NCBI GenBank assembly: GCA_024998685.1
Contig: JACOEH010000023.1
Span: forward strand, 1 to 64,000
Direction: 5' to 3'
Source of the DNA: Nitrospira sp.
GTDB taxonomy: Bacteria; Nitrospirota; Nitrospiria; Nitrospirales; Nitrospiraceae
Length of the DNA: 64,000 bases
Shown here: piece after piece, positions 1 to 64,000 of the stretch
How the letters are laid out: every line of letters begins with the position of its first letter
Numbering within the stretch: the first letter of the stretch is position 1
Position numbers and translations under genes: made by a program
Notes under the pieces: generated by a model
The model's database searches: none
What the model saw: only the letters and a program-made list of their open reading frames with translations
Told to the model about the DNA's origin: nothing

Positions 1-59
1 ATCTTCACCGGCTTCGAGTCGTACCACTGCGAAATGTCATACCCCTTATCGCTTGCCAT
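1..59 (-). CDS. 5' end of an unidentified gene, cut by the window edge
   Basis: An ATG at 59-57 on the minus strand opens a frame that stays open to base 1 and gives 19 residues starting MASDKGYDISQWYDSKP. A strong ribosome binding site (GGGGAGG) lies just upstream with a suitable spacing, so the start looks real. The visible part is hydrophilic and too short to assign to a family. The roughly 320-base gap upstream would hold its promoter. Confidence 0.6.
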   Translation of the reverse strand, partial: MASDKGYDISQWYDSKPVK

Positions 60-381
60 AACGTGACCTCCCCTTTGATTTATTGATAACTACCCTTAAT
101 CGTGATACTACTTTCGGATCTCTCTTCGCCTCACAACCAACATTTAATTAATCAGCCAGCACACATACTACCTTAAATCGATAGGCTAATTCCAACCAAT
201 AATTTCATTGTCGACTGCAATTAAGTACTTTCTTTTCAATGTGTTACCATCGTTCATACTGACCTGTCCTCACTACTTTTCATGAAGTTCATGTCTGTTG
301 ACCTGCTCGGCAAGTCGGACTCTAGAAACATTGATCCCTTTGCATTCTGCAGCGTAGGATGTTTCTTTTGTCGAGAGCAGC
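60..381. other. Divergent intergenic region, AT-rich
   Basis: This gap separates the cut-off minus-strand gene from the plus-strand DUF1566 gene. It is visibly richer in A and T than the genes around it and holds only short overlapping open frames without a family signature. It must contain promoters for both flanking genes. The only plausible one seen is a weak pair for the plus strand, TTGACC at 298-303 and TAGAAA at 323-328, with a long 19-base spacer. No repeat or RNA structure was recognised. Confidence 0.5.
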
Positions 382-954
382 ATGAGACCACCTGGATGGA
401 CAAGCTTGCGAGGAATCGTCGCCGCGACAGTCGCGCTAGGTGCATTTTTCCTGCTGGCATACACGCAGATCAAACCTCAGACACAAGGAAAAGAACAGAT
501 CGTCGCCGCCATCATCGAGAATTGGCAACAGACGCATCCAGCCGCCCAACGGTTCGTGATTTTGCCCGACTTCAACAACGATGCGGTTCTCGATAAGGAT
601 ACAAACCTCATCTGGGAGCTTTCCCCAACAGCAACGTCCGTGACATGGAACGAAGCCCGTGCCACATGCACGACCCGAATGACGGGCGGTCAAAAAGGCT
701 GGCGTCTGCCGGCGCCGGCAGAAATGCGTAGTCTCGTGGGTCCGGCAGTGGACTCACCTATCCCGAATATCCCGCCAGGACATCCATTCTTGAACATCCA
801 GCCCACATCCTATTGGACGGTCGTCCCGGAGGCCAACCAACCATCATATGCGCGGTACGTAGACGCCTTCCTCGGCAACGTGCTGAGCTTCATCAAAATA
901 TACACGTATCCGGTCTGGTGCGTTCGTGGACCGATCAAGCAGGATGAAAAGTGA
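382..954 (+). CDS. Membrane-anchored Lcl/DUF1566 domain protein
   Basis: The 190-residue product has one hydrophobic segment near residues 10-27, consistent with an N-terminal membrane anchor or uncleaved signal. From about residue 75 it has the Lcl C-terminal (DUF1566) pattern: NLIWE, then WNEARATC, then GWRLPAPAEMRSL, a central SYWT and a closing VWCVRGP. That fold is found in many exported bacterial proteins, and its biochemical role is generally unknown. The ATG at 382 follows GAGAG at a fitting distance. No operon partner is evident; the next gene starts 54 bases on. Confidence 0.8.
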   Translation: MRPPGWTSLRGIVAATVALGAFFLLAYTQIKPQTQGKEQIVAAIIENWQQTHPAAQRFVILPDFNNDAVLDKDTNLIWELSPTATSVTWNEARATCTTRMTGGQKGWRLPAPAEMRSLVGPAVDSPIPNIPPGHPFLNIQPTSYWTVVPEANQPSYARYVDAFLGNVLSFIKIYTYPVWCVRGPIKQDEK

Positions 955-1008
955 TCCCAGCTTGAACACATACTCGTGATGGACTGCGCCCTGTCAGGAG
1001 ACAAGCCT

Positions 1009-1947
1009 ATGAACATTGTCGTAGCTGGAGGTACAGGATTCATTGGGCGTGCGTTATGCGCCGCGCTCATGAACGGAAACCACACAGTCAGCGTACTGAC
1101 CAGACATACGGGACAGGTTCTTCACCGGCCAGACGCACATATACACTCAGTGGAATGGAGCGCCCGAGATATCGGAGCCTGGGAGCACGCTCTTGAAGGG
1201 GCAGATGCAGTCATCAACCTCGCTGGTGCCCCGATTGCCGGGACACGCTGGACCGACTCACGTAAGCGACTCATCACCGACAGTCGCATACTCACCACCC
1301 GATTACTCGTCAGAGCCATGTCGCGCCGATCCTCTAGACCCGCAACGTTCATCAGCGCCTCCGGCATCGGTTATTACGGCGCGAGCGACGACCGCCTATT
1401 GCACGAAGGGTCTGCTCACGGTACCGGATTTCTTGCCGACCTCTGTCTTGCTTGGGAGGCGGAAGCGATGAGCGCCGCAGAATTTGGGACTCGCGTGGTC
1501 ACTCTGCGGACCGGCATGGTCTTGGAAACAGACGGTGGTGCGTTGGCCAAAATGGTGTTGCCGTTCAGATTGTTCGCAGGCGGTCCCATCCTGCCCGGGA
1601 CACAGTGGGTCTCCTGGGTTCATCGACGTGACCATATCGGTCTCATCGAATGGGCTTTAGCCAACACCGATCTTTCAGGGCCGCTCAATGCCGTGGCCCC
1701 AGAACCTGTAACGATGAAGACGTTCTGTGAGGTCCTTGGACGAGTGATTCACAGACCATCTTGGCTGCCCGTTCCACGGTTTGCCTTGGATATTCTCCTT
1801 GGGGAGTTGGGGACATTAATGACAACCGGCCAGCGCGTGACTCCTGCGAAAGCGATGACAGGAGGATACCGGTTTCGATATCCGACGCTGGAGCCTGCCT
1901 TGCAAGCCATTCTCATAGGAACGACGGCCGCCCGAAGAGCGGCATGA
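1009..1947 (+). CDS. TIGR01777 family NAD-dependent epimerase/SDR protein
   Basis: This 312-residue extended short-chain dehydrogenase starts with the Rossmann glycine motif GGTGFIGR at residues 6-13. It continues with NLAGAPIA, the SASGIGYYG active-site strand and a C-terminal DUF1731-type segment (from about residue 235), which together mark the TIGR01777/YfcH family. The substrate is unknown in the family. I chose the ATG at 1009 over the one at 976 because AGGAG sits 8 bases before it and the glycine motif then falls at the usual distance from the N terminus. It lies upstream of a DUF523 gene on the same strand. Confidence 0.87.
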   Translation: MNIVVAGGTGFIGRALCAALMNGNHTVSVLTRHTGQVLHRPDAHIHSVEWSARDIGAWEHALEGADAVINLAGAPIAGTRWTDSRKRLITDSRILTTRLLVRAMSRRSSRPATFISASGIGYYGASDDRLLHEGSAHGTGFLADLCLAWEAEAMSAAEFGTRVVTLRTGMVLETDGGALAKMVLPFRLFAGGPILPGTQWVSWVHRRDHIGLIEWALANTDLSGPLNAVAPEPVTMKTFCEVLGRVIHRPSWLPVPRFALDILLGELGTLMTTGQRVTPAKAMTGGYRFRYPTLEPALQAILIGTTAARRAA

Positions 1948-2035
1948 CTCGCGGCAGACAACCATGACTTTCGAGGTCTTGGATCATCGTCAGGCACGTC
2001 AAGAGTAGTGAGAACCGAGCAAGTCCAGGTGAGAG

Positions 2036-2983
2036 ATGAGGGATTCTCCGATCCGCTTGGGCATCAGCAGGTGTCTTCTTGGTGACGAAGTTCGCTTCGA
2101 CGGAGGACACAAGCAGGACCAGTTTTTAACCGATGTCCTGGGCCGCTATGTGGAGTGGGTACCGGTCTGTCCTGAGGTAGAGGCTGGACTGGGCACCCCG
2201 CGTGAGCCCATGCGGTTGGTGGGCAATCCGTGGCGTCCTCGGTTGATGACAATCACAAGCAACCGCGATCACACGGGAGCAATCGAAACGATGATTGAGG
2301 GACGTCTCGGGTCCCTCCACGACCTCTCCGGGTTCGTCTTCAAGAAGGGGTCGCCCAGCTGCGGTCTCGAACGAGTGCCTATGTACACCGAACAGGGCAC
2401 GCCGAACCACAGTTGCTCCGGGATCTTCTCACAGGCGTTTCGAGATCGATTTCCTCTCATTCCCATCGAAGACGAAGGACGGCTCTACGACTCGACGCTC
2501 AGAGAGAATTTCATCGAACGGGTGTTTTGCTATCGCCGATTCCAAGACTTGATGCTCTACGGCGTCACCAAACAGGCTCTGATACGCTTTCATACCATTC
2601 ACAAGTATCTGCTTTTGTCCCACAGCCAATCACATTATGAAGGGATGGGCCGGCTGGTCGGTCAAGCGGATCGGTATCGACCGAAGGAATTGGTAGTGAA
2701 GTACGGTAACCTCTTCATGAAAACTTTAGCCCTTAAGTCGACGGCCCGCAAGCACGTGAACGTGCTGCACCATCTTGTGGGCTCCTTCACAAGTAGATTG
2801 AAGGCACACGAAAAGGCCGAGCTCCTAGGCGTGATCGACGACTACCATCGAGGGCTCACTCCTTTGATCGTTCCATTGACGCTGATCAAGCACTATGTCC
2901 GAGTGTTCGATGTCGACTCTATTCGCGATCAAGTGTACCTCAATCCGCATCCAAAAGAGCTGATGCTTCGAAACCACGTGTAG
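2036..2983 (+). CDS. DUF523-DUF1722 two-domain protein
   Basis: The 315-residue product joins two families of unknown function. The N-terminal half (about 5-145) is DUF523, with GISRCLLGDEVRFDG, the CPEVEAGLGTPREP motif and KKGSPSCG with its conserved cysteine. The C-terminal half (about 185-300) is DUF1722 (YbgA-like), with KYLLLSHSQSHYEGMGRLV. The cysteine-rich first domain suggests metal or cluster binding, but that is not demonstrated. The stop is 9 bases before the start of the CbiX-like gene, so the two are probably co-transcribed. Confidence 0.88.
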   Translation: MRDSPIRLGISRCLLGDEVRFDGGHKQDQFLTDVLGRYVEWVPVCPEVEAGLGTPREPMRLVGNPWRPRLMTITSNRDHTGAIETMIEGRLGSLHDLSGFVFKKGSPSCGLERVPMYTEQGTPNHSCSGIFSQAFRDRFPLIPIEDEGRLYDSTLRENFIERVFCYRRFQDLMLYGVTKQALIRFHTIHKYLLLSHSQSHYEGMGRLVGQADRYRPKELVVKYGNLFMKTLALKSTARKHVNVLHHLVGSFTSRLKAHEKAELLGVIDDYHRGLTPLIVPLTLIKHYVRVFDVDSIRDQVYLNPHPKELMLRNHV

Positions 2984-2991
2984 GAGGGTTC

Positions 2992-3525
2992 ATGGGGACA
3001 CGGAAGCAAGGAGTCATTTTGGTGGGACATGGCGGAATCCCTAAGGATTGTCCGCAAGATTTGGTGACCAGGCTGAAGCGGCTGGAAGCCCAGCGCCGCG
3101 CAACCAAACAACCGCCGTCCGCTGAAGAACTCGAATTGGATATGAAGATCCGACGTTGGCCCAGGACGCCATCGACCGATCCTTACCAATCCGGCCTTCA
3201 AGCCGTTGCGACACGGTTACAGCCGCAACTCAATGGCGTCTTGTTCGGACTTGCCTATAACGAGTTCTGTGCTCCAACCTTGGAAGAGGCGGTGGAACAC
3301 CTCGTTGAACAGGGGGCCACTGAGATCACTGTGGCGACCACCATGTTTACTCCCGGAGGTTCTCATTCGGAAATCGAGATACCTGACATCCTTGAGCATC
3401 TCCGGCCGAAACATCCCGGCGTGGCACTCCGGTATGCCTGGCCCTTTGATCTCGAATTGGTCGCCAACACGTTAGCCGAGCAGATCCGTCGCTTCTCCAC
3501 GACGGCCTCTCACTCGGATCGGTGA
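2992..3525 (+). CDS. CbiX/sirohydrochlorin chelatase family protein
   Basis: The 177-residue protein shows the single-domain CbiX-like chelatase pattern: VGHGGIP near residue 12, a central AYNEFCAPTLEEAV, and TTMFTPGGSHSEIEIP, whose histidine and glutamate are candidate metal ligands. Such proteins insert Co2+, Ni2+ or Fe2+ into sirohydrochlorin on the way to cobalamin or siroheme. The charged stretch at about residues 20-55 is longer than in the smallest CbiX proteins, so the metal and substrate are uncertain. AGGAGG stands 4 bases before the ATG, and the gene follows the DUF523 gene closely. Confidence 0.8.
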   Translation: MGTRKQGVILVGHGGIPKDCPQDLVTRLKRLEAQRRATKQPPSAEELELDMKIRRWPRTPSTDPYQSGLQAVATRLQPQLNGVLFGLAYNEFCAPTLEEAVEHLVEQGATEITVATTMFTPGGSHSEIEIPDILEHLRPKHPGVALRYAWPFDLELVANTLAEQIRRFSTTASHSDR

Positions 3526-3597
3526 AAAGGTCTGTCGGCAGCCGGCCAGGCAGTGTAGAATGCGGCACGAGCGGACACGAAAAGAGGAGGACCTCTC

Positions 3598-4173
3598 GTG
3601 ACGGTTCGAGAGCAATTGGCAAAAGCGTTCCATGCTACTGAGTCATTTAAATGGGATCGCGACAAGGGATTCAAGCTCGCATCCGGCGAGATCAGCCCTT
3701 TTTATGTCGATTGTCGCGCCCTCATGGCGCATCCGGAAGCGCGTCGTCTGGTCGCCCAACTGGCCTATGAGGCCCTCACGGACATCGAATTCGATAGTCT
3801 AGGCGGCCTCGAACTCGGAGCCATCCCGATTGCCGTCACCATTTCCGATTTTGCCTGCGCTGCTCCGCGTCGGCGTCTCTGGCGGACATTCGTCGTTCGC
3901 AAGCAGCCGAAAGACCATGGACTGGGAAAGTTGATCGAGGGCAGCATTCGTCCTGGCGATCAAGCGCTGATCGTGGATGATGTGCTCACGAGCGGTGGGT
4001 CGTTGCTGAAAGCGATGGGAGTCGCACGAGAGGCCGGGCTTCGGGTGGATCATGCATTAGTCATTGTAGACCGTCAAGAGCAGGGCGGGAGAGCGCGGGT
4101 GGAAAGAGAAAAGGTTCAGCTCATCAGTCTCTTAACCATTCAGGATCTCATGAGCACGGTGAAAAAGGACTAG
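3598..4173 (+). CDS. pyrE: Orotate phosphoribosyltransferase
   Basis: PyrE joins orotate and PRPP to form orotidine 5'-monophosphate in pyrimidine synthesis in the cytoplasm. The 191-residue product has SGEISPFYVDCRALM near the N terminus, a VVRKQPKDHGLG substrate loop and the PRPP-binding signature ALIVDDVLTSGGS at about residues 122-134. The start is a GTG at 3598 preceded by GAGGACC. No other pyrimidine gene is adjacent, so it appears to stand alone. The next gene is convergent and begins its 3' end 33 bases away. Confidence 0.94.
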   Translation: MTVREQLAKAFHATESFKWDRDKGFKLASGEISPFYVDCRALMAHPEARRLVAQLAYEALTDIEFDSLGGLELGAIPIAVTISDFACAAPRRRLWRTFVVRKQPKDHGLGKLIEGSIRPGDQALIVDDVLTSGGSLLKAMGVAREAGLRVDHALVIVDRQEQGGRARVEREKVQLISLLTIQDLMSTVKKD

Positions 4174-4206
4174 GGCAACCTGTATAGCTTGTGCGTTTCA
4201 CTCCCT

Positions 4207-4524
4207 TCATTTGCACTCGAACTGAATTCCCCACCGCCGCTCCTCTACCAATTCTTGAGCCCCATCAAGTGGGCTTACGACCCGAGTGCGCCCTTTGGTT
4301 TCTCCCTCGCGAACGATGCTGTAGGATCTGTCGCTGCATTTTGTTTTCATGAGGTCAAGGGCATCCTTGCGGAAGGAGGAGAGTATAGGGCCCTGTCCTT
4401 CCTTAAAAGGATAGATGACGACTCCACCCGTGTCGTGTTGCTGAACCAGCTTTGCGCCGTCGGCACATCCTCCAATCACTAGGCACGCCATTGCCACGAC
4501 ACTTTTGAACCACCATTTGCCCAT
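4207..4524 (-). CDS. Small lipoprotein of unknown function
   Basis: The 105-residue product starts with a lipoprotein signal, a basic-hydrophobic stretch ending in the lipobox LVIGGC, so it is probably lipid-anchored at residue 18. The remaining ~85 residues match no family I know. The ATG overlaps the stop of the upstream phosphodiester glycosidase gene in the tetranucleotide context TAATG, which points to translational coupling. A longer in-frame reading to 4635 exists but lies wholly inside the upstream gene and would bury the lipobox. Confidence 0.72.
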   Translation of the reverse strand: MGKWWFKSVVAMACLVIGGCADGAKLVQQHDTGGVVIYPFKEGQGPILSSFRKDALDLMKTKCSDRSYSIVREGETKGRTRVVSPLDGAQELVEERRWGIQFECK

Positions 4525-5372
4525 TATCGTGGACTGGCTCCAATCACCGTCGGCAACGGAATATGAGAACCTGTGCTTCCTCCGAACAGACGCTTCCAGG
4601 AAGCGTGTTCTTGTACCTGTAGATCCTTTTCCCACAGCGACTCCAAAATGCGGACCTCTGAAGAAGATCCTCCGTCCATTGCCATCGCTTGACGTACAGA
4701 TGGAAGCGTCTCTTTAAAACACCGACCGACGTCGTATAAACGAACGGCTCCGAGACTCCTAAGGAGAAGAATGTGCCCGGTTTCTGTTTCAGCGACTATC
4801 GTCTGATAAGCATGCTTCCCGCTTTCGCGAACGCGGATCTTACCGGTCAGATCCAGAAGCATCAACGCCTGTGCCGCTTCACGGTAGCGCGGCTGTTCTT
4901 CGTCGAAACTCTCTGCCGCCAGATCAAGGATCCGCGCCTTCTGCAACCCCGAGGCGGAGGGTTCAGCGACAAACAACCCCTGCCACGATGCGTGGCGTCG
5001 GCCTCCCAACGGACGCCCATCCTTATAGAGAAGACCAAGATAGGCGAAGTTTTCACGGAACAACCCCGCATTGAATAACACATGATGGCCTGTGCGTTTC
5101 TGCCATTCATCCATTCTAGGCGGCTCTGAAAGGCCTTCCTGAGCGTAATGATGAACGGAGAACTTCGTCCGTTCCGGATCCATATCGACAACCAGCATGC
5201 TCGGCACGGTAGGACAAGCGTCGCCTGGATTCCATACGGAAACCGTTAAGCCGTCGGAAAGACGCTCCCATGAGGTATCCTGAGCCGGACACAGACCGGG
5301 CGCTAGAACCACGCTCAGTAGGAGGATGCGCCCGGCATGCTTGGCTTCTTCGAACCACCGGCTTCTAATCAT
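4524..5372 (-). CDS. Exported phosphodiester glycosidase (NAGPA/DUF2233) family protein
   Basis: The 282-residue protein has a probable Sec signal (hydrophobic residues 15-29, cleavage near CPAQ). It then shows the NAGPA-like domain: HVLFNAGLFRENFAYLGLL in the middle and the hallmark AMAMDGGSSSEV near residue 233. Family members cleave phosphodiester-linked sugars in the periplasm or outside the cell; the substrate here is unknown. It shares its stop with the start of the lipoprotein gene downstream, so the pair is likely one unit. Confidence 0.82.
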   Translation of the reverse strand: MIRSRWFEEAKHAGRILLLSVVLAPGLCPAQDTSWERLSDGLTVSVWNPGDACPTVPSMLVVDMDPERTKFSVHHYAQEGLSEPPRMDEWQKRTGHHVLFNAGLFRENFAYLGLLYKDGRPLGGRRHASWQGLFVAEPSASGLQKARILDLAAESFDEEQPRYREAAQALMLLDLTGKIRVRESGKHAYQTIVAETETGHILLLRSLGAVRLYDVGRCFKETLPSVRQAMAMDGGSSSEVRILESLWEKDLQVQEHASWKRLFGGSTGSHIPLPTVIGASPR

Positions 5373-5427
5373 GACGGCCCTGCAAATACCAGTCGTACCG
5401 GGCAGGCAGATGACGACAATTCATGGC

Positions 5428-7059
5428 TCAGGATCGCTTGACGCTCCGGGCCTGCTCAATTGACGTCGGCTGTTGACTGACTCTCATCCGATTTATCGGC
5501 TTCACATCCAAAAGCTCGCGCACGGAACTTGCCAAAGCTTCGGGTGTAAAGGGCTTCTGCAGATAGGCACTGGTAGGGTCACCGGCTCCGATACCGACAT
5601 CGTCCGAATATCCTGAAATGAAGAGAAGTTTCAATTCCGGCTTGATCACGCGAAGATGCCTCGCCAGTTCAGTCCCACTCATTCCCGGCATTACGATATC
5701 CGTGAGCAGCAGTTTGAGTTTCCCAATATGAGGAGTAGCCACAAGACAAGCTTCGACACCATTTCTTGCTTCGACGATGCGATATCCGAACTTACGAAGT
5801 TCATCACGGATGAGGATGCGAACATCTTCTTCATCCTCTACAAGAAGAATGGTTTCATGGCCCTCCACCGATTGCAACGGTACGTTCTCATCTATCGGCA
5901 CCTCGATTTCGCTTGCGACGCGCGGCAGGTACACATCGAAACGTGTCCCCACTCCACTCTCGCTGATCACATCCAATCCTCCGTCGCTTTCGGTGACGAT
6001 GCCGAACACAGTCGACAGCCCCAGTCCCGTTCCTTTTCCTTCTTCCTTGGTTGTAAAGAAGGGCTTGAACATATGCTCCTGTACTTCTGACGACATTCCG
6101 GAGCCGGTGTCGGATACCGAAAGCTTCACGTACTCCCCCGGCGGGAGCGGATTGACGTGGTATCTCGGCTGCTGGTCGAGTTCTGCCGAAGCGGTTTCGA
6201 TCGTGAGCTTCCCGCCGGCCGGCATCGCATCTCGGGCGTTTACGACCAGATTCATCACGATCTGTTCGACTAATGCAGGATCAGCTTTGATGCGGAGGTC
6301 ATCGACGCTCAGTCTCAACGTCAGTTCAATATCCGCTCCGATCAACCTCCGAAGCATAGTCTCAACATTACTGAGAGCGGCATTGAGGCTCTGAACTCTC
6401 GCTCCGGAAGGCTGTTTTCTGCTGAACGCGAGCAGCTGGCGAATGAGAACCCTCGCGCGATCCCCCGCCTTCTGCATTTCTTCCACTCTACCTCTCAGCG
6501 GATGATCCGGTCCCATTTCACTGAGCAGGACCTGACTATGGCCCATGATGACCGTGAGCAAGTTATTGAAATCATGTGCCAGTCCTCCCGCCAGACGGCC
6601 GACGGCCTCAAGCTTTTGGAGCTGTCGAAGTTGCATGTCGCTTTGAAAAAGTGCCTCCTCCGCCTGCCTTCGTGCCATTCGTGCTTGTTGCTCATGCAGT
6701 ACTCGGCGCACCGATGGGACAAGTCGACCCAACCGCTCCTTGGGAATGCAATCCGTCGCACCGCGCCGCATTTGCTCGATGCACCTCGCTTCAGTAAGTG
6801 CCGCTGAGACAAAAATAAACGGTACGTCAGGATCCGACTGCTGGGCCATTTCTAAGGCGATCCCTTCATCAAACTCAGGCATGGAGAATTCAGCCAGGAT
6901 AAGATCCACCTGTCCATCGTTCAGAGCTGAGCTAAAGGCGCGGCGAGTTTCTACGCGTCGTACCGCGCAAGAAAGGCCCCCATCGGTCAACAACGCCTCG
7001 ATGTGATCAGTATCTTGTGGGTCAGTCTCTAGGTGCAACACTCTCAACGGAGTCTTCAT
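5428..7059 (-). CDS. Hybrid histidine kinase with an N-terminal pseudo-receiver
   Basis: The 543-residue cytoplasmic kinase has four parts. An N-terminal receiver-like domain (about 5-120) has glutamate (E57, in ILAEFSMP) where the phospho-accepting aspartate should be. A HisKA domain has [12 protein letters not shown] as the H-box. An HATPase domain carries [11 protein letters not shown] and the G boxes. A C-terminal receiver (about 395-515) has an intact [12 protein letters not shown] site. No membrane segment is seen. The ATG at 7059 lies 7 bases after the stop of the preceding receiver gene, so the kinase is probably translated as part of that operon. Longer in-frame starts overlap that gene. 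Confidence 0.88.
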
Positions 7060-7066
7060 AGCAGGG

Positions 7067-7522
7067 TCATTCGGTGGAACGGCAGCTCTCAGGCGGAGGC
7101 TCATTGATGACGCCCCAGAACGTTCCCAACTCCTTGACTGCAGACAAAAATTTGTGAAACTCGACGGGCTTGACGACGTACGCATTGGCTCCCAAGGCAT
7201 AGCTGTCGGCCAGGTCGCGCTCTTCTCGCGATGAGGTCAGCATCACGACCGGAATCGGACGAAGATTAACGTCCGCCTTGATAGTACGCAAAACCTCCAG
7301 ACCATTTACCTTTGGCATTTTCAGATCGAGAAACACCACGGCAGGGTTTCCTCTCAGCCGTGACTTGAATTGTCCGCGACAATACAAATAATCCAACACT
7401 TCGGCGCCGTCATGGCACAGAACGACTTTGTCGGAAATATGCTCCGCCTCCATTGCAGCCAATGTCAGCTCGGCATCTCGCGGGTTATCCTCGGCGAGGA
7501 GAATCGGTTTGGCCACGGTCAT
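7067..7522 (-). CDS. Single-domain response regulator, Rcp1-like
   Basis: The 151-residue CheY-type receiver has no output domain. It has the acidic pair in LLAEDNPRD (residues 8-16), the phosphorylation site D66 in VVFLDLKMPKVNG, the threonine/serine in MLTSS and the lysine in VVKPVEF. The spacing and the loop before D66 resemble Rcp1-type regulators that pair with phytochrome-like kinases. Its ATG overlaps the stop of the upstream CHASE3 kinase (ATGA), and a second kinase follows 7 bases downstream. It therefore probably relays phosphate between the two. Confidence 0.9.
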   Translation of the reverse strand: MTVAKPILLAEDNPRDAELTLAAMEAEHISDKVVLCHDGAEVLDYLYCRGQFKSRLRGNPAVVFLDLKMPKVNGLEVLRTIKADVNLRPIPVVMLTSSREERDLADSYALGANAYVVKPVEFHKFLSAVKELGTFWGVINEPPPESCRSTE

Positions 7523-9000
7523 GAGTCACGCCTCCTTGCCGGGAGCAGTACATAGAACGTCGCTCCCTTATCCGGCACGCCTTCGGCCCAAGTCCGGCCC
7601 CCGTGACGATGAACGATCCGACGAACGTTGGCGAGCCCGATACCGGTTCCTTCGAACTCATCGGCTCGGTGCAGTCTCTGGAACACTCCAAACAGCTTGG
7701 GGGCATACTGCATGTCGAACCCCACGCCGTTGTCGCGGACGAAAAGGACGCTTTCCATAGAGCTGGGATGCTCCACACCGATCTCAATCGTGGCGATCGG
7801 CCTAGTGCTCGTAAACTTTACGGCATTCGCAATCAAGTTCATAAATACCTGTCGGAGCATGGCCGGATCGCCTTGTACTTCTGGCAGTGCAGCGATTGTC
7901 CATGATATCTCTCGTCCTTGCAAGTCCAAGCGAAGTTCGGCAAGGATGCCCTTGATCAACTGATTCAGGCTGACGGCCGTGCGGAGCATTTCTTGCCGAC
8001 CCATACGGGAAAAAACCAGCAGGTCGTCGATCAACTGTCCCATCTGTTTAGCGGAGTCGGAAATCGTCTGTAAATACCGCGCAGCCTTGTCATTCAGCGA
8101 ATGCTCGACCGATTTACGCAAGAGTGCGGCATAGCCGTCGATGTGACGCAACGGCGCGCGTAGGTCGTGAGAGACCGAATAGCTGAATGATTCGAGCTCC
8201 TTGTTCGCGGCCTCCAAAAGTTCTCCCCGGCGTTGCAGCTCCTCGGCTACGCGTCGCCGTTCCGTGATGTCATGTCGAATAAGGTAGTACACCCATGCCA
8301 GGAGAACCAGCTGCAGCAAAGCACCGATGCCGAGGAGTATGATGGTATTCCTTGTCCCGGCGGCGGATTCCATGACACGTCGTCCAACTGCTTGCCGCTC
8401 ATGCACATCCATCTCCGTAATGACTTGATGAATGACGCCGAGCTCGCGCTTTCCGGCTCCTTCGAAGGCCATTTTCTTGACGGCTCGGAAGCCGCCCTCT
8501 TGAAACTGGCTGATGGCTTTTGCTTCGACGTTCAGTTGTCGGTCCATCATCCGATCGAGAAATCCGACCCGTTGCTGTTGCTCCGGTGATCCGCGGATCA
8601 AATCATTGAGATACGCGACGAATGTCGGCTTCTGCTGCACGACCTTCTTGTAGATCTCCAGATACGACGCTTCTCCCGTCACCAGATAACGCCGATGGGC
8701 ATCTTCCGCTTCACTCATCGCGGCATCAATATTATTCAGGAGTTGAATAAGATCATAGCCTCGACTATCCAGCTCACTATTGGTCAGCAGGATGCTCGTA
8801 TTGCGGTAGGAGATTGCGCTGACAATCAGAATCCCAACGAATACCAGGCTGAAACCGGCTAAGACCCGCTGCTCGATGGTCAGCCTGTGAAACCACGCAA
8901 CTGAGAAAACGGATGAACCCGCAAGAACAGAACCTGACGGTTTAGGCTGCTTTGCCCTTAAGAGGGGAGCCCGTGGGGGATGGTTGGGGGCCGATTCCAT
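7519..9000 (-). CDS. CHASE3-domain membrane histidine kinase
   Basis: The 493-residue sensor kinase has two membrane helices (about 45-65 and 220-240) framing a periplasmic CHASE3-type helical domain with DAHRRYLVTGEASYLE. The cytoplasmic part has a HisKA domain with the phytochrome-type H-box SVSHDLRAPLRHIDGY and an HATPase domain with NLIANAVKFTSTRP and the G2 motif GTGIGLA. The ligand is unknown. An ATG at 9000 is preferred to a TTG at 9003. The gene lies 112 bases downstream of nuoN on the same strand, and its 3' end overlaps the receiver gene by 4 bases. Confidence 0.9.
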   Translation of the reverse strand: MESAPNHPPRAPLLRAKQPKPSGSVLAGSSVFSVAWFHRLTIEQRVLAGFSLVFVGILIVSAISYRNTSILLTNSELDSRGYDLIQLLNNIDAAMSEAEDAHRRYLVTGEASYLEIYKKVVQQKPTFVAYLNDLIRGSPEQQQRVGFLDRMMDRQLNVEAKAISQFQEGGFRAVKKMAFEGAGKRELGVIHQVITEMDVHERQAVGRRVMESAAGTRNTIILLGIGALLQLVLLAWVYYLIRHDITERRRVAEELQRRGELLEAANKELESFSYSVSHDLRAPLRHIDGYAALLRKSVEHSLNDKAARYLQTISDSAKQMGQLIDDLLVFSRMGRQEMLRTAVSLNQLIKGILAELRLDLQGREISWTIAALPEVQGDPAMLRQVFMNLIANAVKFTSTRPIATIEIGVEHPSSMESVLFVRDNGVGFDMQYAPKLFGVFQRLHRADEFEGTGIGLANVRRIVHRHGGRTWAEGVPDKGATFYVLLPARRRDS

Positions 9001-9111
9001 CAAGCAGGACGACTTGCCTCAAGGTATTCCGATAATTGTTCGGACACCATACAGCAATCATGTCACAGTGTAGTAATTGTAGCAGAACTCTTAGGAGGTA
9101 ACGCATGAAAA

Positions 9112-10608
9112 CTAACCACCGAGCGGAGAACTCGGAGGAACCACAGTAGCCGAAGGACCGAGAAAATTCGCAAACATGAGCGTCGCGCTGACCACCCAGT
9201 CTGTGAACGGTTGCGGGTAAATACCGATCACCAAAGTTCCGGCCAAACCGACATAGATCACCGCCTTCATCGGGCTCGAAATTCCGATGGGAGAGGGATC
9301 CACCGGCTCATTGATATACATCTGCTTCACGACGATAAGGTAATAGTACATCGAGATCACGATGTTGATCAGCCCGACCGCAATCAATGTATAGAGCCCT
9401 TCTTTGATGGCCGCCACGAAAATGTAAAGTTTACCGATAAACCCCGCGAGAGGTGGCACACCGGCCAGAGACAGCAGGAACAGCAACATCGCGAACGCCA
9501 GAAACGGCGACCGTCTGTTTAAGCCTCGGTAGTCCTCGATTTCATCTCTTCCAATGACCTGGCCGACCGCAATCACGACAGCGAAGGCCCCGATATTGGC
9601 AAACAGGTACGCCAGAAGATAAAACAAAACGGCGTCACTTCCCATTTTGGTGCCCGCCGCCAGACCGATCAACACGTTTCCGACTTGAGCGATGCCCGAA
9701 TACGCCAGCAGCCGTTTTATGTTGCGTTGGGCTATTGCGACGATATTGCCATAGGTCATCGAGAGGATAGACACAGCCACCAACAAAGACACCCATAACG
9801 GCTTGAACGTTCCCAACGCCACCAAGAAGATCCGGAGCAAGATCGCAAAGGCCGCGGCCTTTGGAGCGATCGATAAGAACGTTGTCACAGGTGTGGGAGC
9901 CCCGTGGTAGGTATCGGGAATCCATGTGTGGAATGGGACGGCCCCGATCTTAAATCCAAGGGAAGCAAAGATCAGCAGAAACCCGATGATTAAACCGGGT
10001 GTGGCCTGCGTGGACGCCATGTCCGAAAAGACGAGCTTGCCGGTTTCACCATAGACCAGGCTGATCCCATAGGCGAGCAGGCCGGCCGCAAAGACACCCA
10101 GGATAAAAAACTTGAGTCCTCCTTCGTTAGAAGCCAAATCATCGCGCAGATACGATGCCAAAATATAGAACCCTAGTGTCGCAAACTCCAAGCTGACGAA
10201 GACGGACAGAAGATCGTTGGCGGACGCCATGAACATCATGCCGAGTGCCGCCATGACGACGAGGCAATAATATTCTCCCCTGAAAAAAGTGAAGCGATTG
10301 ACGTACTCGATTGATGCGAGGATGACGAGTATCGTAGCCCCAAGAATAAAGATCTTGAAAAAGATCGCCATGCGATCCAGCACGAACATGTTGCTGAAGA
10401 GCGTGCCGGAGATATGATTGAGGTCAAACCATCCCAAACAGCCGAGTGTGACCACAAGCCCGGCAACACTGAGATAGGCGAGTCGCTCCTTGGGTAAGCG
10501 CGGAAGGGAAAAATCAACGATGAGCACCACACAAAGCCAGCAGGTCAGCAAGATCTCCGGCAATAAAAGCAGCAGGTCGGAGAAAGTCATGTTCAGCGAA
10601 AATGTCAT
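9112..10608 (-). CDS. nuoN: Complex I antiporter-like subunit NuoN
   Basis: The 498-residue multi-spanning protein belongs to the membrane arm and carries one of the proton channels. The proton-pathway motifs are intact: the TM5 glutamate in FVSLEFATLGFYILA, the TM7 lysine in GFKIGAVPFHTWIPD, and the TM8 lysine in SIAPKAAAFAILLR. Its length fits the family. The start codon overlaps the nuoM stop (ATGA), so it is translationally coupled as the last gene of the cluster. Its downstream end is followed by a 108-base gap and then a signalling operon. Confidence 0.96.
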   Translation of the reverse strand: MTFSLNMTFSDLLLLLPEILLTCWLCVVLIVDFSLPRLPKERLAYLSVAGLVVTLGCLGWFDLNHISGTLFSNMFVLDRMAIFFKIFILGATILVILASIEYVNRFTFFRGEYYCLVVMAALGMMFMASANDLLSVFVSLEFATLGFYILASYLRDDLASNEGGLKFFILGVFAAGLLAYGISLVYGETGKLVFSDMASTQATPGLIIGFLLIFASLGFKIGAVPFHTWIPDTYHGAPTPVTTFLSIAPKAAAFAILLRIFLVALGTFKPLWVSLLVAVSILSMTYGNIVAIAQRNIKRLLAYSGIAQVGNVLIGLAAGTKMGSDAVLFYLLAYLFANIGAFAVVIAVGQVIGRDEIEDYRGLNRRSPFLAFAMLLFLLSLAGVPPLAGFIGKLYIFVAAIKEGLYTLIAVGLINIVISMYYYLIVVKQMYINEPVDPSPIGISSPMKAVIYVGLAGTLVIGIYPQPFTDWVVSATLMFANFLGPSATVVPPSSPLGG

Positions 10609-12311
10609 TCTCGGCCCCCTCGTGAGACCTGAGGCGTATGGGATATGGACTTGTGTGCGGCCTGCGGTGCAGAAGTCTTCTCCGGCGGCGTCGCCTTACT
10701 CCTCATCCCTACTCCTTCACCGGTTTCCGCGACCGGAACAACAAGCGTAATCCTCGCAACCAACGGATCCACTCCGGAACGGACGACATCATATAAGTGC
10801 ATCGGAAAAATTCCGAACCCTACACTGACGGCAATCATGATCAACAGAGGCAGGCGATCGACCGTAGAAATCGCATCGTGCGCGTGACTGTACTTTTGGT
10901 TCATTGGGCCGTAAAAAAGCCCGCGCATCATTTTAAACAGGTACGCCAACGTCAGCACGATGCCCAGCATGGCGACAATCACTTGGAGCGGATACTTATT
11001 CCAGCTACCGACAATGATCATGATTTCCGCGATAAAATTCACCGTGCCGGGCATCCCGATCGACGCCATACAAGCTACGACAAAGCAGGCAGAAATGAAG
11101 GGCATTTTGTTCGAGAGACCGCCCAATGATGGAATATCACGGCTATGGGTTTGATCATAGACCCATCCCGCCATCGCGAAGAGCATGCCGGTCGCCATCG
11201 CATGGGCGAACATATAGATCACAGCCCCGCTCAAACTGATGTAATTCAAAGCCGCCATGCCGAGAAACACATAGCCCATGTGACTGGAACTGGAATAGCC
11301 GATCACGTATTTGGTGTCTTTGGCATAAAACGCAACGAAGCCACCGTAAATAATGCTGAACATGCACAGAACGGCAGCGATCGGCATCAATTCCCTGGTC
11401 GTCTCAGGGAGAATTTCAAAGGCCACCCGAATAATGGAAAAGTGTCCCAGCTTCATCAAGACTCCCGCGTGAAGCATGCTGGTCGCCGCCGGCGCAGCCG
11501 CATGGCCGACCGGAGACCAGGAATGCAAGGGCCACAGCGGGGCGATCGACGCAAAGCCGAAGAAGACCAACACCCAGATAATCTTGTCCAACGTCGTCCC
11601 CAGCACGGGAATATTCATGAGATTGGCCTGTTCTCGGAGCACCAAAATATCAAAAGTGTTCAGGCCGGAAAATTTATAAATGAGTAGAATGCCCATCAGT
11701 GCGACGACGGCAAAAGCGGACAGGAAAAGCACCAGCTTCATCGCCGCATACTCTTTGCTGTTTGACCCAAAATTCAAAATGAAGCCGACCGAGTCTCTCT
11801 TCTTCAACCCTTCCGGGTCGGTCATCTCCAAATACTTTTTGGTGTGGCTGCCCCACATGCCCAACAACAAGTACATCGGGATGACGGACATCTCGTAGAA
11901 GAAGTAGAGGAAGAACAGGTCGAGGGACATGAACACACCGATCGTGGCGGCTGCCAAGATCAGCAACCAGATGTAAAACTCCTTTGTGCGGTCCTTGATA
12001 TGCCAAGAGACGAAGATGCCGGCAAACAGCAAAATCGATGAGGCAAGGACGAGCGGAGTCCCGATCCCGTCGACCCCAAGGTACAAGGAAATGCCGAGCT
12101 GTTTGGACCACTCATACTTTTGGATAAACTGGAATCCGCCTTTCACCGGATCGTACGCATAAAAGAGGTACAGCGACGCAATCAGCGATACGAAGGCGGC
12201 GCTCGTCGCTATGCTTCGAACGAGCAGGGGTTGCCGATTGGACACAAAAATCAAGGCCAGGGCTCCTGCGAACGGAGCGAAGAGGATATAGAGCAGTGCG
12301 TACTCTCCCAT
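10605..12311 (-). CDS. nuoM: Second, divergent NuoM-type proton-pumping subunit (NuoM2)
   Basis: The 568-residue antiporter-like subunit is clearly NuoM-related: TM5 glutamate E140 in YFFYEMSVIPMYLLLG, TM8 lysine K287 in GVLMKLGHFS, and TM12 glutamate in GTVNFIAEIMII. It differs from the neighbouring NuoM in three ways. I256 replaces the TM7 lysine in GFASIAPLWPLHSW. There is an extra loop of about 25 residues between TM5 and TM6 (around 155-185). A hydrophilic tail of some 45 residues follows the last helix. It is the fourth pump-type subunit of the cluster. It starts 8 bases after the other nuoM ends. Confidence 0.93.
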   Translation of the reverse strand: MGEYALLYILFAPFAGALALIFVSNRQPLLVRSIATSAAFVSLIASLYLFYAYDPVKGGFQFIQKYEWSKQLGISLYLGVDGIGTPLVLASSILLFAGIFVSWHIKDRTKEFYIWLLILAAATIGVFMSLDLFFLYFFYEMSVIPMYLLLGMWGSHTKKYLEMTDPEGLKKRDSVGFILNFGSNSKEYAAMKLVLFLSAFAVVALMGILLIYKFSGLNTFDILVLREQANLMNIPVLGTTLDKIIWVLVFFGFASIAPLWPLHSWSPVGHAAAPAATSMLHAGVLMKLGHFSIIRVAFEILPETTRELMPIAAVLCMFSIIYGGFVAFYAKDTKYVIGYSSSSHMGYVFLGMAALNYISLSGAVIYMFAHAMATGMLFAMAGWVYDQTHSRDIPSLGGLSNKMPFISACFVVACMASIGMPGTVNFIAEIMIIVGSWNKYPLQVIVAMLGIVLTLAYLFKMMRGLFYGPMNQKYSHAHDAISTVDRLPLLIMIAVSVGFGIFPMHLYDVVRSGVDPLVARITLVVPVAETGEGVGMRSKATPPEKTSAPQAAHKSISHTPQVSRGGRE

Positions 12312-12319
12312 AGGACGAC

Positions 12320-13879
12320 CTAATATCCTCGTCTCATCTGGATACTTTCAATTGACGCCGTCGTCTCATGATGGAGCCGATCAACGAGCGCTTGGACAGA
12401 TCCGTTCATGATTCGTAGGAACGGTGACGGATAGAGTCCGATCCAGAGAATCATGACCGACAGTGATACTGCGATGATCGTCTCGCGCGGTTGCAAGTCG
12501 CTCATCGTCCCCTTTACTGCCGCACCCAACGGCCCTAACATCGAACGTTCGTAGTACCAGAGAAAATACGCCGCTCCGAAAATCACCCCTAGAACGGCGA
12601 CGGCTCCGAACCACCATTTGGCTTTGAATGCTCCCAAAAGGATGAGAAACTCGCCCACAAAACCGTTGGTGCCGGGAAGCCCGATCGATGCCAGCCCGAT
12701 GATAAGAAAGAAGGTCGCCAGGAGAGGCGCTTGTTTCGCCATTCCGCCGAACGCCGCCAACTGAGTCGTCTGCTGCCGAGAATAGAGAAACCCCGCGATA
12801 AAGAAGAGCCCTGCCGTGCTGAAGCCCAGATTGATCATCGTGAGCAAGCTGCCTTGCAGACCTTGGTAGTTCAATGCAAACAGCCCGACGACGACAAAGC
12901 CAAGATGGCTGACGCTACTGTAGGCCAGTAAACGCCGAAAATCGGCTTGAACCAACGCCATCCAAGCTCCATAGAGAATCGCACAGAGCCCGAGCACGAC
13001 GACGACCATGACGACCGTCTCGCTTTTCGACGCATCGGGCAGCAAGGGAATGCTGAAGCGCATGAAACCGTAGGTGCCCAGCTTCAGACCAGCCAACACC
13101 ACGGCCATCCCGATCGGGCCTTCCAACAGCGCATCAGGCAGCCATGTGTGGAAGGGAAACACCGGTGCCTTGAACGCAAATCCTAGGAACATCAGCCAAA
13201 AAATGACGAGTTGCTGAGAGACCGGAATCGGAACCGTCAGGAGTTCGAGCAGATCAAACGAATAAATCTGATCCGTGTGATGCAGCGAAGCCCATTGATG
13301 GTAATTGATATTCAGCAACGCGATGCCTACGAGCATAAACACACTGCCCAAGAGCGTATACAGGACGAACTTCAGCGCAGCATAGTGACGTTCGCTCCCT
13401 CCTCCCCAAAGTTTGATCAAGAAGTAGCTGGGGATCAGCATCAGCTCCCAGAACACAAAGAACAGGATCAAATCCAGCGACACGAAGACGCCCATCGTCG
13501 TCGTCTCGAGCGCCAAGAGACACATCATGTAGAGTTTGACTTGATGTCGGATCGTATCCCAGGAGTAAATCACCACCAAGACCGTCAGAAAAGCCGTGAG
13601 CCCGACGAATAACACGCTGATTCCATCGACTGCCAGGTGATAGCTGATGCCTAACGCCGGAATCCATCGGACATGCTCTGTGAACTGCATGGCGGCCGAT
13701 TCCGGCACGAACCGCAGCAGGACAAATACAGAGAGTGCGAGCTCCACCAGTGCAATAGTGAGAGCTGAGGTCCGAACCATATCTTCTTCATCGAACAGCC
13801 AGAGCACGGTCGCCCCGACAATCGGAAGAAATAGGATGCAGGACAGAATCGGAAATCCGGCTGTGAGCTCTTCGAGCAT
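12320..13879 (-). CDS. nuoM: Complex I antiporter-like subunit NuoM (canonical, NuoM1)
   Basis: The 519-residue membrane-arm subunit has all expected channel residues: the TM5 glutamate in FFVFWELMLIPSYFLI, the TM7 lysine in GFAFKAPVFPFHTWLPDA, the TM8 lysine in LAGLKLGTYGFMR and the TM12 glutamate in NGFVGEFLILLG. It is the usual length for NuoM. It lies between nuoL (24 bases upstream) and the divergent second nuoM. The two NuoM proteins are too different to be a recent tandem copy. Confidence 0.95.
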   Translation of the reverse strand: MLEELTAGFPILSCILFLPIVGATVLWLFDEEDMVRTSALTIALVELALSVFVLLRFVPESAAMQFTEHVRWIPALGISYHLAVDGISVLFVGLTAFLTVLVVIYSWDTIRHQVKLYMMCLLALETTTMGVFVSLDLILFFVFWELMLIPSYFLIKLWGGGSERHYAALKFVLYTLLGSVFMLVGIALLNINYHQWASLHHTDQIYSFDLLELLTVPIPVSQQLVIFWLMFLGFAFKAPVFPFHTWLPDALLEGPIGMAVVLAGLKLGTYGFMRFSIPLLPDASKSETVVMVVVVLGLCAILYGAWMALVQADFRRLLAYSSVSHLGFVVVGLFALNYQGLQGSLLTMINLGFSTAGLFFIAGFLYSRQQTTQLAAFGGMAKQAPLLATFFLIIGLASIGLPGTNGFVGEFLILLGAFKAKWWFGAVAVLGVIFGAAYFLWYYERSMLGPLGAAVKGTMSDLQPRETIIAVSLSVMILWIGLYPSPFLRIMNGSVQALVDRLHHETTASIESIQMRRGY

Positions 13880-13903
13880 AGACGCAACCTAGTGAGTAAA
13901 CCT

Positions 13904-15880
13904 CTACATCTGAGCAAACAATTGAACGACAAGAGCCAGAAGGAAAATTCCCGCAACGATGATGGCGGCATAATGATGGACCATTCCACTCTGCATCTTT
14001 CGACCTTCGCGAGCCGCGAGATGATTTCCATAGCCGATCGCGTTAAGTCCCGCATAGACGATGTGCTTTTCGATCCATGTAGAGCCGAAAGCGCCAAAAT
14101 CGGCAAGTCGCCCCACTCCCCGCACGAGCCCGTCTATGACCGTACGATCGAACCAGTCGAGCATTACGCCCAAACGTTTGAGCGGTTCCACGAACATGAG
14201 ATCGTAGAGTTCATCAACGTAGTACTTATTCAATAAGATCCGATACGCAGCGTGAAATCTCTCTGCCCATCCATCCGGAGTCGCCGGACTCACAACATAG
14301 AGAAAATGCGCGAGTCCCCAGCCCATCAAGGCAATGATGATCGCAACGCTCATCAACAAAAACATTATGCCGGCACCGGCCTCATGCTCGCCCCCCACCC
14401 CGACGACCGGTCCCAAAAATCCGTGCAACCATCCATGTTCCGGCGGAAACCCCAAGATCAATCCACCGACGATCGAGAGGAAGGCAAGGACCATCAAAGG
14501 GGCGACCATGATCATGGGAGATTCGTGCACATGCTCAGCCGTATGATGCTCCATCCGAGAAGAACCGTAGAACGTCAGATAGGTCAGACGGAACATATAG
14601 AAAGATGTCATCAGCGCTCCGGCGGCCGCCATGCTGTACAGGAGATAGTGCTGATTGGTGAAGGCATGGGCCATAATTTCATCTTTGCTCCAGAAGCCCG
14701 CGAGGGGAGGAAGCCCGGCGATGGCAATGGTGCCGATCAGAAACAGACGATGGGTCCATGGAATTCTGCTGCTCAGTCCGCCCATCTTGCGGATATCCTG
14801 TTCTCCCGACAATGCATGGATCACCGACCCCGCCGCCAAGAACAACAACGCCTTGAAAAACGCATGGGTCATGACATGAAACACGGATGCCGTGTAGGCA
14901 CCGATTCCACAACCGAGAAACATGTATCCGAGCTGACTTACCGTCGAATAGGCCAAGACCCGTTTGATGTCGGTCTGGACGAGTCCGATCGTCGCCGCAA
15001 ACAAGGCGGTACCCCCACCGACGAACGCCACCGTCGCCATCGCGAACGGTGAGAGATCGAAGATCGCGTGATTACGCACGATCATGTAGACCCCCGCCGT
15101 CACCATCGTCGCCGCATGGATCAACGCGCTCACCGGAGTCGGCCCTTCCATCGCATCGGGAAGCCATGTGTGCAGAGGCAGCTGCGCGGACTTCCCGATC
15201 GCACCCACAAGCAGACAGAGAGCTATGGCGGTGGCCATGTCCGGAGACAGTTGCCCGACATGGGCAAACACCTTTGTATAGTCGAGAGTCTTAAAGTTGA
15301 TAAAGACAAGAAATATGGCGACGAGAAATCCCGCGTCGCCGATCCGGTTGACGACAAACGCTTTGGATGCGGCTTTGGCGGCTGACACCTTGTCATAGTA
15401 ATAGCCGATCAAGAGATACGAACAGAGCCCGACACCCTCCCAACCGATAAAGAGCACGACATAGTTGTTCCCCATGACAAGAAGCAACATGGAGACCATG
15501 AATAGATTCATGTAGGTGAAGAAACGCGTGAATCCGGTTTCTCCATGCATATAGCCGACGGAATAGACGTGAATGAGAAACCCGACACCGGTGACGATCA
15601 GCAACCAGACACAGGTCAGGGGATCAACCAGGTAGGCCAAATTAATCGTGAGATCGCCGCCGAAAATCCACTGATAGACAATGACTTCATGTGAAATTCC
15701 CGTACGCATGACATCGGTGAATACGCCGACCGTACAGAGAAACGATAGGCCGACCGACCCCCAGGCCAATCGATGAGCCATATCGTGAGAGTAGCGGTGT
15801 CCGAGCAGTCCATTGCCAAGGACCGCGAGCAACGGGAAAACAGGAATCAATTTGATAAGGAGATCAGTCAAATCAGACAC
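13904..15880 (-). CDS. nuoL: Complex I subunit NuoL with an enlarged lateral helix
   Basis: The 658-residue distal pump subunit has VLFIGWEGVGLCSYLLIGYY, GAIGKSAQLPLHTWLPDAME and ALIHAATMVTAGVY, all family hallmarks. NuoL also carries the amphipathic helix that runs along the membrane arm. Here the stretch between the conserved LYD motif (near residue 555) and the final membrane helix is about 28 residues longer than in the E. coli and Thermus proteins as I recall them. That would let the helix span one more pump subunit. The start is a GTG at 15880. A 134-base gap separates the gene from nuoK. Confidence 0.95.
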   Translation of the reverse strand: MSDLTDLLIKLIPVFPLLAVLGNGLLGHRYSHDMAHRLAWGSVGLSFLCTVGVFTDVMRTGISHEVIVYQWIFGGDLTINLAYLVDPLTCVWLLIVTGVGFLIHVYSVGYMHGETGFTRFFTYMNLFMVSMLLLVMGNNYVVLFIGWEGVGLCSYLLIGYYYDKVSAAKAASKAFVVNRIGDAGFLVAIFLVFINFKTLDYTKVFAHVGQLSPDMATAIALCLLVGAIGKSAQLPLHTWLPDAMEGPTPVSALIHAATMVTAGVYMIVRNHAIFDLSPFAMATVAFVGGGTALFAATIGLVQTDIKRVLAYSTVSQLGYMFLGCGIGAYTASVFHVMTHAFFKALLFLAAGSVIHALSGEQDIRKMGGLSSRIPWTHRLFLIGTIAIAGLPPLAGFWSKDEIMAHAFTNQHYLLYSMAAAGALMTSFYMFRLTYLTFYGSSRMEHHTAEHVHESPMIMVAPLMVLAFLSIVGGLILGFPPEHGWLHGFLGPVVGVGGEHEAGAGIMFLLMSVAIIIALMGWGLAHFLYVVSPATPDGWAERFHAAYRILLNKYYVDELYDLMFVEPLKRLGVMLDWFDRTVIDGLVRGVGRLADFGAFGSTWIEKHIVYAGLNAIGYGNHLAAREGRKMQSGMVHHYAAIIVAGIFLLALVVQLFAQM

Positions 15881-16014
15881 AGTATTGTGCCATTCTGAGG
15901 ATGCTCAGCTAGCCAACCATGCTGCACGGAGCCGGAACCTAAAGCGTACTCTTGGTGTACGTTGAGGGATACGAGCCACCGACTGCACCGTTGGATGTGA
16001 TGGTCCACATCCTG

Positions 16015-16317
16015 CTACCACTTCAATAGGTTCATCTCATCCACATTCGTGGAAATCTTGCCTCTGAACACGACGATGATGATTGCCAAACCGACAGCCG
16101 CTTCGCCCGCCGCAATGGCGATGATGAACAGAGCCACAAGTTGCCCCGCCATAGATTCCAAATAATGCGAAAAGGCGACTAAATTGATATTGGCCGCATT
16201 CATCATGATTTCAACCGACATCAGCACAATGATGAAGTTTCGTCTAATAAGCACACCCAAGAGTCCCGTCATAAAAAGAACGGCGCTGACGGCTGTATAG
16301 GCGGACAGGGGAATCAT
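16015..16317 (-). CDS. nuoK: Complex I subunit NuoK
   Basis: The 100-residue, three-helix membrane subunit has both conserved glutamates of the NuoK half-channel: E36 in MSVEIMMNAANIN and E71-72 in AIAAGEAAVGLAI. Its length is typical. The ATG overlaps the nuoJ stop by 4 bases (TTATGA), so translation is coupled. Together with NuoJ it forms part of the link between the quinone site and the pump subunits. Confidence 0.96.
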   Translation of the reverse strand: MIPLSAYTAVSAVLFMTGLLGVLIRRNFIIVLMSVEIMMNAANINLVAFSHYLESMAGQLVALFIIAIAAGEAAVGLAIIIVVFRGKISTNVDEMNLLKW

Positions 16318-16841
16318 AACCGTTCTCTCTCCGTATCCAGCGGTTTCGGAGTCTTGGCCAAGACAATGGCGCCGATAATGGCTCCGAGCAGAAAGATGCC
16401 GACGATCTCAAATTGCAAAAGATGGTCGCTGAACATCTTGATACCCACGGCGTATGTATCTCCATCTTGCAGCACGGCAGCGGCCGGAGCATCCCCCTTT
16501 ACCCCACCGAACGGAGATCCCAGGAGAAGATACAGAACGTAACCGGTCCCCATGACGGCTGGACCGAGAATATACATGGCCGAGGAGTGGAAATAACGTT
16601 CATCCGTTTTGAGATTCATCAACATCAACACAAAGAGGTACAGCACCAGAATGGCCCCGACGTAGACAATGACCTGCACGGCCCACAGGAACTCCGCGTT
16701 CAGGAGGATGAACAGGCCGGAGACGTGCATGAGCAACACGAGCAGAGAGAGCGCGCAATGAACAGGGTGACGCAAGGTTACCGTCAAAACACCGGCGGCA
16801 ATACTGACCAATGCAAAATACGCGAAAAACATTCCGACCAT
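16314..16841 (-). CDS. nuoJ: Complex I subunit NuoJ
   Basis: The 175-residue membrane subunit has five predicted helices. It carries the conserved TM3 segment VQVIVYVGAILVLYLFV, which includes the family tyrosine, and ends in a charged tail. The length matches the family. It sits between nuoI and nuoK in the standard order, with a 9-base gap to nuoI and a 4-base overlap with nuoK. Confidence 0.95.
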   Translation of the reverse strand: MVGMFFAYFALVSIAAGVLTVTLRHPVHCALSLLVLLMHVSGLFILLNAEFLWAVQVIVYVGAILVLYLFVLMLMNLKTDERYFHSSAMYILGPAVMGTGYVLYLLLGSPFGGVKGDAPAAAVLQDGDTYAVGIKMFSDHLLQFEIVGIFLLGAIIGAIVLAKTPKPLDTERERL

Positions 16842-16850
16842 ATGCGCGGC

Positions 16851-17438
16851 TCAGCTCAGATGTTTGGGAGGTGGTTGGGTCGACTTCTGTACCGACTGGG
16901 GAAAATAGTAGCGGTACTCGCGGCTCTGCTCGACATTTTTCTCCTGATTGTGCGCATACAAATATTTCTTCCCATCATCGAGGTGGCGTTCGCCGATATC
17001 GTACAGCCGTTTCTTGTCGAACAGCAGACTGCGTTTGTCGTGAGTTGAATATTCGTACATTTTAGTCATCGCCAATGCGTTCACCGGACATGCTTCGACG
17101 CAATAACCGCAGAAAACGCATTTGGTTATGTCGATATAGAACTCGCTGGCATAGCGCTGAAGCGGTCGTGCCGTATCCTCGGCACTGATTACTTTGATGC
17201 AATGCGAGGGGCAGGCGACCTCGCAGAGATCGCAGCCGACGCACCGTTCTTGCCCATCATCATATCGAAGCAAGCCGAGTGCACCGCGATGCGTATCCGG
17301 GATCGTTCGGTGTTCCCGCGGATACTGAAACGTCATCGGCCGATGAAGCATGTGCCGAAACGTGACCTTCATCGCATCCCAAATCTCATAGAATAACGCG
17401 GCATGCAGGACTTTTTTGGTCAGCGCTGCGACGCTCAT
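16851..17438 (-). CDS. nuoI: Complex I iron-sulfur subunit NuoI
   Basis: The 195-residue peripheral-arm subunit binds two [4Fe-4S] clusters (N6a and N6b) through CVGCDLCEVACP and CVFCGYCVEACP. These pass electrons from NuoG towards the quinone-site cluster in NuoB. The N terminus carries the usual amphipathic membrane-contact segment. GAGGAG stands 5 bases before the ATG. In most bacteria nuoH precedes nuoI, but here only 32 bases lie between nuoG and nuoI, so nuoH is absent from this position. Confidence 0.96.
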   Translation of the reverse strand: MSVAALTKKVLHAALFYEIWDAMKVTFRHMLHRPMTFQYPREHRTIPDTHRGALGLLRYDDGQERCVGCDLCEVACPSHCIKVISAEDTARPLQRYASEFYIDITKCVFCGYCVEACPVNALAMTKMYEYSTHDKRSLLFDKKRLYDIGERHLDDGKKYLYAHNQEKNVEQSREYRYYFPQSVQKSTQPPPKHLS

Positions 17439-17470
17439 CCTAGCTCCTCGTCACGGACGTAGATATCCGC

Positions 17471-20164
17471 TTACGCCTGTTCAACACTTACCCAGATCTG
17501 CTTGAACGACGGGACACCGGTCGTGGCATCAACCGACACGGGCATCAAGTCCTTCACTGGCGGTTCATTAAAATGTTCAGGAAAAAAACAGGTGCCTGGC
17601 GCGATGGACTGATCGAATTGCACGCCGAGCTGAAGGGAACCACGGTCCGAGGTCAAACGCACCTTCGCACCGTCTTGCAATCCGAGACGCTCCATATCCT
17701 GTATGTTCATGCGCAGCTTGCCGGTGTTCGGAGCGATCTTGATAAGCCCGGACGCTTGCGTCGACAATTTCCCCGAATGCACTAATAACTGCCCCATCAC
17801 CAGGGAAAAAGGACGCGTGTGCTCTCGCGCCGGCGAAGTCTGTTGATACCGGGCTATGACCTCTGCTGCATAGCCGTTGGACAAATACTGGTCAGGGACG
17901 GGCACGACTTTACGGGGTTGTCCGAGATTATAATATCCGGGCAACAGCTTCATGATCTCGGCTTGAATATCATTGGCCGACTGGTATTCCCATCGGCATC
18001 CCATGGCATTCGCAAGCGCTGTCATGATGTGCCAGTCCGGCAGGCTCTCTCCAAGCGGATCCATCGCCTGACGAACGCGGAGCACACGACCTTCAAGGTT
18101 TGTAAATGTGCCATCCTTCTCCGCATAGGTGCAAGCGGGCAGCACAAAATGAGCCAATTTCCCCGTATCTGTCAAAAAAGGATCCTGCACGACTAACAGT
18201 TCGAGTCGTTCGAGAGCGGCTCGCACCTCCATTGAAGCCGGCAAGGTCGCGAGCGGATTTTCACCCAGGATGTATAAGGCTTTAATCTGCCTACTCTTGC
18301 ATCGCCTCAAAATTTCGATGAGATGCGCTCCTGATCCGACCGGAGGTAGCGACGCCTCCCATGCTTTGGCGAAACGGTCCCGAACTCCTGGGTCATCAAA
18401 CCGAGCCTGGCCCGGGAAAAACTCAGGTACCGCGCCCATATCAACGGCCCCTTGCTCATTCGGCTCCTCCGTCACTGTGCTCACACCACAACCTGTTCGT
18501 CCGAGCTTTCCGGTGATCCAAGCGAGATCCATCAATTTCAAGACGTTCTGATAGCCGTTCGTTCGCCGAACAATCCCTTCCGCACACAAGATGATCGACC
18601 TCGACGATTCGGCAAAAATAGCCGCAATTTCTCGGAAGGCTTCCACGGGAAAGCCGGTCTGCGCAGTTAGCCGCTCCAGCGAAACATCCCGCACCGCGAT
18701 CTTGAGCGCTTCAAACGCTTGAGGATGTTTTCCAACAGTCTCTTCATCAACCAAATCCTCATCGATGGTCGCCTTGACCAACCCATCGATCACTGCTCCC
18801 TCTGTCCCAGGCTTGATCAAAAACGGGTGCGATGCCAATTTCGCAATATTCGTGATGGCGCTGTCGAGCGTCACCACCTGAGCCTTGTAGACCCGCATGG
18901 CTTCCTTGATTCGCACGGCCGTCAACGGGTTCGTTTCGGTAATATTGGAGCCGATCAAAATGATCGCTTTCGCTTTCGTCAGATCTTCCCAATCATTCGG
19001 CGTCCTCCCCAGCCCGACGGCATGTTTGGACGCGAGCACAAAGTTCATATGGCCGTAGCGGGCGCTACTATCAAGCTGGTTGGTTCCAAAACCAGCGCGC
19101 ATGAGCTTCTGAAACAAATACAGCTCTTCATTCGTACAGCGGGCAGTCACGAGGCCACCGATGGATTCAGCACCGTACTTGCTTTTGATTTCGGTCAACC
19201 GGTCTACGAGCAGATGCATAGTTTCCAGCCAAGGTTTCTGCACCAATTGACCCCCTTCGCGGACCAGAGGCTGTGTAAGTCGCTGTTCACTGTCTAGATA
19301 TTCGAACCCAAAACGTCCACGTACGCAGATCCCACCGTGCCCCTTGGCAGTTTCCGATCGGTCTCCCCACTTGTTCTTCCAAGATAAGGGAGAGGTGACT
19401 CGGACCACCTCTTCATCTTTCGTTTCCAAGTAGAGTTGGCAACCGTCTCCACAGTAATTACAGGTCGTCGTCGTCGTCTTCATCTGCCACGGTTTATACA
19501 GATACTTAGAAAACTTGTTCGTGATGGCGCCGACTGGACAGACTGCTAAACAATCTCCGCAGAATTCACAATCGAGGGCGCGGTCGCCCTTTGCCACAAC
19601 CTGGTTGAATCCACCCTTCTTCATGAACTGCAAGGCATCGATCATCAACACATCCTTGCAAACATTGATGCATTCCGCACAGGCAATGCAGCGATTCATG
19701 TTGAAGTCGAGCACGGGGCTGCGCGTATCTTCCGGAATGAATTTCTGTTTGGTATTGGCTAGATTTGTCACGCCATGTTGGAAAGCCATATCTTGAAGTT
19801 CGCAATGGCCGTCCGCATCGCACACCGGGCAGTCAAGAGGATGCACGGACAGGTGTTTCTCGACGGCTTTCTTTCGGGCGAGAAAGAGATCTTCTCCTTC
19901 TGTCCGGATGACCATTCCCGCCGTCGCCTTGGCGGTGCACGACCGAACGGGAGCCTTTTTCCCTTCTTGCATGACGAGGCACATCCCGCAAGAACCGAAC
20001 GGATCGAATGTATAGTGATAGCACATGGCCGGGATGATCTTGCCCGTCATGGCGATGACGTCATACAACGACACCCCGTCCCTTGCCATGACGGATTTCC
20101 CGTCGATGCTCAATTCGATCGTTGCCGCTTCAACGTCTGGATTAGTAGCCGGCTTCAAACCCAT
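17471..20164 (-). CDS. nuoG: Complex I iron-sulfur/molybdopterin-like subunit NuoG
   Basis: The 897-residue subunit has these parts in order: a ferredoxin-type [2Fe-2S] site (CYHYTFDPFGSCGMC near residue 48), the His/Cys [4Fe-4S] site HPLDCPVCDADGHC, two cysteine clusters (CIACAECINVC and CEFCGDCLAVCP), the additional CNYCGDGC site, and a long molybdopterin-oxidoreductase fold. The size is normal. NuoE and NuoF, which would feed electrons from NADH into NuoG, are not encoded nearby, so the electron donor or acceptor is open. CGAGG precedes the ATG. Confidence 0.95.
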   Translation of the reverse strand: MGLKPATNPDVEAATIELSIDGKSVMARDGVSLYDVIAMTGKIIPAMCYHYTFDPFGSCGMCLVMQEGKKAPVRSCTAKATAGMVIRTEGEDLFLARKKAVEKHLSVHPLDCPVCDADGHCELQDMAFQHGVTNLANTKQKFIPEDTRSPVLDFNMNRCIACAECINVCKDVLMIDALQFMKKGGFNQVVAKGDRALDCEFCGDCLAVCPVGAITNKFSKYLYKPWQMKTTTTTCNYCGDGCQLYLETKDEEVVRVTSPLSWKNKWGDRSETAKGHGGICVRGRFGFEYLDSEQRLTQPLVREGGQLVQKPWLETMHLLVDRLTEIKSKYGAESIGGLVTARCTNEELYLFQKLMRAGFGTNQLDSSARYGHMNFVLASKHAVGLGRTPNDWEDLTKAKAIILIGSNITETNPLTAVRIKEAMRVYKAQVVTLDSAITNIAKLASHPFLIKPGTEGAVIDGLVKATIDEDLVDEETVGKHPQAFEALKIAVRDVSLERLTAQTGFPVEAFREIAAIFAESSRSIILCAEGIVRRTNGYQNVLKLMDLAWITGKLGRTGCGVSTVTEEPNEQGAVDMGAVPEFFPGQARFDDPGVRDRFAKAWEASLPPVGSGAHLIEILRRCKSRQIKALYILGENPLATLPASMEVRAALERLELLVVQDPFLTDTGKLAHFVLPACTYAEKDGTFTNLEGRVLRVRQAMDPLGESLPDWHIMTALANAMGCRWEYQSANDIQAEIMKLLPGYYNLGQPRKVVPVPDQYLSNGYAAEVIARYQQTSPAREHTRPFSLVMGQLLVHSGKLSTQASGLIKIAPNTGKLRMNIQDMERLGLQDGAKVRLTSDRGSLQLGVQFDQSIAPGTCFFPEHFNEPPVKDLMPVSVDATTGVPSFKQIWVSVEQA

Positions 20165-20232
20165 TGTTACCTCGTTACTCGCAAGAGATCCTGCACTCCG
20201 TTTTAACGGTTAACGATTCACGTTCACGACCC

Positions 20233-21477
20233 TTAGCGGTCGCATTCACCCATCACGACATCATACGTCCCGAAGATGGTACAGGCATCCGAGATCATAT
20301 ACCCTCTGGCCATATGATCGAACGCGCCCATGTGTACAAACGAAGGAGCCCGAATCTTCAGTCGATAGGGCTTTCCTCCTCCCGTACTGACAATGTAAAA
20401 ACCCAATTCTCCTTTGTGCGCCTCTGTGCCGCAGTAGATTTCTCCAGGCGGAGCGTCGAATCCTTGCGAGAAGAGCTTGAACTGTTGGATCATGGACTCT
20501 AAGTTTGTAAAAACCCGTTCTTTTGGCGGGAGCGTCACGCTGGGAACATCCGCCATGATGGGCCCCTCCTGCATTTGCTCCAGACATTGTCGAATGATCT
20601 TGACGCTCTCGTAGAGCTCCATCACCCGAATCCAGTAGCGATCGTACGTATCCCCGTTTTTTCCGACCGGCACGCTGAACTCGCACTTTGGATAGGCACT
20701 ATAGGGCTCGTACTTGCGAAGGTCGTAGTCCACACCGGATCCACGAAGAACCGGCCCGCTCAATCCAAAACCGACCGCATCTTCGGCGGAGATCACGGCG
20801 ACCCCCTTGGTTCGCCCAAGCCAAATGCGGTTTTTCTCAAGAAACACCTGATATTCATCGATTTTCGGTGGGAAATAATTCAAAAACTGTTTGAGCTTGT
20901 CGATCAACGAGGGTGTCAAATCCCGTTCAACCCCACCGATCCGGTACCAGCTCGTCGTGAGACGAGCTCCGCATAGTTCGTCGAACCAATCGAGCAAGAT
21001 TTCCCGATCCCGAAAACAGTAAAAAAAGACGGTCATGGCACCGATGTCCAGCGCCTGGGCGCTCAGCCAAAATTGATGCCCAATGATGCGCTGAACTTCC
21101 GCAACGATCGTCCTGAGGTATTCCGCGCGCTCCGGGACTTGTAAATTCAAAAGTTTCTCAACAGCACGGCAGTAGGCAAAGTTGTTGTACATTGCGCAGA
21201 CATAATCGAGCCGATCCGTATGAGGAATGAATTGATGATACGTTCCGTCTTCAGCAAGTTTTTCTACTCCCCGGTGGAGATAGCCCATCACCGGCGTAGA
21301 CTTCACCAATCGTTCCCCTTCTAATTCTAGAATCACCTTGAGGACACCGTGCGTACTGGGATGTTGAGGCCCCATGTTGAGCAGGAGTTCCTCTGTCCGC
21401 AAAGTGGGAAGTGTCTCGCTTTCCGGACGCTCCGGGTTAATCTTATAGACAGTGGTTCTTTGATCTTCGAATGCCAT
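20233..21477 (-). CDS. nuoD: Complex I 49 kDa-type subunit NuoD
   Basis: The 414-residue protein forms the quinone-binding pocket together with NuoB. It has LNMGPQHPSTHGVL with the conserved histidine, the tyrosine in HTDRLDYV, and the C-terminal IRAPSFVHMGAFDHMARG motif. NuoC and NuoD are separate genes here, not fused as in E. coli. The gene ends 68 bases before nuoG starts. Confidence 0.96.
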   Translation of the reverse strand: MAFEDQRTTVYKINPERPESETLPTLRTEELLLNMGPQHPSTHGVLKVILELEGERLVKSTPVMGYLHRGVEKLAEDGTYHQFIPHTDRLDYVCAMYNNFAYCRAVEKLLNLQVPERAEYLRTIVAEVQRIIGHQFWLSAQALDIGAMTVFFYCFRDREILLDWFDELCGARLTTSWYRIGGVERDLTPSLIDKLKQFLNYFPPKIDEYQVFLEKNRIWLGRTKGVAVISAEDAVGFGLSGPVLRGSGVDYDLRKYEPYSAYPKCEFSVPVGKNGDTYDRYWIRVMELYESVKIIRQCLEQMQEGPIMADVPSVTLPPKERVFTNLESMIQQFKLFSQGFDAPPGEIYCGTEAHKGELGFYIVSTGGGKPYRLKIRAPSFVHMGAFDHMARGYMISDACTIFGTYDVVMGECDR

Positions 21478-21491
21478 GCAGGTGAAATATC

Positions 21492-21989
21492 CTATCGCGG
21501 AACTTCATCCAGAAAGTCAAACGTGTCTCGCCAGCCTTTACCTCTAAGTGGAAAATCCTTACGTAAAGGATAACCTTCGGTATAGTCATCCGGCATTAAA
21601 ATCCGGCGAAGGTCGGGATGATTTCGAAACCGGATACCCATCATGTCGAAGACTTCACGCTCCATGAAGTCGGCACCTTTCCAAAGATCCGTCAAGGAAT
21701 CGACCACACAATCCGCTTCAGGCACCCGCACTTTAAGTCGAATGCGATGCCGCTTCCGAATCGAGTAGAACTCCCACACGACTTCAAATCGCTCTTCGTC
21801 GTCGGGCCAATCCACGGAGCTCACATGGACGATATAATCGAAATCCATCCCGGTATCGTCGTGCAAAAATTGAGCAACTTCATGGAGTTTGTCTCGTGAG
21901 ACAGTCACCGCGACATCGCCACGCCACTCAGCCAGACCTGCAACTCCGATCGAGAACGTCTGCTGAATTCGCTGAAGCAGTGGATTCAT
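21492..21989 (-). CDS. nuoC: Complex I 30 kDa-type subunit NuoC
   Basis: The 165-residue peripheral-arm subunit has the family pattern HVSSVDWPDDEERFEVVW, followed by DLWKGADFMEREVFDMMG and the C-terminal GYPLRKDFPLRG. It binds no cofactor and stabilises NuoD. It sits 9 bases after nuoB and 14 bases before nuoD. Confidence 0.95.
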   Translation of the reverse strand: MNPLLQRIQQTFSIGVAGLAEWRGDVAVTVSRDKLHEVAQFLHDDTGMDFDYIVHVSSVDWPDDEERFEVVWEFYSIRKRHRIRLKVRVPEADCVVDSLTDLWKGADFMEREVFDMMGIRFRNHPDLRRILMPDDYTEGYPLRKDFPLRGKGWRDTFDFLDEVPR

Positions 21990-21998
21990 AACGGCGCG

Positions 21999-22526
21999 TC
22001 AGACCTTCAGACCGGCTTTGACTTGCTCCGGTTGAGTCACAAATACACGTCTCTGCATAATACGTTCCTGTAGTTTCAGGATGCCGTCCAAGAGCGCTTC
22101 CGGAGTCGGTGGGCAGCCAGGCACATAAATGTCAACGGGAATAAATCGGTCGACTCCCTGCACGACACTGTAACTATCATAGATGTTCCCTGAGGTGGCA
22201 CAAGATCCCATCGCAATCACGTATTTTGGTTCCGGCATTTGGTCGTAAATCTTTCGAATCACCGGCGCCATACGTCGGCACACGGTTCCGGCGACAATCA
22301 TCAAATCCGACTGCCGCGGCGAACCACGAAACACTCCTGCCCCAAACCGATCCATGTCGTACCGAGAAGAAACGGCGGCCATCATCTCGATGGCACAGCA
22401 GGCAAGTCCGAAGGTCATTGGCCAGAGGGAGCCCTTCCTTGCCCAGTTTACGGCTTTTTCAAGAGACCCCGTGATGACGTCCGGAGTCCCATCTTTCTCA
22501 TGTCGTCCAAGTTGGATCAGTCCCAT
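21999..22526 (-). CDS. nuoB: Complex I N2-cluster subunit NuoB
   Basis: The 175-residue protein carries the N2 [4Fe-4S] cluster next to the quinone site. The ligands lie in the tandem cysteines of [10 protein letters not shown], in [15 protein letters not shown] and in [13 protein letters not shown] take the ATG at 22526, which follows GAGG by 5 bases and lies 7 bases after the nuoA stop. A longer frame to 22583 would run back into nuoA. Confidence 0.96.
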
Positions 22527-22533
22527 ACAATCC

Positions 22534-22917
22534 TCAGTCCCATTCCAACGCACCTTTTCGCCAGGCATAAACGTAGGCCACAATGAATAGTCCTATAAAA
22601 ATCATCATTTCAATCAACCCCACCACCCCGATCTTGGTGAATACGACGGCCCACGGATAGAGAAAGATCACTTCAATGTCGAAGATGACGAACAACATCG
22701 CAAATATGTAATACCTAACGGGGAACGGCATGCGGGCGTCGGAAAACGGTTCGGCCCCACATTCGTAGGTCGATAATTTTTCTGGTTCTGGATATCTAGG
22801 CTGTACAAAATAACTGACGAGCAAGGTCACTACTCCAAAGGCCAACGTTACCAAGATAAAGAGAAAGACCGGGAAAAACTTCGTCAGATATTCAAGAAGA
22901 ACCTCAGTTCCGGTCAT
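22534..22917 (-). CDS. nuoA: Complex I subunit NuoA
   Basis: The 127-residue membrane subunit has three helices and the conserved loop [20 protein letters not shown] after TM1. It is the first gene of the cluster. Upstream on the minus strand lies a TATAAT at 22960-22955 that could be the -10 box. The start codon is preceded by a moderate GAGAG. Confidence 0.96.
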
Positions 22918-22954
22918 TTAATTTTCTCTCACAAAGTATTGAGCTGGAAAGGGT

Positions 22955-22960
22955 ATTATA
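22955..22960 (-). promoter_or_regulatory. Candidate -10 box for the nuo cluster
   Basis: On the minus strand the sequence reads TATAAT, 37 bases before the nuoA start. No convincing -35 hexamer is seen at 16-18 bases further upstream, so either an activator is needed or this is chance. Confidence 0.35.
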
Positions 22961-23117
22961 GATCAGATGCGTGAAATCTTAGTGCCCCGGTCTTGAGGAT
23001 AGCAAGCGAACAAAGGACCTAATTTCGGCAGACCCGAAAGCCCTAGCATGGCGATGATGAGAACGGAAGGCGGCAGTATTGAAGGGTTAGATTCTTATTG
23101 GAACTCACGATTAGACA

Positions 23118-23306
23118 TCAATGCCTCATCTCTTCATTTTGCTCGTCGCTCCACACGAGGGTGGTCCAGCCTGTAAATTCTCCCCATTCGCATTCGAGAG
23201 GAGATAACGCTTTGACCTTTCGTCGTCGATGGATCTGTGTATCGAGCCGGTCCTTTTGGCGGATGCCTCTGGAAAGACGCTGATCCTCTTTTTCGTCACC
23301 ATTCAT
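23118..23306 (-). CDS. Doubtful small hypothetical protein
   Basis: A 62-residue, strongly charged frame starting MNGDEKEDQRLS with no hydrophobic segment and no family I recognise. An in-frame TGA directly precedes the start region, and an AAGGA lies 13 bases before the ATG, which is too far to be convincing. It is listed because it is the most protein-like frame in an otherwise empty gap. Confidence 0.22.
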   Translation of the reverse strand: MNGDEKEDQRLSRGIRQKDRLDTQIHRRRKVKALSPLECEWGEFTGWTTLVWSDEQNEEMRH

Positions 23307-23402
23307 CAGTCAGTCGCGATCCTTAAAAAGAAGAGGTGATGAGATCCCACGTTACCATCGCAAAGAACGGCCCGTCAAACTCCTAACAATCACCTCAAAT
23401 TC

Positions 23403-23430
23403 TTGACAATGCAGCACCTTTTGCTATGTT
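23403..23430 (+). promoter_or_regulatory. Sigma-70-type promoter for the OmpA-family gene
   Basis: TTGACA at 23403-23408 and TATGTT at 23425-23430 are separated by 16 bases. They lie 37 bases before the start codon, with AGAAGGAAT as the ribosome binding site in between. Confidence 0.65.
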
Positions 23431-23466
23431 TTTCCAAGCAACGCTAGCCTCAGAAGGAATCCATCT

Positions 23467-25017
23467 ATGAAAACTTTATCGTCCCTCGTCTTAGTCCTGT
23501 GTTCAGGAATCGGCGTCTCCTTCGACCGAGCATTAGCACAGGTACCGGAGATTGATTCCATTCGGTTTTCAGAGGCTGCACTCGCCTTTTCCAGTGGTGC
23601 CATCCAGAAAACATCCCCGATCGACGGAACCGTAAACTTGGTAACGGGTGATAATCAGTCAACGGGCAATCGAATGCTTCTCGGGAAGCGAGATTTGCTT
23701 TATCTCAAACTGCGCAACCCAACCGATGTGGCAGTGGGTGATCTCTTCACCGTCTACCGGCGGGTTCGCAAAGTGTTCCATCCTGTGACAAAGGAATACC
23801 TCGGTTTTGTCATGAATCGTTCAGCGGTCGTGAAAGTGACTGCCGCCGATCATGCGCTCACGACAGTAGAGGCCGTGCTCAGTTACGGACCGATTTCCCC
23901 AGGGGATCCTGTCGCGCGTTTCGTTGCCCCCACTCTGGACATAGAGACGAGCTCCACAACAAACATTTCCGATCTCGAGGGTATGATCGTTGAGATCCAG
24001 GCCGACCGGACGATGACGCTGGTTTCACAGTCAAACGTTGTGTATCTGGATCGAGGGAAGGAGGACGGACTGAAGGTCGGTGATCTTCTCGATATTCATC
24101 GTCACAGTGCCGGGCTTCCACCACGAAAGATCGGCCAACTCAAGGTGCTGTCCCTGGAATCTCACACGGCAGCCGCCAAAGTCATCAAGGCAAACACCCG
24201 TGTCATCAAAGGAGACCGGTTCAAACTCACGGGATATGTGGCACCCCTTGCCCTGTCTGTCGGGGCAATCCCGGGATCGTCCACGACTCAGACCGGTCAA
24301 ATGATCCCGGCCGATTTAGTATTCAGCAAGCTAAAAATACAGGATGCATCAGGACAAAGCCGACTCAACCTTGGGGATCTCGCGAAGTTCCTGCACTACG
24401 ACTCTGGGGATGCGGCTATTAAGGTTGAAAATTACAAGCTGCTCGATCAGTTGATTGAATACCTGCGCACCAGTGGCGACCTGAGGATGATTCGAATCGA
24501 AGGCCATACGGATAACGTGGAGATCGGCCCTTCGCTCAAGTCGCGGTATCCAAGCAATTGGGAGTTATCCAAAGTGCGCGCGAACGGCGTCCTTCGTTAT
24601 CTCGTAGAAAAGGGCGGTGTGGCACCGGAACGGGTCAGTGCGGTGGGGCTCGGTGACACCAAACCGACTGCTATGAATACAGCGGAGGACGGACGCACGA
24701 AGAATCGGCGCGTGGAAATTCTTCTCTATACCCAGGAAATGGATGCGCCGACACTTCAACCCGGCGCGCAAAGGTTGGAGCACAATCCTTCAAGGTTGAG
24801 CGCACACGGAAGCGATGATCTACCTCTTCCATCGGCTGCTGCTTCAGACGCAGCGGATTCCTCCGGTCGGGGAACTTTATCTGTCGGCGATTCTTCTCAA
24901 ATTTCTGTGAAGGACGAATCGGGTGCCGTCAGTAACTCCGATTCGAATGGCGTTCCACCGACAGTCAGCAATAACACTTCTCCTCAACGGCCAGCCATCG
25001 GAACTCCGACGGAATAG
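23467..25017 (+). CDS. Exported OmpA-domain cell-envelope protein
   Basis: The 516-residue protein has a Sec signal (residues 1-25, cleavage after RALAQ). The N-terminal half (27-260) has two related small beta-type modules, marked by VGDLFTVYRR and VGDLLDIHRH, resembling the SH3-like folds of FlgT-type proteins. An OmpA/MotB peptidoglycan-binding domain (about 320-420) follows, with EGHTDNVEIGPSLKSRYP and GTKNRRVEI-like spacing (DGRTKNRRVEILL). The tail (430-516) is low-complexity, rich in serine, proline and asparagine. It probably anchors to peptidoglycan in the periplasm; its partner is unknown. A clear promoter precedes it. Confidence 0.85.
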   Translation: MKTLSSLVLVLCSGIGVSFDRALAQVPEIDSIRFSEAALAFSSGAIQKTSPIDGTVNLVTGDNQSTGNRMLLGKRDLLYLKLRNPTDVAVGDLFTVYRRVRKVFHPVTKEYLGFVMNRSAVVKVTAADHALTTVEAVLSYGPISPGDPVARFVAPTLDIETSSTTNISDLEGMIVEIQADRTMTLVSQSNVVYLDRGKEDGLKVGDLLDIHRHSAGLPPRKIGQLKVLSLESHTAAAKVIKANTRVIKGDRFKLTGYVAPLALSVGAIPGSSTTQTGQMIPADLVFSKLKIQDASGQSRLNLGDLAKFLHYDSGDAAIKVENYKLLDQLIEYLRTSGDLRMIRIEGHTDNVEIGPSLKSRYPSNWELSKVRANGVLRYLVEKGGVAPERVSAVGLGDTKPTAMNTAEDGRTKNRRVEILLYTQEMDAPTLQPGAQRLEHNPSRLSAHGSDDLPLPSAAASDAADSSGRGTLSVGDSSQISVKDESGAVSNSDSNGVPPTVSNNTSPQRPAIGTPTE

Positions 25018-25147
25018 CATCGGACTCAGCGGAGCTGTCTCGGTATTTGGAACATCCTCACAACGATCGCGTCCAATCGGTACCTTCCTGGCCGAGAACG
25101 CCGAGACGACCGGTGTCCTTCACTTTTTCAGACTGCTAGAATGCGAC

Positions 25148-27412
25148 ATGGCTTCTGATGGGACCTCGACCCCTCCTCGTCGAATGGAGATACTCTATGC
25201 AGACGTTATCGTGCCCCGCCATATCGCGAAAGCCTTCACCTATCGCGTTCCCCCTGCCTTAGCCCAGACTATAGCCATAGGGCGTCGCGTCCGTGTCCCG
25301 TTTGGACGTACGGTGCTGGAAGGAGTCGTCATCTCGCTGAGTAATCACCTTGCGACCGAGATAAAGGCCGCTTCCATTAGAGAAATCCACTCTCCAGATT
25401 GTGAAGGGGAAGTTTCTACACCGCCTCCAGCGCTGTTCGAACTATCTCGCAAGATCGCAGAATACTACGTTGCACCCTGGGGCCAGTGTCTTCGACTCAT
25501 ATTGCCCTCGATAGCAACGCGAAAAACTTCCTCCATGCGATACGTGGCTACTGCGCAAGGTCGTGCGGCTTTAGAAGCCGGCCTTTGTCCAGACTACCTG
25601 AAGCCGGCTCTTGCCCGAATTGCCCGACGAACTTCAGGAATCCTGGCTTCGACACTTCAACCAACTCGACAGGAAAACTCCATCTTGGAGATCGATGCTC
25701 TCATCAACAAGTCGTGGATAGCGCTCATCCCTTCGAACAACTCCAATGTCGAATTCCAAGAGCCGGGGAGGAAGCTCGCCTTGGATGAGTATGATCGTCG
25801 TCGAACGCCAGCGGATGGCACTTTGCCTACTGAAACGCTCCCGGAGGTCGACTCCGCATGGAAAACGCATGTCGCACACTGTCTTCACAGCAATTCCATG
25901 GGAAAACTCGTCCTTCATGCCCCGTGGGAACATCGACTCAGCCGGCTTGTTGAGGCCATTCAGCAAGCGCACTCTATGAAGAGATCCACCATCGTTCTCA
26001 CCGGTGAGATCGCCAGAGCATCGTGGTTGAAACAACTGCTCTCAAGACTCACGGGCCTCCAGATTATCCTCGCGCGCCCACCTTCAGAATCGGAGCGATG
26101 GCAACCGAATCAAGGACGGATAGTCGTAGGAACTCGTTCAGCCATATTTTCGCCTCTTAAATCGATCGGGCTGATCTGGGTGGAAGACGAAGAAGATCCT
26201 GCTCTGAAAGAACCTCAGGAGCCTCGCTATCATGCCAGAGAGGTCGCCAGTTTGAGAGCTGAGAGCGAACGGGCGCTCGTTGTACTGGCCTCGGCTCACC
26301 CATCTCTTGAATCGAGGTTCGACACCGAAGCTGAGTTCCACTATGTCTCACAAGACGTTGCCCTTCAACCGACGATTGAGCTCGTTGATCTTCGCGACGA
26401 GTCGGCAGGAATTCTCTTCAGCCACACACTCATCCGGGCGATGCACGAAGCGCTACAGAACCATGCCAAGATCCTGCTTTTCCTCAATAGGAAGGGTTAT
26501 GCCAGAACCTTGGTTTGCCGAGACTGTGGCTGGGTTCCTCGTTGCAATTCTTGTATCGTGTCGCTGACCTATTATCGTGAAGCCGGCAAGCTGACTTGCC
26601 GCTACTGTGGTAAGGCAGATCGATTACCGGATCTCTGTCCCTTGTGCCGTACTCCCGGTATGAGCCCTGTTGGTGACGGCACCGAACGCGTTGAAACCGA
26701 AGTTCATCGCTTATTCCCACAGGCCACAATCGCGCGACTCGATGGCGACACACTTCGGCATTCGCGGTCGGCGCATGCTCTGTGGAAAGAGGCCAGGTCT
26801 GGCGCGTGGGATGTTCTCATTGGAACACAAGCGCTGTTTCGTCGGGAGCCACTGCCTCGCTACGGTTTGGTGGGGATCCTCCAAGCAGATTCTGGGCTGC
26901 ATGTCTCGGAGTTCCGTGCCGCGGAGCGCACCTATCACTTGCTGGTCGATGCTGCCAGCCTGGCATGTCCAGCGTCCACCGGAGGTCGAGTCATCGTACA
27001 GACGCACCTTCCTACCCATCATGCGATACAAGCCTTGATCTCCGGAGATCCTAATCACTTTTACAATGAAGAATTCGCCGCACGCCGGCTTCTTCGCTAT
27101 CCGCCCGTCTGTCGCTTGGCTGATCTCTCAGTAACCGGAAAAGATCTTAGGATTGTCGAAGAGGCCGCCACGCGATGGGGGGCGGACCTTGAACAGAACA
27201 TCCGTGACCAGGAGCCTCTGATTGTTTTAGGACCAGTACCAGCAATACGCAGACGTCCAAAAGGTCATCAACAATATCGCATCTTGGTGAAAGGAACCGC
27301 ACTCACTGCTTTCAGTCGACGGATTCATGATTCCGTCCAGAAAATGGAGCGAGAGTATCGCAACAGGCGGATTAAATTCGTCATCGACATCGACCCGGTC
27401 GAAAATGGCTAA
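25148..27412 (+). CDS. priA: PriA-like primosomal protein N' with degenerate helicase motifs
   Basis: PriA normally reloads the replicative helicase at stalled forks. This 754-residue homologue is recognisable along its whole length. It has the N-terminal DNA-binding domain (VIVPRHIAKAFTYRVP), the VVGTRSAIFSPLKSIGLIW region, eight zinc-site cysteines (CRDCG, CNSC, CRYCG, CPLC) and the C-terminal domain. But the ATPase motifs are lost. APWEHRLSRL stands in place of the Walker A loop, VEDEED in place of DEEH, and DAASLACP in place of the QVAGRAGR arginine motif. The frame is intact, so it is not a pseudogene by frameshift. An ATG at 25184 is a possible later start; neither start has a good ribosome binding site. 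Confidence 0.85.
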   Translation: MASDGTSTPPRRMEILYADVIVPRHIAKAFTYRVPPALAQTIAIGRRVRVPFGRTVLEGVVISLSNHLATEIKAASIREIHSPDCEGEVSTPPPALFELSRKIAEYYVAPWGQCLRLILPSIATRKTSSMRYVATAQGRAALEAGLCPDYLKPALARIARRTSGILASTLQPTRQENSILEIDALINKSWIALIPSNNSNVEFQEPGRKLALDEYDRRRTPADGTLPTETLPEVDSAWKTHVAHCLHSNSMGKLVLHAPWEHRLSRLVEAIQQAHSMKRSTIVLTGEIARASWLKQLLSRLTGLQIILARPPSESERWQPNQGRIVVGTRSAIFSPLKSIGLIWVEDEEDPALKEPQEPRYHAREVASLRAESERALVVLASAHPSLESRFDTEAEFHYVSQDVALQPTIELVDLRDESAGILFSHTLIRAMHEALQNHAKILLFLNRKGYARTLVCRDCGWVPRCNSCIVSLTYYREAGKLTCRYCGKADRLPDLCPLCRTPGMSPVGDGTERVETEVHRLFPQATIARLDGDTLRHSRSAHALWKEARSGAWDVLIGTQALFRREPLPRYGLVGILQADSGLHVSEFRAAERTYHLLVDAASLACPASTGGRVIVQTHLPTHHAIQALISGDPNHFYNEEFAARRLLRYPPVCRLADLSVTGKDLRIVEEAATRWGADLEQNIRDQEPLIVLGPVPAIRRRPKGHQQYRILVKGTALTAFSRRIHDSVQKMEREYRNRRIKFVIDIDPVENG

Positions 27413-27849
27413 TTAGATGCCTTTCTTCTTTTGTTCGCCCGGGAAATCGACACCGTCGCAGCCTTCTCCAGAGATAGAGTCCCATCCGGTTTTTTACGCG
27501 CCCGCCTGAACAGGCCGTAAGAAAATGAAATCCAAAACACGGATGAGAAGAGACCCAGCACGACGGCTGAAAGAATCGTTCCCATCTCGGATTCAGGAAG
27601 TGATTCCGCCTGACCTCTGAATTGAATCATCAACACCAACGGCCAGGCAAAGCTTTCGAGGCCGAGCAACAAGGTCGTCCATGCCCATAGTGCCGCAATT
27701 GACTCCGTCATGAACCATAAGAAAAGCCCTACGCTCAGAGCCCATCCAACCACGATGATCGTGGAGACCGTTCCTCCCCATATGAGCCAGAACCCAATTG
27801 CGGCAACGAGGGTCCCCAGAGACAGATTGAGAAATCTCATGATGGGCAT
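27409..27849 (-). CDS. Multi-pass membrane protein of unknown function
   Basis: The 146-residue product has about four hydrophobic helices (near residues 7-25, 30-48, 52-72 and 88-110) and a basic C-terminal tail. I recognise no family. It is convergent with priA, and the two stops overlap by 4 bases. The next gene upstream is a receiver in the same orientation, 81 bases away. Confidence 0.65.
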   Translation of the reverse strand: MPIMRFLNLSLGTLVAAIGFWLIWGGTVSTIIVVGWALSVGLFLWFMTESIAALWAWTTLLLGLESFAWPLVLMIQFRGQAESLPESEMGTILSAVVLGLFSSVFWISFSYGLFRRARKKPDGTLSLEKAATVSISRANKRRKASN

Positions 27850-27930
27850 GATCCAGGCATGGAATGCGGAGTCTGACGGGACCGTGGCGTGATTGTCAAT
27901 GCGAAGAAGGTTGAGCGCGTGGTGAGTCGT

Positions 27931-28302
27931 CTAGACGATCAGTTCGGCAGCAACCGTATCGAGCAGGACTTTCAGTTCAAATGGCTTTTGAAGCGTCCGC
28001 CTGGCTCCAAGCATCTTGGCGACGTCCAGGAAATTGAGGATGCCGATCGCATCACTTCCCCCTGTCATCGCAATGACACGAATATCGGGGAACTCCCGAC
28101 GGAGCGCCATGATGGCTTCTAATCCGTCTTGATCCGGCATGAGAATATCCATGATGACAAGATCCGTCGATCTAGCCCGATACCGGTCAAGCCCCTCTCT
28201 CCCGTCACGGGCCTCTGCTACCTCATAACCGGCCTGCTCCAACGTTTCCCGGATGAGCTGACGAACTTGGTCCTGATCATCAACCACGAGGACCGACGGC
28301 AT
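27931..28302 (-). CDS. Single-domain response regulator, CheY-like
   Basis: The 123-residue-scale receiver has the acidic pair D8-D9 in LVVDDQ, phosphorylation site D52 in LVIMDILMPDQDG, the threonine in AMTGG and the lysine in LQKPFEL. It has no output domain. The start at 28302 is preceded by GAGG and overlaps the 3' end of the upstream hybrid kinase by 23 bases, so that kinase is the likely partner. A longer frame to 28491 lies entirely inside the kinase gene. Confidence 0.88.
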   Translation of the reverse strand: MPSVLVVDDQDQVRQLIRETLEQAGYEVAEARDGREGLDRYRARSTDLVIMDILMPDQDGLEAIMALRREFPDIRVIAMTGGSDAIGILNFLDVAKMLGARRTLQKPFELKVLLDTVAAELIV

Positions 28303-30415
28303 CCGAGACCTCAATCGATATTCTGGGTGATTCTGGGGCTGAGTTGGTCGGCACACCCGGAGATTCCGGACAGGCAAGAGACTGGTCCAATGCCCGGCGG
28401 ATGGCATATGCCAGCTCATGTAACGTAAGCGGTTTGAGGAGGCATTCCGTAACGTTCTGCGAACAGGTATCGTCCAGGCCAGGTACACCATTTGACCCGC
28501 TGCAGAGAATGACCGGGAAATCCGGTCGCAGTTGTCGACATTCCCGAGCCAGGCGATTCCCGCTCATTCCTGGCATCGTCCGGTCGGTGATCAACAAGTC
28601 GAACCGTTTGGGTTCGACTTGAAAGACTTCCAATGCTTCGGCAGCCGTCCTACATACCACCGGATAGTAGCCGAGGGATTCCAACACTTCTCTTGCGAAA
28701 CGCAGCACGGAGTCTTCGTCATCGACGAATAAAATACATTCGTGTCCGCGGGGAAGCGGGTCGTCTGCCTGAGTCGTAGAGGAAGCGCAAATCGGAAGAG
28801 CGGGTAGGTAGACCGATACCGTCGTACCGGCGCCAATGTGGCTCTCAACCATCAAGGTACCGCCATGCGCCGTGACGATGTCGTAGACGACCGCTAGCCC
28901 AACGTTCCGCCTCTCGCTGACGGCCGTGGACGACACAAATGAGGCGACCAATCGACTGACTCCATCAGGATCCATGCCACCACCTGTATCCTGAACGCTC
29001 AGGCAAACGTACCATCCAGCAGGGAGTCGTCCGGAAGGCAGAATCTGATCCGTTACAAATTGCCGGTTCTGAAGCTGCACCTCAAGGACTCCTCCTGTCT
29101 CCTTCATTGCACGAAGGGCGTTATCGACTAGGTTGAAAATCATCTCATGCATCTGTACGGCACTGGCCAAAATAGGGTTGGTCGCGTGGGTAACCTGCGC
29201 TCGGAGCTCAATCCATAAAGGGATCGTCGGACGAAGGAACCTGAGGGATTCTTTCGCCAAGGAATGGAGTACCAGTGGGCAGCGATCTTGGTCGTTGTGC
29301 CCACCGAAGGCCAGCAACTGCTGGATCAGTTCACGGGATTTTTTTCCCGCCGCGATGACCTGTCTGATATGACGATGGGCCTTGCTCTCAGCAGGAATCA
29401 ACGGGAGCGTCAACTCGCTGAAGCCGAGTACAGCCGTAAGGCCATTATTCAGCTCATGTGCGATGCCACCGGCAAAGGTGCTGATCGCTTCCATTCTCGC
29501 TGTCTCGCGCCGCCGGACGTCCACATTCTTACGATGAGTTACATCGACGACCGTTCCGAGTGTGCGCACCGGCTGCCGCAAAGAACCATCACGATCAAAC
29601 GAGGTCACGGAACGAAGACTGATATGGCGCACGGCGCCATCTGGTCTGACAAGACGGTGCTCGACCTCATACCGGCCATTGCCTGTGGCATCACAGGCTC
29701 GTTGGACCGTAGAGATTATCCGAACCCGATCGTCAGCGTGAACCAGTTCGAGATAGCGCTGCCATGAAGCTGGCTCATCGATACCGACACCATAGATGTC
29801 TCGTAGGATGGGTGACCAAGAGAAGGAATCAGTCCGATGGTCGTGTTCAAAGAACCCGACCTGTCCTGTCTGCACGGCAAGATCAAGTCGCGTCTCGCCA
29901 TCTCGGAGCGCCTGTTCGGCCTGCCGACGAGCGGCGATGTCTGCGTCTTGGGTTCTTTCAGACGCTTCTACGACAGGTTCTTGTTGCAACACTTCGTTCA
30001 TTGTCCAAACGATCGACGTCACTCGACTCTGACGGTCTTTCACCGGTGACAGCGATACGTCATTCCAAAATGTGGTCCCGTTCTTACGGTAATGACACAA
30101 CCGCACACGACAGGCCCATCCATCTTGGAGAGCCATCGCAAGTTTTTCCATGGAGGCCCGATCTGTATCCCGGCCGGCCAAGATGGATGTCGATCGGCCG
30201 ATCACCTCCTGTTCGGCATAGCCGGTCAGCAATAGGAAGGCCGGATTTACATAGGTGATGGGATGGTGGGGCAACGTGGCATCCGTCACGAGCACGCTAC
30301 AATTGGTCGCCGCGACGGCCGTTGAATTTAGGACGTTCTCTTGGCGCTGCCGAATCAGTGCCCACAAAAAGAAACTGAGGAACAGGAGCAACCCTAGGAA
30401 GAGACCAGCAACCAT
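28280..30415 (-). CDS. PAS-containing hybrid histidine kinase
   Basis: The 711-residue kinase begins with one membrane helix (residues 4-22). Then come two PAS domains (about 35-150 and 175-300; the first with VNPAFLLLTGY), a HisKA domain with the H-box GGIAHELNNGLTAVLGF, an HATPase domain with NLVDNALRAM and DTGGGMD, and a C-terminal receiver with DLLITDRTMPGMSG. A proline/serine-rich tail follows the receiver. Signal specificity is unknown. It overlaps the downstream single receiver gene. Confidence 0.89.
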   Translation of the reverse strand: MVAGLFLGLLLFLSFFLWALIRQRQENVLNSTAVAATNCSVLVTDATLPHHPITYVNPAFLLLTGYAEQEVIGRSTSILAGRDTDRASMEKLAMALQDGWACRVRLCHYRKNGTTFWNDVSLSPVKDRQSRVTSIVWTMNEVLQQEPVVEASERTQDADIAARRQAEQALRDGETRLDLAVQTGQVGFFEHDHRTDSFSWSPILRDIYGVGIDEPASWQRYLELVHADDRVRIISTVQRACDATGNGRYEVEHRLVRPDGAVRHISLRSVTSFDRDGSLRQPVRTLGTVVDVTHRKNVDVRRRETARMEAISTFAGGIAHELNNGLTAVLGFSELTLPLIPAESKAHRHIRQVIAAGKKSRELIQQLLAFGGHNDQDRCPLVLHSLAKESLRFLRPTIPLWIELRAQVTHATNPILASAVQMHEMIFNLVDNALRAMKETGGVLEVQLQNRQFVTDQILPSGRLPAGWYVCLSVQDTGGGMDPDGVSRLVASFVSSTAVSERRNVGLAVVYDIVTAHGGTLMVESHIGAGTTVSVYLPALPICASSTTQADDPLPRGHECILFVDDEDSVLRFAREVLESLGYYPVVCRTAAEALEVFQVEPKRFDLLITDRTMPGMSGNRLARECRQLRPDFPVILCSGSNGVPGLDDTCSQNVTECLLKPLTLHELAYAIRRALDQSLACPESPGVPTNSAPESPRISIEVSDAVGPRG

Positions 30416-30565
30416 GCGGGACCTCCCGGTGTGCGCACGGGATAGTTATGAATACGAATCAGTTGACGTAACCTTACAGGAAAGGCAAGAGGAGAGCCCA
30501 GGTCTGAAGGATAGCCGCCAGGTTAGATTTTTGCCCCTAAAAGGAGTAGAGCCGAATGTTATCGC

Positions 30566-31222
30566 TCATCCTTGCCGTTTCACAAAAAAGGCGGCCGCCT
30601 GTGCGCGACGAGTAATGCGAAGCTTTTGAAATACGTTTGCCAAGTAATTCTTGACGGTCTTGTCGCTGAGTCCGAGCGCGACGGCGATTTCCTTATTGGT
30701 CTTTCCCTCGGCGACCAGTGCGACGACTCGTTCTTCCTGAGAAGACAGTTGATCCGTACCAGGAATGGACGGCAGATCGTGAAGCCCCCTCAACCATCGT
30801 AGAGCGCGTTCGGTCACACTGGAGTCCAAAATCGACTGGCCGTTGGCAACCGACCGGATGGCTTCGAGTAATGCGGGCGAATCGATTTCTTTGAGGACAT
30901 AGCCATGAGCGCCGGCGAGCACTGCGGCGAGAACGGAGTCATCGTCGGCATAGGACGTCAAGAAAATGATCCGTGTCCCCGGAAGCATCCCTAGAATTTC
31001 CCGACAGGCATCGACACCGGATCCGTCCGGCAGTCTGACATCCATCAAGATCACGTCGGGTTTCACCTTCTGCGCCTGTTGAATTGCATCCGCCATGGTC
31101 CCTGCTTCGCCTACAACGGTGACTCCATGAGTTTGGCCGAGCACCGTCCGCAACCCCACCCGAATGACCTCATGATCGTCGACAAGCACGACTCGAATGG
31201 CTTGAGTTTTAGTTGTGAGCAT
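30566..31222 (-). CDS. NarL/LuxR-family response regulator
   Basis: The 218-residue regulator joins an N-terminal receiver (D15-D16, phosphorylation site D61 in VILMDVRLPDGSG, lysine in YVLKEID) and a C-terminal LuxR-type helix-turn-helix (about 155-215), with LSSQEERVVALVAEGKTNKE. The start codon lies inside the 3' end of the giant PAS kinase gene (14-base overlap). That kinase has the HisKA_3 type of phospho-acceptor usual for NarL partners, so the two almost certainly form a pair. Confidence 0.92.
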   Translation of the reverse strand: MLTTKTQAIRVVLVDDHEVIRVGLRTVLGQTHGVTVVGEAGTMADAIQQAQKVKPDVILMDVRLPDGSGVDACREILGMLPGTRIIFLTSYADDDSVLAAVLAGAHGYVLKEIDSPALLEAIRSVANGQSILDSSVTERALRWLRGLHDLPSIPGTDQLSSQEERVVALVAEGKTNKEIAVALGLSDKTVKNYLANVFQKLRITRRAQAAAFFVKRQG

Positions 31223-34200
31223 AATGGGTATCCTTCGGAAGATCGAGGCAAATCCTCGTCCCCTTGTCAGGTTTTGACTGAATGGCGAACAAGCCTCGTA
31301 TTTTTTGAGCCCGTGCCGCCATGTTGACTAATCCATGACCGACTCCCTGAACCGACCGTGTATTAAATCCAATGCCGTCATCCGTCACGGCGAGACGATC
31401 TGAGCGGATGAGGTCTCGGAGCGACACCGTGATCTGTTTAGCCCGACTGTGGCGCAGTGCATTACTCAATCCTTCCCGTACAATGTTGATAATATGGAGC
31501 GCCTGTTCGGTGGAAAGCCGCCGTGCCGCTGCATCATCGATTCTCACCCGACATCTGGCGGAAGAGGATGTGGACATCGTTTCGACCATGGTTCGCAGGG
31601 CGGCCGAGAAGTCTCCGCCTTGCATCACTTGAGATTCGAGTCCGGCGATAAAATTCCGGACTTCCGTCATGACTTGGTTGAGCTGTCCAATGGCTTGATT
31701 TAATGTCGCCATGAATTTCTCCGCCACATGATCTTGTTGTTTCTTGATCAGTGGTTTACACGCTTCTAATCCCAGCCCGACTGCGTATAAGGATTGAAGA
31801 ATGCCATCGTGGAGGTCTTGACTGATCCGCTCCCGTTCTTGAAGTGCCGCGCTCAAGTCCCGCTCCCGCTGCAGGAGTATCTCTTCCATTCGTTTACGCT
31901 CGGTGATATCGGTCGCGGTTCCGAGCACCATATGGACACGTCCCTGGTCATCGAAAATCGGCCTTTTGACCGTTTGTAACCAGCGCGTCCTTCCCCCTGC
32001 ATCGGTGATCCTCTCTTCCGGGATGAACCGATCCCTCCCGGAATGAATCACCTCAAGATCGCTCTTCCGAAAGCACTCCACCTCTTCCGCATTGGGATTG
32101 AAGTCGGCGTCCGATTTCCCGACTAAGTCTTCCACCGTAGAGCCATACCAATCGGCCACAGCTTTGTTGGCCATGGTAAAATATCCTTCGCGGTCCTTGG
32201 CAAAAATGAGGTCGGGGTCCGTGTCAATCACCTGTCGCAAGAACGTATGGGAGCGGTGGAGTTCCGCCTCCGCCCGCTTGCGTTCTCCAATATCCCTTAG
32301 GATTGCACAGCCATACTCTTTCCCATCATACTGCAGATAATTAAAGGTCACCTCCATCTCTAAGACAGTACCGGTTCGTGACCAATACGTAGCTTCAAAC
32401 ACCAACGCTCCCTGCTTCTTTAAGTAATTCCAATGTTCCAACCATCGTTCCACAGGAAAATTGGGGTCGATGTCGTGCATCGTCATGGTCGTCAGGTCCT
32501 GCCGTGCATACCCCAACATTCGGCATGCGGTCTCATTGACGTTGAATATTCGACCAGTCTGATCGACCCATAGGATCGCCTCTACTGCCTGATCCACTGA
32601 GAATTGGGTCAACCGCAGCGCTCGCTCCATCCGTTTGCTCTCTGTGACATCATCCCCAACCGTTACGCTACACGGCTTACCGTTCAACTCAATGAGTTCC
32701 GACGACAACAGGCACTGGCGGATTTCTCCGCTCTTGCTCCGCAGGGTTACTTCCATGTTCCGGACAGATCCGACACGTTTCAATCGTTCGACAAAGCGAG
32801 CCCGTTCCTCCGCTGAATGCCAGAGACCCACCTGTAACGTGGTGTATCCCACAACTTCTTCTTTGCAATATCCAAATAACTGATAGGCAGCATCATTGGC
32901 GTCCACTACTCGGCCAGAGTCCAGCTCGCTGACGACGACCGGATGGGGACTGGCTCGGAACGCCTTGGCAAAACGTTCTTCACTGGCTCGCAGCGCCTCC
33001 TCCGCCTGTTTGCGCTCGGTAATATCGACTATGGCACCGATCAACCGAGTCAACCGTCCGTTCTGATCACGAACGCTATGGCATCGCACATCGGTCCAAA
33101 CGATGGAGCCGTCTTTCTTGACCATGCGAAGCTCGCAGCGACACATGTCCGCTGTTCCGTCCCGCATCCGTTCCCAATTGTTCACAGCAATTGGTCGATC
33201 GCCGGGAAAGACCAAGTTCAGCCAGGCATAAGGTTCGGGAGAAAGTTCCTCCGGGGCATAACCAAAGATGGCTTTCAGATTGGCGTCTCCATAATAGTAG
33301 TGATTCTTTTCGATATCCATTTCCCACACACCCACCTTGCCGATAACAGTGGCCCGCCCATAACGCTCCTCGCTCTCCCGCAAGGCAACTTCCATCCGTT
33401 TGCGCTCCGTAATATCGTTGCCGATCGTCAGCAGACACCTTTTCCCCTTGAGGGTGATCAGGTCGACCGAGATGAGGAATTGACGCATGTCCCCATTCTT
33501 CATCCGCATCGACACTTCTCGATTTCGGACTGATCCTTTGGATCTGAGGTGATCGATCAACTTGGTTCGTTCTTGAAGATCAGGCCAGATTCCGAGCATC
33601 AATGTGGTGTTTCCAATCACTTCTTCTCGACAAAAACCGTACACCTTCAAACAGGCGTCGTTCACCTCGATGCAACGACCGGTTTCAAGCTCCGTGATCC
33701 CGATCAGATGAGGGCTTGTGCGGAAGGCCTTGGAGAATCGCTCCTCGCTTTCGCGCAACGCCTCCTCCGCCGCCTTGCGTTCGGTGATATCCCATGTGAT
33801 GCCGGAAATCCGGACGGGCTTGCCGTCTGCATCACACGTGACATGACCCTCTCCGTGAAGCCAGCGCTCCTCGCCATCGCGCAGAATGCGAAACTCGATA
33901 CGTTGTCCTCCACCCTCCCTCACGGCTTGCGCAAACTCAGCCTCCACTCTTGCACGATCATCGGGGTGAATATACGCGATCCAATTCTCATACGATGGTG
34001 TCACATCGCGCGATACTCCCAACAGTTCATAGTACGGTGCCGACCATCGGGATGTGCTTGTACGCAAATCAATGTCCCACACGCCGGCTCGCGCGCTCCG
34101 CTGAGCAAGTAGCAGCATCGCCTCGCTCTCCCGAAGCAACTCCTCGGTTTGTTTACGCTCGGTGATATCGACGGTGGCGCCGATCAGGTGCGTCACTTGT

Positions 34201-36500
34201 CCATCTCGATCTCGGACAGCACGGGCTCGCACGTCACCCCAGATAATAGAGCCATCCTTCTTTATGTGACGGAGCTCATAGTGAGCGGCATCGGCAGCCC
34301 CACTTTGCACCAGTTCCCAGTTCTGCATGGCAATCGCCTGGTCGTCCGGATGAACCAGCTTCAACCAAACGAAGGGATCCGTAGAAAGCTCTTCCAATCC
34401 ATAACCGAAAAGGGCCTTCAGATTGCCGTCGCCATGGTATTGGCCCTTTAGAGCATCCAATTCCCACACACCCACTTTGGCGACGGCAGTGGCACGCGCA
34501 TAGCGCTCCTCGCTGGCGCGCAACGCCTCCTCCGTCTGCTTACGTTCGGTAATGTCGCGCATGAAACAATGGTGGCCGAGAAACCCGCCGACCGACGGTT
34601 TGCTCCTTACCATCAGGACCTGCTTAAAGAAGATGGAACCGTCTTTGCGCACAGCTCGACATTCGAATTCCGCTTTTCCTTTTTCCAGCAACTGTTTATA
34701 CGCATGTTGAGCGATGCACAAGTCTTCTGGGTGCACGGTCGGCTCCCAGGCTCGTCCGAGTAATTCGGATGGTTCATACCCCAGCATCGCCGCATAGAGC
34801 TGATTCACCTCCAGATAGCGGCCATCAAAGTCGACTCGGAAAATACCCGGCATGGCCTGAGCTAAGGCCAGGTTCATTTCTCGCACACGGTCTTCACCCC
34901 GTTTGCGCTCGGTGATATCGGAGAACAGGCCGAGGATGGCCGGCTTACCGTTCCATGTGATCCGAGCTGCCTCGACCTGAACCGGAATCGGTGTTCCATC
35001 CATCTTCAGATACATTCGTTCCGCACTATGGACGGACATTCCGCCGTTCAGCAGCCGTCGCACATTTTCACGAACTTCTTGATGATAGTCCGGATGGATG
35101 AACTCAAACGTCGGCCGGTCGAAAATTTCCTGAGCATCCCTCGCTCCCAGGAGGACGGCGCCCGTGTGGTTGATATAGACCGTTTGTCCTTCACTGAAGA
35201 CGAATACCCCCGATGGCGAAAGCTCGACCAAAGTCCTGTACCATTCTTCACTCTCCCGCACTGACTCTTCCATTCGTTTGCGATCAGTAATGTCGGTGTG
35301 TGAGCCGAGGAGACGAATACTTCGCCCATCCGCTTCGGCGACAAACGAGGCTCGCGCTTCGATCCACCGGTACGTCCCGTCCTTGTGCCTCAACCGAAAT
35401 TCCTGTCGATAATCTCCCTCGCGACTGGAAAGGTAGTCTCGTACATACGCAACCGCCCTATCGTGATCATCGGGGTGGAGATGCGTCGTCCATGTCTCAA
35501 ATGAGTCCGACATTTCCGTCGGCTCATAGCCGAGCTGATACTTCCATTCTTCGGATAAGACCGCCTCGTTCGTTTCAGTATTCCAGTCCCATAAACCTGT
35601 ACCGGACGCCTGGAGGGCTTGTCGGAGTTTTTCTTGTGCGGTCCGTAGCATCGCCTCCGCGAGTTTCCGCTCGGTGATGTCACGTGAATTTACGATCACA
35701 CTCCATCGGCCTTCTGGATCACTCGTCGCCCGGCCGATTCCTTCCAAGCTGCGCCACGAGCCGTCTTTGTGGCGAAAACGGAATTCGGCCATTTGAGGTG
35801 TTCCAGGCCGCTCAATCAGCAACCGAAACTTCTCGGTCACAGCAGGAAGGTCCTCGTGATGGACGAATTCGAATGCGATTCGTCCATTGAGCTCGTGTTG
35901 TGCATACCCGAGCAATCGCTCGATTGAGGGGCTCTCGAACTGGATGACCCCGCCTTGATCGAGAACCGTAATAATGTCGGAGGAATGCTCAATCAGCGCG
36001 CGGAAGTACGTCTCGCGTTGCTTGAGTACCGACTCTCCTCGCTTGCGATCGGTTACGTCCAAGGCTGTCCCGAACATACGAAGGGGTTGACCGCTGCTGT
36101 CACGGATAACCTCGCCACAGGAGTGAATCATCCGTATCTCACCATCTTGGCGGACGATCCGGAATTCGATATCATAGGTAGCCTTCCCTGCCAACGCGTC
36201 ATCGATCGACGCCAAGACCCGGTCATGATCGTCCGGGAGTACCGCCGACACAAAGCTGTCGAAGGTCATCGTTCGTGATCGGGGTTCATAGCCGAAGATC
36301 CGGTAGAGTTCATCCGACCACTCCACCTCGCCGCTTGCGATGTCCCAATTCCAACTCCCCAGGTGAGCAAGAGCTAGTGCGACTTGGAGGTGTCGAGTCC
36401 GTTCATGCAGCACTCGGTCTCGTTCGGCAAGTTCACGTCCGAGATCAGCTACCTGCCTGCGCAGCAGATCTAATTCATGAAGATGGCTCGTAGGACTCAT
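31209..36500 (-). CDS. Giant multi-PAS sensor histidine kinase (HisKA_3 type)
   Basis: The 1,763-residue cytoplasmic protein carries about 12 PAS/PAC modules, each ending in a variant of DITERK, in tandem from the N terminus to about residue 1,535. A HisKA_3 domain follows with the phospho-acceptor in ISQDLHDGILQSL (His near 1,565), then a NarX-type HATPase domain with NIVREGLSNALRHS and DDGIGFN. No membrane segment is seen. Some modules are close copies of each other, which indicates internal duplication. AAGGAG precedes the ATG at 36500 by 7 bases. It is coupled to the NarL-type regulator downstream. Confidence 0.92.
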   Translation of the reverse strand: MSPTSHLHELDLLRRQVADLGRELAERDRVLHERTRHLQVALALAHLGSWNWDIASGEVEWSDELYRIFGYEPRSRTMTFDSFVSAVLPDDHDRVLASIDDALAGKATYDIEFRIVRQDGEIRMIHSCGEVIRDSSGQPLRMFGTALDVTDRKRGESVLKQRETYFRALIEHSSDIITVLDQGGVIQFESPSIERLLGYAQHELNGRIAFEFVHHEDLPAVTEKFRLLIERPGTPQMAEFRFRHKDGSWRSLEGIGRATSDPEGRWSVIVNSRDITERKLAEAMLRTAQEKLRQALQASGTGLWDWNTETNEAVLSEEWKYQLGYEPTEMSDSFETWTTHLHPDDHDRAVAYVRDYLSSREGDYRQEFRLRHKDGTYRWIEARASFVAEADGRSIRLLGSHTDITDRKRMEESVRESEEWYRTLVELSPSGVFVFSEGQTVYINHTGAVLLGARDAQEIFDRPTFEFIHPDYHQEVRENVRRLLNGGMSVHSAERMYLKMDGTPIPVQVEAARITWNGKPAILGLFSDITERKRGEDRVREMNLALAQAMPGIFRVDFDGRYLEVNQLYAAMLGYEPSELLGRAWEPTVHPEDLCIAQHAYKQLLEKGKAEFECRAVRKDGSIFFKQVLMVRSKPSVGGFLGHHCFMRDITERKQTEEALRASEERYARATAVAKVGVWELDALKGQYHGDGNLKALFGYGLEELSTDPFVWLKLVHPDDQAIAMQNWELVQSGAADAAHYELRHIKKDGSIIWGDVRARAVRDRDGQVTHLIGATVDITERKQTEELLRESEAMLLLAQRSARAGVWDIDLRTSTSRWSAPYYELLGVSRDVTPSYENWIAYIHPDDRARVEAEFAQAVREGGGQRIEFRILRDGEERWLHGEGHVTCDADGKPVRISGITWDITERKAAEEALRESEERFSKAFRTSPHLIGITELETGRCIEVNDACLKVYGFCREEVIGNTTLMLGIWPDLQERTKLIDHLRSKGSVRNREVSMRMKNGDMRQFLISVDLITLKGKRCLLTIGNDITERKRMEVALRESEERYGRATVIGKVGVWEMDIEKNHYYYGDANLKAIFGYAPEELSPEPYAWLNLVFPGDRPIAVNNWERMRDGTADMCRCELRMVKKDGSIVWTDVRCHSVRDQNGRLTRLIGAIVDITERKQAEEALRASEERFAKAFRASPHPVVVSELDSGRVVDANDAAYQLFGYCKEEVVGYTTLQVGLWHSAEERARFVERLKRVGSVRNMEVTLRSKSGEIRQCLLSSELIELNGKPCSVTVGDDVTESKRMERALRLTQFSVDQAVEAILWVDQTGRIFNVNETACRMLGYARQDLTTMTMHDIDPNFPVERWLEHWNYLKKQGALVFEATYWSRTGTVLEMEVTFNYLQYDGKEYGCAILRDIGERKRAEAELHRSHTFLRQVIDTDPDLIFAKDREGYFTMANKAVADWYGSTVEDLVGKSDADFNPNAEEVECFRKSDLEVIHSGRDRFIPEERITDAGGRTRWLQTVKRPIFDDQGRVHMVLGTATDITERKRMEEILLQRERDLSAALQERERISQDLHDGILQSLYAVGLGLEACKPLIKKQQDHVAEKFMATLNQAIGQLNQVMTEVRNFIAGLESQVMQGGDFSAALRTMVETMSTSSSARCRVRIDDAAARRLSTEQALHIINIVREGLSNALRHSRAKQITVSLRDLIRSDRLAVTDDGIGFNTRSVQGVGHGLVNMAARAQKIRGLFAIQSKPDKGTRICLDLPKDTHYAHN

Positions 36501-36739
36501 GATGAGGCTCCTTGCTGGGCGACATCGATCATACATCGAAAGCCGGTTCGGCTCGTGGGAGCAACCATTTCACGAACCGATGATCGAGTCCGGCCTTCCC
36601 CAGGAAAAGACTTTCGTCTTCGGCCGAAGTTATTGTTCCTAAGGAAAGCAGCAGTTTCCTATGAGAAATGTGGAAAAGTCTAGATCCAAATGGCCCGGAG
36701 GTCTTCAGCGGGGAAATCAGCAGAAGCTGTTTAGATCGA

Positions 36740-36823
36740 TGGTGCCGAAGGCGGGACTTGAACCCGCACGGCTTTCGCCACACGCCCCTCAAACGTGCGT
36801 GTCTGCCATTCCACCACTTCGGC
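36740..36823 (-). tRNA. tRNA-Leu (anticodon GAG)
   Basis: On the minus strand a class II tRNA folds with the acceptor GCCGAAG/CTTCGGC, an anticodon stem CACGT/GCGTG with GAG in the loop, a long variable arm and the T-arm GGTTCAAGTCC. CCA is encoded. Confidence 0.95.
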
Positions 36824-36875
36824 CACCAAATGATTCGAAACGTCCCGAGGGACGCCGACTGAAGGGAGGTATTAT

Positions 36876-36905
36876 ATTATAGGAGGAGGGTAAAATTCTT
36901 GTCAA
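36876..36905 (-). promoter_or_regulatory. Sigma-70-type promoter for tRNA-Leu(GAG)
   Basis: On the minus strand TTGACA (36905-36900) and TATAAT (36881-36876) are separated by 18 bases. Both are perfect consensus hexamers. A second TATAAT overlaps 5 bases further on. Between the promoter and the tRNA lies a short hairpin, CGTCCCTCGGGACG. Confidence 0.75.
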
Positions 36906-36954
36906 TCAACCGCTCGTCCGGTAAAATCGGCATCTCATTGTTGAGGCGCTCTCC

Positions 36955-37635
36955 ATGATACAAACAGGCCAACGCGGTCTCTCTTCTTCCATTGCGGCAT
37001 TTTTCGACGTCGACAATACCATTTTACCTGGTGAAGCGAGCGAAGTAAGATTTTTTCGCTGGCTGTGGCGACGCGGTGTCATCGGTTGGCCTGAAGCTCG
37101 CGAGAGTGCGTCCTGGCTCATGCGACATCTCCCTACATTCTCGCTGCACCCTCTCCGCGAGCGGAAGCTGTACCTGGCCGGAAAACCTTCGCAAGTCATT
37201 CAACTCTTGGGTGAGGAGTTTTGCCGCGAGGAATTATGTCCTCGTGTTTCTCCCGTCGCCATGCGGATGCTCGACGAACATCGCCGTGCCGGCCATGCCA
37301 TCATTTTCGTGACAGGGTCCATCGATTTCCTGATCGCCCCTGTCGCTGACGCGCTTCGAGCTGATCGATGTTTTGCGAGTCGGTTGGAGCAACAGAACGG
37401 CCTCTATACCGGGTTCCTTGTGCCCCCTCTTCCTTATGGCGAGGGGAAACGCCGGCTCATCGATCGGTTGACCCATGAACTGACGCTGGATCTGTCTCAA
37501 TGCTATGCGTATGGAGACAGTCCCGGCGATCTAGACTTGCTCCGGGCCGTAGGTCATCCGACGGTGGTGAATCCGATTCGTGGCATGGCGTCCATCGCCC
37601 GGCGCGAGAACTGGCCGATTGTCAAATGGCAATGA
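36955..37635 (+). CDS. HAD-IB family phosphatase (SerB-like)
   Basis: The 226-residue hydrolase has the HAD motifs in order: DVDNT (residues 18-22, nucleophile D18), the threonine/serine motif FVTGS, a lysine in EGKRR and YGDSPGDLDLL with the metal-binding aspartates. The cap between motifs I and II is of the helical IB type, as in phosphoserine phosphatases and related enzymes. The substrate cannot be told from sequence. It is upstream of queE on the same strand. Confidence 0.87.
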   Translation: MIQTGQRGLSSSIAAFFDVDNTILPGEASEVRFFRWLWRRGVIGWPEARESASWLMRHLPTFSLHPLRERKLYLAGKPSQVIQLLGEEFCREELCPRVSPVAMRMLDEHRRAGHAIIFVTGSIDFLIAPVADALRADRCFASRLEQQNGLYTGFLVPPLPYGEGKRRLIDRLTHELTLDLSQCYAYGDSPGDLDLLRAVGHPTVVNPIRGMASIARRENWPIVKWQ

Positions 37636-37711
37636 GCTGCTGCTTGTGATCGGATCAACCATCTCCCGGCGAATCATCCAATCGACTATTCGATAAACTC
37701 ACACACGGCTC

Positions 37712-38347
37712 ATGCGCATCACCGAAGTGTTTCATAGCGTTCAAGGTGAGTCGACCTTTGCCGGCCTCCTGTGCGTATTCGTGCGTCTGACCGGTTGTCC
37801 TCTGCGGTGCACCTGGTGCGACACGGAATATGCTTTTGTCGGCGGAACAGATCGGTCCATCGATGATCTTCTCGACCAGGTGCGATCCTATGGCTGTCGG
37901 TTGGTTGAAGTGACGGGAGGTGAACCGTTAGCACAACCGGATACGGCCACGCTGCTGCGTCGGTTGTGCGAAGAAGGCTTCACGGTCCTCCTGGAAACAA
38001 GCGGAGCGGTGGATACCGCCGTAGTTCACCCGTCGGTCCGTATTATTCTGGACGTGAAATGCCCGGGAAGCGGCATGACGGAACGGATGCACTGGCTCAA
38101 TGTCGAACGTTTACGGCCACAGGACGAAGCGAAATTCGTCATTCAAGATCGGAGTGATTACGAATGGGCTAAAAACATGCTGGATCGCTTTCGGTTGACT
38201 GATCGCTGCCCAATCCTCTTTAGTCCTGTATTCGGTGCGCTGGATCCACAACAATTGGCCGAATGGATCCTGGCAGATCGACTGCCCATTCGCCTTCAGC
38301 TGCAGCTCCACAAGTACATCTGGGCACCCGATATGCGGGGAGTGTGA
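37712..38347 (+). CDS. queE: 7-carboxy-7-deazaguanine synthase QueE
   Basis: QueE is a radical-SAM enzyme that rearranges 6-carboxytetrahydropterin to the 7-deazaguanine core of queuosine. The 211-residue product has HSVQGESTFAG near the start, the cluster-binding CPLRCTWC motif (C29, C33, C36) and the SAM-binding VTGGEPL. Other queuosine genes are not in the window. Confidence 0.92.
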   Translation: MRITEVFHSVQGESTFAGLLCVFVRLTGCPLRCTWCDTEYAFVGGTDRSIDDLLDQVRSYGCRLVEVTGGEPLAQPDTATLLRRLCEEGFTVLLETSGAVDTAVVHPSVRIILDVKCPGSGMTERMHWLNVERLRPQDEAKFVIQDRSDYEWAKNMLDRFRLTDRCPILFSPVFGALDPQQLAEWILADRLPIRLQLQLHKYIWAPDMRGV

Positions 38348-38405
38348 AAGGCCTTCTCTGTCGATCGGATGACGGTTGTTGACTGACACATCAAAGGAGA
38401 ATTGG

Positions 38406-39917
38406 ATGAACATCATGCGAGTTGAAGCGAAACAAGCCCGGGTCGACACTGAGAACACAGCGGCGCTTGTCCTCCTATTTTGTGAAGGAGAGGGACTCCC
38501 TAAGGAAGATGGGGTCATTCTCGATCGAGCGCTCGGAGGGGCGCTCCGAGAGCTTTTGCAGTCAAAGGAGTTTGACGGAAAGGTCGGTGAGCTGGTCGTA
38601 TTTCACACACACGGAAAAATTCCGGCGAAGCGGCTGATTCTTGTCGGCCTTGGGAAGAAACATGAGCTGAACTTGGATCAGATTCGACAAGCGATGGGGC
38701 ATGCCGCCAAACGGGTTCGCCATGCCAAATGCAGCGCCTTTACGGTGGTGTTGCCGAGCGTCGCGCCCCATGAGACCTCGCTGATTGACATGGGCCAGAC
38801 CGTGACCGAAGGAGCGATTCTCGGGAGCTATCAATTCACGACGTATCGCAGCGACGGCCCGATAGGCAAAGAAGTGAAGAGAATGACCATTCTGGCTCCC
38901 CAGAAAGATCAACTCCGTCAGCTGTCCGAAGGGATTCGTCGCGGTGTCGCGACCGCTGAAGCGACGGTCTTCGTTCGAGATCTCTGCAACCATCCGTCCA
39001 ATGTGATGACACCGACCAGAATCGCCAATGAAGCGAAGACCGTGGCGAAGGAAGCCGGCGTGAATCTCAAGATCCTCGAACAAAAAGAGATGGAAAAACT
39101 CGGCATGGGTGCGTTACTGGGGGTCGCGAAAGGCAGCCACGAGCCGCCGAAGTTCATTATTCTCCAGTACCACGGAGCCAAGAAAAAAGATGACCGCCCG
39201 GTCGTGCTCGTCGGGAAGACGATCACTTTCGACACGGGTGGGATCTCGCTTAAACCGGCGGAGAATATGGAACAGATGAAGGCCGACATGACCGGTGGAG
39301 CGGAGGTGTTGGCCGCGATGCGGGCGGCGGCGCGTCTGAAGTTACCGCTTCATCTCATCAGCATCCTACCGGCGGCGGAAAATATGCCGGGGGGACGGGC
39401 GATGCGACCCGGTGATGTCGTCAAGACCCTTTCCGGGAAAACGGTGGAGGTGCAGAACACAGACGCTGAGGGTCGCCTGATCCTATCCGACGGCCTCGCC
39501 TATGCAACCCGATTCAAGCCGGCCGCGCTCATCGACATCGCCACGCTGACGGGAGCCTGCGTCGTCGCGCTGGGTCAGTTCGCGATCGGCATGTTCGGCA
39601 CCGATGCGAGGTTGAAAGAAGCGATCCGCAAGGCCGGCCTTCGAGCAGGCGAGCGGGTATGGGAAATGCCGTTATGGGAAGAATATTTCGAGCAACTGCG
39701 CAGCGATGTGGCTGACATGCGGAACATCGGTGGACGTGGGGGAGGGATGATCACGGCTGCGCTCTTCTTGAGCAAGTTCGTCGGCGACGCCCCTTGGGTG
39801 CATCTCGACATCGCCAGTACCGATTGGAGCGAGCGGGAGCGGGCATACATTCCCAAAGGCCCAACCGGCATCGGAACCAGACTGCTGATCCAGTTCCTTA
39901 TCGATCGCTCCCTGTAG
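38406..39917 (+). CDS. pepA: Leucyl aminopeptidase (M17)
   Basis: The 503-residue cytosolic metallo-aminopeptidase releases N-terminal residues from peptides. The C-terminal catalytic domain has VGKTITFDTGGISLKPA with a metal-binding lysine and aspartate, MKADMTGGAEV, and the M17 signature NTDAEGRLIL. The N-terminal macro-like domain (1-170) is normal in length. The ATG at 38406 follows AAAGGAGA by 5 bases, so the in-frame ATG at 38376 is not used. NagZ follows 22 bases downstream. Confidence 0.95.
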   Translation: MNIMRVEAKQARVDTENTAALVLLFCEGEGLPKEDGVILDRALGGALRELLQSKEFDGKVGELVVFHTHGKIPAKRLILVGLGKKHELNLDQIRQAMGHAAKRVRHAKCSAFTVVLPSVAPHETSLIDMGQTVTEGAILGSYQFTTYRSDGPIGKEVKRMTILAPQKDQLRQLSEGIRRGVATAEATVFVRDLCNHPSNVMTPTRIANEAKTVAKEAGVNLKILEQKEMEKLGMGALLGVAKGSHEPPKFIILQYHGAKKKDDRPVVLVGKTITFDTGGISLKPAENMEQMKADMTGGAEVLAAMRAAARLKLPLHLISILPAAENMPGGRAMRPGDVVKTLSGKTVEVQNTDAEGRLILSDGLAYATRFKPAALIDIATLTGACVVALGQFAIGMFGTDARLKEAIRKAGLRAGERVWEMPLWEEYFEQLRSDVADMRNIGGRGGGMITAALFLSKFVGDAPWVHLDIASTDWSERERAYIPKGPTGIGTRLLIQFLIDRSL

Positions 39918-39939
39918 GGGCAGGAAAAACGGTTCGAAC

Positions 39940-41037
39940 ATGTCTTATGACCAGATCGGCCAACTCTTCATGATAGGGTTCGACGGCACCACCGTTTCAG
40001 CTGAACTCGCGTCCTTCCTCCGAGAATATAAGCTTGGCGGCGTCATTCTGTTTTCGAGAAATCTCGAATCGATCGCACAGATCATTGAATTGACAAGCGA
40101 TCTTCAACGCTGTAGTCCGCACTCTCCCCTTCTTATCTCTATCGATCAAGAAGGCGGACGTGTCTCACGGTTGCCGAAAGACTTTACGATTTTCCCACCG
40201 TGCGAAGTATTAGGGCGATGCCACTCTTCCGAACTAGTTTACGCCGCGGCAGCGACGACCGCGAAAGAGCTCAAGGCCGTCGGCATCAACATGAATATGT
40301 CACCGGTGTTGGATGTGAACAGCAATCCCGCCAATCCGGTGATCGGCGATCGAGCATTCGGCACGACCCCTGATATCGTATCTGAATTGGGGTTGGCCAC
40401 AGTGGGAGGTCTCCAGGACAATCGCATCGTAGCTTGTGGGAAGCATTTTCCTGGCCATGGCGATACGAACTCGGACTCGCACAAGGAGTTGCCCGTCGTG
40501 ACGACGCCGCGCGAGCGACTTGAGCGTATTGAATTTCCACCATTCCGACGCGCGATCGCGAGCGGCGTAGCAACGATGATGACCGCCCACGTTGTGTATC
40601 AGACTCTGGATGAGAACCGGCCGGCAACCCTGTCCCCGACGATCATCGGGAGATTTCTTCGTGAAGAGTTACACTACGACGGTGTCGTGTTGACGGACGA
40701 TCTCGAGATGCATGCCGTCATTGACCACTATGGCATCGGCGACGCCTCGATACAGGCCATCCAGGCCGGCTGCGACATGCCGTTGATCTGTAGAGATCGC
40801 AACAGAGCCGTAGCCGCGCTGAATGCCGTTGATAAGGCGGTAGCAAACGGGGACATCTCTTCCGGACGGTTGGCCCAGTCTCTCGCACGTATTCGTCGCT
40901 TGAAAGAACGGTTCCTTCTTCCCTATCGGTCCGTGATGATTTCTGATGCCAAACTTGTGGTGGGTTGCCGAAGCCACAAGGCTCTTTTACGCTCTATCGA
41001 CCAGACACGAGAACGATTTTCGAAAGCCGACCTATGA
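39940..41037 (+). CDS. nagZ: Beta-N-acetylhexosaminidase NagZ
   Basis: The 365-residue family 3 glycoside hydrolase removes N-acetylglucosamine from peptidoglycan turnover fragments. It shows SIDQEGGRVSRL, the substrate-binding KHFPGHGDTNSDSH loop with its catalytic His/Asp pair, and the nucleophile motif LTDDLEMHAV. The length is a little above the E. coli enzyme. No signal peptide is visible, which agrees with a cytoplasmic recycling role. It follows pepA closely and may share its transcript. Confidence 0.93.
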   Translation: MSYDQIGQLFMIGFDGTTVSAELASFLREYKLGGVILFSRNLESIAQIIELTSDLQRCSPHSPLLISIDQEGGRVSRLPKDFTIFPPCEVLGRCHSSELVYAAAATTAKELKAVGINMNMSPVLDVNSNPANPVIGDRAFGTTPDIVSELGLATVGGLQDNRIVACGKHFPGHGDTNSDSHKELPVVTTPRERLERIEFPPFRRAIASGVATMMTAHVVYQTLDENRPATLSPTIIGRFLREELHYDGVVLTDDLEMHAVIDHYGIGDASIQAIQAGCDMPLICRDRNRAVAALNAVDKAVANGDISSGRLAQSLARIRRLKERFLLPYRSVMISDAKLVVGCRSHKALLRSIDQTRERFSKADL

Positions 41038-41179
41038 CCTTTGGGAGAATCGGCTGAGCTCTATCAAAATGAAAGACCTCCTCTCAATGCAGTGAGGAAG
41101 CGAAACTCAAACCTCCCCGCTGAATATCTTGCCCTCTTCTCATCTCTTGTGGCATCATGCACGCTCCTTGGAGGGCCTT

Positions 41180-41644
41180 ATGGCCTCATTGCTTGAGTAC
41201 GTTGGATCCGTCCATATTTTCCTTGGGCCCTACCGGGGTAATCCGATCGCTTTGTATTTGCGGAGGACGGAATCAGGCTGTCAGATCGGACCCAAGGTCT
41301 ATCCTTGGAACGATGTCATGGGCGTCGGTGAAACACCGAATAAGGCCGCAGCTGATTTCGAGGAAAAATGGAAAACAAAGGGCTTAGCGGCGGACATGTA
41401 TTCGGGTCCAGCTTGGGAAGGAGGCATTAAGCCAGAAAGGCCGGCACCTCCCAAGCCGGCGACCACCACACCAAAACCGCCTACTCCCCCTAAGCCCGCG
41501 GTCGCTCCAGTAGGTACCTCCTCTGAATCGCCTGTCCCGACTGCTCCCGTCACGAACACGGGTCGAACTGCCACACTTCCCGTTGAAGGGTCTTCCACCA
41601 TTACACCTACTTCCGCCACCCAGCCTTCTGGAAAGTCGGACTAG
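41180..41644 (+). CDS. Small protein with a proline-rich tail, unknown function
   Basis: The 154-residue product has a folded-looking N-terminal part (1-80) and a low-complexity tail rich in proline, threonine and serine with repeated PPKPA-type units. I recognise no family. GGAGG 5 bases before the ATG at 41180 sets the start; the earlier in-frame ATG at 41129 lacks one. It is convergent with the permease gene and overlaps it by 4 bases. Confidence 0.7.
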   Translation: MASLLEYVGSVHIFLGPYRGNPIALYLRRTESGCQIGPKVYPWNDVMGVGETPNKAAADFEEKWKTKGLAADMYSGPAWEGGIKPERPAPPKPATTTPKPPTPPKPAVAPVGTSSESPVPTAPVTNTGRTATLPVEGSSTITPTSATQPSGKSD

Positions 41645-43179
41645 CCTCCATCATGAATGCTCCCTGCTTCATCGTGAATGCGAACCACTGTTGACGGCCG
41701 GTGCGCTAATTTGCTGTGTTTCATCCCATAAGCGGCATACACGAGAATGCCAATGATCGTCCATACCACAAAACGGATCCATGTTGCCCAAGGCAAACCA
41801 GCCATTAGGTAAAGACATGCCGATATGCTCAAAATAGGCACGAAAGGCATCAAGGGAATACGAAATGGTCTGGGCAGATCCGGCTTCGTGTACCGTAGCA
41901 GCAAGACACCAATGCAGACCAACACAAAGGCGAAGAAGGTCCCAATGTTGGTCATATCGGCTGCTTCCCCTATCTGAAAGAACGCTGCAAGAATTGCGAC
42001 GACGACTCCGGTTAGAATGGTGGCGCGATGCGGGGTCCCAAATGTGGAATGAACCTTGGATAGTCCAGGGCTTAAGAGTTGATCACGCGACATGGCAAAG
42101 AAGACACGGATTTGCCCCAGCATCATCACAACCAATACGCTCGTAATACCCGCCACAGCTCCGATAGCCACAATAGCGGCGCCCCATTTGAACCCAACGA
42201 CGCTCAGCGCTTCGGCCACCGGCGCATGAATGTCAATTTGGGTGACGGGGACCAGACCGGTGATCACAGCAGCCACGGAAATATAGAGCACCGTACAAAT
42301 AGCCAGTGAGCCGATGATACCGATCGGAACATCTCGTTGAGGATTGCGGGCCTCCTCTGCAGCAGTAGAGACAGCATCAAACCCGATATAAGCAAAGAAA
42401 ATGATGGCTGCCGCGGCTCGAACGCCCTCGAAGCCATTGGGCATGAAGGGTTTCCAATTATCTGCGTTGACAGCGGGAGCCCCAACCGCGATGAAGAAGA
42501 GAATCACCCCAAGTTTGAGGAGTACGATCAGACCGGCTACGCGCGCACTTTCTTTAATTCCTATCACGAGGAGGAGCGTGACCAACAATATGATGATCGC
42601 AGCTGGGAAATTGGCGATACTTCCCTCCGGGCCACCTGCCCAGTGCGGTGGATTGGTTGCCCAATAGGGCAGTTCCAGGCCCGCGAGCATCAGTAACTTA
42701 TTGAAATAGCCGGACCAACCGATGGCAACCGCCACGCATGCCACACCGTATTCCAGGATCAGGTTCCATCCCGTGAGCCAGGCAAGAAACTCTCCCAGCG
42801 TGGCGTAAGAAAAAGTATACGCTGACCCCGCAACCGGGATCATCGCTGAAAATTCGGCATAACACAGCGCGGCTAATGCACAGGTGACGCCCGAAATAAT
42901 GAAGGAGAGGACAATCCCCGGTCCCGCTCCCGGCCGGTGCGCATCACCAACTATGGCGGTACCGACCAGGACGAAAATGCCGGTCCCAATAATCGCGCCG
43001 AGCCCAAGCGCCGTGAGATCCCACGCCGTCAATGTTTTCTTCAGACGATGTTCGGGATGTTCTGCGTCGGCCAGGATTTGATCGATGGGTTTCGTCCGGA
43101 GAAGTCGGCTGCTCACGATCTTTCTCGAGCCCAACGTGCCAAGATTTGCTGTGATGGGCTCAATGCGCTGAGGCTCCAT
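41641..43179 (-). CDS. APC-family amino acid permease, cationic-transporter type
   Basis: The 512-residue inner-membrane transporter has about 12-14 helices. It has TALGLGAIIGTGIFVLVG in TM1 with the unwound glycine segment of the APC fold, and FFAYIGFDAVSTAAEEARNP in TM6, as in CAT/YfnA-type permeases. An N-terminal extension of about 48 residues precedes the first helix. Substrate specificity is not evident. A TATACT lies just upstream, but no clear -35 does. Confidence 0.88.
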   Translation of the reverse strand: MEPQRIEPITANLGTLGSRKIVSSRLLRTKPIDQILADAEHPEHRLKKTLTAWDLTALGLGAIIGTGIFVLVGTAIVGDAHRPGAGPGIVLSFIISGVTCALAALCYAEFSAMIPVAGSAYTFSYATLGEFLAWLTGWNLILEYGVACVAVAIGWSGYFNKLLMLAGLELPYWATNPPHWAGGPEGSIANFPAAIIILLVTLLLVIGIKESARVAGLIVLLKLGVILFFIAVGAPAVNADNWKPFMPNGFEGVRAAAAIIFFAYIGFDAVSTAAEEARNPQRDVPIGIIGSLAICTVLYISVAAVITGLVPVTQIDIHAPVAEALSVVGFKWGAAIVAIGAVAGITSVLVVMMLGQIRVFFAMSRDQLLSPGLSKVHSTFGTPHRATILTGVVVAILAAFFQIGEAADMTNIGTFFAFVLVCIGVLLLRYTKPDLPRPFRIPLMPFVPILSISACLYLMAGLPWATWIRFVVWTIIGILVYAAYGMKHSKLAHRPSTVVRIHDEAGSIHDGG

Positions 43180-43248
43180 CTGAGGTCAAAGTATAGCAAA
43201 AGACCACTGGAACCGGTTGGTTGTGATTGTTGGTACGGTCCAGAGAAC

Positions 43249-43989
43249 TCATGCACGTGCCCGGCGGGCCGCATCTAGCAGCGCTTCAAACAACCGACGA
43301 TGGACCGCGTGCCGTTCGAACAAGAATTCCGGGTGCCATTGGATAGCGAGTAGAAACCGATGCGCGGGGGATTCGATCGCTTCTATAATCCCATCAGGTG
43401 CCACAGCGCATGCCTGGAGCGACGGAGCGACTGTCTTGACCGATTGGTGATGGGAACTATTCACCATGAGCTTTCTTCTTGCAACCACCTTGTTCAAGAG
43501 GCTAGTGGGCATCACGGTGACCGGGTGAGTAACATAGACCGCCTTCGCTTTTTGACGGTGATTCAACGCGCCGTGTACTTGAGCAGGAATGTCTTGATAC
43601 AGACTCCCTCCACAGGCCACATTCACCGTCTGCATCCCTCCGCAGATTCCCAGGAGCGGAAGATTCCGTTTCCTTGCTTGATGGACTAACTCCAATTCAA
43701 AGTCGGCACGGCGCTCACTCACAAGCTGAAATTTGTAGCGCTGCCGCTCTCCATAGAGACGGGGGGGAAGGTCCGGTCCGCTGCCTGTGATGAGCAACCC
43801 ATCGACACGGTCAAGAAGCCGTCGCCGAGCGGACGGTTCCGCTACTAAAGGAAGGATCAGAGGAATACCGCCGAGCTCTTCAACAGCCCGAATGTAGCGA
43901 GACCGCAAGAAGTAGGTCGGCTCGTGCCCGCCCATATCCTTCCTGTCACCGGCATTAAAGTCTGGGGTCACGCCAATGACAGGTTTCAT
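43249..43989 (-). CDS. Class C26 gamma-glutamyl-type glutamine amidotransferase (PuuD-like)
   Basis: The 246-residue hydrolase has the nucleophile elbow LLGICGGMQTVN with the catalytic cysteine, ITGSGPDLPP ahead of it, and the catalytic histidine and glutamate in IQWHPEFL. These match the C26 family that cleaves gamma-glutamyl bonds, for example gamma-glutamyl-GABA. No putrescine genes are near, so the substrate is open. Confidence 0.88.
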   Translation of the reverse strand: MKPVIGVTPDFNAGDRKDMGGHEPTYFLRSRYIRAVEELGGIPLILPLVAEPSARRRLLDRVDGLLITGSGPDLPPRLYGERQRYKFQLVSERRADFELELVHQARKRNLPLLGICGGMQTVNVACGGSLYQDIPAQVHGALNHRQKAKAVYVTHPVTVMPTSLLNKVVARRKLMVNSSHHQSVKTVAPSLQACAVAPDGIIEAIESPAHRFLLAIQWHPEFLFERHAVHRRLFEALLDAARRARA

Positions 43990-44004
43990 AACTCAATGCG
44001 CAGC

Positions 44005-44385
44005 CTAGTTCGTCGGGGCAGGCGTGACCGTAGCTCCCTCATTTTCGGCAGCCACACCGAGAAAACGGATTGGACGATCACCACTAAGATGCTCAGGAAC
44101 GATGGCATAGTCTCCGAGAATGCTGGGGACCCAGATACTCTTGGCCGTTGGTTCACTGAGTCCCGAAAAAACATAGGCGAGACCGCCGACTATTCCACCC
44201 CCTATGGCAAATGCCGCTTTAAACGGAAAATACAGAATCGTGGCAACGGCTGACGCAGCTCCCATCCCGGCTCCGGAATAGGTTCCTTGCTGCGCCTCAG
44301 CGGATGAGGACTGGCTCCAAGCCGGAGCGACAAGCACCGAACAGTATGTGATGACAACAATGAGAACCACGATTGGGAGTCTCAC
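44005..44385 (-). CDS. Exported hypothetical protein with a glycine-rich hydrophobic segment
   Basis: I take a GTG start at 44385, since AAGGAGG stands 8 bases before it; a longer frame to 44430 has no such site. The 126-residue product then starts with a typical signal peptide ending near APAWSQ. It has a second hydrophobic, glycine-rich stretch (about 60-85) and a polar C terminus. A tail phrase resembles the small lipoprotein at 59152 (YVFSGLSEPTAK against YLSGYTAED), but the likeness is weak. Confidence 0.6.
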   Translation of the reverse strand: MRLPIVVLIVVITYCSVLVAPAWSQSSSAEAQQGTYSGAGMGAASAVATILYFPFKAAFAIGGGIVGGLAYVFSGLSEPTAKSIWVPSILGDYAIVPEHLSGDRPIRFLGVAAENEGATVTPAPTN

Positions 44386-44505
44386 GTGAAACGCCTCCTT
44401 CCTTTTCACACCCACGACGATGGAATGCATGAACGATCATACACGAGTCCCCGCATGCGTTATAACAAATTCGCTGCTGAATGTAACCCCCTATGAACTT
44501 CGACA

Positions 44506-44976
44506 TTAATAGGATGACGGCACCGAACGATCAGGTACCAGATCCAACTCTGCCAAGATGTAGGCGAGAACATAGTCTACGCGATTGTTGGCCTCATGAT
44601 CCAACTCGATCGTCAACTCATCGGCAAGGATTCGCTGATTTTCTTGGATCAAACCTCCCTGCAATCTGAGATCCAGCTTGCACCAACAAACGGCTTGTGC
44701 AAAGAAATCCGTTATGCGTTCTTGGTAGTGAGGATGCTCACGGGGGTCGAGTGCCGTCAAACTTTTCGCTAGCCGATCAGCAAGGCGCATTTTCTGTCGA
44801 AGAACCGACAGTTGATCGGTCCTCATCTCGACAGAGACCTGGATGCCCGCTTTCCAGCTCCTTTTTTTCACGTTGAACACACAGGCCAGCACGTCGGGTC
44901 GTCCCTCAACCGACTCAGGCCCCAAAAAGAACGTGATTCGATAAGATGGGACGTCTCGAGTAGATTCTGGAATCAT
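44506..44976 (-). CDS. Hypothetical cytoplasmic protein
   Basis: The 156-residue soluble protein has no signal, membrane segment or motif I recognise. The C-terminal half is helical and acidic (ADELTIELDHEANN). It stands between an exported hypothetical and a divergent M24 peptidase. Confidence 0.55.
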   Translation of the reverse strand: MIPESTRDVPSYRITFFLGPESVEGRPDVLACVFNVKKRSWKAGIQVSVEMRTDQLSVLRQKMRLADRLAKSLTALDPREHPHYQERITDFFAQAVCWCKLDLRLQGGLIQENQRILADELTIELDHEANNRVDYVLAYILAELDLVPDRSVPSSY

Positions 44977-45021
44977 GGGGGGCTAGTGTACCATGATTCA
45001 CACGTAGACTTGAGGGTTTGA

Positions 45022-45050
45022 TTGACGACTCTGTACCCCGAGGATAAGAT
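45022..45050 (+). promoter_or_regulatory. Candidate promoter of the M24 peptidase gene
   Basis: TTGACG at 45022-45027 and TAAGAT at 45045-45050 have a 17-base spacer. They lie so near the start at 45059 that the transcript would be almost leaderless. Confidence 0.42.
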
Positions 45051-45058
45051 GGAAATCC

Positions 45059-46261
45059 ATGAGCGATGTGGCCCACCAAATGCGGATCGTTGCGATCCAA
45101 GAAGCACTCGGAGACACGGGCACGGTAGATGGATGGCTTTTCTACGACTTTCGTGGCAGTGATCCGCTCGCGTATCGGGTTCTGCTCCTGGATCCGACCC
45201 AACACGTCACGCGGCGATGGTACTATTGGATCCCTACGTCGGGAGAACCGGTCAAACTCCTTCACCGGATCGAATCGCATGTGCTGGACAAGTTACCAGG
45301 TCAGGTCCAGCAGTATGTCTCATGGGAACAGCAACGTCTGTTATTGGCCTCTCTACTGCGAGGTCGACGGCGAATCGCTATGCAGTACTCTCCGTTCAAC
45401 GCTGTTCCGTATCTGTCCAGAGTTGATGCGGGTACCGTCGAGTTGATTCGCAGTTGTGGGCCCGATGTGGTGTCATCAGCCGATCTTGTCCAACGATTCG
45501 AGGCAGTCTGGACGGATGATCAACTGGAATCCCATCGGTACGCAGTGACGATGCTCAGGAACATCGTCGACGAGGCTTTCGCCCATGTGGCGTCTTGCCT
45601 TACCAACGAACGTTCGCTATCTGAATATGGCCTACAACAGTTCATTCTTTCGCGTATTCGCGATGCGGGCATGACGACATCCCACGCTCCGATCGCAGCT
45701 ATTGATACCCATAGTGCCGACCCTCATTATGGGCCGACAGAATCACGCTCTTCCCTCATCATGCGAGACAACTTGGTTCTGATCGATTTATGGGCGAAAC
45801 AAACGACACCGGGCTCGGTCTATGGGGATATCACTTGGACAGGGTATACCGGGAAGCAAGTACCAGCAAAGCAACGCATGATCTTTGAGCATGTTCGACG
45901 CGGACGCGATGCGGCACTGTCGTTTGTCCAGGATCAGGTGATTACAGGCCGATTTCCTTGCGGATGGGAAGTCGATGATGTCTGCCGTAATACGATTCGA
46001 GCAGCGGGCTACGGCGACTTCTTCATTCATCGGACCGGCCACTCGATCGGTGAGGAAGTCCATGGTAATGGAGCCAATATCGACAACCTGGAAACCCAGG
46101 ACAGTCGTCGGCTCCTGCCGAGAACTTGCTTTTCTATCGAGCCAGGGATCTACCTGCCGGGAGAATTTGGAATCAGGAGTGAACTTGATGTCTATATATC
46201 GGATCGAGAAGCCGTCGTGCATGGCTTACCGCTTCAAACAGAAATCATGTCTCTTCTCTGA
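45059..46261 (+). CDS. M24 family metallopeptidase (Xaa-Pro aminopeptidase-like)
   Basis: The 400-residue protein has an N-terminal creatinase-like domain and a C-terminal pita-bread domain. The metal ligands appear in order: LVLIDLWAK and YGDITWTG (two aspartates), HRTGHSIGEEVHG (histidine), SIEPGIYLPG and SELDVY (two glutamates). It probably removes residues before proline, though some family members have other substrates. The ATG has no good ribosome binding site; see the note on its promoter. Confidence 0.88.
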   Translation: MSDVAHQMRIVAIQEALGDTGTVDGWLFYDFRGSDPLAYRVLLLDPTQHVTRRWYYWIPTSGEPVKLLHRIESHVLDKLPGQVQQYVSWEQQRLLLASLLRGRRRIAMQYSPFNAVPYLSRVDAGTVELIRSCGPDVVSSADLVQRFEAVWTDDQLESHRYAVTMLRNIVDEAFAHVASCLTNERSLSEYGLQQFILSRIRDAGMTTSHAPIAAIDTHSADPHYGPTESRSSLIMRDNLVLIDLWAKQTTPGSVYGDITWTGYTGKQVPAKQRMIFEHVRRGRDAALSFVQDQVITGRFPCGWEVDDVCRNTIRAAGYGDFFIHRTGHSIGEEVHGNGANIDNLETQDSRRLLPRTCFSIEPGIYLPGEFGIRSELDVYISDREAVVHGLPLQTEIMSLL

Positions 46262-46369
46262 CCTTTCATATTCGAAATATCCTCCTCTGATCCTTTCTTG
46301 ACACCATGTCTGCGGGGCGGCTAGATTCACTCATCCGGCAGGGTACTTCCGGTTCATGCGAGGCCGTAC

Positions 46370-47173
46370 ATGTTCGGCACAATGGGTTTCTCAGAACTCA
46401 TTATCATTCTGGTCATCGTACTGATCATTTTTGGAGCGGGCCGTCTTCCGCAGATCGGCGAGGGTGTCGGCAAGGCATTGAAAGGGTTTAAAAAAGAAGT
46501 CAATGAAGCGCCCCAACCCACTTCAGATCAGGTCGAACAGAAAACCGATCAGTCACAAGCCATTCGGACTCAGACACCTATTGCAGTGCCACCGGCTCCG
46601 ATTGCAGGATCATCGTCAGTAACAATTAGTAAGCCAAACGTTCCCTATGCCCCTGGTCCTGAACTGACGCCCGGCACTACCGCCTCGTTGCTGTACAACA
46701 CCAGCCCTCAGGTTCCGCAAACATCGGCCTCTTCGCCTGATCATGCGGCAACACCTGCTCCTAACCAGGTGCTATCGATGGAGGAACGAGCTATAGATCC
46801 TCCTCCGAGGGCTCACGCTTCGTATCCGCCTTTGCCGGCTGGTTCCCGAGCAAAACCGACAGCTAAACGTCCTTCCGCCATTGTGAACAAAGATGCGGTG
46901 GCTCGCATACAGGCGCAACAGGCCGCGCTCAAAGCCAAGTCGCCGCAATCAGCAGCGGCAGTATCTCCCGATGACCTGCAGCATCTCGGTGAAGGCCTGG
47001 GAGAAGTCGTGCGAACGTTCCGGCAAGCCGTGACCGATGTCCGTCATAGCGTCGATCCTCAAATGTCTACGATTCAGGCCGAAATGGATGCGGCCAAAAA
47101 AGAAATCCAGCAATCCATCGAAGCGGCTAAAGAATCACCACTGGTGCAAGAGGACTCTCAGAAATCTGCGTGA
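46370..47173 (+). CDS. tatA: Twin-arginine translocase subunit TatA with a long C-terminal tail
   Basis: TatA forms the pore that exports folded proteins. Residues 1-45 are canonical: [16 protein letters not shown], a short membrane helix (about 7-22), the [10 protein letters not shown] hinge and an amphipathic helix ending GFKKE. The remaining ~220 residues are unusual. They begin with a proline/threonine/alanine-rich linker (50-160) and end with a helical segment (about 170-267). Normal TatA is 60-100 residues long. TatB or a Nitrospira-specific variant are alternatives. No tatC is in the window. Confidence 0.83.
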
Positions 47174-47308
47174 TTCTCATCTCAACGGACTCTATATTTC
47201 TCTCAATTCCTAGCAAACTGAACCGGTGAGCAAATCATCATTTGAGCTCAGTATGAGCGACGTATCAATGCAACTAAACCCCATTGTTTATCAATGAGCT
47301 ATCGATGT

Positions 47309-47313
47309 TTCAG
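47309..47313. repeat. Target-site duplication, left copy (TTCAG)
   Basis: TTCAG at 47309-47313 directly abuts the left inverted repeat and recurs at 48949-48953 against the right one. A 5-base direct repeat outside matching ends is what an insertion event leaves. Confidence 0.7.
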
Positions 47314-47327
47314 CCTAAAAACGTACA

Positions 47328-48887
47328 TTACCCCACCCCTGCTAGTCGATTCGGCAGCGGTTTGAGCCAATTCACGCCGGTCAGCGTGGTCATCAAGAAC
47401 TCACATGCCCGTTGCCAGACGGCAGTCGGAGTGCATTGCTCCGCAGTGGCTGTGGCCCATTGCTGAAGCCTCCGACTGACGTGCATGAGCATCGTTTGCG
47501 CGAGGTGTGCATAGCGATGGGAATGGCTGATCACAAGCCACTGTTGCCCAGCGTGGCTGATCTTGCGTGCGACGCCGGATAACCGAAACGGTCGGCTGGT
47601 AATGGATTCCATCCGTGCTTTGGGATTCGCCAGACGCACGAACAGTGACCACCAGTTATACACCAAGGCGACGGCGCTGGCATTGAAGCGACAGCGTTTG
47701 AGGTCTTGCGTGGTGAAGCCGCCGTGGTGAAGCCGCCCCAGCCCCATTGGTTCTTCAATTCATCAAAGGTGTTCTCGCTGTCGGCTCGATCACGGTAGAA
47801 TTGTGCCACGGTGCGGATTTCGTGCGACAGGCTGGTGACGAGCATGAAATACTCATAGCGACCTGTGGCATCATTCGCTTCGAGGAAGCCCGCGCGAGTT
47901 GCGACGATTCGTCGCTCAACACCCCCTCATCCTTGAGCCGACGACGCAAGACGATCACGCGTCGCGCCTTCTGCCAGCCGCTTACCGCGAGCTCGCCCTC
48001 GCGTCCTTCGAAGCCTTCCCCAGCCTGTGTCCACCCTTGGCGCCAGAACACCTGCTTGACGAAGCGCTTGACGTTCGTGGTCGCGCGCCGCTTCAACAGA
48101 TAGGGAATAGTCCGCTCTTCCAGGCGGGGCATGACCGCGTCATGGCCAAAGCCGGCATCGCCGCGCACGCCATACGGCCGCTGCTCGATGGGTAATCGAT
48201 CAATGAGCCGTGCCAAGCCGGGAAGCGTGGTATGCGAATGCCTGTGATTGCCGGCTTCGACATCGACGCCCAGCACAAGGCGCAGGCCGGCCATCTGGTA
48301 GGTGTGATACGTGTATGAGGGACGTCCGGGCTTGTGCGGGTTGTCCCCCATCACCCCGCTTTCTTGATGGCCGTAGAGCGGCTTCACCGTCACATCGACA
48401 TCGAGAATCCACGGGGCCGATAACAGCGGTTGTACACACGCATCGAGGTGGCTCTGCAACCAGTCCATCCCCGCGGTCTCGTCGATCGCCTTAAGGAACC
48501 GTCGCACCGTGTCTTCGGTCACCACGCGATGCATGCCGAGCAGTTCCGGCATCACCCCATCGAAGCGGATGGCGTTCATGTGGGCATACCGACGGAGCCC
48601 GGCCAGTAGCGAGAGAACCCACGTGCCCAAGATGTCCTCGCGGCGCGAACCCTGTGGACCGGTGTAGGTGAACGGACACGCCCGCTGCCAGCGTTCATAG
48701 AGCCCTGTGAGGTGTAAGAACTCGAGGAAGAAGGCCATCTACCCGAACGGGGTCGTCGCCGATTCGCTGTCCCATCGCACCTGCAGTCGACCATTGGGGG
48801 CTTCGACCCCAACGGTGTAGGGGCGCACCAACAGCCCCCTGTGTGCTCGTCTTTTTGTCTCACCCATTGGGTGAACGCCTCCAGCAT
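47328..48887 (-). pseudogene. Broken IS1380-family transposase
   Basis: Minus-strand fragments in all three frames line up as one protein of about 515 residues. It contains MAFFLEFLHLTGLYERW, ILDVDVTVKPLYGHQESG (a catalytic aspartate region), RGDAGFGHD and RADSENTFDELKNQWGW (the DDE-type glutamate region). The lesions, from its 5' end, are: a shift near the C-run at 48835-48839, a TAG at 48741-48739 where CAG would keep the frame, a net one-base loss somewhere in 47870-47930 (a C-run at 47922-47926 is a candidate), and a 14-base tandem duplication at 47710-47737. It cannot make transposase. Confidence 0.88.
47710..47737. repeat. 14-base perfect tandem duplication inside the transposase
   Basis: GTGGTGAAGCCGCC occurs twice head to tail at 47710-47723 and 47724-47737. 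Removing one copy restores the reading frame across the conserved WGWGGFTTQDLKRC segment, so the duplication is the lesion. Confidence 0.9.
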
Positions 48888-48948
48888 GGATTGTGTTGTG
48901 GAGACAAGAGATTACAGGAAGAACGAGGGTTCAATCGACGTTTTTAGG

Positions 48949-48953
48949 TTCAG
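48949..48953. repeat. Target-site duplication, right copy (TTCAG)
   Basis: Matches 47309-47313 on the other side of the element. Confidence 0.7.
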
Positions 48954-49135
48954 AGAAAACGAGAGTTCGTCAGACAGTGCTATGTCGGCGGCTAAGTAAG
49001 GGATAGAGTCATTTCTAATGAAAGCAGTTTAGCGGCGTCGGTTCTTGGAGGACAGATCTATGTCAACAATATTATAATAACGTGGTAGAATAACCGTCTG
49101 AACGCAACATGCTGATCAGGATAAACTCTCTCGTT

Positions 49136-49654
49136 CTACGCGGGGTTTCGACTTCGGTTCAAGGCCTCAACCAGTCCGACTAATTGCTCCTGTACTTTCT
49201 TATCCAACTCCACAAACTGAATGCCCATGCCTGGAAACAAAAGGTATCGCTCCGGTTTATTGCGGACCCAGGCAACCTTCGCCTTCGCTTTCAGTTTATC
49301 CCACGGCCGATCCGGAAGAGCAAATTCAACTGTCAGCTCGGTGCCCGGACTGAGAGGAGCACCACTTTCAATAAAGAGCCCACCGCCGCCGATTCCTCCC
49401 GTTAGACTGTCGAACTGCTTTCCTTCCGGCGTCGTATACCGGATCTTTAGAGCAAGAGGCGCACGAGGCTGTGTACGACAATGGGCGAACCTGGCATCTT
49501 CACCGTTGACAAGTACTCGCTCTATGATTGCGCCCCATGACATGCAGCCTAGAAACTGGTCAGAGATGTCATGTACGTTGATCGTCTCTTTCCCAGCGTC
49601 AACGACGAGAGATTTACCCTGGTGCTCTGCTGTAGAAACGACAGGAAACGTCAT
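49136..49654 (-). CDS. PilZ-like domain protein, first of a tandem pair
   Basis: The 172-residue protein has a short N-terminal module (1-60, with CMSWGAIIERVLV) and a PilZ-type beta barrel (about 65-160), with GGGLFIESGAPLSPGTEL and PGMGIQFVELD. PilZ domains usually bind cyclic di-GMP through RxxxR and D/NxSxxG. Here the second motif is replaced by GGIGGGG and the first is not well formed, so binding is doubtful. It is a close homologue of the gene 47 bases upstream. Confidence 0.75.
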   Translation of the reverse strand: MTFPVVSTAEHQGKSLVVDAGKETINVHDISDQFLGCMSWGAIIERVLVNGEDARFAHCRTQPRAPLALKIRYTTPEGKQFDSLTGGIGGGGLFIESGAPLSPGTELTVEFALPDRPWDKLKAKAKVAWVRNKPERYLLFPGMGIQFVELDKKVQEQLVGLVEALNRSRNPA

Positions 49655-49701
49655 AGAACAATCCGTTTTCCCCTTTCTGGGTGGTGTAAGTCAGGAACGG
49701 A

Positions 49702-50223
49702 TTAGGCTGCTTGCCCCATATTCTGGATTGATTTCACTAATTCATGGATTCGATCCCGGACATCCTCGGCTATTTCAGTGAATCGTACCCCCATTCCAGG
49801 ACTAAAGGTATATTGGTCGGCTTTCGGACAGATCCAAGCTATGGTTCCTTTTGCCGGCATCCATTCCTCGGATTTCTCTGGAAACGAGAACTCCATAGCC
49901 AATCTGGTCCCTACAGGAAGAGGGGATTGGCTTTCAATAAATAACCCACCGCCGCCAATACCACCTGCTCGACTTTCGAATCGCGGTCCCTCTGGACTGT
50001 TGTAGCGCACTCGGAACGTGAGCGAAATGCGAGGCTCTGATCGGACTTCTTTTTGAATAGAGACCTTCCGGTGGTAGGCGAGAATTTGATCGATGACGAA
50101 GTCCCAGGACAGACTGCCGATTACATCCCCATTGACACCCAACAAGACGACCATTTCACGTGCCACATCAAGTTCGATAATTTTGTCTTTGTGCCGAAGA
50201 CTCGAAGAAACAGGGTATTTCAC
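49702..50223 (-). CDS. PilZ-like domain protein, second of a tandem pair
   Basis: The 173-residue protein aligns end to end with its neighbour, sharing SLSWDFVIDQIL in the N-terminal module and GGGLFIESQSPLPVGTRL in the barrel. I use a GTG start at 50223, which has GGAGG 4 bases ahead and makes the two N termini line up (MKYPVSSS against MTFPVVST). The longer frame to 50355 has no such site. The pair arose by duplication and has diverged considerably. Confidence 0.75.
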   Translation of the reverse strand: MKYPVSSSLRHKDKIIELDVAREMVVLLGVNGDVIGSLSWDFVIDQILAYHRKVSIQKEVRSEPRISLTFRVRYNSPEGPRFESRAGGIGGGGLFIESQSPLPVGTRLAMEFSFPEKSEEWMPAKGTIAWICPKADQYTFSPGMGVRFTEIAEDVRDRIHELVKSIQNMGQAA

Positions 50224-50406
50224 AAAGCCTCCATCCGAGAGATGCACGAGGCAAGTATAGCGCGACGTTCCTGATTGTCGAGAAAGACAGAAGATGCTAG
50301 GCAAAAGGAGGAAGATAAAACTATCTGGCCGGAAAAGAGACCGGCTCGGCCCCATACGGGTTATAAATTAAGGAGCCGTCGATCATTTATAGAATTTCTA
50401 CAATTT

Positions 50407-51663
50407 TTACGCAGTCTTAGCGTCTTTTTCATGCTCAAATATGCGCATCGGCGGGTTTTTGCCCAAGATTGCATCTTCCGTAATCATCACCTCGGCGATC
50501 TGCTTCTGAGAGGGGGCGTCGTACATGACGTCAAGCATCACTTCCTCCAAAATTGCCCGAAGACCCCTGGCACCAGTCTTCTGCGCATAGGCTTTTCGTG
50601 CTACCGCTCCCAACGCTCCCTCCGTGAATCGGAGCTTAACCTTTTCGAACGATAGTAGCTTTTCGTACTGCTTGGTCAAGGCATTGCGTGGTTCGGTAAG
50701 GATACGGATCAACGCTCGCTCGTCCAACTCCTCTAACGTGGCAACAACCGGTAATCGTCCCACGAATTCGGGTATCAGGCCGTACTTCAAAAAATCTTCA
50801 GGCTGAACCTTAGCCAGTAGGTCACCTAAACGAATGTCGCTTCTTCCCCGAATTTCAGCCCCAAACCCCATAGCTTTTCGATTCAGACGCTGTTCGATGA
50901 TCTGTTCCAAACCAACAAACGCTCCACCGCAGATGAACAAAATGTTGCTTGTATTGACTTGAATAAATTCTTGATGCGGATGTTTTCTTCCTCCTTGCGG
51001 AGGGACATTTGCGACCGTGCCCTCGATCAGCTTTAGCAAGGCTTGTTGGACTCCTTCGCCGGATACGTCCCGTGTGATAGAGGGACTGTCGCTCTTCCGA
51101 CTGATTTTATCGATTTCATCGATGTACACAATTCCTCGCTCAGCCCGTTCCACATCATAGTCAGCGGCTTGCAGAAGCTTCAGAATGATGTTTTCAACAT
51201 CTTCTCCTACATAACCGGCTTCTGTCAGCGTCGTGGCATCAGCGAGAGTAAAAGGGACGTCAAGGTACTTGGCCAAGGTCTGGGCCAAGAGGGTCTTCCC
51301 CGTCCCGGTTGGACCCACCATAAGAATGTTGCCCTTCTGGAGTTCTATATCATCGACCTCTTTTTCCTTTGACGAGATGCGTTTGTAATGATTGTGCACG
51401 GCCACGGACAGAATGCGTTTAGCCCGTTCCTGCCCAATGACGTACTGATCGAGGTGATGTTTGATCTCCGCTGGCTTCTTGAGTTTTGACGAAATCTCTT
51501 CTTTGGCTTCTTCCCAGTCCTCCGCAATGATGTCATTGCACAGGTTGACGCATTCGTCACAGATATACACCGTCGGGCCGGCAATCAGTTTTCGCACCTC
51601 ATCGCGGCTTTTCCCACAGAAAGAACATCGCAAGTGTCGGTCCATCTTTTCCTGCTTGGCCAT
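50407..51663 (-). CDS. clpX: ATP-dependent Clp protease ATPase subunit ClpX
   Basis: ClpX unfolds tagged proteins and feeds them into ClpP. The 418-residue product has the N-terminal zinc domain (CSFCG then CDECVNLC), Walker A GPTGTGKT, Walker [11 protein letters not shown], the pore loop GYVGEDVE and a C-terminal sensor region with [17 protein letters not shown] precedes the ATG. It lies 13 bases after clpP, and the order tig-clpP-clpX is conserved widely. Confidence 0.97.
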
Positions 51664-51676
51664 GAACCCTCCTACG

Positions 51677-52315
51677 TTACTTGCCTTTAATCCCGTCTTT
51701 TGCCCCGTCCAAGGATTCGACTGTTTTCATAAATTTGGGTGGTCGTGTAATCACCTCGTCAATGAGGCCGTACCGCTTCGCTTCTTCACCGGACATGAAA
51801 TAATCCCGTTCCGTGTCATGCGCAATCTTCTCGATAGGCTGTCCAGTGTGCTTGGCCATAATTTCATTGAGGCGCTCGCGAATCTTGAGGATTTCCCGAG
51901 CATGGATGTCGATTTCTGTCGCCTGCCCTTGGAATCCACCCAATGGTTGGTGGATCATCACCCTGGCATTGGGCAGGGCGAACCGCTTGCCTTTTGTTCC
52001 GGCAGTCAATAGGAGCGCTCCCATACTGGCGGCCTGCCCGAGACAGATGGTGTTGATCGGAGGCTTCACATATTGCATGGTATCGTAGATACCCAATCCG
52101 GCAGTCACACTGCCTCCCGGCGAATTGACATAGAGATTAATATCTTTCTCGGGATCTTCCGCTTCAAGAAAGAGCAGCTGTGCAATCACCAAGTTGGCGA
52201 ACACATCGTCGATCGGGGCTCCCAGGAAAATGATACGATCTTTGAGAAGGCGTGAGTAGATGTCATAGGCTCGTTCGCCTCGATTAGTTTGCTCGACTAC
52301 TATCGGAACCAACAT
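51677..52315 (-). CDS. clpP: ATP-dependent Clp protease proteolytic subunit ClpP
   Basis: The 212-residue serine protease forms a barrel with ClpX or other Clp ATPases. The nucleophile is S97 in [11 protein letters not shown] and the catalytic histidine is H122 in VMIHQPLGG; the aspartate lies in [27 protein letters not shown] is the substrate-groove signature. The ATG at 52315 follows AAAGGA; a longer frame lies partly inside tig. Confidence 0.97.
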
Positions 52316-52382
52316 ATTGCTCAATTCCTTTCCTGGACAACTTCCGGCCGTACAATTCGAATGTCGAGTGCAACAATCGCGC

Positions 52383-53699
52383 TTATCCTTGAATGACCGC
52401 TTGGCGATAGACAACGTCCAGCGCCTTGTCGGCCAAAATCCTCGCGCGTAATTCGTCAACGGAATCCCGACCACCCGCCTGGATCATCTTTACGAGATCG
52501 GCCATCGGTACCCTGAGCTCTGTGGCTAGTCGAGTCACTTCATTGTTCAGATCGTCCTGGCTCACCGACAAACCTTCTTTCTCGGCGATGGCCTCAAGGA
52601 TCAAGCCTGCTTTCACACGACGATTTGCCTCCTGACGATGCTCTTCGCGAATTCTCTTCAATTCTTCTGCATCTGGTGCAGGAAGAGAATCGGTGACTTT
52701 CCCACGCTGTCGTGCTTGTAATTTCTGCCGTACAATGGTGCTGAGCTCTCGTTCTACGAGTGTGTCAGGGAGATCGAAATGATGGGTATCGATGAGACGC
52801 TTGAGAAGGGTATCCTTGTAGGAGTCTTCAATATCCTTCTTGAGCGCCTTTTCCATTTGGCCACGCAACTTGTCTCTTAACTCGTGGAGTGACGCGTATG
52901 GTCCGCAATCCTTGGCGAACTCATCGTCGAGAGTGGAGAGTTTCTTCTGTTTGATCCCCTTTATGATTAGATGAAAGCTCACCGTCTTTCCGGCAACTCG
53001 TTGATCCGGATGGCTCACCGGATAAGTCTGAGGAATCTCTGCAACATCCCCTTCCCGCCTTCCAATAAGATGAGCATCTATTTCAATCCCCAGCAAGGCG
53101 GCCTTCGAGCCCACCCTATGTAATTGGCCTTCTTTCTTAGTCCCTTCGAGAGGAGCCCCATCCAGAAATCCTTCTAGATCAACGATGGCATAGTCTCCTT
53201 CGGCTAAGGCCGCACCAGGCGGGGCTGCTTCCAAGCGGGCCTGTTGTTCACGCAATACGTCCAATGCACGGTCTACCTGGTCTTCCGCAACTGTGCGCTT
53301 GTCGGCCTGGAGGGAAATGGGATTGGGGGACTTATAGTCGCGTAGTTCGATCGTGGGTTTGATTTCGACTGTCGCCGTGAAAGTAAATGGTGAATCTCTT
53401 TTGATTTTGACCCGATCCAGAGGAGGAATATCCACCACGACCGGGCTGATCCCGGCCTGTTTGATGGCTCGGCCATAGAAATCAGGAACGAGCTTTCGAA
53501 TGACGTCTTCTTCGACTGTTTTAGCATAACGCTTTTCTAAAATAGCCAAAGGGGCTTTTCCGGGTCGGAACCCTGGAATCTGAACCTGACGGTTGAGTTC
53601 CAAATACGCTCGTGAAAATTGTTGTGTCACTTCATCGGCCGGCACCTCGATTTTCAAGGCGCGTTTGATCGGTCCTAACTCGGTCACTTCCATTTTCAT
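52383..53699 (-). CDS. tig: Trigger factor
   Basis: Trigger factor binds the ribosome exit tunnel and folds new chains. The 438-residue product has the N-terminal ribosome-binding signature [17 protein letters not shown], a central PPIase domain (about 160-250, with [14 protein letters not shown]) and a helical C-terminal domain. I use the ATG at 53699; the ORF extends upstream only into the tRNA-Leu gene. The start is 38 bases after the tRNA 3' end, so tRNA and tig may share a transcript. Confidence 0.95.
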
Positions 53700-53737
53700 C
53701 GTCGATATTGGACTCCCCTGCCAAGAAATCGTACTAG

Positions 53738-53820
53738 TGGTGCGAGAGGGGGGACTTGAACCCCCACGGTTGCCCACGAGATCCTAAGTCTCGCGCGTCT
53801 GCCAGTTCCGCCACTCTCGC
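53738..53820 (-). tRNA. tRNA-Leu (anticodon UAG)
   Basis: A minus-strand class II tRNA has the acceptor GCGAGAG/CTCTCGC, an anticodon stem CGAGA/TCTCG with TAG in the loop, a long variable arm, the T-arm GGTTCAAGTCC and encoded CCA. Confidence 0.95.
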
Positions 53821-53844
53821 ATGGATAAGGAATGCCGCGGAGCT

Positions 53845-53875
53845 GTCACTCTATCTAGCTGTATAGTAGAGTGAC
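53845..53875. repeat. 9-base perfect inverted repeat upstream of tRNA-Leu(UAG)
   Basis: GTCACTCTA at 53845-53853 is mirrored by TAGAGTGAC at 53867-53875 with 13 bases between. No T-run follows on either strand, so it is not a typical terminator. On the minus strand it surrounds a TATACA that could be the -10 box for the tRNA. Confidence 0.5.
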
Positions 53876-54118
53876 CGCGACTGCAAAAACACGCGATGTC
53901 GTATAGCGTTGTACCGTTGGGCACCTGTAATGTCAACCCATACGACCGAGGGTGGCCTGTTCTTGGTACGAATGGAACAGCCGAGCTGTTTGCTGATCCT
54001 CTCTCACCGAAAACTTCGCCTTCAGTTCGCCGTGGTACACCTCAGGATGACCGTCTTGATAGAGGAATTGCCTCTGCGAGGCTTAGAGGCTTAATGGCAA
54101 CGGAGACGGCTGTTCACC

Positions 54119-54147
54119 TTGCCCGTCATGAACTCCCATGCTAAGAT
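54119..54147 (+). promoter_or_regulatory. Sigma-70-type promoter for tRNA-Ser
   Basis: TTGCCC at 54119-54124 and TAAGAT at 54142-54147 are 17 bases apart and end 25 bases before the tRNA. Confidence 0.5.
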
Positions 54148-54172
54148 GCATCCTCTTTGCACTTCTCAATGC

Positions 54173-54262
<90 letters not shown>

Positions 54263-54375
54263 TACCGCACTTCGTGAGTACCGCCCGCTTTTTATTGCTG
54301 TCTCGTAATTTCTGCGGGCGGATACATACCTTAAGTGCGGACTGTATTGGAGAGCCTAGATGGAGAAAGAAAATA

Positions 54376-54477
54376 GGGGCTGGGCCCTGTGCAATAGAAT
54401 CCTGTGAACCCCGCCAGGTCCGGAAGGAAGCAACGGTAAGCAGCCAGTTCTGTGTGCCGCAGGATCACCTGGCCCCA
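54376..54477 (+). ncRNA. ffs: Signal recognition particle RNA, small bacterial (4.5S) type
   Basis: The roughly 100-base RNA has the universal SRP core GTCCGGAAGGAAGCAACGGT and closing stems GGGGC near 54376 and GGCCCC near 54471. Position directly upstream of dnaX is a common arrangement. The exact ends are estimated from base pairing. Confidence 0.93.
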
Positions 54478-54586
54478 CTTTGGACGTGAGGCGTGAGCAT
54501 GAGGCGTAAGGCGACAGCAGCGTCGGTTGTATATCGTCTTGTTTTATACTCCTTACATCTCATCTCTCACTCCTGACGACTTCTTT

Positions 54587-56371
54587 ATGGACTATCAAGT
54601 CTCTGCGCGTAAATATCGGCCCGGTACGTTTGACGATGTGATCGGTCAGCCCCATGTCGTCCAAACGTTAATGAACGCGGTCTCGACGAAACGGATCGCG
54701 CACGCGTATCTATTTTCCGGCACACGAGGCGTGGGGAAAACCACTGTCGCACGAATACTGGCGAAGGCACTCAACTGTGAACAGGGGCCGACAAGTCATC
54801 CTTGCAATACCTGCGAGAACTGCCGCGAGATTGTGCAAGGGAATTCAGTTGATGTCATCGAAATCGACGGTGCATCCAATACCAGCGTGGACGATGTACG
54901 AGAGATCCGCGAGAACGTGAAGTTCACGCCGTTTCGCGGTCAGTTTCGAGTGTACATCATCGATGAAGTCCACATGCTCTCAAACTCGGCGTTCAATGCC
55001 CTGTTGAAGACCCTCGAGGAACCACCCACACATGTGGTTTTTATCTTTGCGACAACGGAGATTCATAAAATCCCCGCGACGATTCTCTCACGATGTCAGC
55101 ATTACAATTTTCGTCGTATTGCCAGAACCGAAATCATTGAGCGACTTCGGCACGTGGCGGCGCAAGATCAGTTGACGCTTGAGGAACAGAGCTTCGTGGC
55201 TCTGGCTCGTACCAGTGAAGGGAGTATGCGCGATGCTCTGAGTTTGCTCGATCAGGCCGTTGCATATGGCGGCAAGGTCATCAGCCATACGGATCTCGAA
55301 CTGCTGTTGGGAGCCGTCCCTCAAGAACTGGTGCAGGAACTTATTAGAGCGATTATGGCCCAAGACAGCCCTGCAGCCCTTGCCAGCCTGGCCAATCTGC
55401 TGGACCGCGGACATGACTTGCGCGCGTTCTGCGCTGAAGTAGTGGAACATATCCGCAATCTGCTCGTGGCGGCAGTCGTTCCCGGTACGGCCGAGCTGCG
55501 TGGCCTGATTGAAACCTCGGAAGACGATCTGAACCAGCTGTCGATGAATGCCAAGACACTGACTCCGGAACAGCTTCAGGAGTTACTTGCAATCTTCATC
55601 CAAGCGGAAGATTCTTTACGATTCAGCAGCCACCCTCGCTTTGTCATGGAGACCGCGGCTGTTCGAGCGACACGGTTGTTGCGCCAACGAGAGGGTACAG
55701 AGGCCCGCCCGATACAGACAGCATCGTCCTCCAACCAGAAACCTCCGGCTGAGCCGGAAAGGCGCAAGAGTGGGCCATCAGCTCCTCCGGCTTTGCGCCA
55801 GGGCACACCCGTTGCGTCAAGGCCCATTCCTCAACCTATTCCCACGTCCAAGAGGGAAACGGATGAAGGACCATCGATTTCACCTGGATCATCTCACAAT
55901 CCACCGGCCGATGTGGCCGCAGCCACCGTGTCTCCCACAGCCGTCGATCCACAACCGACGTTGCAGTGGGAATTAGTCCAAGAAGAGGTTGCAGCCTCAT
56001 TTCCCAATATCGCGCCGTTTCTCGAAGCCGGCAGGTTTGTTGGGATCGAGGGTGGATTTATCACCATCGGGTTTGCCAAGCAGGCAACCGTAGCCAGAGC
56101 TAGACTGGAGAAGGAAGAGAATCTTCTGGTGTTATCAAGATTGTGCGAACGTCAGTTGAGGTATCCCATACGTGTCCGCATCATCGAGCTGACTGAGACC
56201 CATCCACCTGGACTAACCATGGCCCAAGTACGAGCGGCTAAGGAACAAGAACAACGGCTGGTGTTGTTCGAACGTGCGAGAGCGAACCCGACGGTGAAGC
56301 AGGCCCTCGAGATATTCGGCGTGGAACTGGCCGAGGTTCGTACTATAACCCAGCAGGAGGCAAGCGAATGA
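54587..56371 (+). CDS. dnaX: DNA polymerase III subunits gamma/tau
   Basis: The clamp-loader ATPase has 594 residues. It has RKYRPGTFDDVIGQ at the N terminus, Walker A GTRGVGKTT (about 44-52), zinc-site cysteines CNTCENC, Walker B YIIDEVHML and the SRC-type motif LSRCQ. The region from about 390 is a proline/serine-rich linker before the polymerase-binding C terminus. I saw no obvious A-run slippage site for making a short gamma form. The start at 54587 fits the family; a longer frame from 54527 is unlikely. Confidence 0.95.
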   Translation: MDYQVSARKYRPGTFDDVIGQPHVVQTLMNAVSTKRIAHAYLFSGTRGVGKTTVARILAKALNCEQGPTSHPCNTCENCREIVQGNSVDVIEIDGASNTSVDDVREIRENVKFTPFRGQFRVYIIDEVHMLSNSAFNALLKTLEEPPTHVVFIFATTEIHKIPATILSRCQHYNFRRIARTEIIERLRHVAAQDQLTLEEQSFVALARTSEGSMRDALSLLDQAVAYGGKVISHTDLELLLGAVPQELVQELIRAIMAQDSPAALASLANLLDRGHDLRAFCAEVVEHIRNLLVAAVVPGTAELRGLIETSEDDLNQLSMNAKTLTPEQLQELLAIFIQAEDSLRFSSHPRFVMETAAVRATRLLRQREGTEARPIQTASSSNQKPPAEPERRKSGPSAPPALRQGTPVASRPIPQPIPTSKRETDEGPSISPGSSHNPPADVAAATVSPTAVDPQPTLQWELVQEEVAASFPNIAPFLEAGRFVGIEGGFITIGFAKQATVARARLEKEENLLVLSRLCERQLRYPIRVRIIELTETHPPGLTMAQVRAAKEQEQRLVLFERARANPTVKQALEIFGVELAEVRTITQQEASE

Positions 56372-56691
56372 AAAATCCTTTCGGCAACATGAACAACATA
56401 CTCAAGCAAGCCCAGGCTATGCAGGAACAAATGACTAAGATTCAAGAGCAAGCCGCTTCCAAAACAGCCAGCGGGACGGCTGGCGGCGGGATCGTCACCA
56501 TCACGGCGAACGGAGCCATGCAGATCGTCGGCGTGACGATCGATCCTGAGGTCGTCAAGAGCGGCGATGTCGATATGCTTCAGGACCTTATAGTGGCCGC
56601 GACGAACGAAGCGCTCCGCAAAGCCAAGGAATTGATGGAAGGCGAAATGAAAGCGCTGACCGGCGGGATGAAGATTCCAGGTCTGTTTTAA
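56368..56691 (+). CDS. ybaB: YbaB/EbfC nucleoid-associated protein
   Basis: The 107-residue DNA-binding protein forms dimers that bind DNA without strong sequence preference. It has the family pattern NILKQAQAMQEQM, a glycine-rich turn GGGIVTITANG and a helical end. AGGAGG lies 8 bases before the ATG, which overlaps the dnaX stop (ATGA). The order dnaX-ybaB-recR is conserved. Confidence 0.94.
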   Translation: MKNPFGNMNNILKQAQAMQEQMTKIQEQAASKTASGTAGGGIVTITANGAMQIVGVTIDPEVVKSGDVDMLQDLIVAATNEALRKAKELMEGEMKALTGGMKIPGLF

Positions 56692-56693
56692 GG

Positions 56694-57296
56694 ATGGCCG
56701 TCGATCAACAGGGCTTGTTGGCGAGATTGATTAAGGAACTGGTCCGCCTACCCGGAATCGGCCACAAAAGCGCCCAACGGTTGGCCTTCCATCTTATGAA
56801 GGCCGAGCGAGAGGATGCTTTGCGGTTGGCGGATGCCATTCGTGCAGTGAAGGATAGATTGGCGTTTTGTAGACAATGTCGCAATATCGCGGAAGCAGAC
56901 TTGTGCGAATTTTGCCTCGACCCGAAACGCGATCGGACCAAGATTTTCGTCGTTGAAGAACCGAGTACGCTGTATGCCGTCGAACGGGCAGGCGCCTATC
57001 GCGGTCTCTACCATGTCTTGCTGGGAGCGCTCTCCCCACTCGAAGGCGTAGGACCGGCAGACATTAAGGCTGATGAACTTGTTGAGCGCGTGAAACTCGG
57101 CGGGGTTGAAGAAATCATCCTCGCGACGAACCCCACCATTGAAGGAGAAGCCACGGCGATCTACCTGACCCGATTGCTCAAACCCTTCGGCGTACGCATT
57201 TCCCGAATTGCTTATGGGATTCCCGTGGGCATGGACATTGAATACGCGGACGAAGTAACGTTGCTGAAATCGATCGAGGGCCGGCGTGATCTATAG
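56694..57296 (+). CDS. recR: Recombination protein RecR
   Basis: RecR works with RecF and RecO to load RecA on gapped DNA. The 200-residue product has the helix-hairpin-helix RLPGIGHKSAQRLAFHL, a C4 zinc site (CRQC and CEFC) and a Toprim domain starting VVEEPSTLYAVER with EIILATNPTIEGEATA. It begins 2 bases after ybaB. Confidence 0.96.
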   Translation: MAVDQQGLLARLIKELVRLPGIGHKSAQRLAFHLMKAEREDALRLADAIRAVKDRLAFCRQCRNIAEADLCEFCLDPKRDRTKIFVVEEPSTLYAVERAGAYRGLYHVLLGALSPLEGVGPADIKADELVERVKLGGVEEIILATNPTIEGEATAIYLTRLLKPFGVRISRIAYGIPVGMDIEYADEVTLLKSIEGRRDL

Positions 57297-57320
57297 CTTG
57301 TACAGGAGTTTCAACCCTCG

Positions 57321-57349
57321 TTGACCCCTCTCATGTAGATTGGTATAGT
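57321..57349 (+). promoter_or_regulatory. Sigma-70-type promoter for the DksA/TraR-type gene
   Basis: TTGACC at 57321-57326 and TATAGT at 57344-57349 have a 17-base spacer. Transcription would start near 57356, which supports the ATG at 57383 over the one at 57353. Confidence 0.65.
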
Positions 57350-57382
57350 TCCTTGTTTTTCCCACACGCAGAATCCGAGCTT

Positions 57383-57832
57383 ATGAAGACACGCCGTTCC
57401 GCTACACGCACTTCCTCGACAAAATCGCAGAGCCCGGTGCGCCCCCGGCGTTCCGCGAACAAGCCGAAAGCTGGCACTCAAGACACCAAGTATCCCGACA
57501 TCCGCCGTGACCTCGAACGTCAGCGCGCAGCCATTTTGAACGATGTGGGTGAAGTCCTGACACATCGAGACGGTCTCGCGGCATTTCCCGACGTCAGCGA
57601 CCAAGCATCCGCCGAGGTCGACCAGAATTTTTCCATGCGAATTCGGGACCGTGAACGGAAACTGCTCAAGAAGATCGGCGAAGCCCTGGAACGTATGGAC
57701 GCCGCCACATACGGAATTTGTGAACGCTGCGGTGGAGACATTCCTTACAAACGGCTTAAAGCCCGCCCGGTAACCACTCTCTGTATCGAGTGCAAAACCC
57801 TTCAAGAACAGGAAGAGCAAGCTCGAGGCTGA
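57383..57832 (+). CDS. DksA/TraR-type zinc-finger protein
   Basis: The 149-residue protein has a basic, proline-containing N-terminal extension (1-40), a long helical hairpin, and near residue 110 the zinc finger CERCG followed by CIEC. That matches the DksA/TraR fold, whose members act in the RNA polymerase secondary channel. The hairpin-tip aspartates typical of DksA are not clearly present, so action on polymerase is not certain. It has its own promoter. Confidence 0.8.
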   Translation: MKTRRSATRTSSTKSQSPVRPRRSANKPKAGTQDTKYPDIRRDLERQRAAILNDVGEVLTHRDGLAAFPDVSDQASAEVDQNFSMRIRDRERKLLKKIGEALERMDAATYGICERCGGDIPYKRLKARPVTTLCIECKTLQEQEEQARG

Positions 57833-57874
57833 ATCGCTTTTTCACGCGAATCAATAAAATCCCGGTAGGGGACT

Positions 57875-59023
57875 CTATTGCTTCAAGGCCTTGACCCGTT
57901 CCTTGGCCTGTGCGATGCGGGTTTCCTCTTCGGTTACTCCTTCTACAAGAGCCAGGTAGGTTTCGTACTCGGAGATGGCGCGTTTAGGGTTCGTGTCCTC
58001 ACACGCTTCTGCTAGATTGAACCGGGCCAGGGCATAGTTGGGACGCAGAGTCACCGCCTTTTCAAACAAACTTAAACCAGCCGCTTTATCCCCTAATTTT
58101 ACCTGGACAGTGCCGAGATTGTTTAAGACCTCCGGAATATTAGGCCTGAGGGAAAGCGACCGCATCATCTCTGTTTTTGCCTTGTCGAACCGACCCATGG
58201 CCTCCCAGGCGAGTCCCAATTTATGATGGGCCTCGGCAAGCCACACCTTATTCGTAAATCCACTGGCAATCGCCTTTTGGTACGCGTCGGCCGCGATATC
58301 ATAGTTCTTCTCACCGCAGTATGCGAGCTGGGCAGCTTGCCCACGAGCGAATTGCTGCAAAGACGAGAACGGTTCTTTATCTTCAGCTCCCTGACTCTCC
58401 ATTTTTTGTCCACTCTCGCCACTTGCCGGATTGCGAAGCCGATCAAGGAACTCTCGCCGGTACGGAGAGAAGAGCCTCACATAGGGATCAATGGTGAACG
58501 AGGCCTGAAGCAGGATTGGTTGTTCTCCGAGACCGATAACAAGATATTGGGTCGTGCTTTTCTCGTCACCAGTTTCCAGAAGAGCGCTGCTTTCCATGTT
58601 CGTTCTTGTTTCCAATTGGGCTACATTCAAGTAGAACTCCACTGACGGTTTCAACTGTGAGAGCGTGCGCCGGAGTACCGAATAGGGCTTAAGGTCCAAC
58701 CCTTTAGGGAACGTGAAGAGCGCACCGACCAGGACACCATCTTCGTCGAAAAAATAGGATTCTTCGCCCTGCGAAGCACTGTTCTCCGTCGGAATCGTGA
58801 GCTCGTGGCCACTTCCCCAGTCCTTTGCTGTATGGGCCGCGGCGGGATGTTTTCTCATGAAGCCGATCTGGCGCTCGCAGAGCGCCGTTGAGGCCAGCAG
58901 GATAAGATCCGTTTCGGAGGGAGGAAGCGGAGGCTTGACGGGAGCCGCTGAACCGCCACACCCGATCACCAGCTCACCAATCACAAAGAGGCAGGCAAAA
59001 GATATGTCCCGGAGAGCACTCAT
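57875..59023 (-). CDS. TPR-repeat lipoprotein
   Basis: The 382-residue product has a lipobox VIGC near residue 22 and a middle domain of unknown type (about 40-220). From about 235 it has tandem tetratricopeptide units, with LGLAWEAMGRFDKAKTEM and LNNLGTVQVKLGDKAAG. It is likely a periplasmic-facing lipoprotein that scaffolds other proteins. The ATG at 59023 is chosen because it places the signal at the N terminus. Confidence 0.78.
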   Translation of the reverse strand: MSALRDISFACLFVIGELVIGCGGSAAPVKPPLPPSETDLILLASTALCERQIGFMRKHPAAAHTAKDWGSGHELTIPTENSASQGEESYFFDEDGVLVGALFTFPKGLDLKPYSVLRRTLSQLKPSVEFYLNVAQLETRTNMESSALLETGDEKSTTQYLVIGLGEQPILLQASFTIDPYVRLFSPYRREFLDRLRNPASGESGQKMESQGAEDKEPFSSLQQFARGQAAQLAYCGEKNYDIAADAYQKAIASGFTNKVWLAEAHHKLGLAWEAMGRFDKAKTEMMRSLSLRPNIPEVLNNLGTVQVKLGDKAAGLSLFEKAVTLRPNYALARFNLAEACEDTNPKRAISEYETYLALVEGVTEEETRIAQAKERVKALKQ

Positions 59024-59087
59024 CGAGAAGCCCCGCACTGCATACTGCCAACAATACACGATTTGAGGGAGTCTTCGCGAAGAGGAA

Positions 59088-59123
59088 ATTAAAAGGCCCG
59101 CTCTTCTTCGAGGAGCGGGCCTT
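59088..59123 (-). terminator. Intrinsic terminator
   Basis: A perfect 11-base stem, AAGGCCCGCTC/GAGCGGGCCTT at 59093-59103 and 59113-59123, is followed on the minus strand by TTTTAATTT. It terminates the small lipoprotein gene at 59152-59493. Confidence 0.85.
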
Positions 59124-59151
59124 AGATTCCACCCAAGGAAGATGACCGGGA

Positions 59152-59493
59152 CTACCGGCGTTGAGCGTTCACCATATTATCTTCAGCGGTATAACCGGAG
59201 AGATAGGCAAATCCGCTTCCTAGGGTATACATCGGACGATTGATCGCATAGTCGAAAGCATGGCCGATCGGGTTTGCAACAAACCCGACCCAGCGAAGCG
59301 GGTGATCATTGACAGCCGAACCAGCAATGGGGTCCGAGTAGACCAATGCAGTGCTGTCCAGAATGTTATAGATACTAGTCGGAGGCGTGTATTCCTTGGC
59401 ATCAATACCTGTGCCTTGTTGGTACGTCGTGCTACAGCCTGCAGCGACCATCGCCAGCATCACGATGCCGATAACATTCCGCATGACATCCAT
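59152..59493 (-). CDS. Small lipoprotein of unknown function
   Basis: The 113-residue product has a lipoprotein signal with lipobox MVAAGC near residue 20, then about 90 residues with no family I recognise. It may be a Nitrospira-lineage envelope protein. GCGAGG lies before the ATG, and a strong terminator follows the gene, so it is probably a single transcript. Confidence 0.75.
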   Translation of the reverse strand: MDVMRNVIGIVMLAMVAAGCSTTYQQGTGIDAKEYTPPTSIYNILDSTALVYSDPIAGSAVNDHPLRWVGFVANPIGHAFDYAINRPMYTLGSGFAYLSGYTAEDNMVNAQRR

Positions 59494-59654
59494 AGTAGTA
59501 CCTCGCTTGGTTCAATTCCTGTCCTTGCTCACAAACTGAGTTTTCTTCACAAACCAATCAAAAGTGTAGCCGACATCCTGAGTTCTGTCCAAAGATTCGA
59601 CTTTGGGGGGAAAACCATGATCCAGGTCGGAAGAAAGAGATTCCAAGTCGAGCA

Positions 59655-59729
59655 TGGTGGGCGATACAGGTATCGAACCTGTGGCCTCTTCCGTGTGAAG
59701 GAAGCGCTCTACCACTGAGCTAATCGCCC
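59655..59729 (-). tRNA. tRNA-Val (anticodon CAC)
   Basis: A 75-base minus-strand tRNA has the acceptor GGGCGAT/ATCGCCC, D-arm AGCTCAGTGGTAGAGC, an anticodon stem CTTCC/GGAAG with CAC in the loop, the T-arm GGTTCGATACC and encoded CCA. Confidence 0.95.
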
Positions 59730-59740
59730 GACCGAGCAAG

Positions 59741-59770
59741 AGTCTAGCACGGGATTTCGGCATGGTTCAA
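59741..59770 (-). promoter_or_regulatory. Promoter for tRNA-Val
   Basis: On the minus strand TTGAAC (59770-59765) and TAGACT (59746-59741) are 18 bases apart and end 11 bases before the tRNA. Confidence 0.6.
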
Positions 59771-59784
59771 TATTGTCTCTCTCC

Positions 59785-59814
59785 TTGACTTCATCAAAAG
59801 ACGGTTTCTAGAAT
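59785..59814 (+). promoter_or_regulatory. Promoter for trmFO operon
   Basis: TTGACT at 59785-59790 and TAGAAT at 59809-59814 have an 18-base spacer. The start codon is 30 bases downstream. It stands back to back with the tRNA-Val promoter. Confidence 0.62.
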
Positions 59815-59844
59815 GACTGCCTTTCATGGCAACGAGACTCGATT

Positions 59845-61161
59845 ATGAGGGATGACATCGTCATCATCGGCGGGGGTCTGGCCGGGTCGGAAGCCGCTTG
59901 GCAGGCGGCCAATCGTGGAGCCAAAGTCACGCTCTACGAGATGCGCCCAAAAGAAATGACAAAGGCGCACAAGACCGGAAACTTGGCCGAACTCGTCTGC
60001 TCGAACTCGCTTGGCTCCGCCGATCCTCTGAATGCGCCGGGCATTTTGAAGGAAGAAATGCGGCGGCTCAATTCGCTGATCATCTCCGCGGCAGAGCAGG
60101 TTCGTGTACCGGCTGGCTCGGCTCTGGCCGTGGATCGCGACCAGTTTTCGTCGCACATTACCCAAGCATTGGAAGAACATCCACGCATCAGAATTCTTCA
60201 TGAGGAAATCGCGGACATCCCCATTGATTGCCTTTGCATTATAGCAACAGGTCCATTGACCTCCGATAAACTGTCTCAGGCCATCCGCGCGGTGACGCAA
60301 TCGCAGCATTTATATTTTTACGACGCCATCTCACCGATTGTCGACGCCGACTCGATCGACATGGACATAGTCTTTCGCGCCTCTCGTTACGACAAAGGCG
60401 GAGATGATTATTTGAATTGCCCCATGACCGATACGCAGTACAATGCCTTTTACGATGCCCTGATGACTGCAGAAAAAGTCCAGCCAAAGGAGTTTGAAAA
60501 GACACCCTATTTTGAGGCCTGCGTGCCGATTGAAGTGCTGGCAGAACGTGGCCGCCAGACGCTGCAGTTCGGTCCTCTCAAGCCGGTGGGATTGAACAAC
60601 CCCCGGACCGGAATCGAACCTGCCGCTGTCGTCCAGTTGCGGACGGAAAATGTCCATCGCACCTGTTACAACTTAGTCGGCTTTCAGACTAAGTTGACCT
60701 ATCCGGAGCAGAAGCGCGTGTTTCGCATGATCCCAGGGCTCGAACAAGCCGAATTCCTCCGGTATGGGAGCCTCCATCGCAACACATTCATCAATTCCCC
60801 TCAGCTCCTTCTGAATACATTGCAATTCAAAGCCCGCAGCACACTGTTTTTCGCCGGGCAGCTCGCCGGCGTCGAAGGCTATACCGAGTCGGCTGCCATG
60901 GGTGGCTTGGCCGGCATCAATGCAGCGCGCGCCTTGGCCGGACAACCGCCGATCACGCCGCCGTCCACGACCGCGCACGGCTGCCTGGTTTCTCATATCA
61001 CCTCGTCGGATCCTCGCCATTTCCAGCCGATGAACACCAATTTCGGCCTGTTCCCTCCCTTGTCGCTCCCTCCCAAAGACAAAGAGAAGAAGCGTCGCGC
61101 GTTGAGCCAGCGAGCCCTTGAGGATTTTGACTCATGGAAGATGCAATCAGGGCTTTCGTAA
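59845..61161 (+). CDS. trmFO: Folate-dependent tRNA (uracil-54-C5)-methyltransferase TrmFO
   Basis: TrmFO methylates U54 of tRNA using methylenetetrahydrofolate and reduced FAD. The 438-residue product has the FAD-binding [13 protein letters not shown] at residues 9-21, [18 protein letters not shown], and [20 protein letters not shown] near the C terminus. It begins the trmFO-xerC-hslV-hslU operon, a gene order also known from Bacillus (there followed by codY). The xerC start lies inside its last 28 bases. Confidence 0.96.
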
Positions 61162-62075
61162 TGCACCTCCAGGTCGAACGCAACGCCTCACACGAGACGA
61201 TTCGCAATTATCGATCCGATCTTCATCAGCTGACCGGGTTCCTTCAACGAACCAAGGGAAAAGCCGTACCGATCCGCGTCGATACAGTCACCGGCGACGA
61301 TATTCGCGCCTACCTACACGGATTGGATCAACAAGGCGAGAAGGCTTCATCTTTAGCCAGAAAACTGGCTTGTCTGCGAAGTTTTTTTCGATTTCTTCTT
61401 CGTGAGGGCCGGCTTCAGAAGAACCCCACTGAGAGTCTGAGAAGTCCCAAGCTCCCAAAGCCGCTCCCTCGAGTGTTGACAAAGGACGACGCGGCGGCAC
61501 TCATGGAGTTTCCGACGGGGCAATCGACTCTCTCCTTGCGCGATCGTGCCCTGCTGGAAACGATGTACTCGACCGGAGCTCGGGTGAGTGAGGTCGTGGG
61601 AATCAATCTGGATGACCTGAACGAAACGGACGGAATCGTGTGTTTAAGGGGAAAGGGCCGCAAAGAACGGCTGGTTCCGATCGGTGATCTGGCGCTTCAT
61701 ACGATCCGGAAGTATCGCAAATCTTTGAAACCATCGGCCCGCAGCGGTCATCTGCCGTCTCCGATGTTTTTGAATCACCGTGGAAATCGGATCACCACGA
61801 GGAGTGTCGCTCGAATGGTCTCTCGATACTCCAGCCGTCTCGTGAGTGGCGCGGTCAGTCCTCACGCCTTACGGCACTCATATGCGACTCATCTGCTCGA
61901 TGAGGGAGCAGACCTCCGATCGATACAGGAAATGCTCGGCCATGCCTCGTTGAGCACGACACAAAAGTATACGCATCTGGCAATGGATCAACTCCTCGCG
62001 GTGTACGACGGTGCTCACCCCCGAGCACGAGCGGCGGTACGCCCCTTATCAGGAAAGGACCGGAAATCGTCATGA
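61134..62075 (+). CDS. xerC: Tyrosine recombinase XerC
   Basis: XerC with XerD resolves chromosome dimers at dif. The 313-residue product has the N-terminal core-binding domain (1-95) and the catalytic set R150 (STGARVSE), K174 (RGKGRKERL), H244 and R247 ([12 protein letters not shown]), H270 ([11 protein letters not shown]) and nucleophile Y279 (KYTH). Both overlaps, with trmFO (28 bases) and hslV (ATGA), imply translational coupling. A phage-type integrase is unlikely given the operon. Confidence 0.94.
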
Positions 62076-62608
62076 CCATTCGATCGACCACCATCCTTTG
62101 CGTCCGACGCGACGGACGGATTGCCATGGGCTGCGACGGCCAAGTAACCGTGGGAACCACGGTGATGAAGCACAACGCCAAGAAGCTGCGACGCTTGCAT
62201 CACGACCAGGTGCTGGCCGGATTTGCCGGAGCCACCGCTGATGCCTTCACACTGTTCGAAAAATTCGAGAGCAAGTTGGAGGAGTATCGAGGCAACCTCA
62301 CCAGGGCGGCGGTTGAGCTGGCGAAAGATTGGCGAACCGACCGGGTGCTTCGACGCTTGGAGGCATTGCTTGCCGTCGCCGGCCGTGAACAGTCATTCGT
62401 CATTTCAGGGACCGGCGATGTCGTGGAGCCGGAAGACGGCATTTTGGCCATAGGCTCGGGCGGACCCTATGCCTTGGCGGCTGCTCGGGGACTCTTACGC
62501 CATTCTCAACTCGAGGCCTCGGTGATCGTCACCGAAGCCATGAACATCGCAGGTTCTATTGACATCTATACCAACCAACAGATTATTGTTGAAGAACTTC
62601 AAGGATAA
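62072..62608 (+). CDS. hslV: ATP-dependent protease subunit HslV
   Basis: HslV is the threonine-protease barrel of the HslUV system. The 178-residue product resembles E. coli HslV closely, with GGDGQ-like [18 protein letters not shown] and [17 protein letters not shown]. The likely mature N terminus is the threonine pair at residues 6-7 ([13 protein letters not shown]), so a 5-residue propeptide must be removed. Its start overlaps xerC by 4 bases. Confidence 0.95.
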
Positions 62609-62617
62609 CTCACCATT

Positions 62618-64000
62618 ATGAAGCCTCTCGCGAACGATGCCGAACCACTGAATCTCAATAGTCTCACTCCGCCTCAGATCGTTGAGGAACTGAATCGCTA
62701 CGTCATCGGGCAAAAGGACGCCAAGCGAATGGTCGCTATTGCTCTTCGCAACCGCTGGCGCCGCCAACAGTTGACTCCCGACCTCCGCGACGAGGTCATG
62801 CCGAAGAACATCATCATGATAGGACCGACCGGTGTGGGCAAAACGGAGATTGCCCGACGGCTCGCCAAGCTGGCCGAAGCGCCCTTCATCAAGGTCGAAG
62901 CGTCGAAGTTCACCGAGGTCGGCTACGTCGGGCGCGATGTGGAATCGATCATTCGCGACTTGACCGAGCTGGCCATCAATATGGTCAAGACCCAACGGCT
63001 GGCGTCTGTTCAGCAAAAGGCGGAACAACAAGGCGAGGAACGATTGCTTGATCTGCTCTTGCCGCCGCCGCCTCCTCGACCGGGGTTCGTGGAGAACACG
63101 AGCGAGACGGCTGCTCAAGCCCCTCAGGATTCCCATGAAACGACGAGATCGAAACTGCGCCTGCAGTTGCGGGAGGGGAAGCTGGATGAGCGAACGGTGG
63201 AAATGGAGGTCAAGGAAAGAGGTCTTCCGGTCGGTGTGATTTCCAACGTGGGGGGCCTTGACGACCTCGAAAGCAATCTCCGCGACATGCTGGGTGGCAT
63301 GTTCCAAGGCAAGAAAAAGAAGCGGCTCATGAAAGTCCCCGAAGCACTCAAACACCTGACGCAGGAAGAGGCCCAGAAACTGATCGATATGGAGGATACC
63401 ACGCGGGAAGCCATCACCAAGGTGGAACAGACCGGGATTGTGTTCCTCGATGAAATCGACAAGATCGCCGGCCGTGAGCGCACCATGGGACCCGATGTGT
63501 CCCGAGAAGGTGTACAACGCGACCTCCTCCCCATCGTGGAAGGTTGCACCGTCACCACCAAACATGGCCCGGTCGTGACGGATCACATTCTCTTCATCGC
63601 CGCCGGCGCGTTTCATGTGGCGAAGCCGTCCGATCTGATTCCGGAACTCCAAGGGCGATTCCCGATCCGAGTCGAGCTCAGCGCGTTATCAAAAGACGAT
63701 TTTGTCCGCATTCTCACGGAACCGAAAGGAGCGTTGGTGCGGCAGTATCAGGCCTTGCTGGCCACGGAGGGCCTCGCCATCGAGTTCACCAAAGACGGTC
63801 TCGAGGAGATCGCCGAAGTGGCGGTCCAGGTGAATGAACGGACCGAGAACATCGGCGCGCGTCGTCTCTTCACCATCATGGAGCGGTTGCTTGAGGACAT
63901 TTCTTTCGAGGGACCCGGCTGGCCCGATAAACAAATCAGCATCACCGCCGTCTATGTCCGGGACCGATTGAAAGACATCGTCAAGGACCAGGACCTGAGC
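62618..64000 (+). CDS. hslU: ATP-dependent protease ATPase subunit HslU, cut at the right edge
   Basis: The 461 visible residues are continuous and in frame from the ATG at 62618. They contain [13 protein letters not shown], Walker [15 protein letters not shown], the pore loop GYVGRDVE, the I-domain (about 120-250), Walker [10 protein letters not shown], and the C-terminal [14 protein letters not shown]. HslU proteins normally end with about four more residues (RYIL) after that motif, so the gene is almost complete. It starts 9 bases after hslV and is the last visible gene of the trmFO operon. Confidence 0.95.

Follow-up and report, generated by a model that had tools for sequence, protein, structure and literature searches.

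The second NuoM of a Nitrospira complex I is placed by alignment and tree in an ancient and widespread NuoM subfamily, here named His-type, all members of which have leucine or isoleucine instead of the lysine of transmembrane helix 7 (TM7) and all but one of which have a histidine on TM8. Its gene lies in the window (the whole 64,000-nucleotide stretch of Nitrospira DNA that was analyzed) in a cluster with the gene order nuoL, nuoM1, nuoM2, nuoN, and its product is one of four proton-pump subunits of the complex. The presence of two nuoM genes between nuoL and nuoN identifies this as a 2M complex I, a type that Chadwick et al. reportedly defined in 2018. The cluster comprises:

9112..10608, minus strand: nuoN, from its ORF translation
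10605..12311, minus strand: nuoM2, encoding a His-type (TM7-lysine-free) NuoM of 568 aa, from alignment, tree and AF2 model
12320..13879, minus strand: nuoM1, encoding a Lys-type NuoM that lacks two TM8 residues and has Leu at the TM11 His348 site, from alignment
13904..15880, minus strand: nuoL, with a lengthened HL helix, from comparison of HL segments
16015..22917, minus strand: nuoK, J, I, G, D, C, B and A, the rest of the 2M cluster, identified by reading ORF translations

Among the ORF translations between nuoA and nuoN (9112-22917) no nuoE, nuoF or nuoH was seen, and their absence from the cluster is also reported for N. moscoviensis (PMC6606698).

The nuoM2 ORF matched Pfam PF00361 in a search of its own genome, and the best solved relatives of its product are NuoM chains. 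An AF2 model computed with 76 sequences (mean pLDDT 90.6, pTM 0.89) superimposes on solved NuoM/NdhD chains over ~490 residues with Z-scores of 52-55 at 1.4-1.8 A, and positions residue 256 at the TM7 break and both H281 and K287 on TM8. The positions central to what follows, numbered where marked Ec after E. coli NuoM, are encoded by:

11892..11894, minus strand: E140 codon, the TM5 glutamate, kept (Ec E144), from alignment
11736..11738, minus strand: K192 codon, TM6 (Ec K173), kept in most of the subfamily and an alternative partner of E140, from alignment
11544..11546, minus strand: I256 codon, the TM7 lysine site (Ec K234) on the modelled TM7 helix break, from alignment and AF2 model
11469..11471, minus strand: H281 codon, TM8 (Ec L259), the diagnostic histidine of the subfamily, from alignment
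11451..11453, minus strand: K287 codon, the TM8 lysine, kept (Ec K265), from alignment
11025..11027, minus strand: E429 codon, the TM12 glutamate, kept (Ec E407), from alignment
11766..11846 (approximate limits), minus strand: TM5-TM6 insert of NuoM2, ~25-31 aa, class Nitrospiria, from alignment

An earlier sequence-only reading of this DNA had claimed that I256 stands where the other pump subunits of the cluster carry lysine, while E140, K287 and the TM12 glutamate are retained. Alignment with E. coli NuoL, NuoM and NuoN bears this out, with lysine in this column of the window's NuoL, NuoM1 and NuoN, isoleucine in NuoM2, the three retained residues matching E. coli E144, K265 and E407, and the spacing from I256 to K287 being, as had been stated, 31 residues as in E. 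coli. NuoM2 has the NuoM-type sequence, the 14-TM antiporter-like fold, the TM5 glutamate, the TM8 lysine and the TM12 glutamate expected of a NuoM, and departs from it in having I256 in place of the TM7 lysine that would pair with that glutamate. As an entire NuoM clade is without this lysine, we do not regard it as a defining feature of NuoM, though its absence does exclude NuoM2 from the lysine-type subfamily; Leu/Ile at Ec 234 (I256) combined with His at Ec 259 (H281) fits the His-type. The TM5-TM6 insert of ~25-31 aa is a separate trait of NuoM2 across class Nitrospiria, and a different insert of 19 aa occupies this position in certain His-type NuoM of Acidobacteriota, Rokubacteria and Actinomycetota.

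In Nitrospirota the site is isoleucine in 81 of 81 NuoM2 proteins, against lysine in 91 of 91 NuoM1 and other K-type copies; the orthologue alignment proposed in the sequence-only reading as a way of telling selection from decay thus points to a selected absence, and orthologues with the lysine were not seen. NuoM2 is present in 143 of the 147 genomes of the family and was found throughout the class; whenever its neighbors are on the contig, it lies between a lysine-type NuoM and NuoN. The isoleucine codon varies synonymously (ATC at 61 loci, ATT at 23), and NuoM2 is better conserved than NuoM1 both in the sister family (about 74-79% versus 66-70%) and beyond it within the class (65-69% versus 53-56%). 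Because of this uniformity, near-universal presence, synonymous codon change and stronger conservation, the TM7 isoleucine, as judged from these comparisons, reflects selection rather than a sequencing slip or decay. That NuoM2 might be a decaying duplicate of NuoM1, for which the sole point is that a residue considered essential is missing, has next to no probability: a decaying recent duplicate is refuted by the same conservation, by universality in the family, by codon change that is synonymous only and by the placement of NuoM2 in a different NuoM clade. The lysine described earlier as lost is accordingly a real, selected absence relative to the paralogues; however, a loss peculiar to the second copy is not supported, as an old NuoM subfamily is defined by having no lysine at this site.

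The extent of this subfamily, whose phyla include Bacteroidota, Verrucomicrobiota, Chloroflexota, Acidobacteriota and Planctomycetota, emerged from two kinds of searches. A pattern built from the TM8 motif of NuoM2 and given a non-Nitrospirota ending, which itself demanded the histidine, gave at least 118 hits, in Bacteroidota, Verrucomicrobiota, Acidobacteriota, Chloroflexota, Latescibacterota, Zixibacteria, Bdellovibrionota, Rokubacteria and others. All NuoM proteins found in this way have Leu or Ile at the lysine site (one fragment ends short of it), and wherever the operon is visible they are the sole NuoM between nuoL and nuoN. Family searches in 17 of these genomes revealed a lysine-type NuoM elsewhere in some, and no second NuoM in 6 of the 17. 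Pattern-independent family searches in five phyla recovered mostly lysine-type NuoM, together with His-type proteins in Chloroflexota and Planctomycetota; the few His-type genomes in the Bacteroidota-phylum draw indicate that the subfamily is not universal in that phylum. Counting only proteins found by homology and not by the histidine pattern, the Leu/Ile plus His combination occurs 81 times in Nitrospirota, seven times in the Chloroflexota-phylum draw and six times in the Planctomycetota-phylum draw, and Lys plus His never. Among 492 non-redundant NuoM-like sequences, 118 of which came from the His-demanding pattern, ~269 combine Lys234 with a residue other than His at 259, 212 combine Leu/Ile234 with His259 and none combines Lys with His. 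The only clear NuoM among the 492 with neither residue is a 2M NuoM2 from the Acidobacteriota-phylum draw (L406, 6708-8303).

In a tree computed without columns 234 and 259 (a quick, short search with no bootstrap and a midpoint root), all His-type NuoM, including that of L406, form a single clade with SH-aLRT 100; the NuoM2 of this genome (L010) lies inside it and the NuoM1 in a different NuoM clade. The TM7 lysine is most likely ancestral on present sequences, since NuoL, NuoN and MrpD-like proteins have it. The paired change at 234 and 259 arose essentially once on the tree, so their co-occurrence does not count as independent statistical support for compensation and its statistical weight is small (an independent-pairs test had just two pairs); what weight the link has derives from conservation of the pair throughout a very deep clade. 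Sites specific to the subfamily are Ec 138 and 146 on TM5, 174, 175 and 178 on TM6, 234 on TM7 and 257 and 259 on TM8, with only 249 and 354 lying elsewhere, and the residue preceding Glu144 changes from Trp to Tyr/His. Glu144, Lys265, Glu407, His322 and the TM8 histidine are invariant in all 61 non-redundant His-type sequences tested. H281 is found in every Nitrospirota NuoM2 and in no lysine-bearing NuoM. The earlier reading had held that a basic residue supplied to the site by another helix would speak against it, and H281 may in part be such a residue.

We propose that the central proton site of NuoM2 would be built differently from that of other NuoM, with the site of the TM5 glutamate remodelled around the TM8 histidine. 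The lysine of the normal TM7 Lys-TM5 Glu pair being replaced by Leu/Ile, H281, which precedes K287 by six residues on TM8 and is close to the pi-bulge, could serve as the proton partner or gate of E140. Protons would still pass between NuoM1 (on the E429 side) and NuoN (on the E140 side), and the subunit would still pump or relay. In published work the NuoL residue His254 adjoins the broken helix 7 and Glu144 of helix 5 (PMC4938563), and the NuoL TM8 histidine is described as switching between the Lys-Glu pair and alternative routes for protons (PMC13358369); at the pi-bulge, the register of H281 against NuoL H254 could be off by one position. Not every antiporter-like subunit needs the TM7 lysine: E. 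coli NuoN K217A retains 109% of wild-type pumping in proteoliposomes (PMC13073174) and HycC has Leu208 at this place. Nevertheless, a K234 substitution in E. coli NuoM is reported to abolish activity (as cited in PMC5061711), which implies that replacement at this site is not freely tolerated in a lysine-type NuoM. We give slightly better than even credence to this reading, in which NuoM2 comes from a subfamily with a remodelled site and H281 probably serves E140 in place of the lysine while relaying or pumping continues.

Another candidate partner of E140 is the TM6 lysine K192, which could take over the ion pair and leave His281 merely to tune the gate. This position is Lys in 52 of the 61 non-redundant His-type sequences, those of Nitrospirota among them, and TM6 positions 174, 175 and 178 change with the subfamily. 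However, it is just as commonly Lys in the lysine-type (118 of 128), and some His-type members have Q, E or T there, so K192 does not track the loss of the TM7 lysine, and we hold its substitution for that lysine to be improbable. It is also conceivable, if rather unlikely, that NuoM2 does not itself pump and is a charge relay or spacer between NuoN and NuoM1, for which E140, K287 and E429 suffice and the histidine is secondary. The missing lysine in all 81 NuoM2 proteins and the L406 NuoM2 with neither Lys nor His would be in keeping with such a role, as would HycC, which has Leu at the site and in which mutating E135, H222 and K239 caused no loss of H2 production (PMC9474812). Against this, the subfamily furnishes the sole NuoM of many complexes with three antiporter-like subunits, in which a subunit that was nothing but a spacer would mean one proton fewer per cycle, and the TM5 Glu, TM8 Lys, TM12 Glu and TM8 His are invariant in 61 diverse members. 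The suggestion in the sequence-only reading that NuoM2 might act only as a spacer finds no support either in the ordinary L-M-N operons of many phyla, in which the sole NuoM is of this kind and NuoL has an HL helix of normal length.

The HL segment of NuoL measures 78 residues in 2M operons versus 52-54 in single-M His-type complexes and 49 in E. coli; the window NuoL shows the lengthening of about 26 aa that marks the 2M type, and the shorter segments indicate that a His-type NuoM also works at normal arm length. We found about 75 2M operons in class Nitrospiria, five with two MrpD-like subunits replacing NuoL, and those of five genomes of the Chloroflexota draw and of one genome of the Acidobacteriota draw, and each contains a lysine-type NuoM together with a non-lysine one, arranged L, K-type, non-K-type, N. 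In the 2M complex NuoM2 adjoins NuoN and is separated from NuoL by the lysine-type NuoM1. The Nitrospirota 2M NuoL groups with lysine-type complexes (grouping with the His-type was rejected, AU p 0.04), and the best BLAST scores of the 2M NuoN are to lysine-type operons. A chimeric origin of the operon, with NuoL and NuoM1 from a lysine-type and NuoM2 and NuoN from a His-type complex, is not claimed: NuoL fits it, the NuoN tree gives no clear placement and the NuoN BLAST scores favor the lysine-type.

NuoM1 of class Nitrospiria has peculiarities of its own. A 2-residue TM8 deletion just before the lysine makes its Lys-Lys spacing 29 rather than 31, and this deletion and Leu at the TM11 His348 site occur together in 75 of 75 copies not of the Manganitrophaceae type, nearly all other NuoM having the spacing of 31 and His at that site; NuoM1 rather than NuoM2 may be the odder subunit. 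Five Manganitrophaceae-type complexes (L062-L066) are reversed, with an ordinary NuoM1 and Asp at the His348 site of NuoM2, such that each complex of class Nitrospiria has just one NuoM without this histidine. In the five-antiporter complex I, the second MrpD-like subunit likewise has no TM7 lysine and carries Asn at its site (L062 11645-13639, L064 10842-12824, L065 4903-6885, L066 3662-5533). The genome that contains the window has 20 Proton_antipo_M matches on seven contigs (C9, C12, C13, C34, C57 and C97 among them). These matches include three more NuoL-M-N sets and several sets that resemble Mrp or hydrogenases.

Each antiporter-like subunit is described as pairing a lysine on TM7 with the glutamate on TM5 (PMC10212512), and models of complex I assume this pair in every one of them, in contrast to the NuoM clade of many phyla described here. 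We suggest, tentatively and at somewhat less than even confidence, that bacteria have two anciently separate kinds of NuoM, that in the His-type the TM8 histidine and TM5 glutamate replace the TM7 Lys-Glu pair in a differently built central proton site, and that 2M complexes arise when one of each is placed in series; all mechanistic models would then rest on the lysine type. The two NuoM of the Nitrospira 2M complex are of different kinds rather than a duplicate pair with one defective member. His-type complexes offer a natural test of proton movement in complex I, and the clade includes cultivable Bacteroidota and Verrucomicrobiota. The proton stoichiometry of such a complex would address the need for the Lys-Glu pair in the middle subunit and would also separate models in which each subunit pumps from those in which only NuoL ejects protons.

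No His-type chain was found among the listed solved structures, part of whose chains were checked residue by residue, and a full-text literature search for a lysine-free NuoM returned HycC only; Chadwick et al. (2018), which lies outside the reach of that search, may contain a prior mention. The 2M complex I of Nitrospira, as presented in three papers (PMC6606698, PMC9040806, PMC12342949), has a second NuoM between NuoL and NuoN, a lengthened NuoL HL helix and nuoE/F/H outside the cluster, all three of which are shared by the window cluster. In those papers NuoM2 is treated as an extra pump and neither its missing TM7 lysine nor its TM8 histidine is mentioned; a higher proton stoichiometry of the 2M complex has been put forward in the literature as a proposal. 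With E. coli NuoM, NuoM2 shares the fold (Z 52-54), the TM5 Glu, TM8 Lys and TM12 Glu, the TM11 histidine and the TM7 break, and differs by Ile for Lys234, His for Leu259, Tyr for Trp143 and the TM5-TM6 insert. HycC of the E. coli formate hydrogenlyase, which has Leu208 at the TM7 lysine site and keeps Glu135 (TM5), Lys239 (TM8) and Glu391 (TM12) (PMC9474812, PMC5061711), is a published lysine-free precedent, likened by the residues at these sites. Unlike NuoM2, it is a single antiporter-like subunit, facing the opposite way in a hydrogenase of unproven pumping, and has Ser234 rather than His at the NuoL-like TM8 position, where His222 of a neighboring helix is said to fill the space (PMC13358369). 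With the histidine switch of NuoL and MrpA the likeness is in TM8: the histidine falls at or within one residue of its place in NuoM2, and the MrpA lysine follows six residues on, a spacing that His-type NuoM share with an MrpA-like protein of this genome. By analogy with the His and Lys of MrpA TM8, a region proposed to govern ion specificity in MrpA/NuoL (PMC4938563), the altered site might shift ion selectivity, e.g. to Na+ from H+; but MrpA retains its TM7 lysine (K196, PMC4938563; K223, PMC13073174), these data hold no sign of Na+ coupling and the subfamily comes from many habitats, making such a shift very unlikely. Both NuoL and MrpA keep the TM7 lysine, and NuoM2 aligns overall as a NuoM. 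With the histidine and without the TM7 lysine, NuoM2 is not a histidine-switch subunit of the NuoL/MrpA kind, though it may work like one.

Follow-up and report, generated by a model that had tools for sequence, protein, structure and literature searches.

The priA locus and its product

The window (the whole stretch of DNA that was analysed, 64,000 nucleotides) carries a priA gene on the forward strand whose product combines intact DNA-binding and zinc-binding parts with replaced helicase motifs. Motifs were called by aligning the window protein to E. coli PriA, and the features are as follows.

25148..27412, + strand: putative PriA pseudohelicase gene, 754 amino acids; the sole priA of the genome by reading frame and profile matches
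25202..25507, + strand: 3′-DNA-binding domain (3′BD), intact, residues 19–120; Pfam PF17764, E = 4.8e-21
25916..25945, + strand: former motif I (Walker A); APWEHRLSRL replaces the GVTGSGKT loop and is one residue shorter
26183..26194, + strand: former motif II (Walker B); EDEE replaces DEEH
26288..26302, + strand: former motif III; ASAHP replaces GSATP, with loss of the Thr
26516..26647, + strand: zinc cysteine-rich region (CRR) with eight Cys, residues 457–500; Pfam PF18319
26822..26848, + strand: former motif V; GTQALFRRE replaces GTQMLAKGH, with GTQ kept and the Lys and Gly lost
26948..26971, + strand: former motif VI; DAASLACP replaces QVAGRAGR, with loss of both Arg
27104..27397, + strand: PriA C-terminal domain (CTD), intact, residues 653–750; Pfam PF18074, E = 3.9e-12

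The frame is open, as a preliminary description of this DNA had stated: translation runs from an ATG at 25148 to the stop codon at 27412 without an internal stop. An upstream extension to a GTG at 24923, overlapping an OmpA-like gene, is possible; in relatives, the start lies near the equivalent of 25148–25184. The OmpA-family gene (23467–25017, + strand) is immediately upstream, and the gene order nuoA, ompA-like, priA is kept across family f1. Directly 3′ of priA and convergent with it, a gene at 27409–27849 (− strand) encodes a predicted hydrophobic protein of 146 amino acids without a Pfam match, a homologue of which adjoins priA in nearly all examined Nitrospirales loci, those of family f2 included. 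Further downstream lies a gene for a histidine kinase of 1775 amino acids with about nine tandem PAS domains (31209–36536, − strand).

The protein belongs to the PriA family: it matches TIGR00595 (priA) along its whole length with 358–359 bits, against a cut-off of 230.35, and the Pfam domains PriA_3primeBD (residues 19–120), Zn_ribbon_PriA (466–489) and PriA_C (653–750) all score above their cut-offs. PRK14873 models match it below cut-off and PRK05580 models score better; the nearest solved structures in a sequence search are those of PriA. The signatures of an SF2 helicase (Walker A, DEEH and QxxGRxGR) are absent. At motif I, E. coli GVTGSGKT aligns with HAPW-EHRL, with one residue deleted. 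Our alignment thus places the replacement of motif I by APWEHRLSRL exactly where the preliminary description had it, at 25916–25945. It also bears out the changes reported near 26180 (DEEH to EDEE, codons from 26183) and near 26950 (QVAGRAGR to DAASLACP, from 26948), as well as the integrity of the zinc cysteines and flanking domains, with eight aligned Cys and Pfam domains above cut-off. That account of motifs I, II and VI was correct but incomplete, because motifs III and V, which it overlooked, are also replaced. Judged from its sequence, the window protein is a PriA by descent and not an SF2 helicase by motif.

The host genome is Nitrospira-like, 4.83 Mb in size and 98.8% complete. A search for a second, active priA had been suggested, and TIGR00595 revealed none across the whole 4.83 Mb. 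Three weaker matches, each with an intact P-loop of its own, were set aside after being named from motifs and length: L002 is Mfd-like (GDVGYGKT/QLRGRVGR), L003 is UvrB-like (GVTGSGKT) and L004 is RecG-like (GDVGAGKT/DEQH). With one priA in the assembled sequence, the possibility that this gene decays while an intact second copy does its work is excluded for that sequence.

Distribution of motif loss in Nitrospirota

Searches for PriA covered 296 genomes across the phylum, 236 from the order (family search) and the seven from a neighbouring order; we aligned 111 of the PriAs obtained, together with two second-copy fragments from one genome (G434) and E. coli PriA. The motif-less set comprises 85 PriAs from families f1, f2, f3 and f40 of the same order and from family f8 of the neighbouring order in the same class; the other 26, from elsewhere in the class and phylum, form the motif-bearing set. 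This comparison, for which the preliminary description had called, divided the phylum sharply. The Walker A Lys, motif III Thr, motif V Lys and first motif VI Arg are each found in 0/85 PriAs of the order and its neighbour, whereas the Walker A Lys and Thr are retained in 26/26 PriAs elsewhere. Chance is ruled out as an explanation by the same ATP positions being lost in 85/85 and kept in 26/26 PriAs of the phylum.

Named genomes agree with this division. The motifs are lacking in 11/11 loci labelled Nitrospira, Nitrospirales or Nitrospirae, including those of Nitrospirales bacterium NPIRA06 and of the complete genome of the isolate Nitrospira moscoviensis NSP M-1. Assembly or sequencing error is ruled out, because the same state recurs in 85 relatives and in isolate N. 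moscoviensis. In loci retrieved from other phyla, Walker A and the motif VI Gly-Arg are retained in 69/69. The named Nitrospira and Nitrospirales sequences group with f1 and f2 in the tree, from which we infer that f1 corresponds to Nitrospiraceae and the order to Nitrospirales. The helicase motifs are replaced, as the preliminary description held, but this is not peculiar to the one protein: the loss is a trait inherited across the order and its neighbour, so that the three motif losses are not independent evidence.

Several loci depart from the common pattern. In family f40 of the same order (L125–L128; G399–G402), PriA keeps DEEH and has lost motifs I and VI, making the family an apparent intermediate in motif loss by its sequence. 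In the neighbouring order, G434 has two PriA genes (C30 and C53; L099, L103, L110), both without helicase motifs and one with a stop or frame break. Elsewhere in the phylum, locus L085 (G203, family f37) has an intact Walker A but reads DEEQ at motif II and QLAEKVGT at a degraded motif VI, and may be losing its motifs in a second, independent event. Several genomes of the same genus gave no PriA match above cut-off (G105, G257, G349 and a few others), some of them 94–99% complete (G105: 2.0 Mb, 99%). In these, the gene is either absent or in an assembly gap; unless such gaps account for it, absence from near-complete genomes would be odd if PriA were essential.

A probable single ancestral loss

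In three trees, the motif-less PriAs occupy one side of a single branch, with support of 99, 100 and 100/99. The third tree (ultrafast bootstrap 100, SH-aLRT 99) drew its outgroups from other phyla and left out every motif column; the group persists in it, so the grouping is not an artefact of shared motif loss. Given that the motif-less PriAs form one group and that the root falls among motif-bearing PriAs, the simplest reading would be that the motifs were lost once, in an ancestor shared by Nitrospirales and the neighbouring order. The trees have long branches and do not settle which motif-bearing PriA inside Nitrospirota is closest. In these trees, which were built without Deinococcota, acquisition by transfer of a PriA that was already inactive is improbable, and the motif-bearing PriAs elsewhere in the class and phylum suggest that the loss inside Nitrospirota was separate from that in Deinococcus.

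Constraint on the motif-less protein

Pairwise dN/dS values (Nei–Gojobori) for the whole gene are 0.15–0.32 in 15 motif-less pairs; the two motif-bearing pairs give 0.10 and 0.25. By domain, with approximate borders in E. coli numbering, HD1 and HD2 are constrained about as much as the DNA-binding domains, and the winged-helix region is the loosest. The preliminary description had named a second intact priA, with this gene evolving neutrally, as an outcome that would count against it; the genome has no second priA, and the gene is under purifying selection that includes the helicase lobes.

Individual positions were compared as well. As a reference we took positions that are near-invariant in the phylum's motif-bearing PriAs, and counted them as kept if present in at least 80% of motif-less PriAs. 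By this measure, 6/8 positions are kept in the 3′BD, 10/13 in the CRR, 22/38 in HD2 and 7/9 in the CTD; the CRR count includes all eight Cys, which are present in every aligned sequence. HD1 keeps 21/56 and has lost 35/56. Its losses include the ATP site (Q203, G227–T231, D320, E321 and T358 in E. coli numbering), and it retains the GTR element (G302, R304), R338 and R344. The pattern indicates that ATP chemistry was lost selectively and that the protein did not decay as a whole.

An AlphaFold2 model built with 32 sequences (mean pLDDT 85.6, pTM 0.83) predicts that the overall PriA fold is retained, and its nine best Foldseek matches are all PriA structures, among them the fork-bound E. coli complex 8fak. 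The model places two residues between the strand that precedes the former P-loop (252–257) and the next helix (260–276), too short a stretch to accommodate a normal phosphate-binding loop.

Restart partners and proposed function

The genome encodes DnaB and also DciA, which was found in 112/118 genomes of the order. A search for PriC found none, and the PriB model gave a single match below cut-off, which is SSB-like and probably an SSB. Loading of DnaB in E. coli needs PriB, DnaT and DnaC, whereas here the PriB model yields that sub-cut-off match alone, which counts against the function proposed below.

The catalytic motifs are lost in a sole, conserved PriA, the mark of a pseudohelicase. We consider it very probable that this PriA serves as an ATP-independent platform for fork recognition and DnaB recruitment, and infer accordingly that it lacks ATPase activity, binds forks and recruits DnaB, with DciA perhaps involved. 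The preliminary description had likewise proposed a protein kept for fork recognition or primosome assembly without unwinding. Its factual basis holds (the protein is retained, its zinc and DNA positions are kept and its ATP positions are lost), although the idea was already established in Deinococcus radiodurans.

Under this model, PriA would have lost ATP binding and hydrolysis in the common ancestor of Nitrospirales and the neighbouring order and stayed on as a structure-specific fork binder. An abandoned fork or D-loop would be recognized by the 3′BD, the CTD and those faces of the two helicase lobes that touch DNA. The zinc CRR would then swing and enclose the lagging-strand ssDNA, as in E. 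coli PriA, in which the fork-bound form holds this strand in a pore made by the CRR, HD2 and CTD, and the CRR swing exposes a partner-docking surface (PMC10175261). Exposure of that surface would bring in DnaB, directly or with DciA, without unwinding by PriA, and forks with a duplex lagging arm would be opened by another helicase. We propose an ATP-independent, DnaB-recruiting fork sensor because the parts needed for these steps in E. coli and Deinococcus are kept and those for unwinding are lost. A more elaborate version, in which the ATP-less lobes have been rebuilt as a docking device, for example a direct landing site for DciA or DnaB, giving fully ATP-independent PriA–DciA restart without PriB, PriC or DnaT, is conceivable but unlikely.

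PriA might instead have been repurposed outside restart, for another role at forks or flaps such as blocking, scaffolding of repair enzymes or regulation. Restart and another fork-bound role are indistinguishable by sequence alone, and the loss of 35/56 otherwise near-invariant positions in HD1 would suit such a change. We nonetheless regard repurposing as improbable, because the genome has this one PriA and yielded no PriC, the protein retains the C-terminal and zinc domains that serve in primosome assembly, and the parallel protein of Deinococcus still binds DnaB (PMC4504706). Far less probable is a still ATP-driven enzyme with a rebuilt, unrecognized nucleotide site. The second Glu of motif II is retained in 83/85 motif-less PriAs and an Arg aligns with the Walker A Lys in 67/85; however, the P-loop is shortened and has lost its Gly residues and Thr, both motif VI Arg and the upstream Gln (E. 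coli Q203) are gone, and a Lys-to-Arg change alone (K230R) abolishes the ATPase of E. coli PriA (cited in PMC4504706). A decaying pseudogene, drifting and yielding no useful protein, is barely credible. In its favour, motifs that are otherwise near-universal have disappeared and PriA goes undetected in a few genomes of the genus; against it, every best priA match of the order among the matches listed has an open frame, dN/dS is 0.15–0.32, the eight Cys are kept in all sequences and the motif-less trait dates back as far as the order itself.

Laboratory E. coli can do without the helicase activity of PriA, yet nearly all bacteria conserve its motifs. The Nitrospira order, apparently without a PriA helicase since its common ancestor, therefore offers a natural experiment on which parts restart truly needs, and raises the question of what opens forks with a duplex lagging arm in this order. 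It also makes the annotation 'replication restart helicase PriA' misleading for Nitrospira genomes.

Comparison with known PriA proteins

UniProt/HAMAP carries a caution that actinobacterial PriA (PRK14873-type, for example M. tuberculosis Rv1402) lacks detectable helicase domains; the one Actinomycetota-labelled PriA that we retrieved (L203) has intact motifs. In the open-licence literature we found no other bacterial 'pseudohelicase', although subscription papers may hold an earlier mention, and nothing relevant on Nitrospira together with PriA or replication restart.

The window protein resembles E. coli PriA (8fak, PMC10175261) in domain order (3′BD, WH, HD1, CRR, HD2, CTD), in its eight zinc Cys and in the PriA fold recognized by Foldseek. 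Unlike it, E. coli PriA has all helicase motifs, hydrolyses ATP and works with PriB, PriC and DnaT. Even there, PriA ATPase is not needed for PriA–PriB restart in vivo, and the ATPase-dead K230A protein loads DnaB and is used in the standard loading assay (PMC10175261).

The closest parallel is in Deinococcus–Thermus, where PriA is likewise the sole PriA-type protein, has degenerate Walker A and B motifs throughout the lineage and keeps its DNA-binding and zinc parts; ATP-independent restart with DnaB is proposed for both. ATPase activity was not measurable for D. radiodurans PriA, and it unwound 4% of forks in comparison with 56% unwound by the E. coli protein. Its apparent Kd for forks is about 108 nM, and it associates with DnaB in a complex (PMC4504706). 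ATPase loss, fork binding and DnaB binding are thus measured in Deinococcus, whereas in Nitrospirales, which belong to another phylum, they are deduced. The PriA pseudohelicase kind was established for Deinococcus in 2015 (Lopper et al. 2015, PMC4504706), and the idea of a dead-motor PriA is itself already known from that work. Novel in the present case are the lineage, how thoroughly the motifs have been lost, the intermediate family and the evidence pointing to one old loss with constraint thereafter. In Deinococcus, Walker A keeps its outline with a Lys-to-Arg change, whereas in Nitrospirales it forms a shorter loop and motifs III, V and VI have been lost as well.
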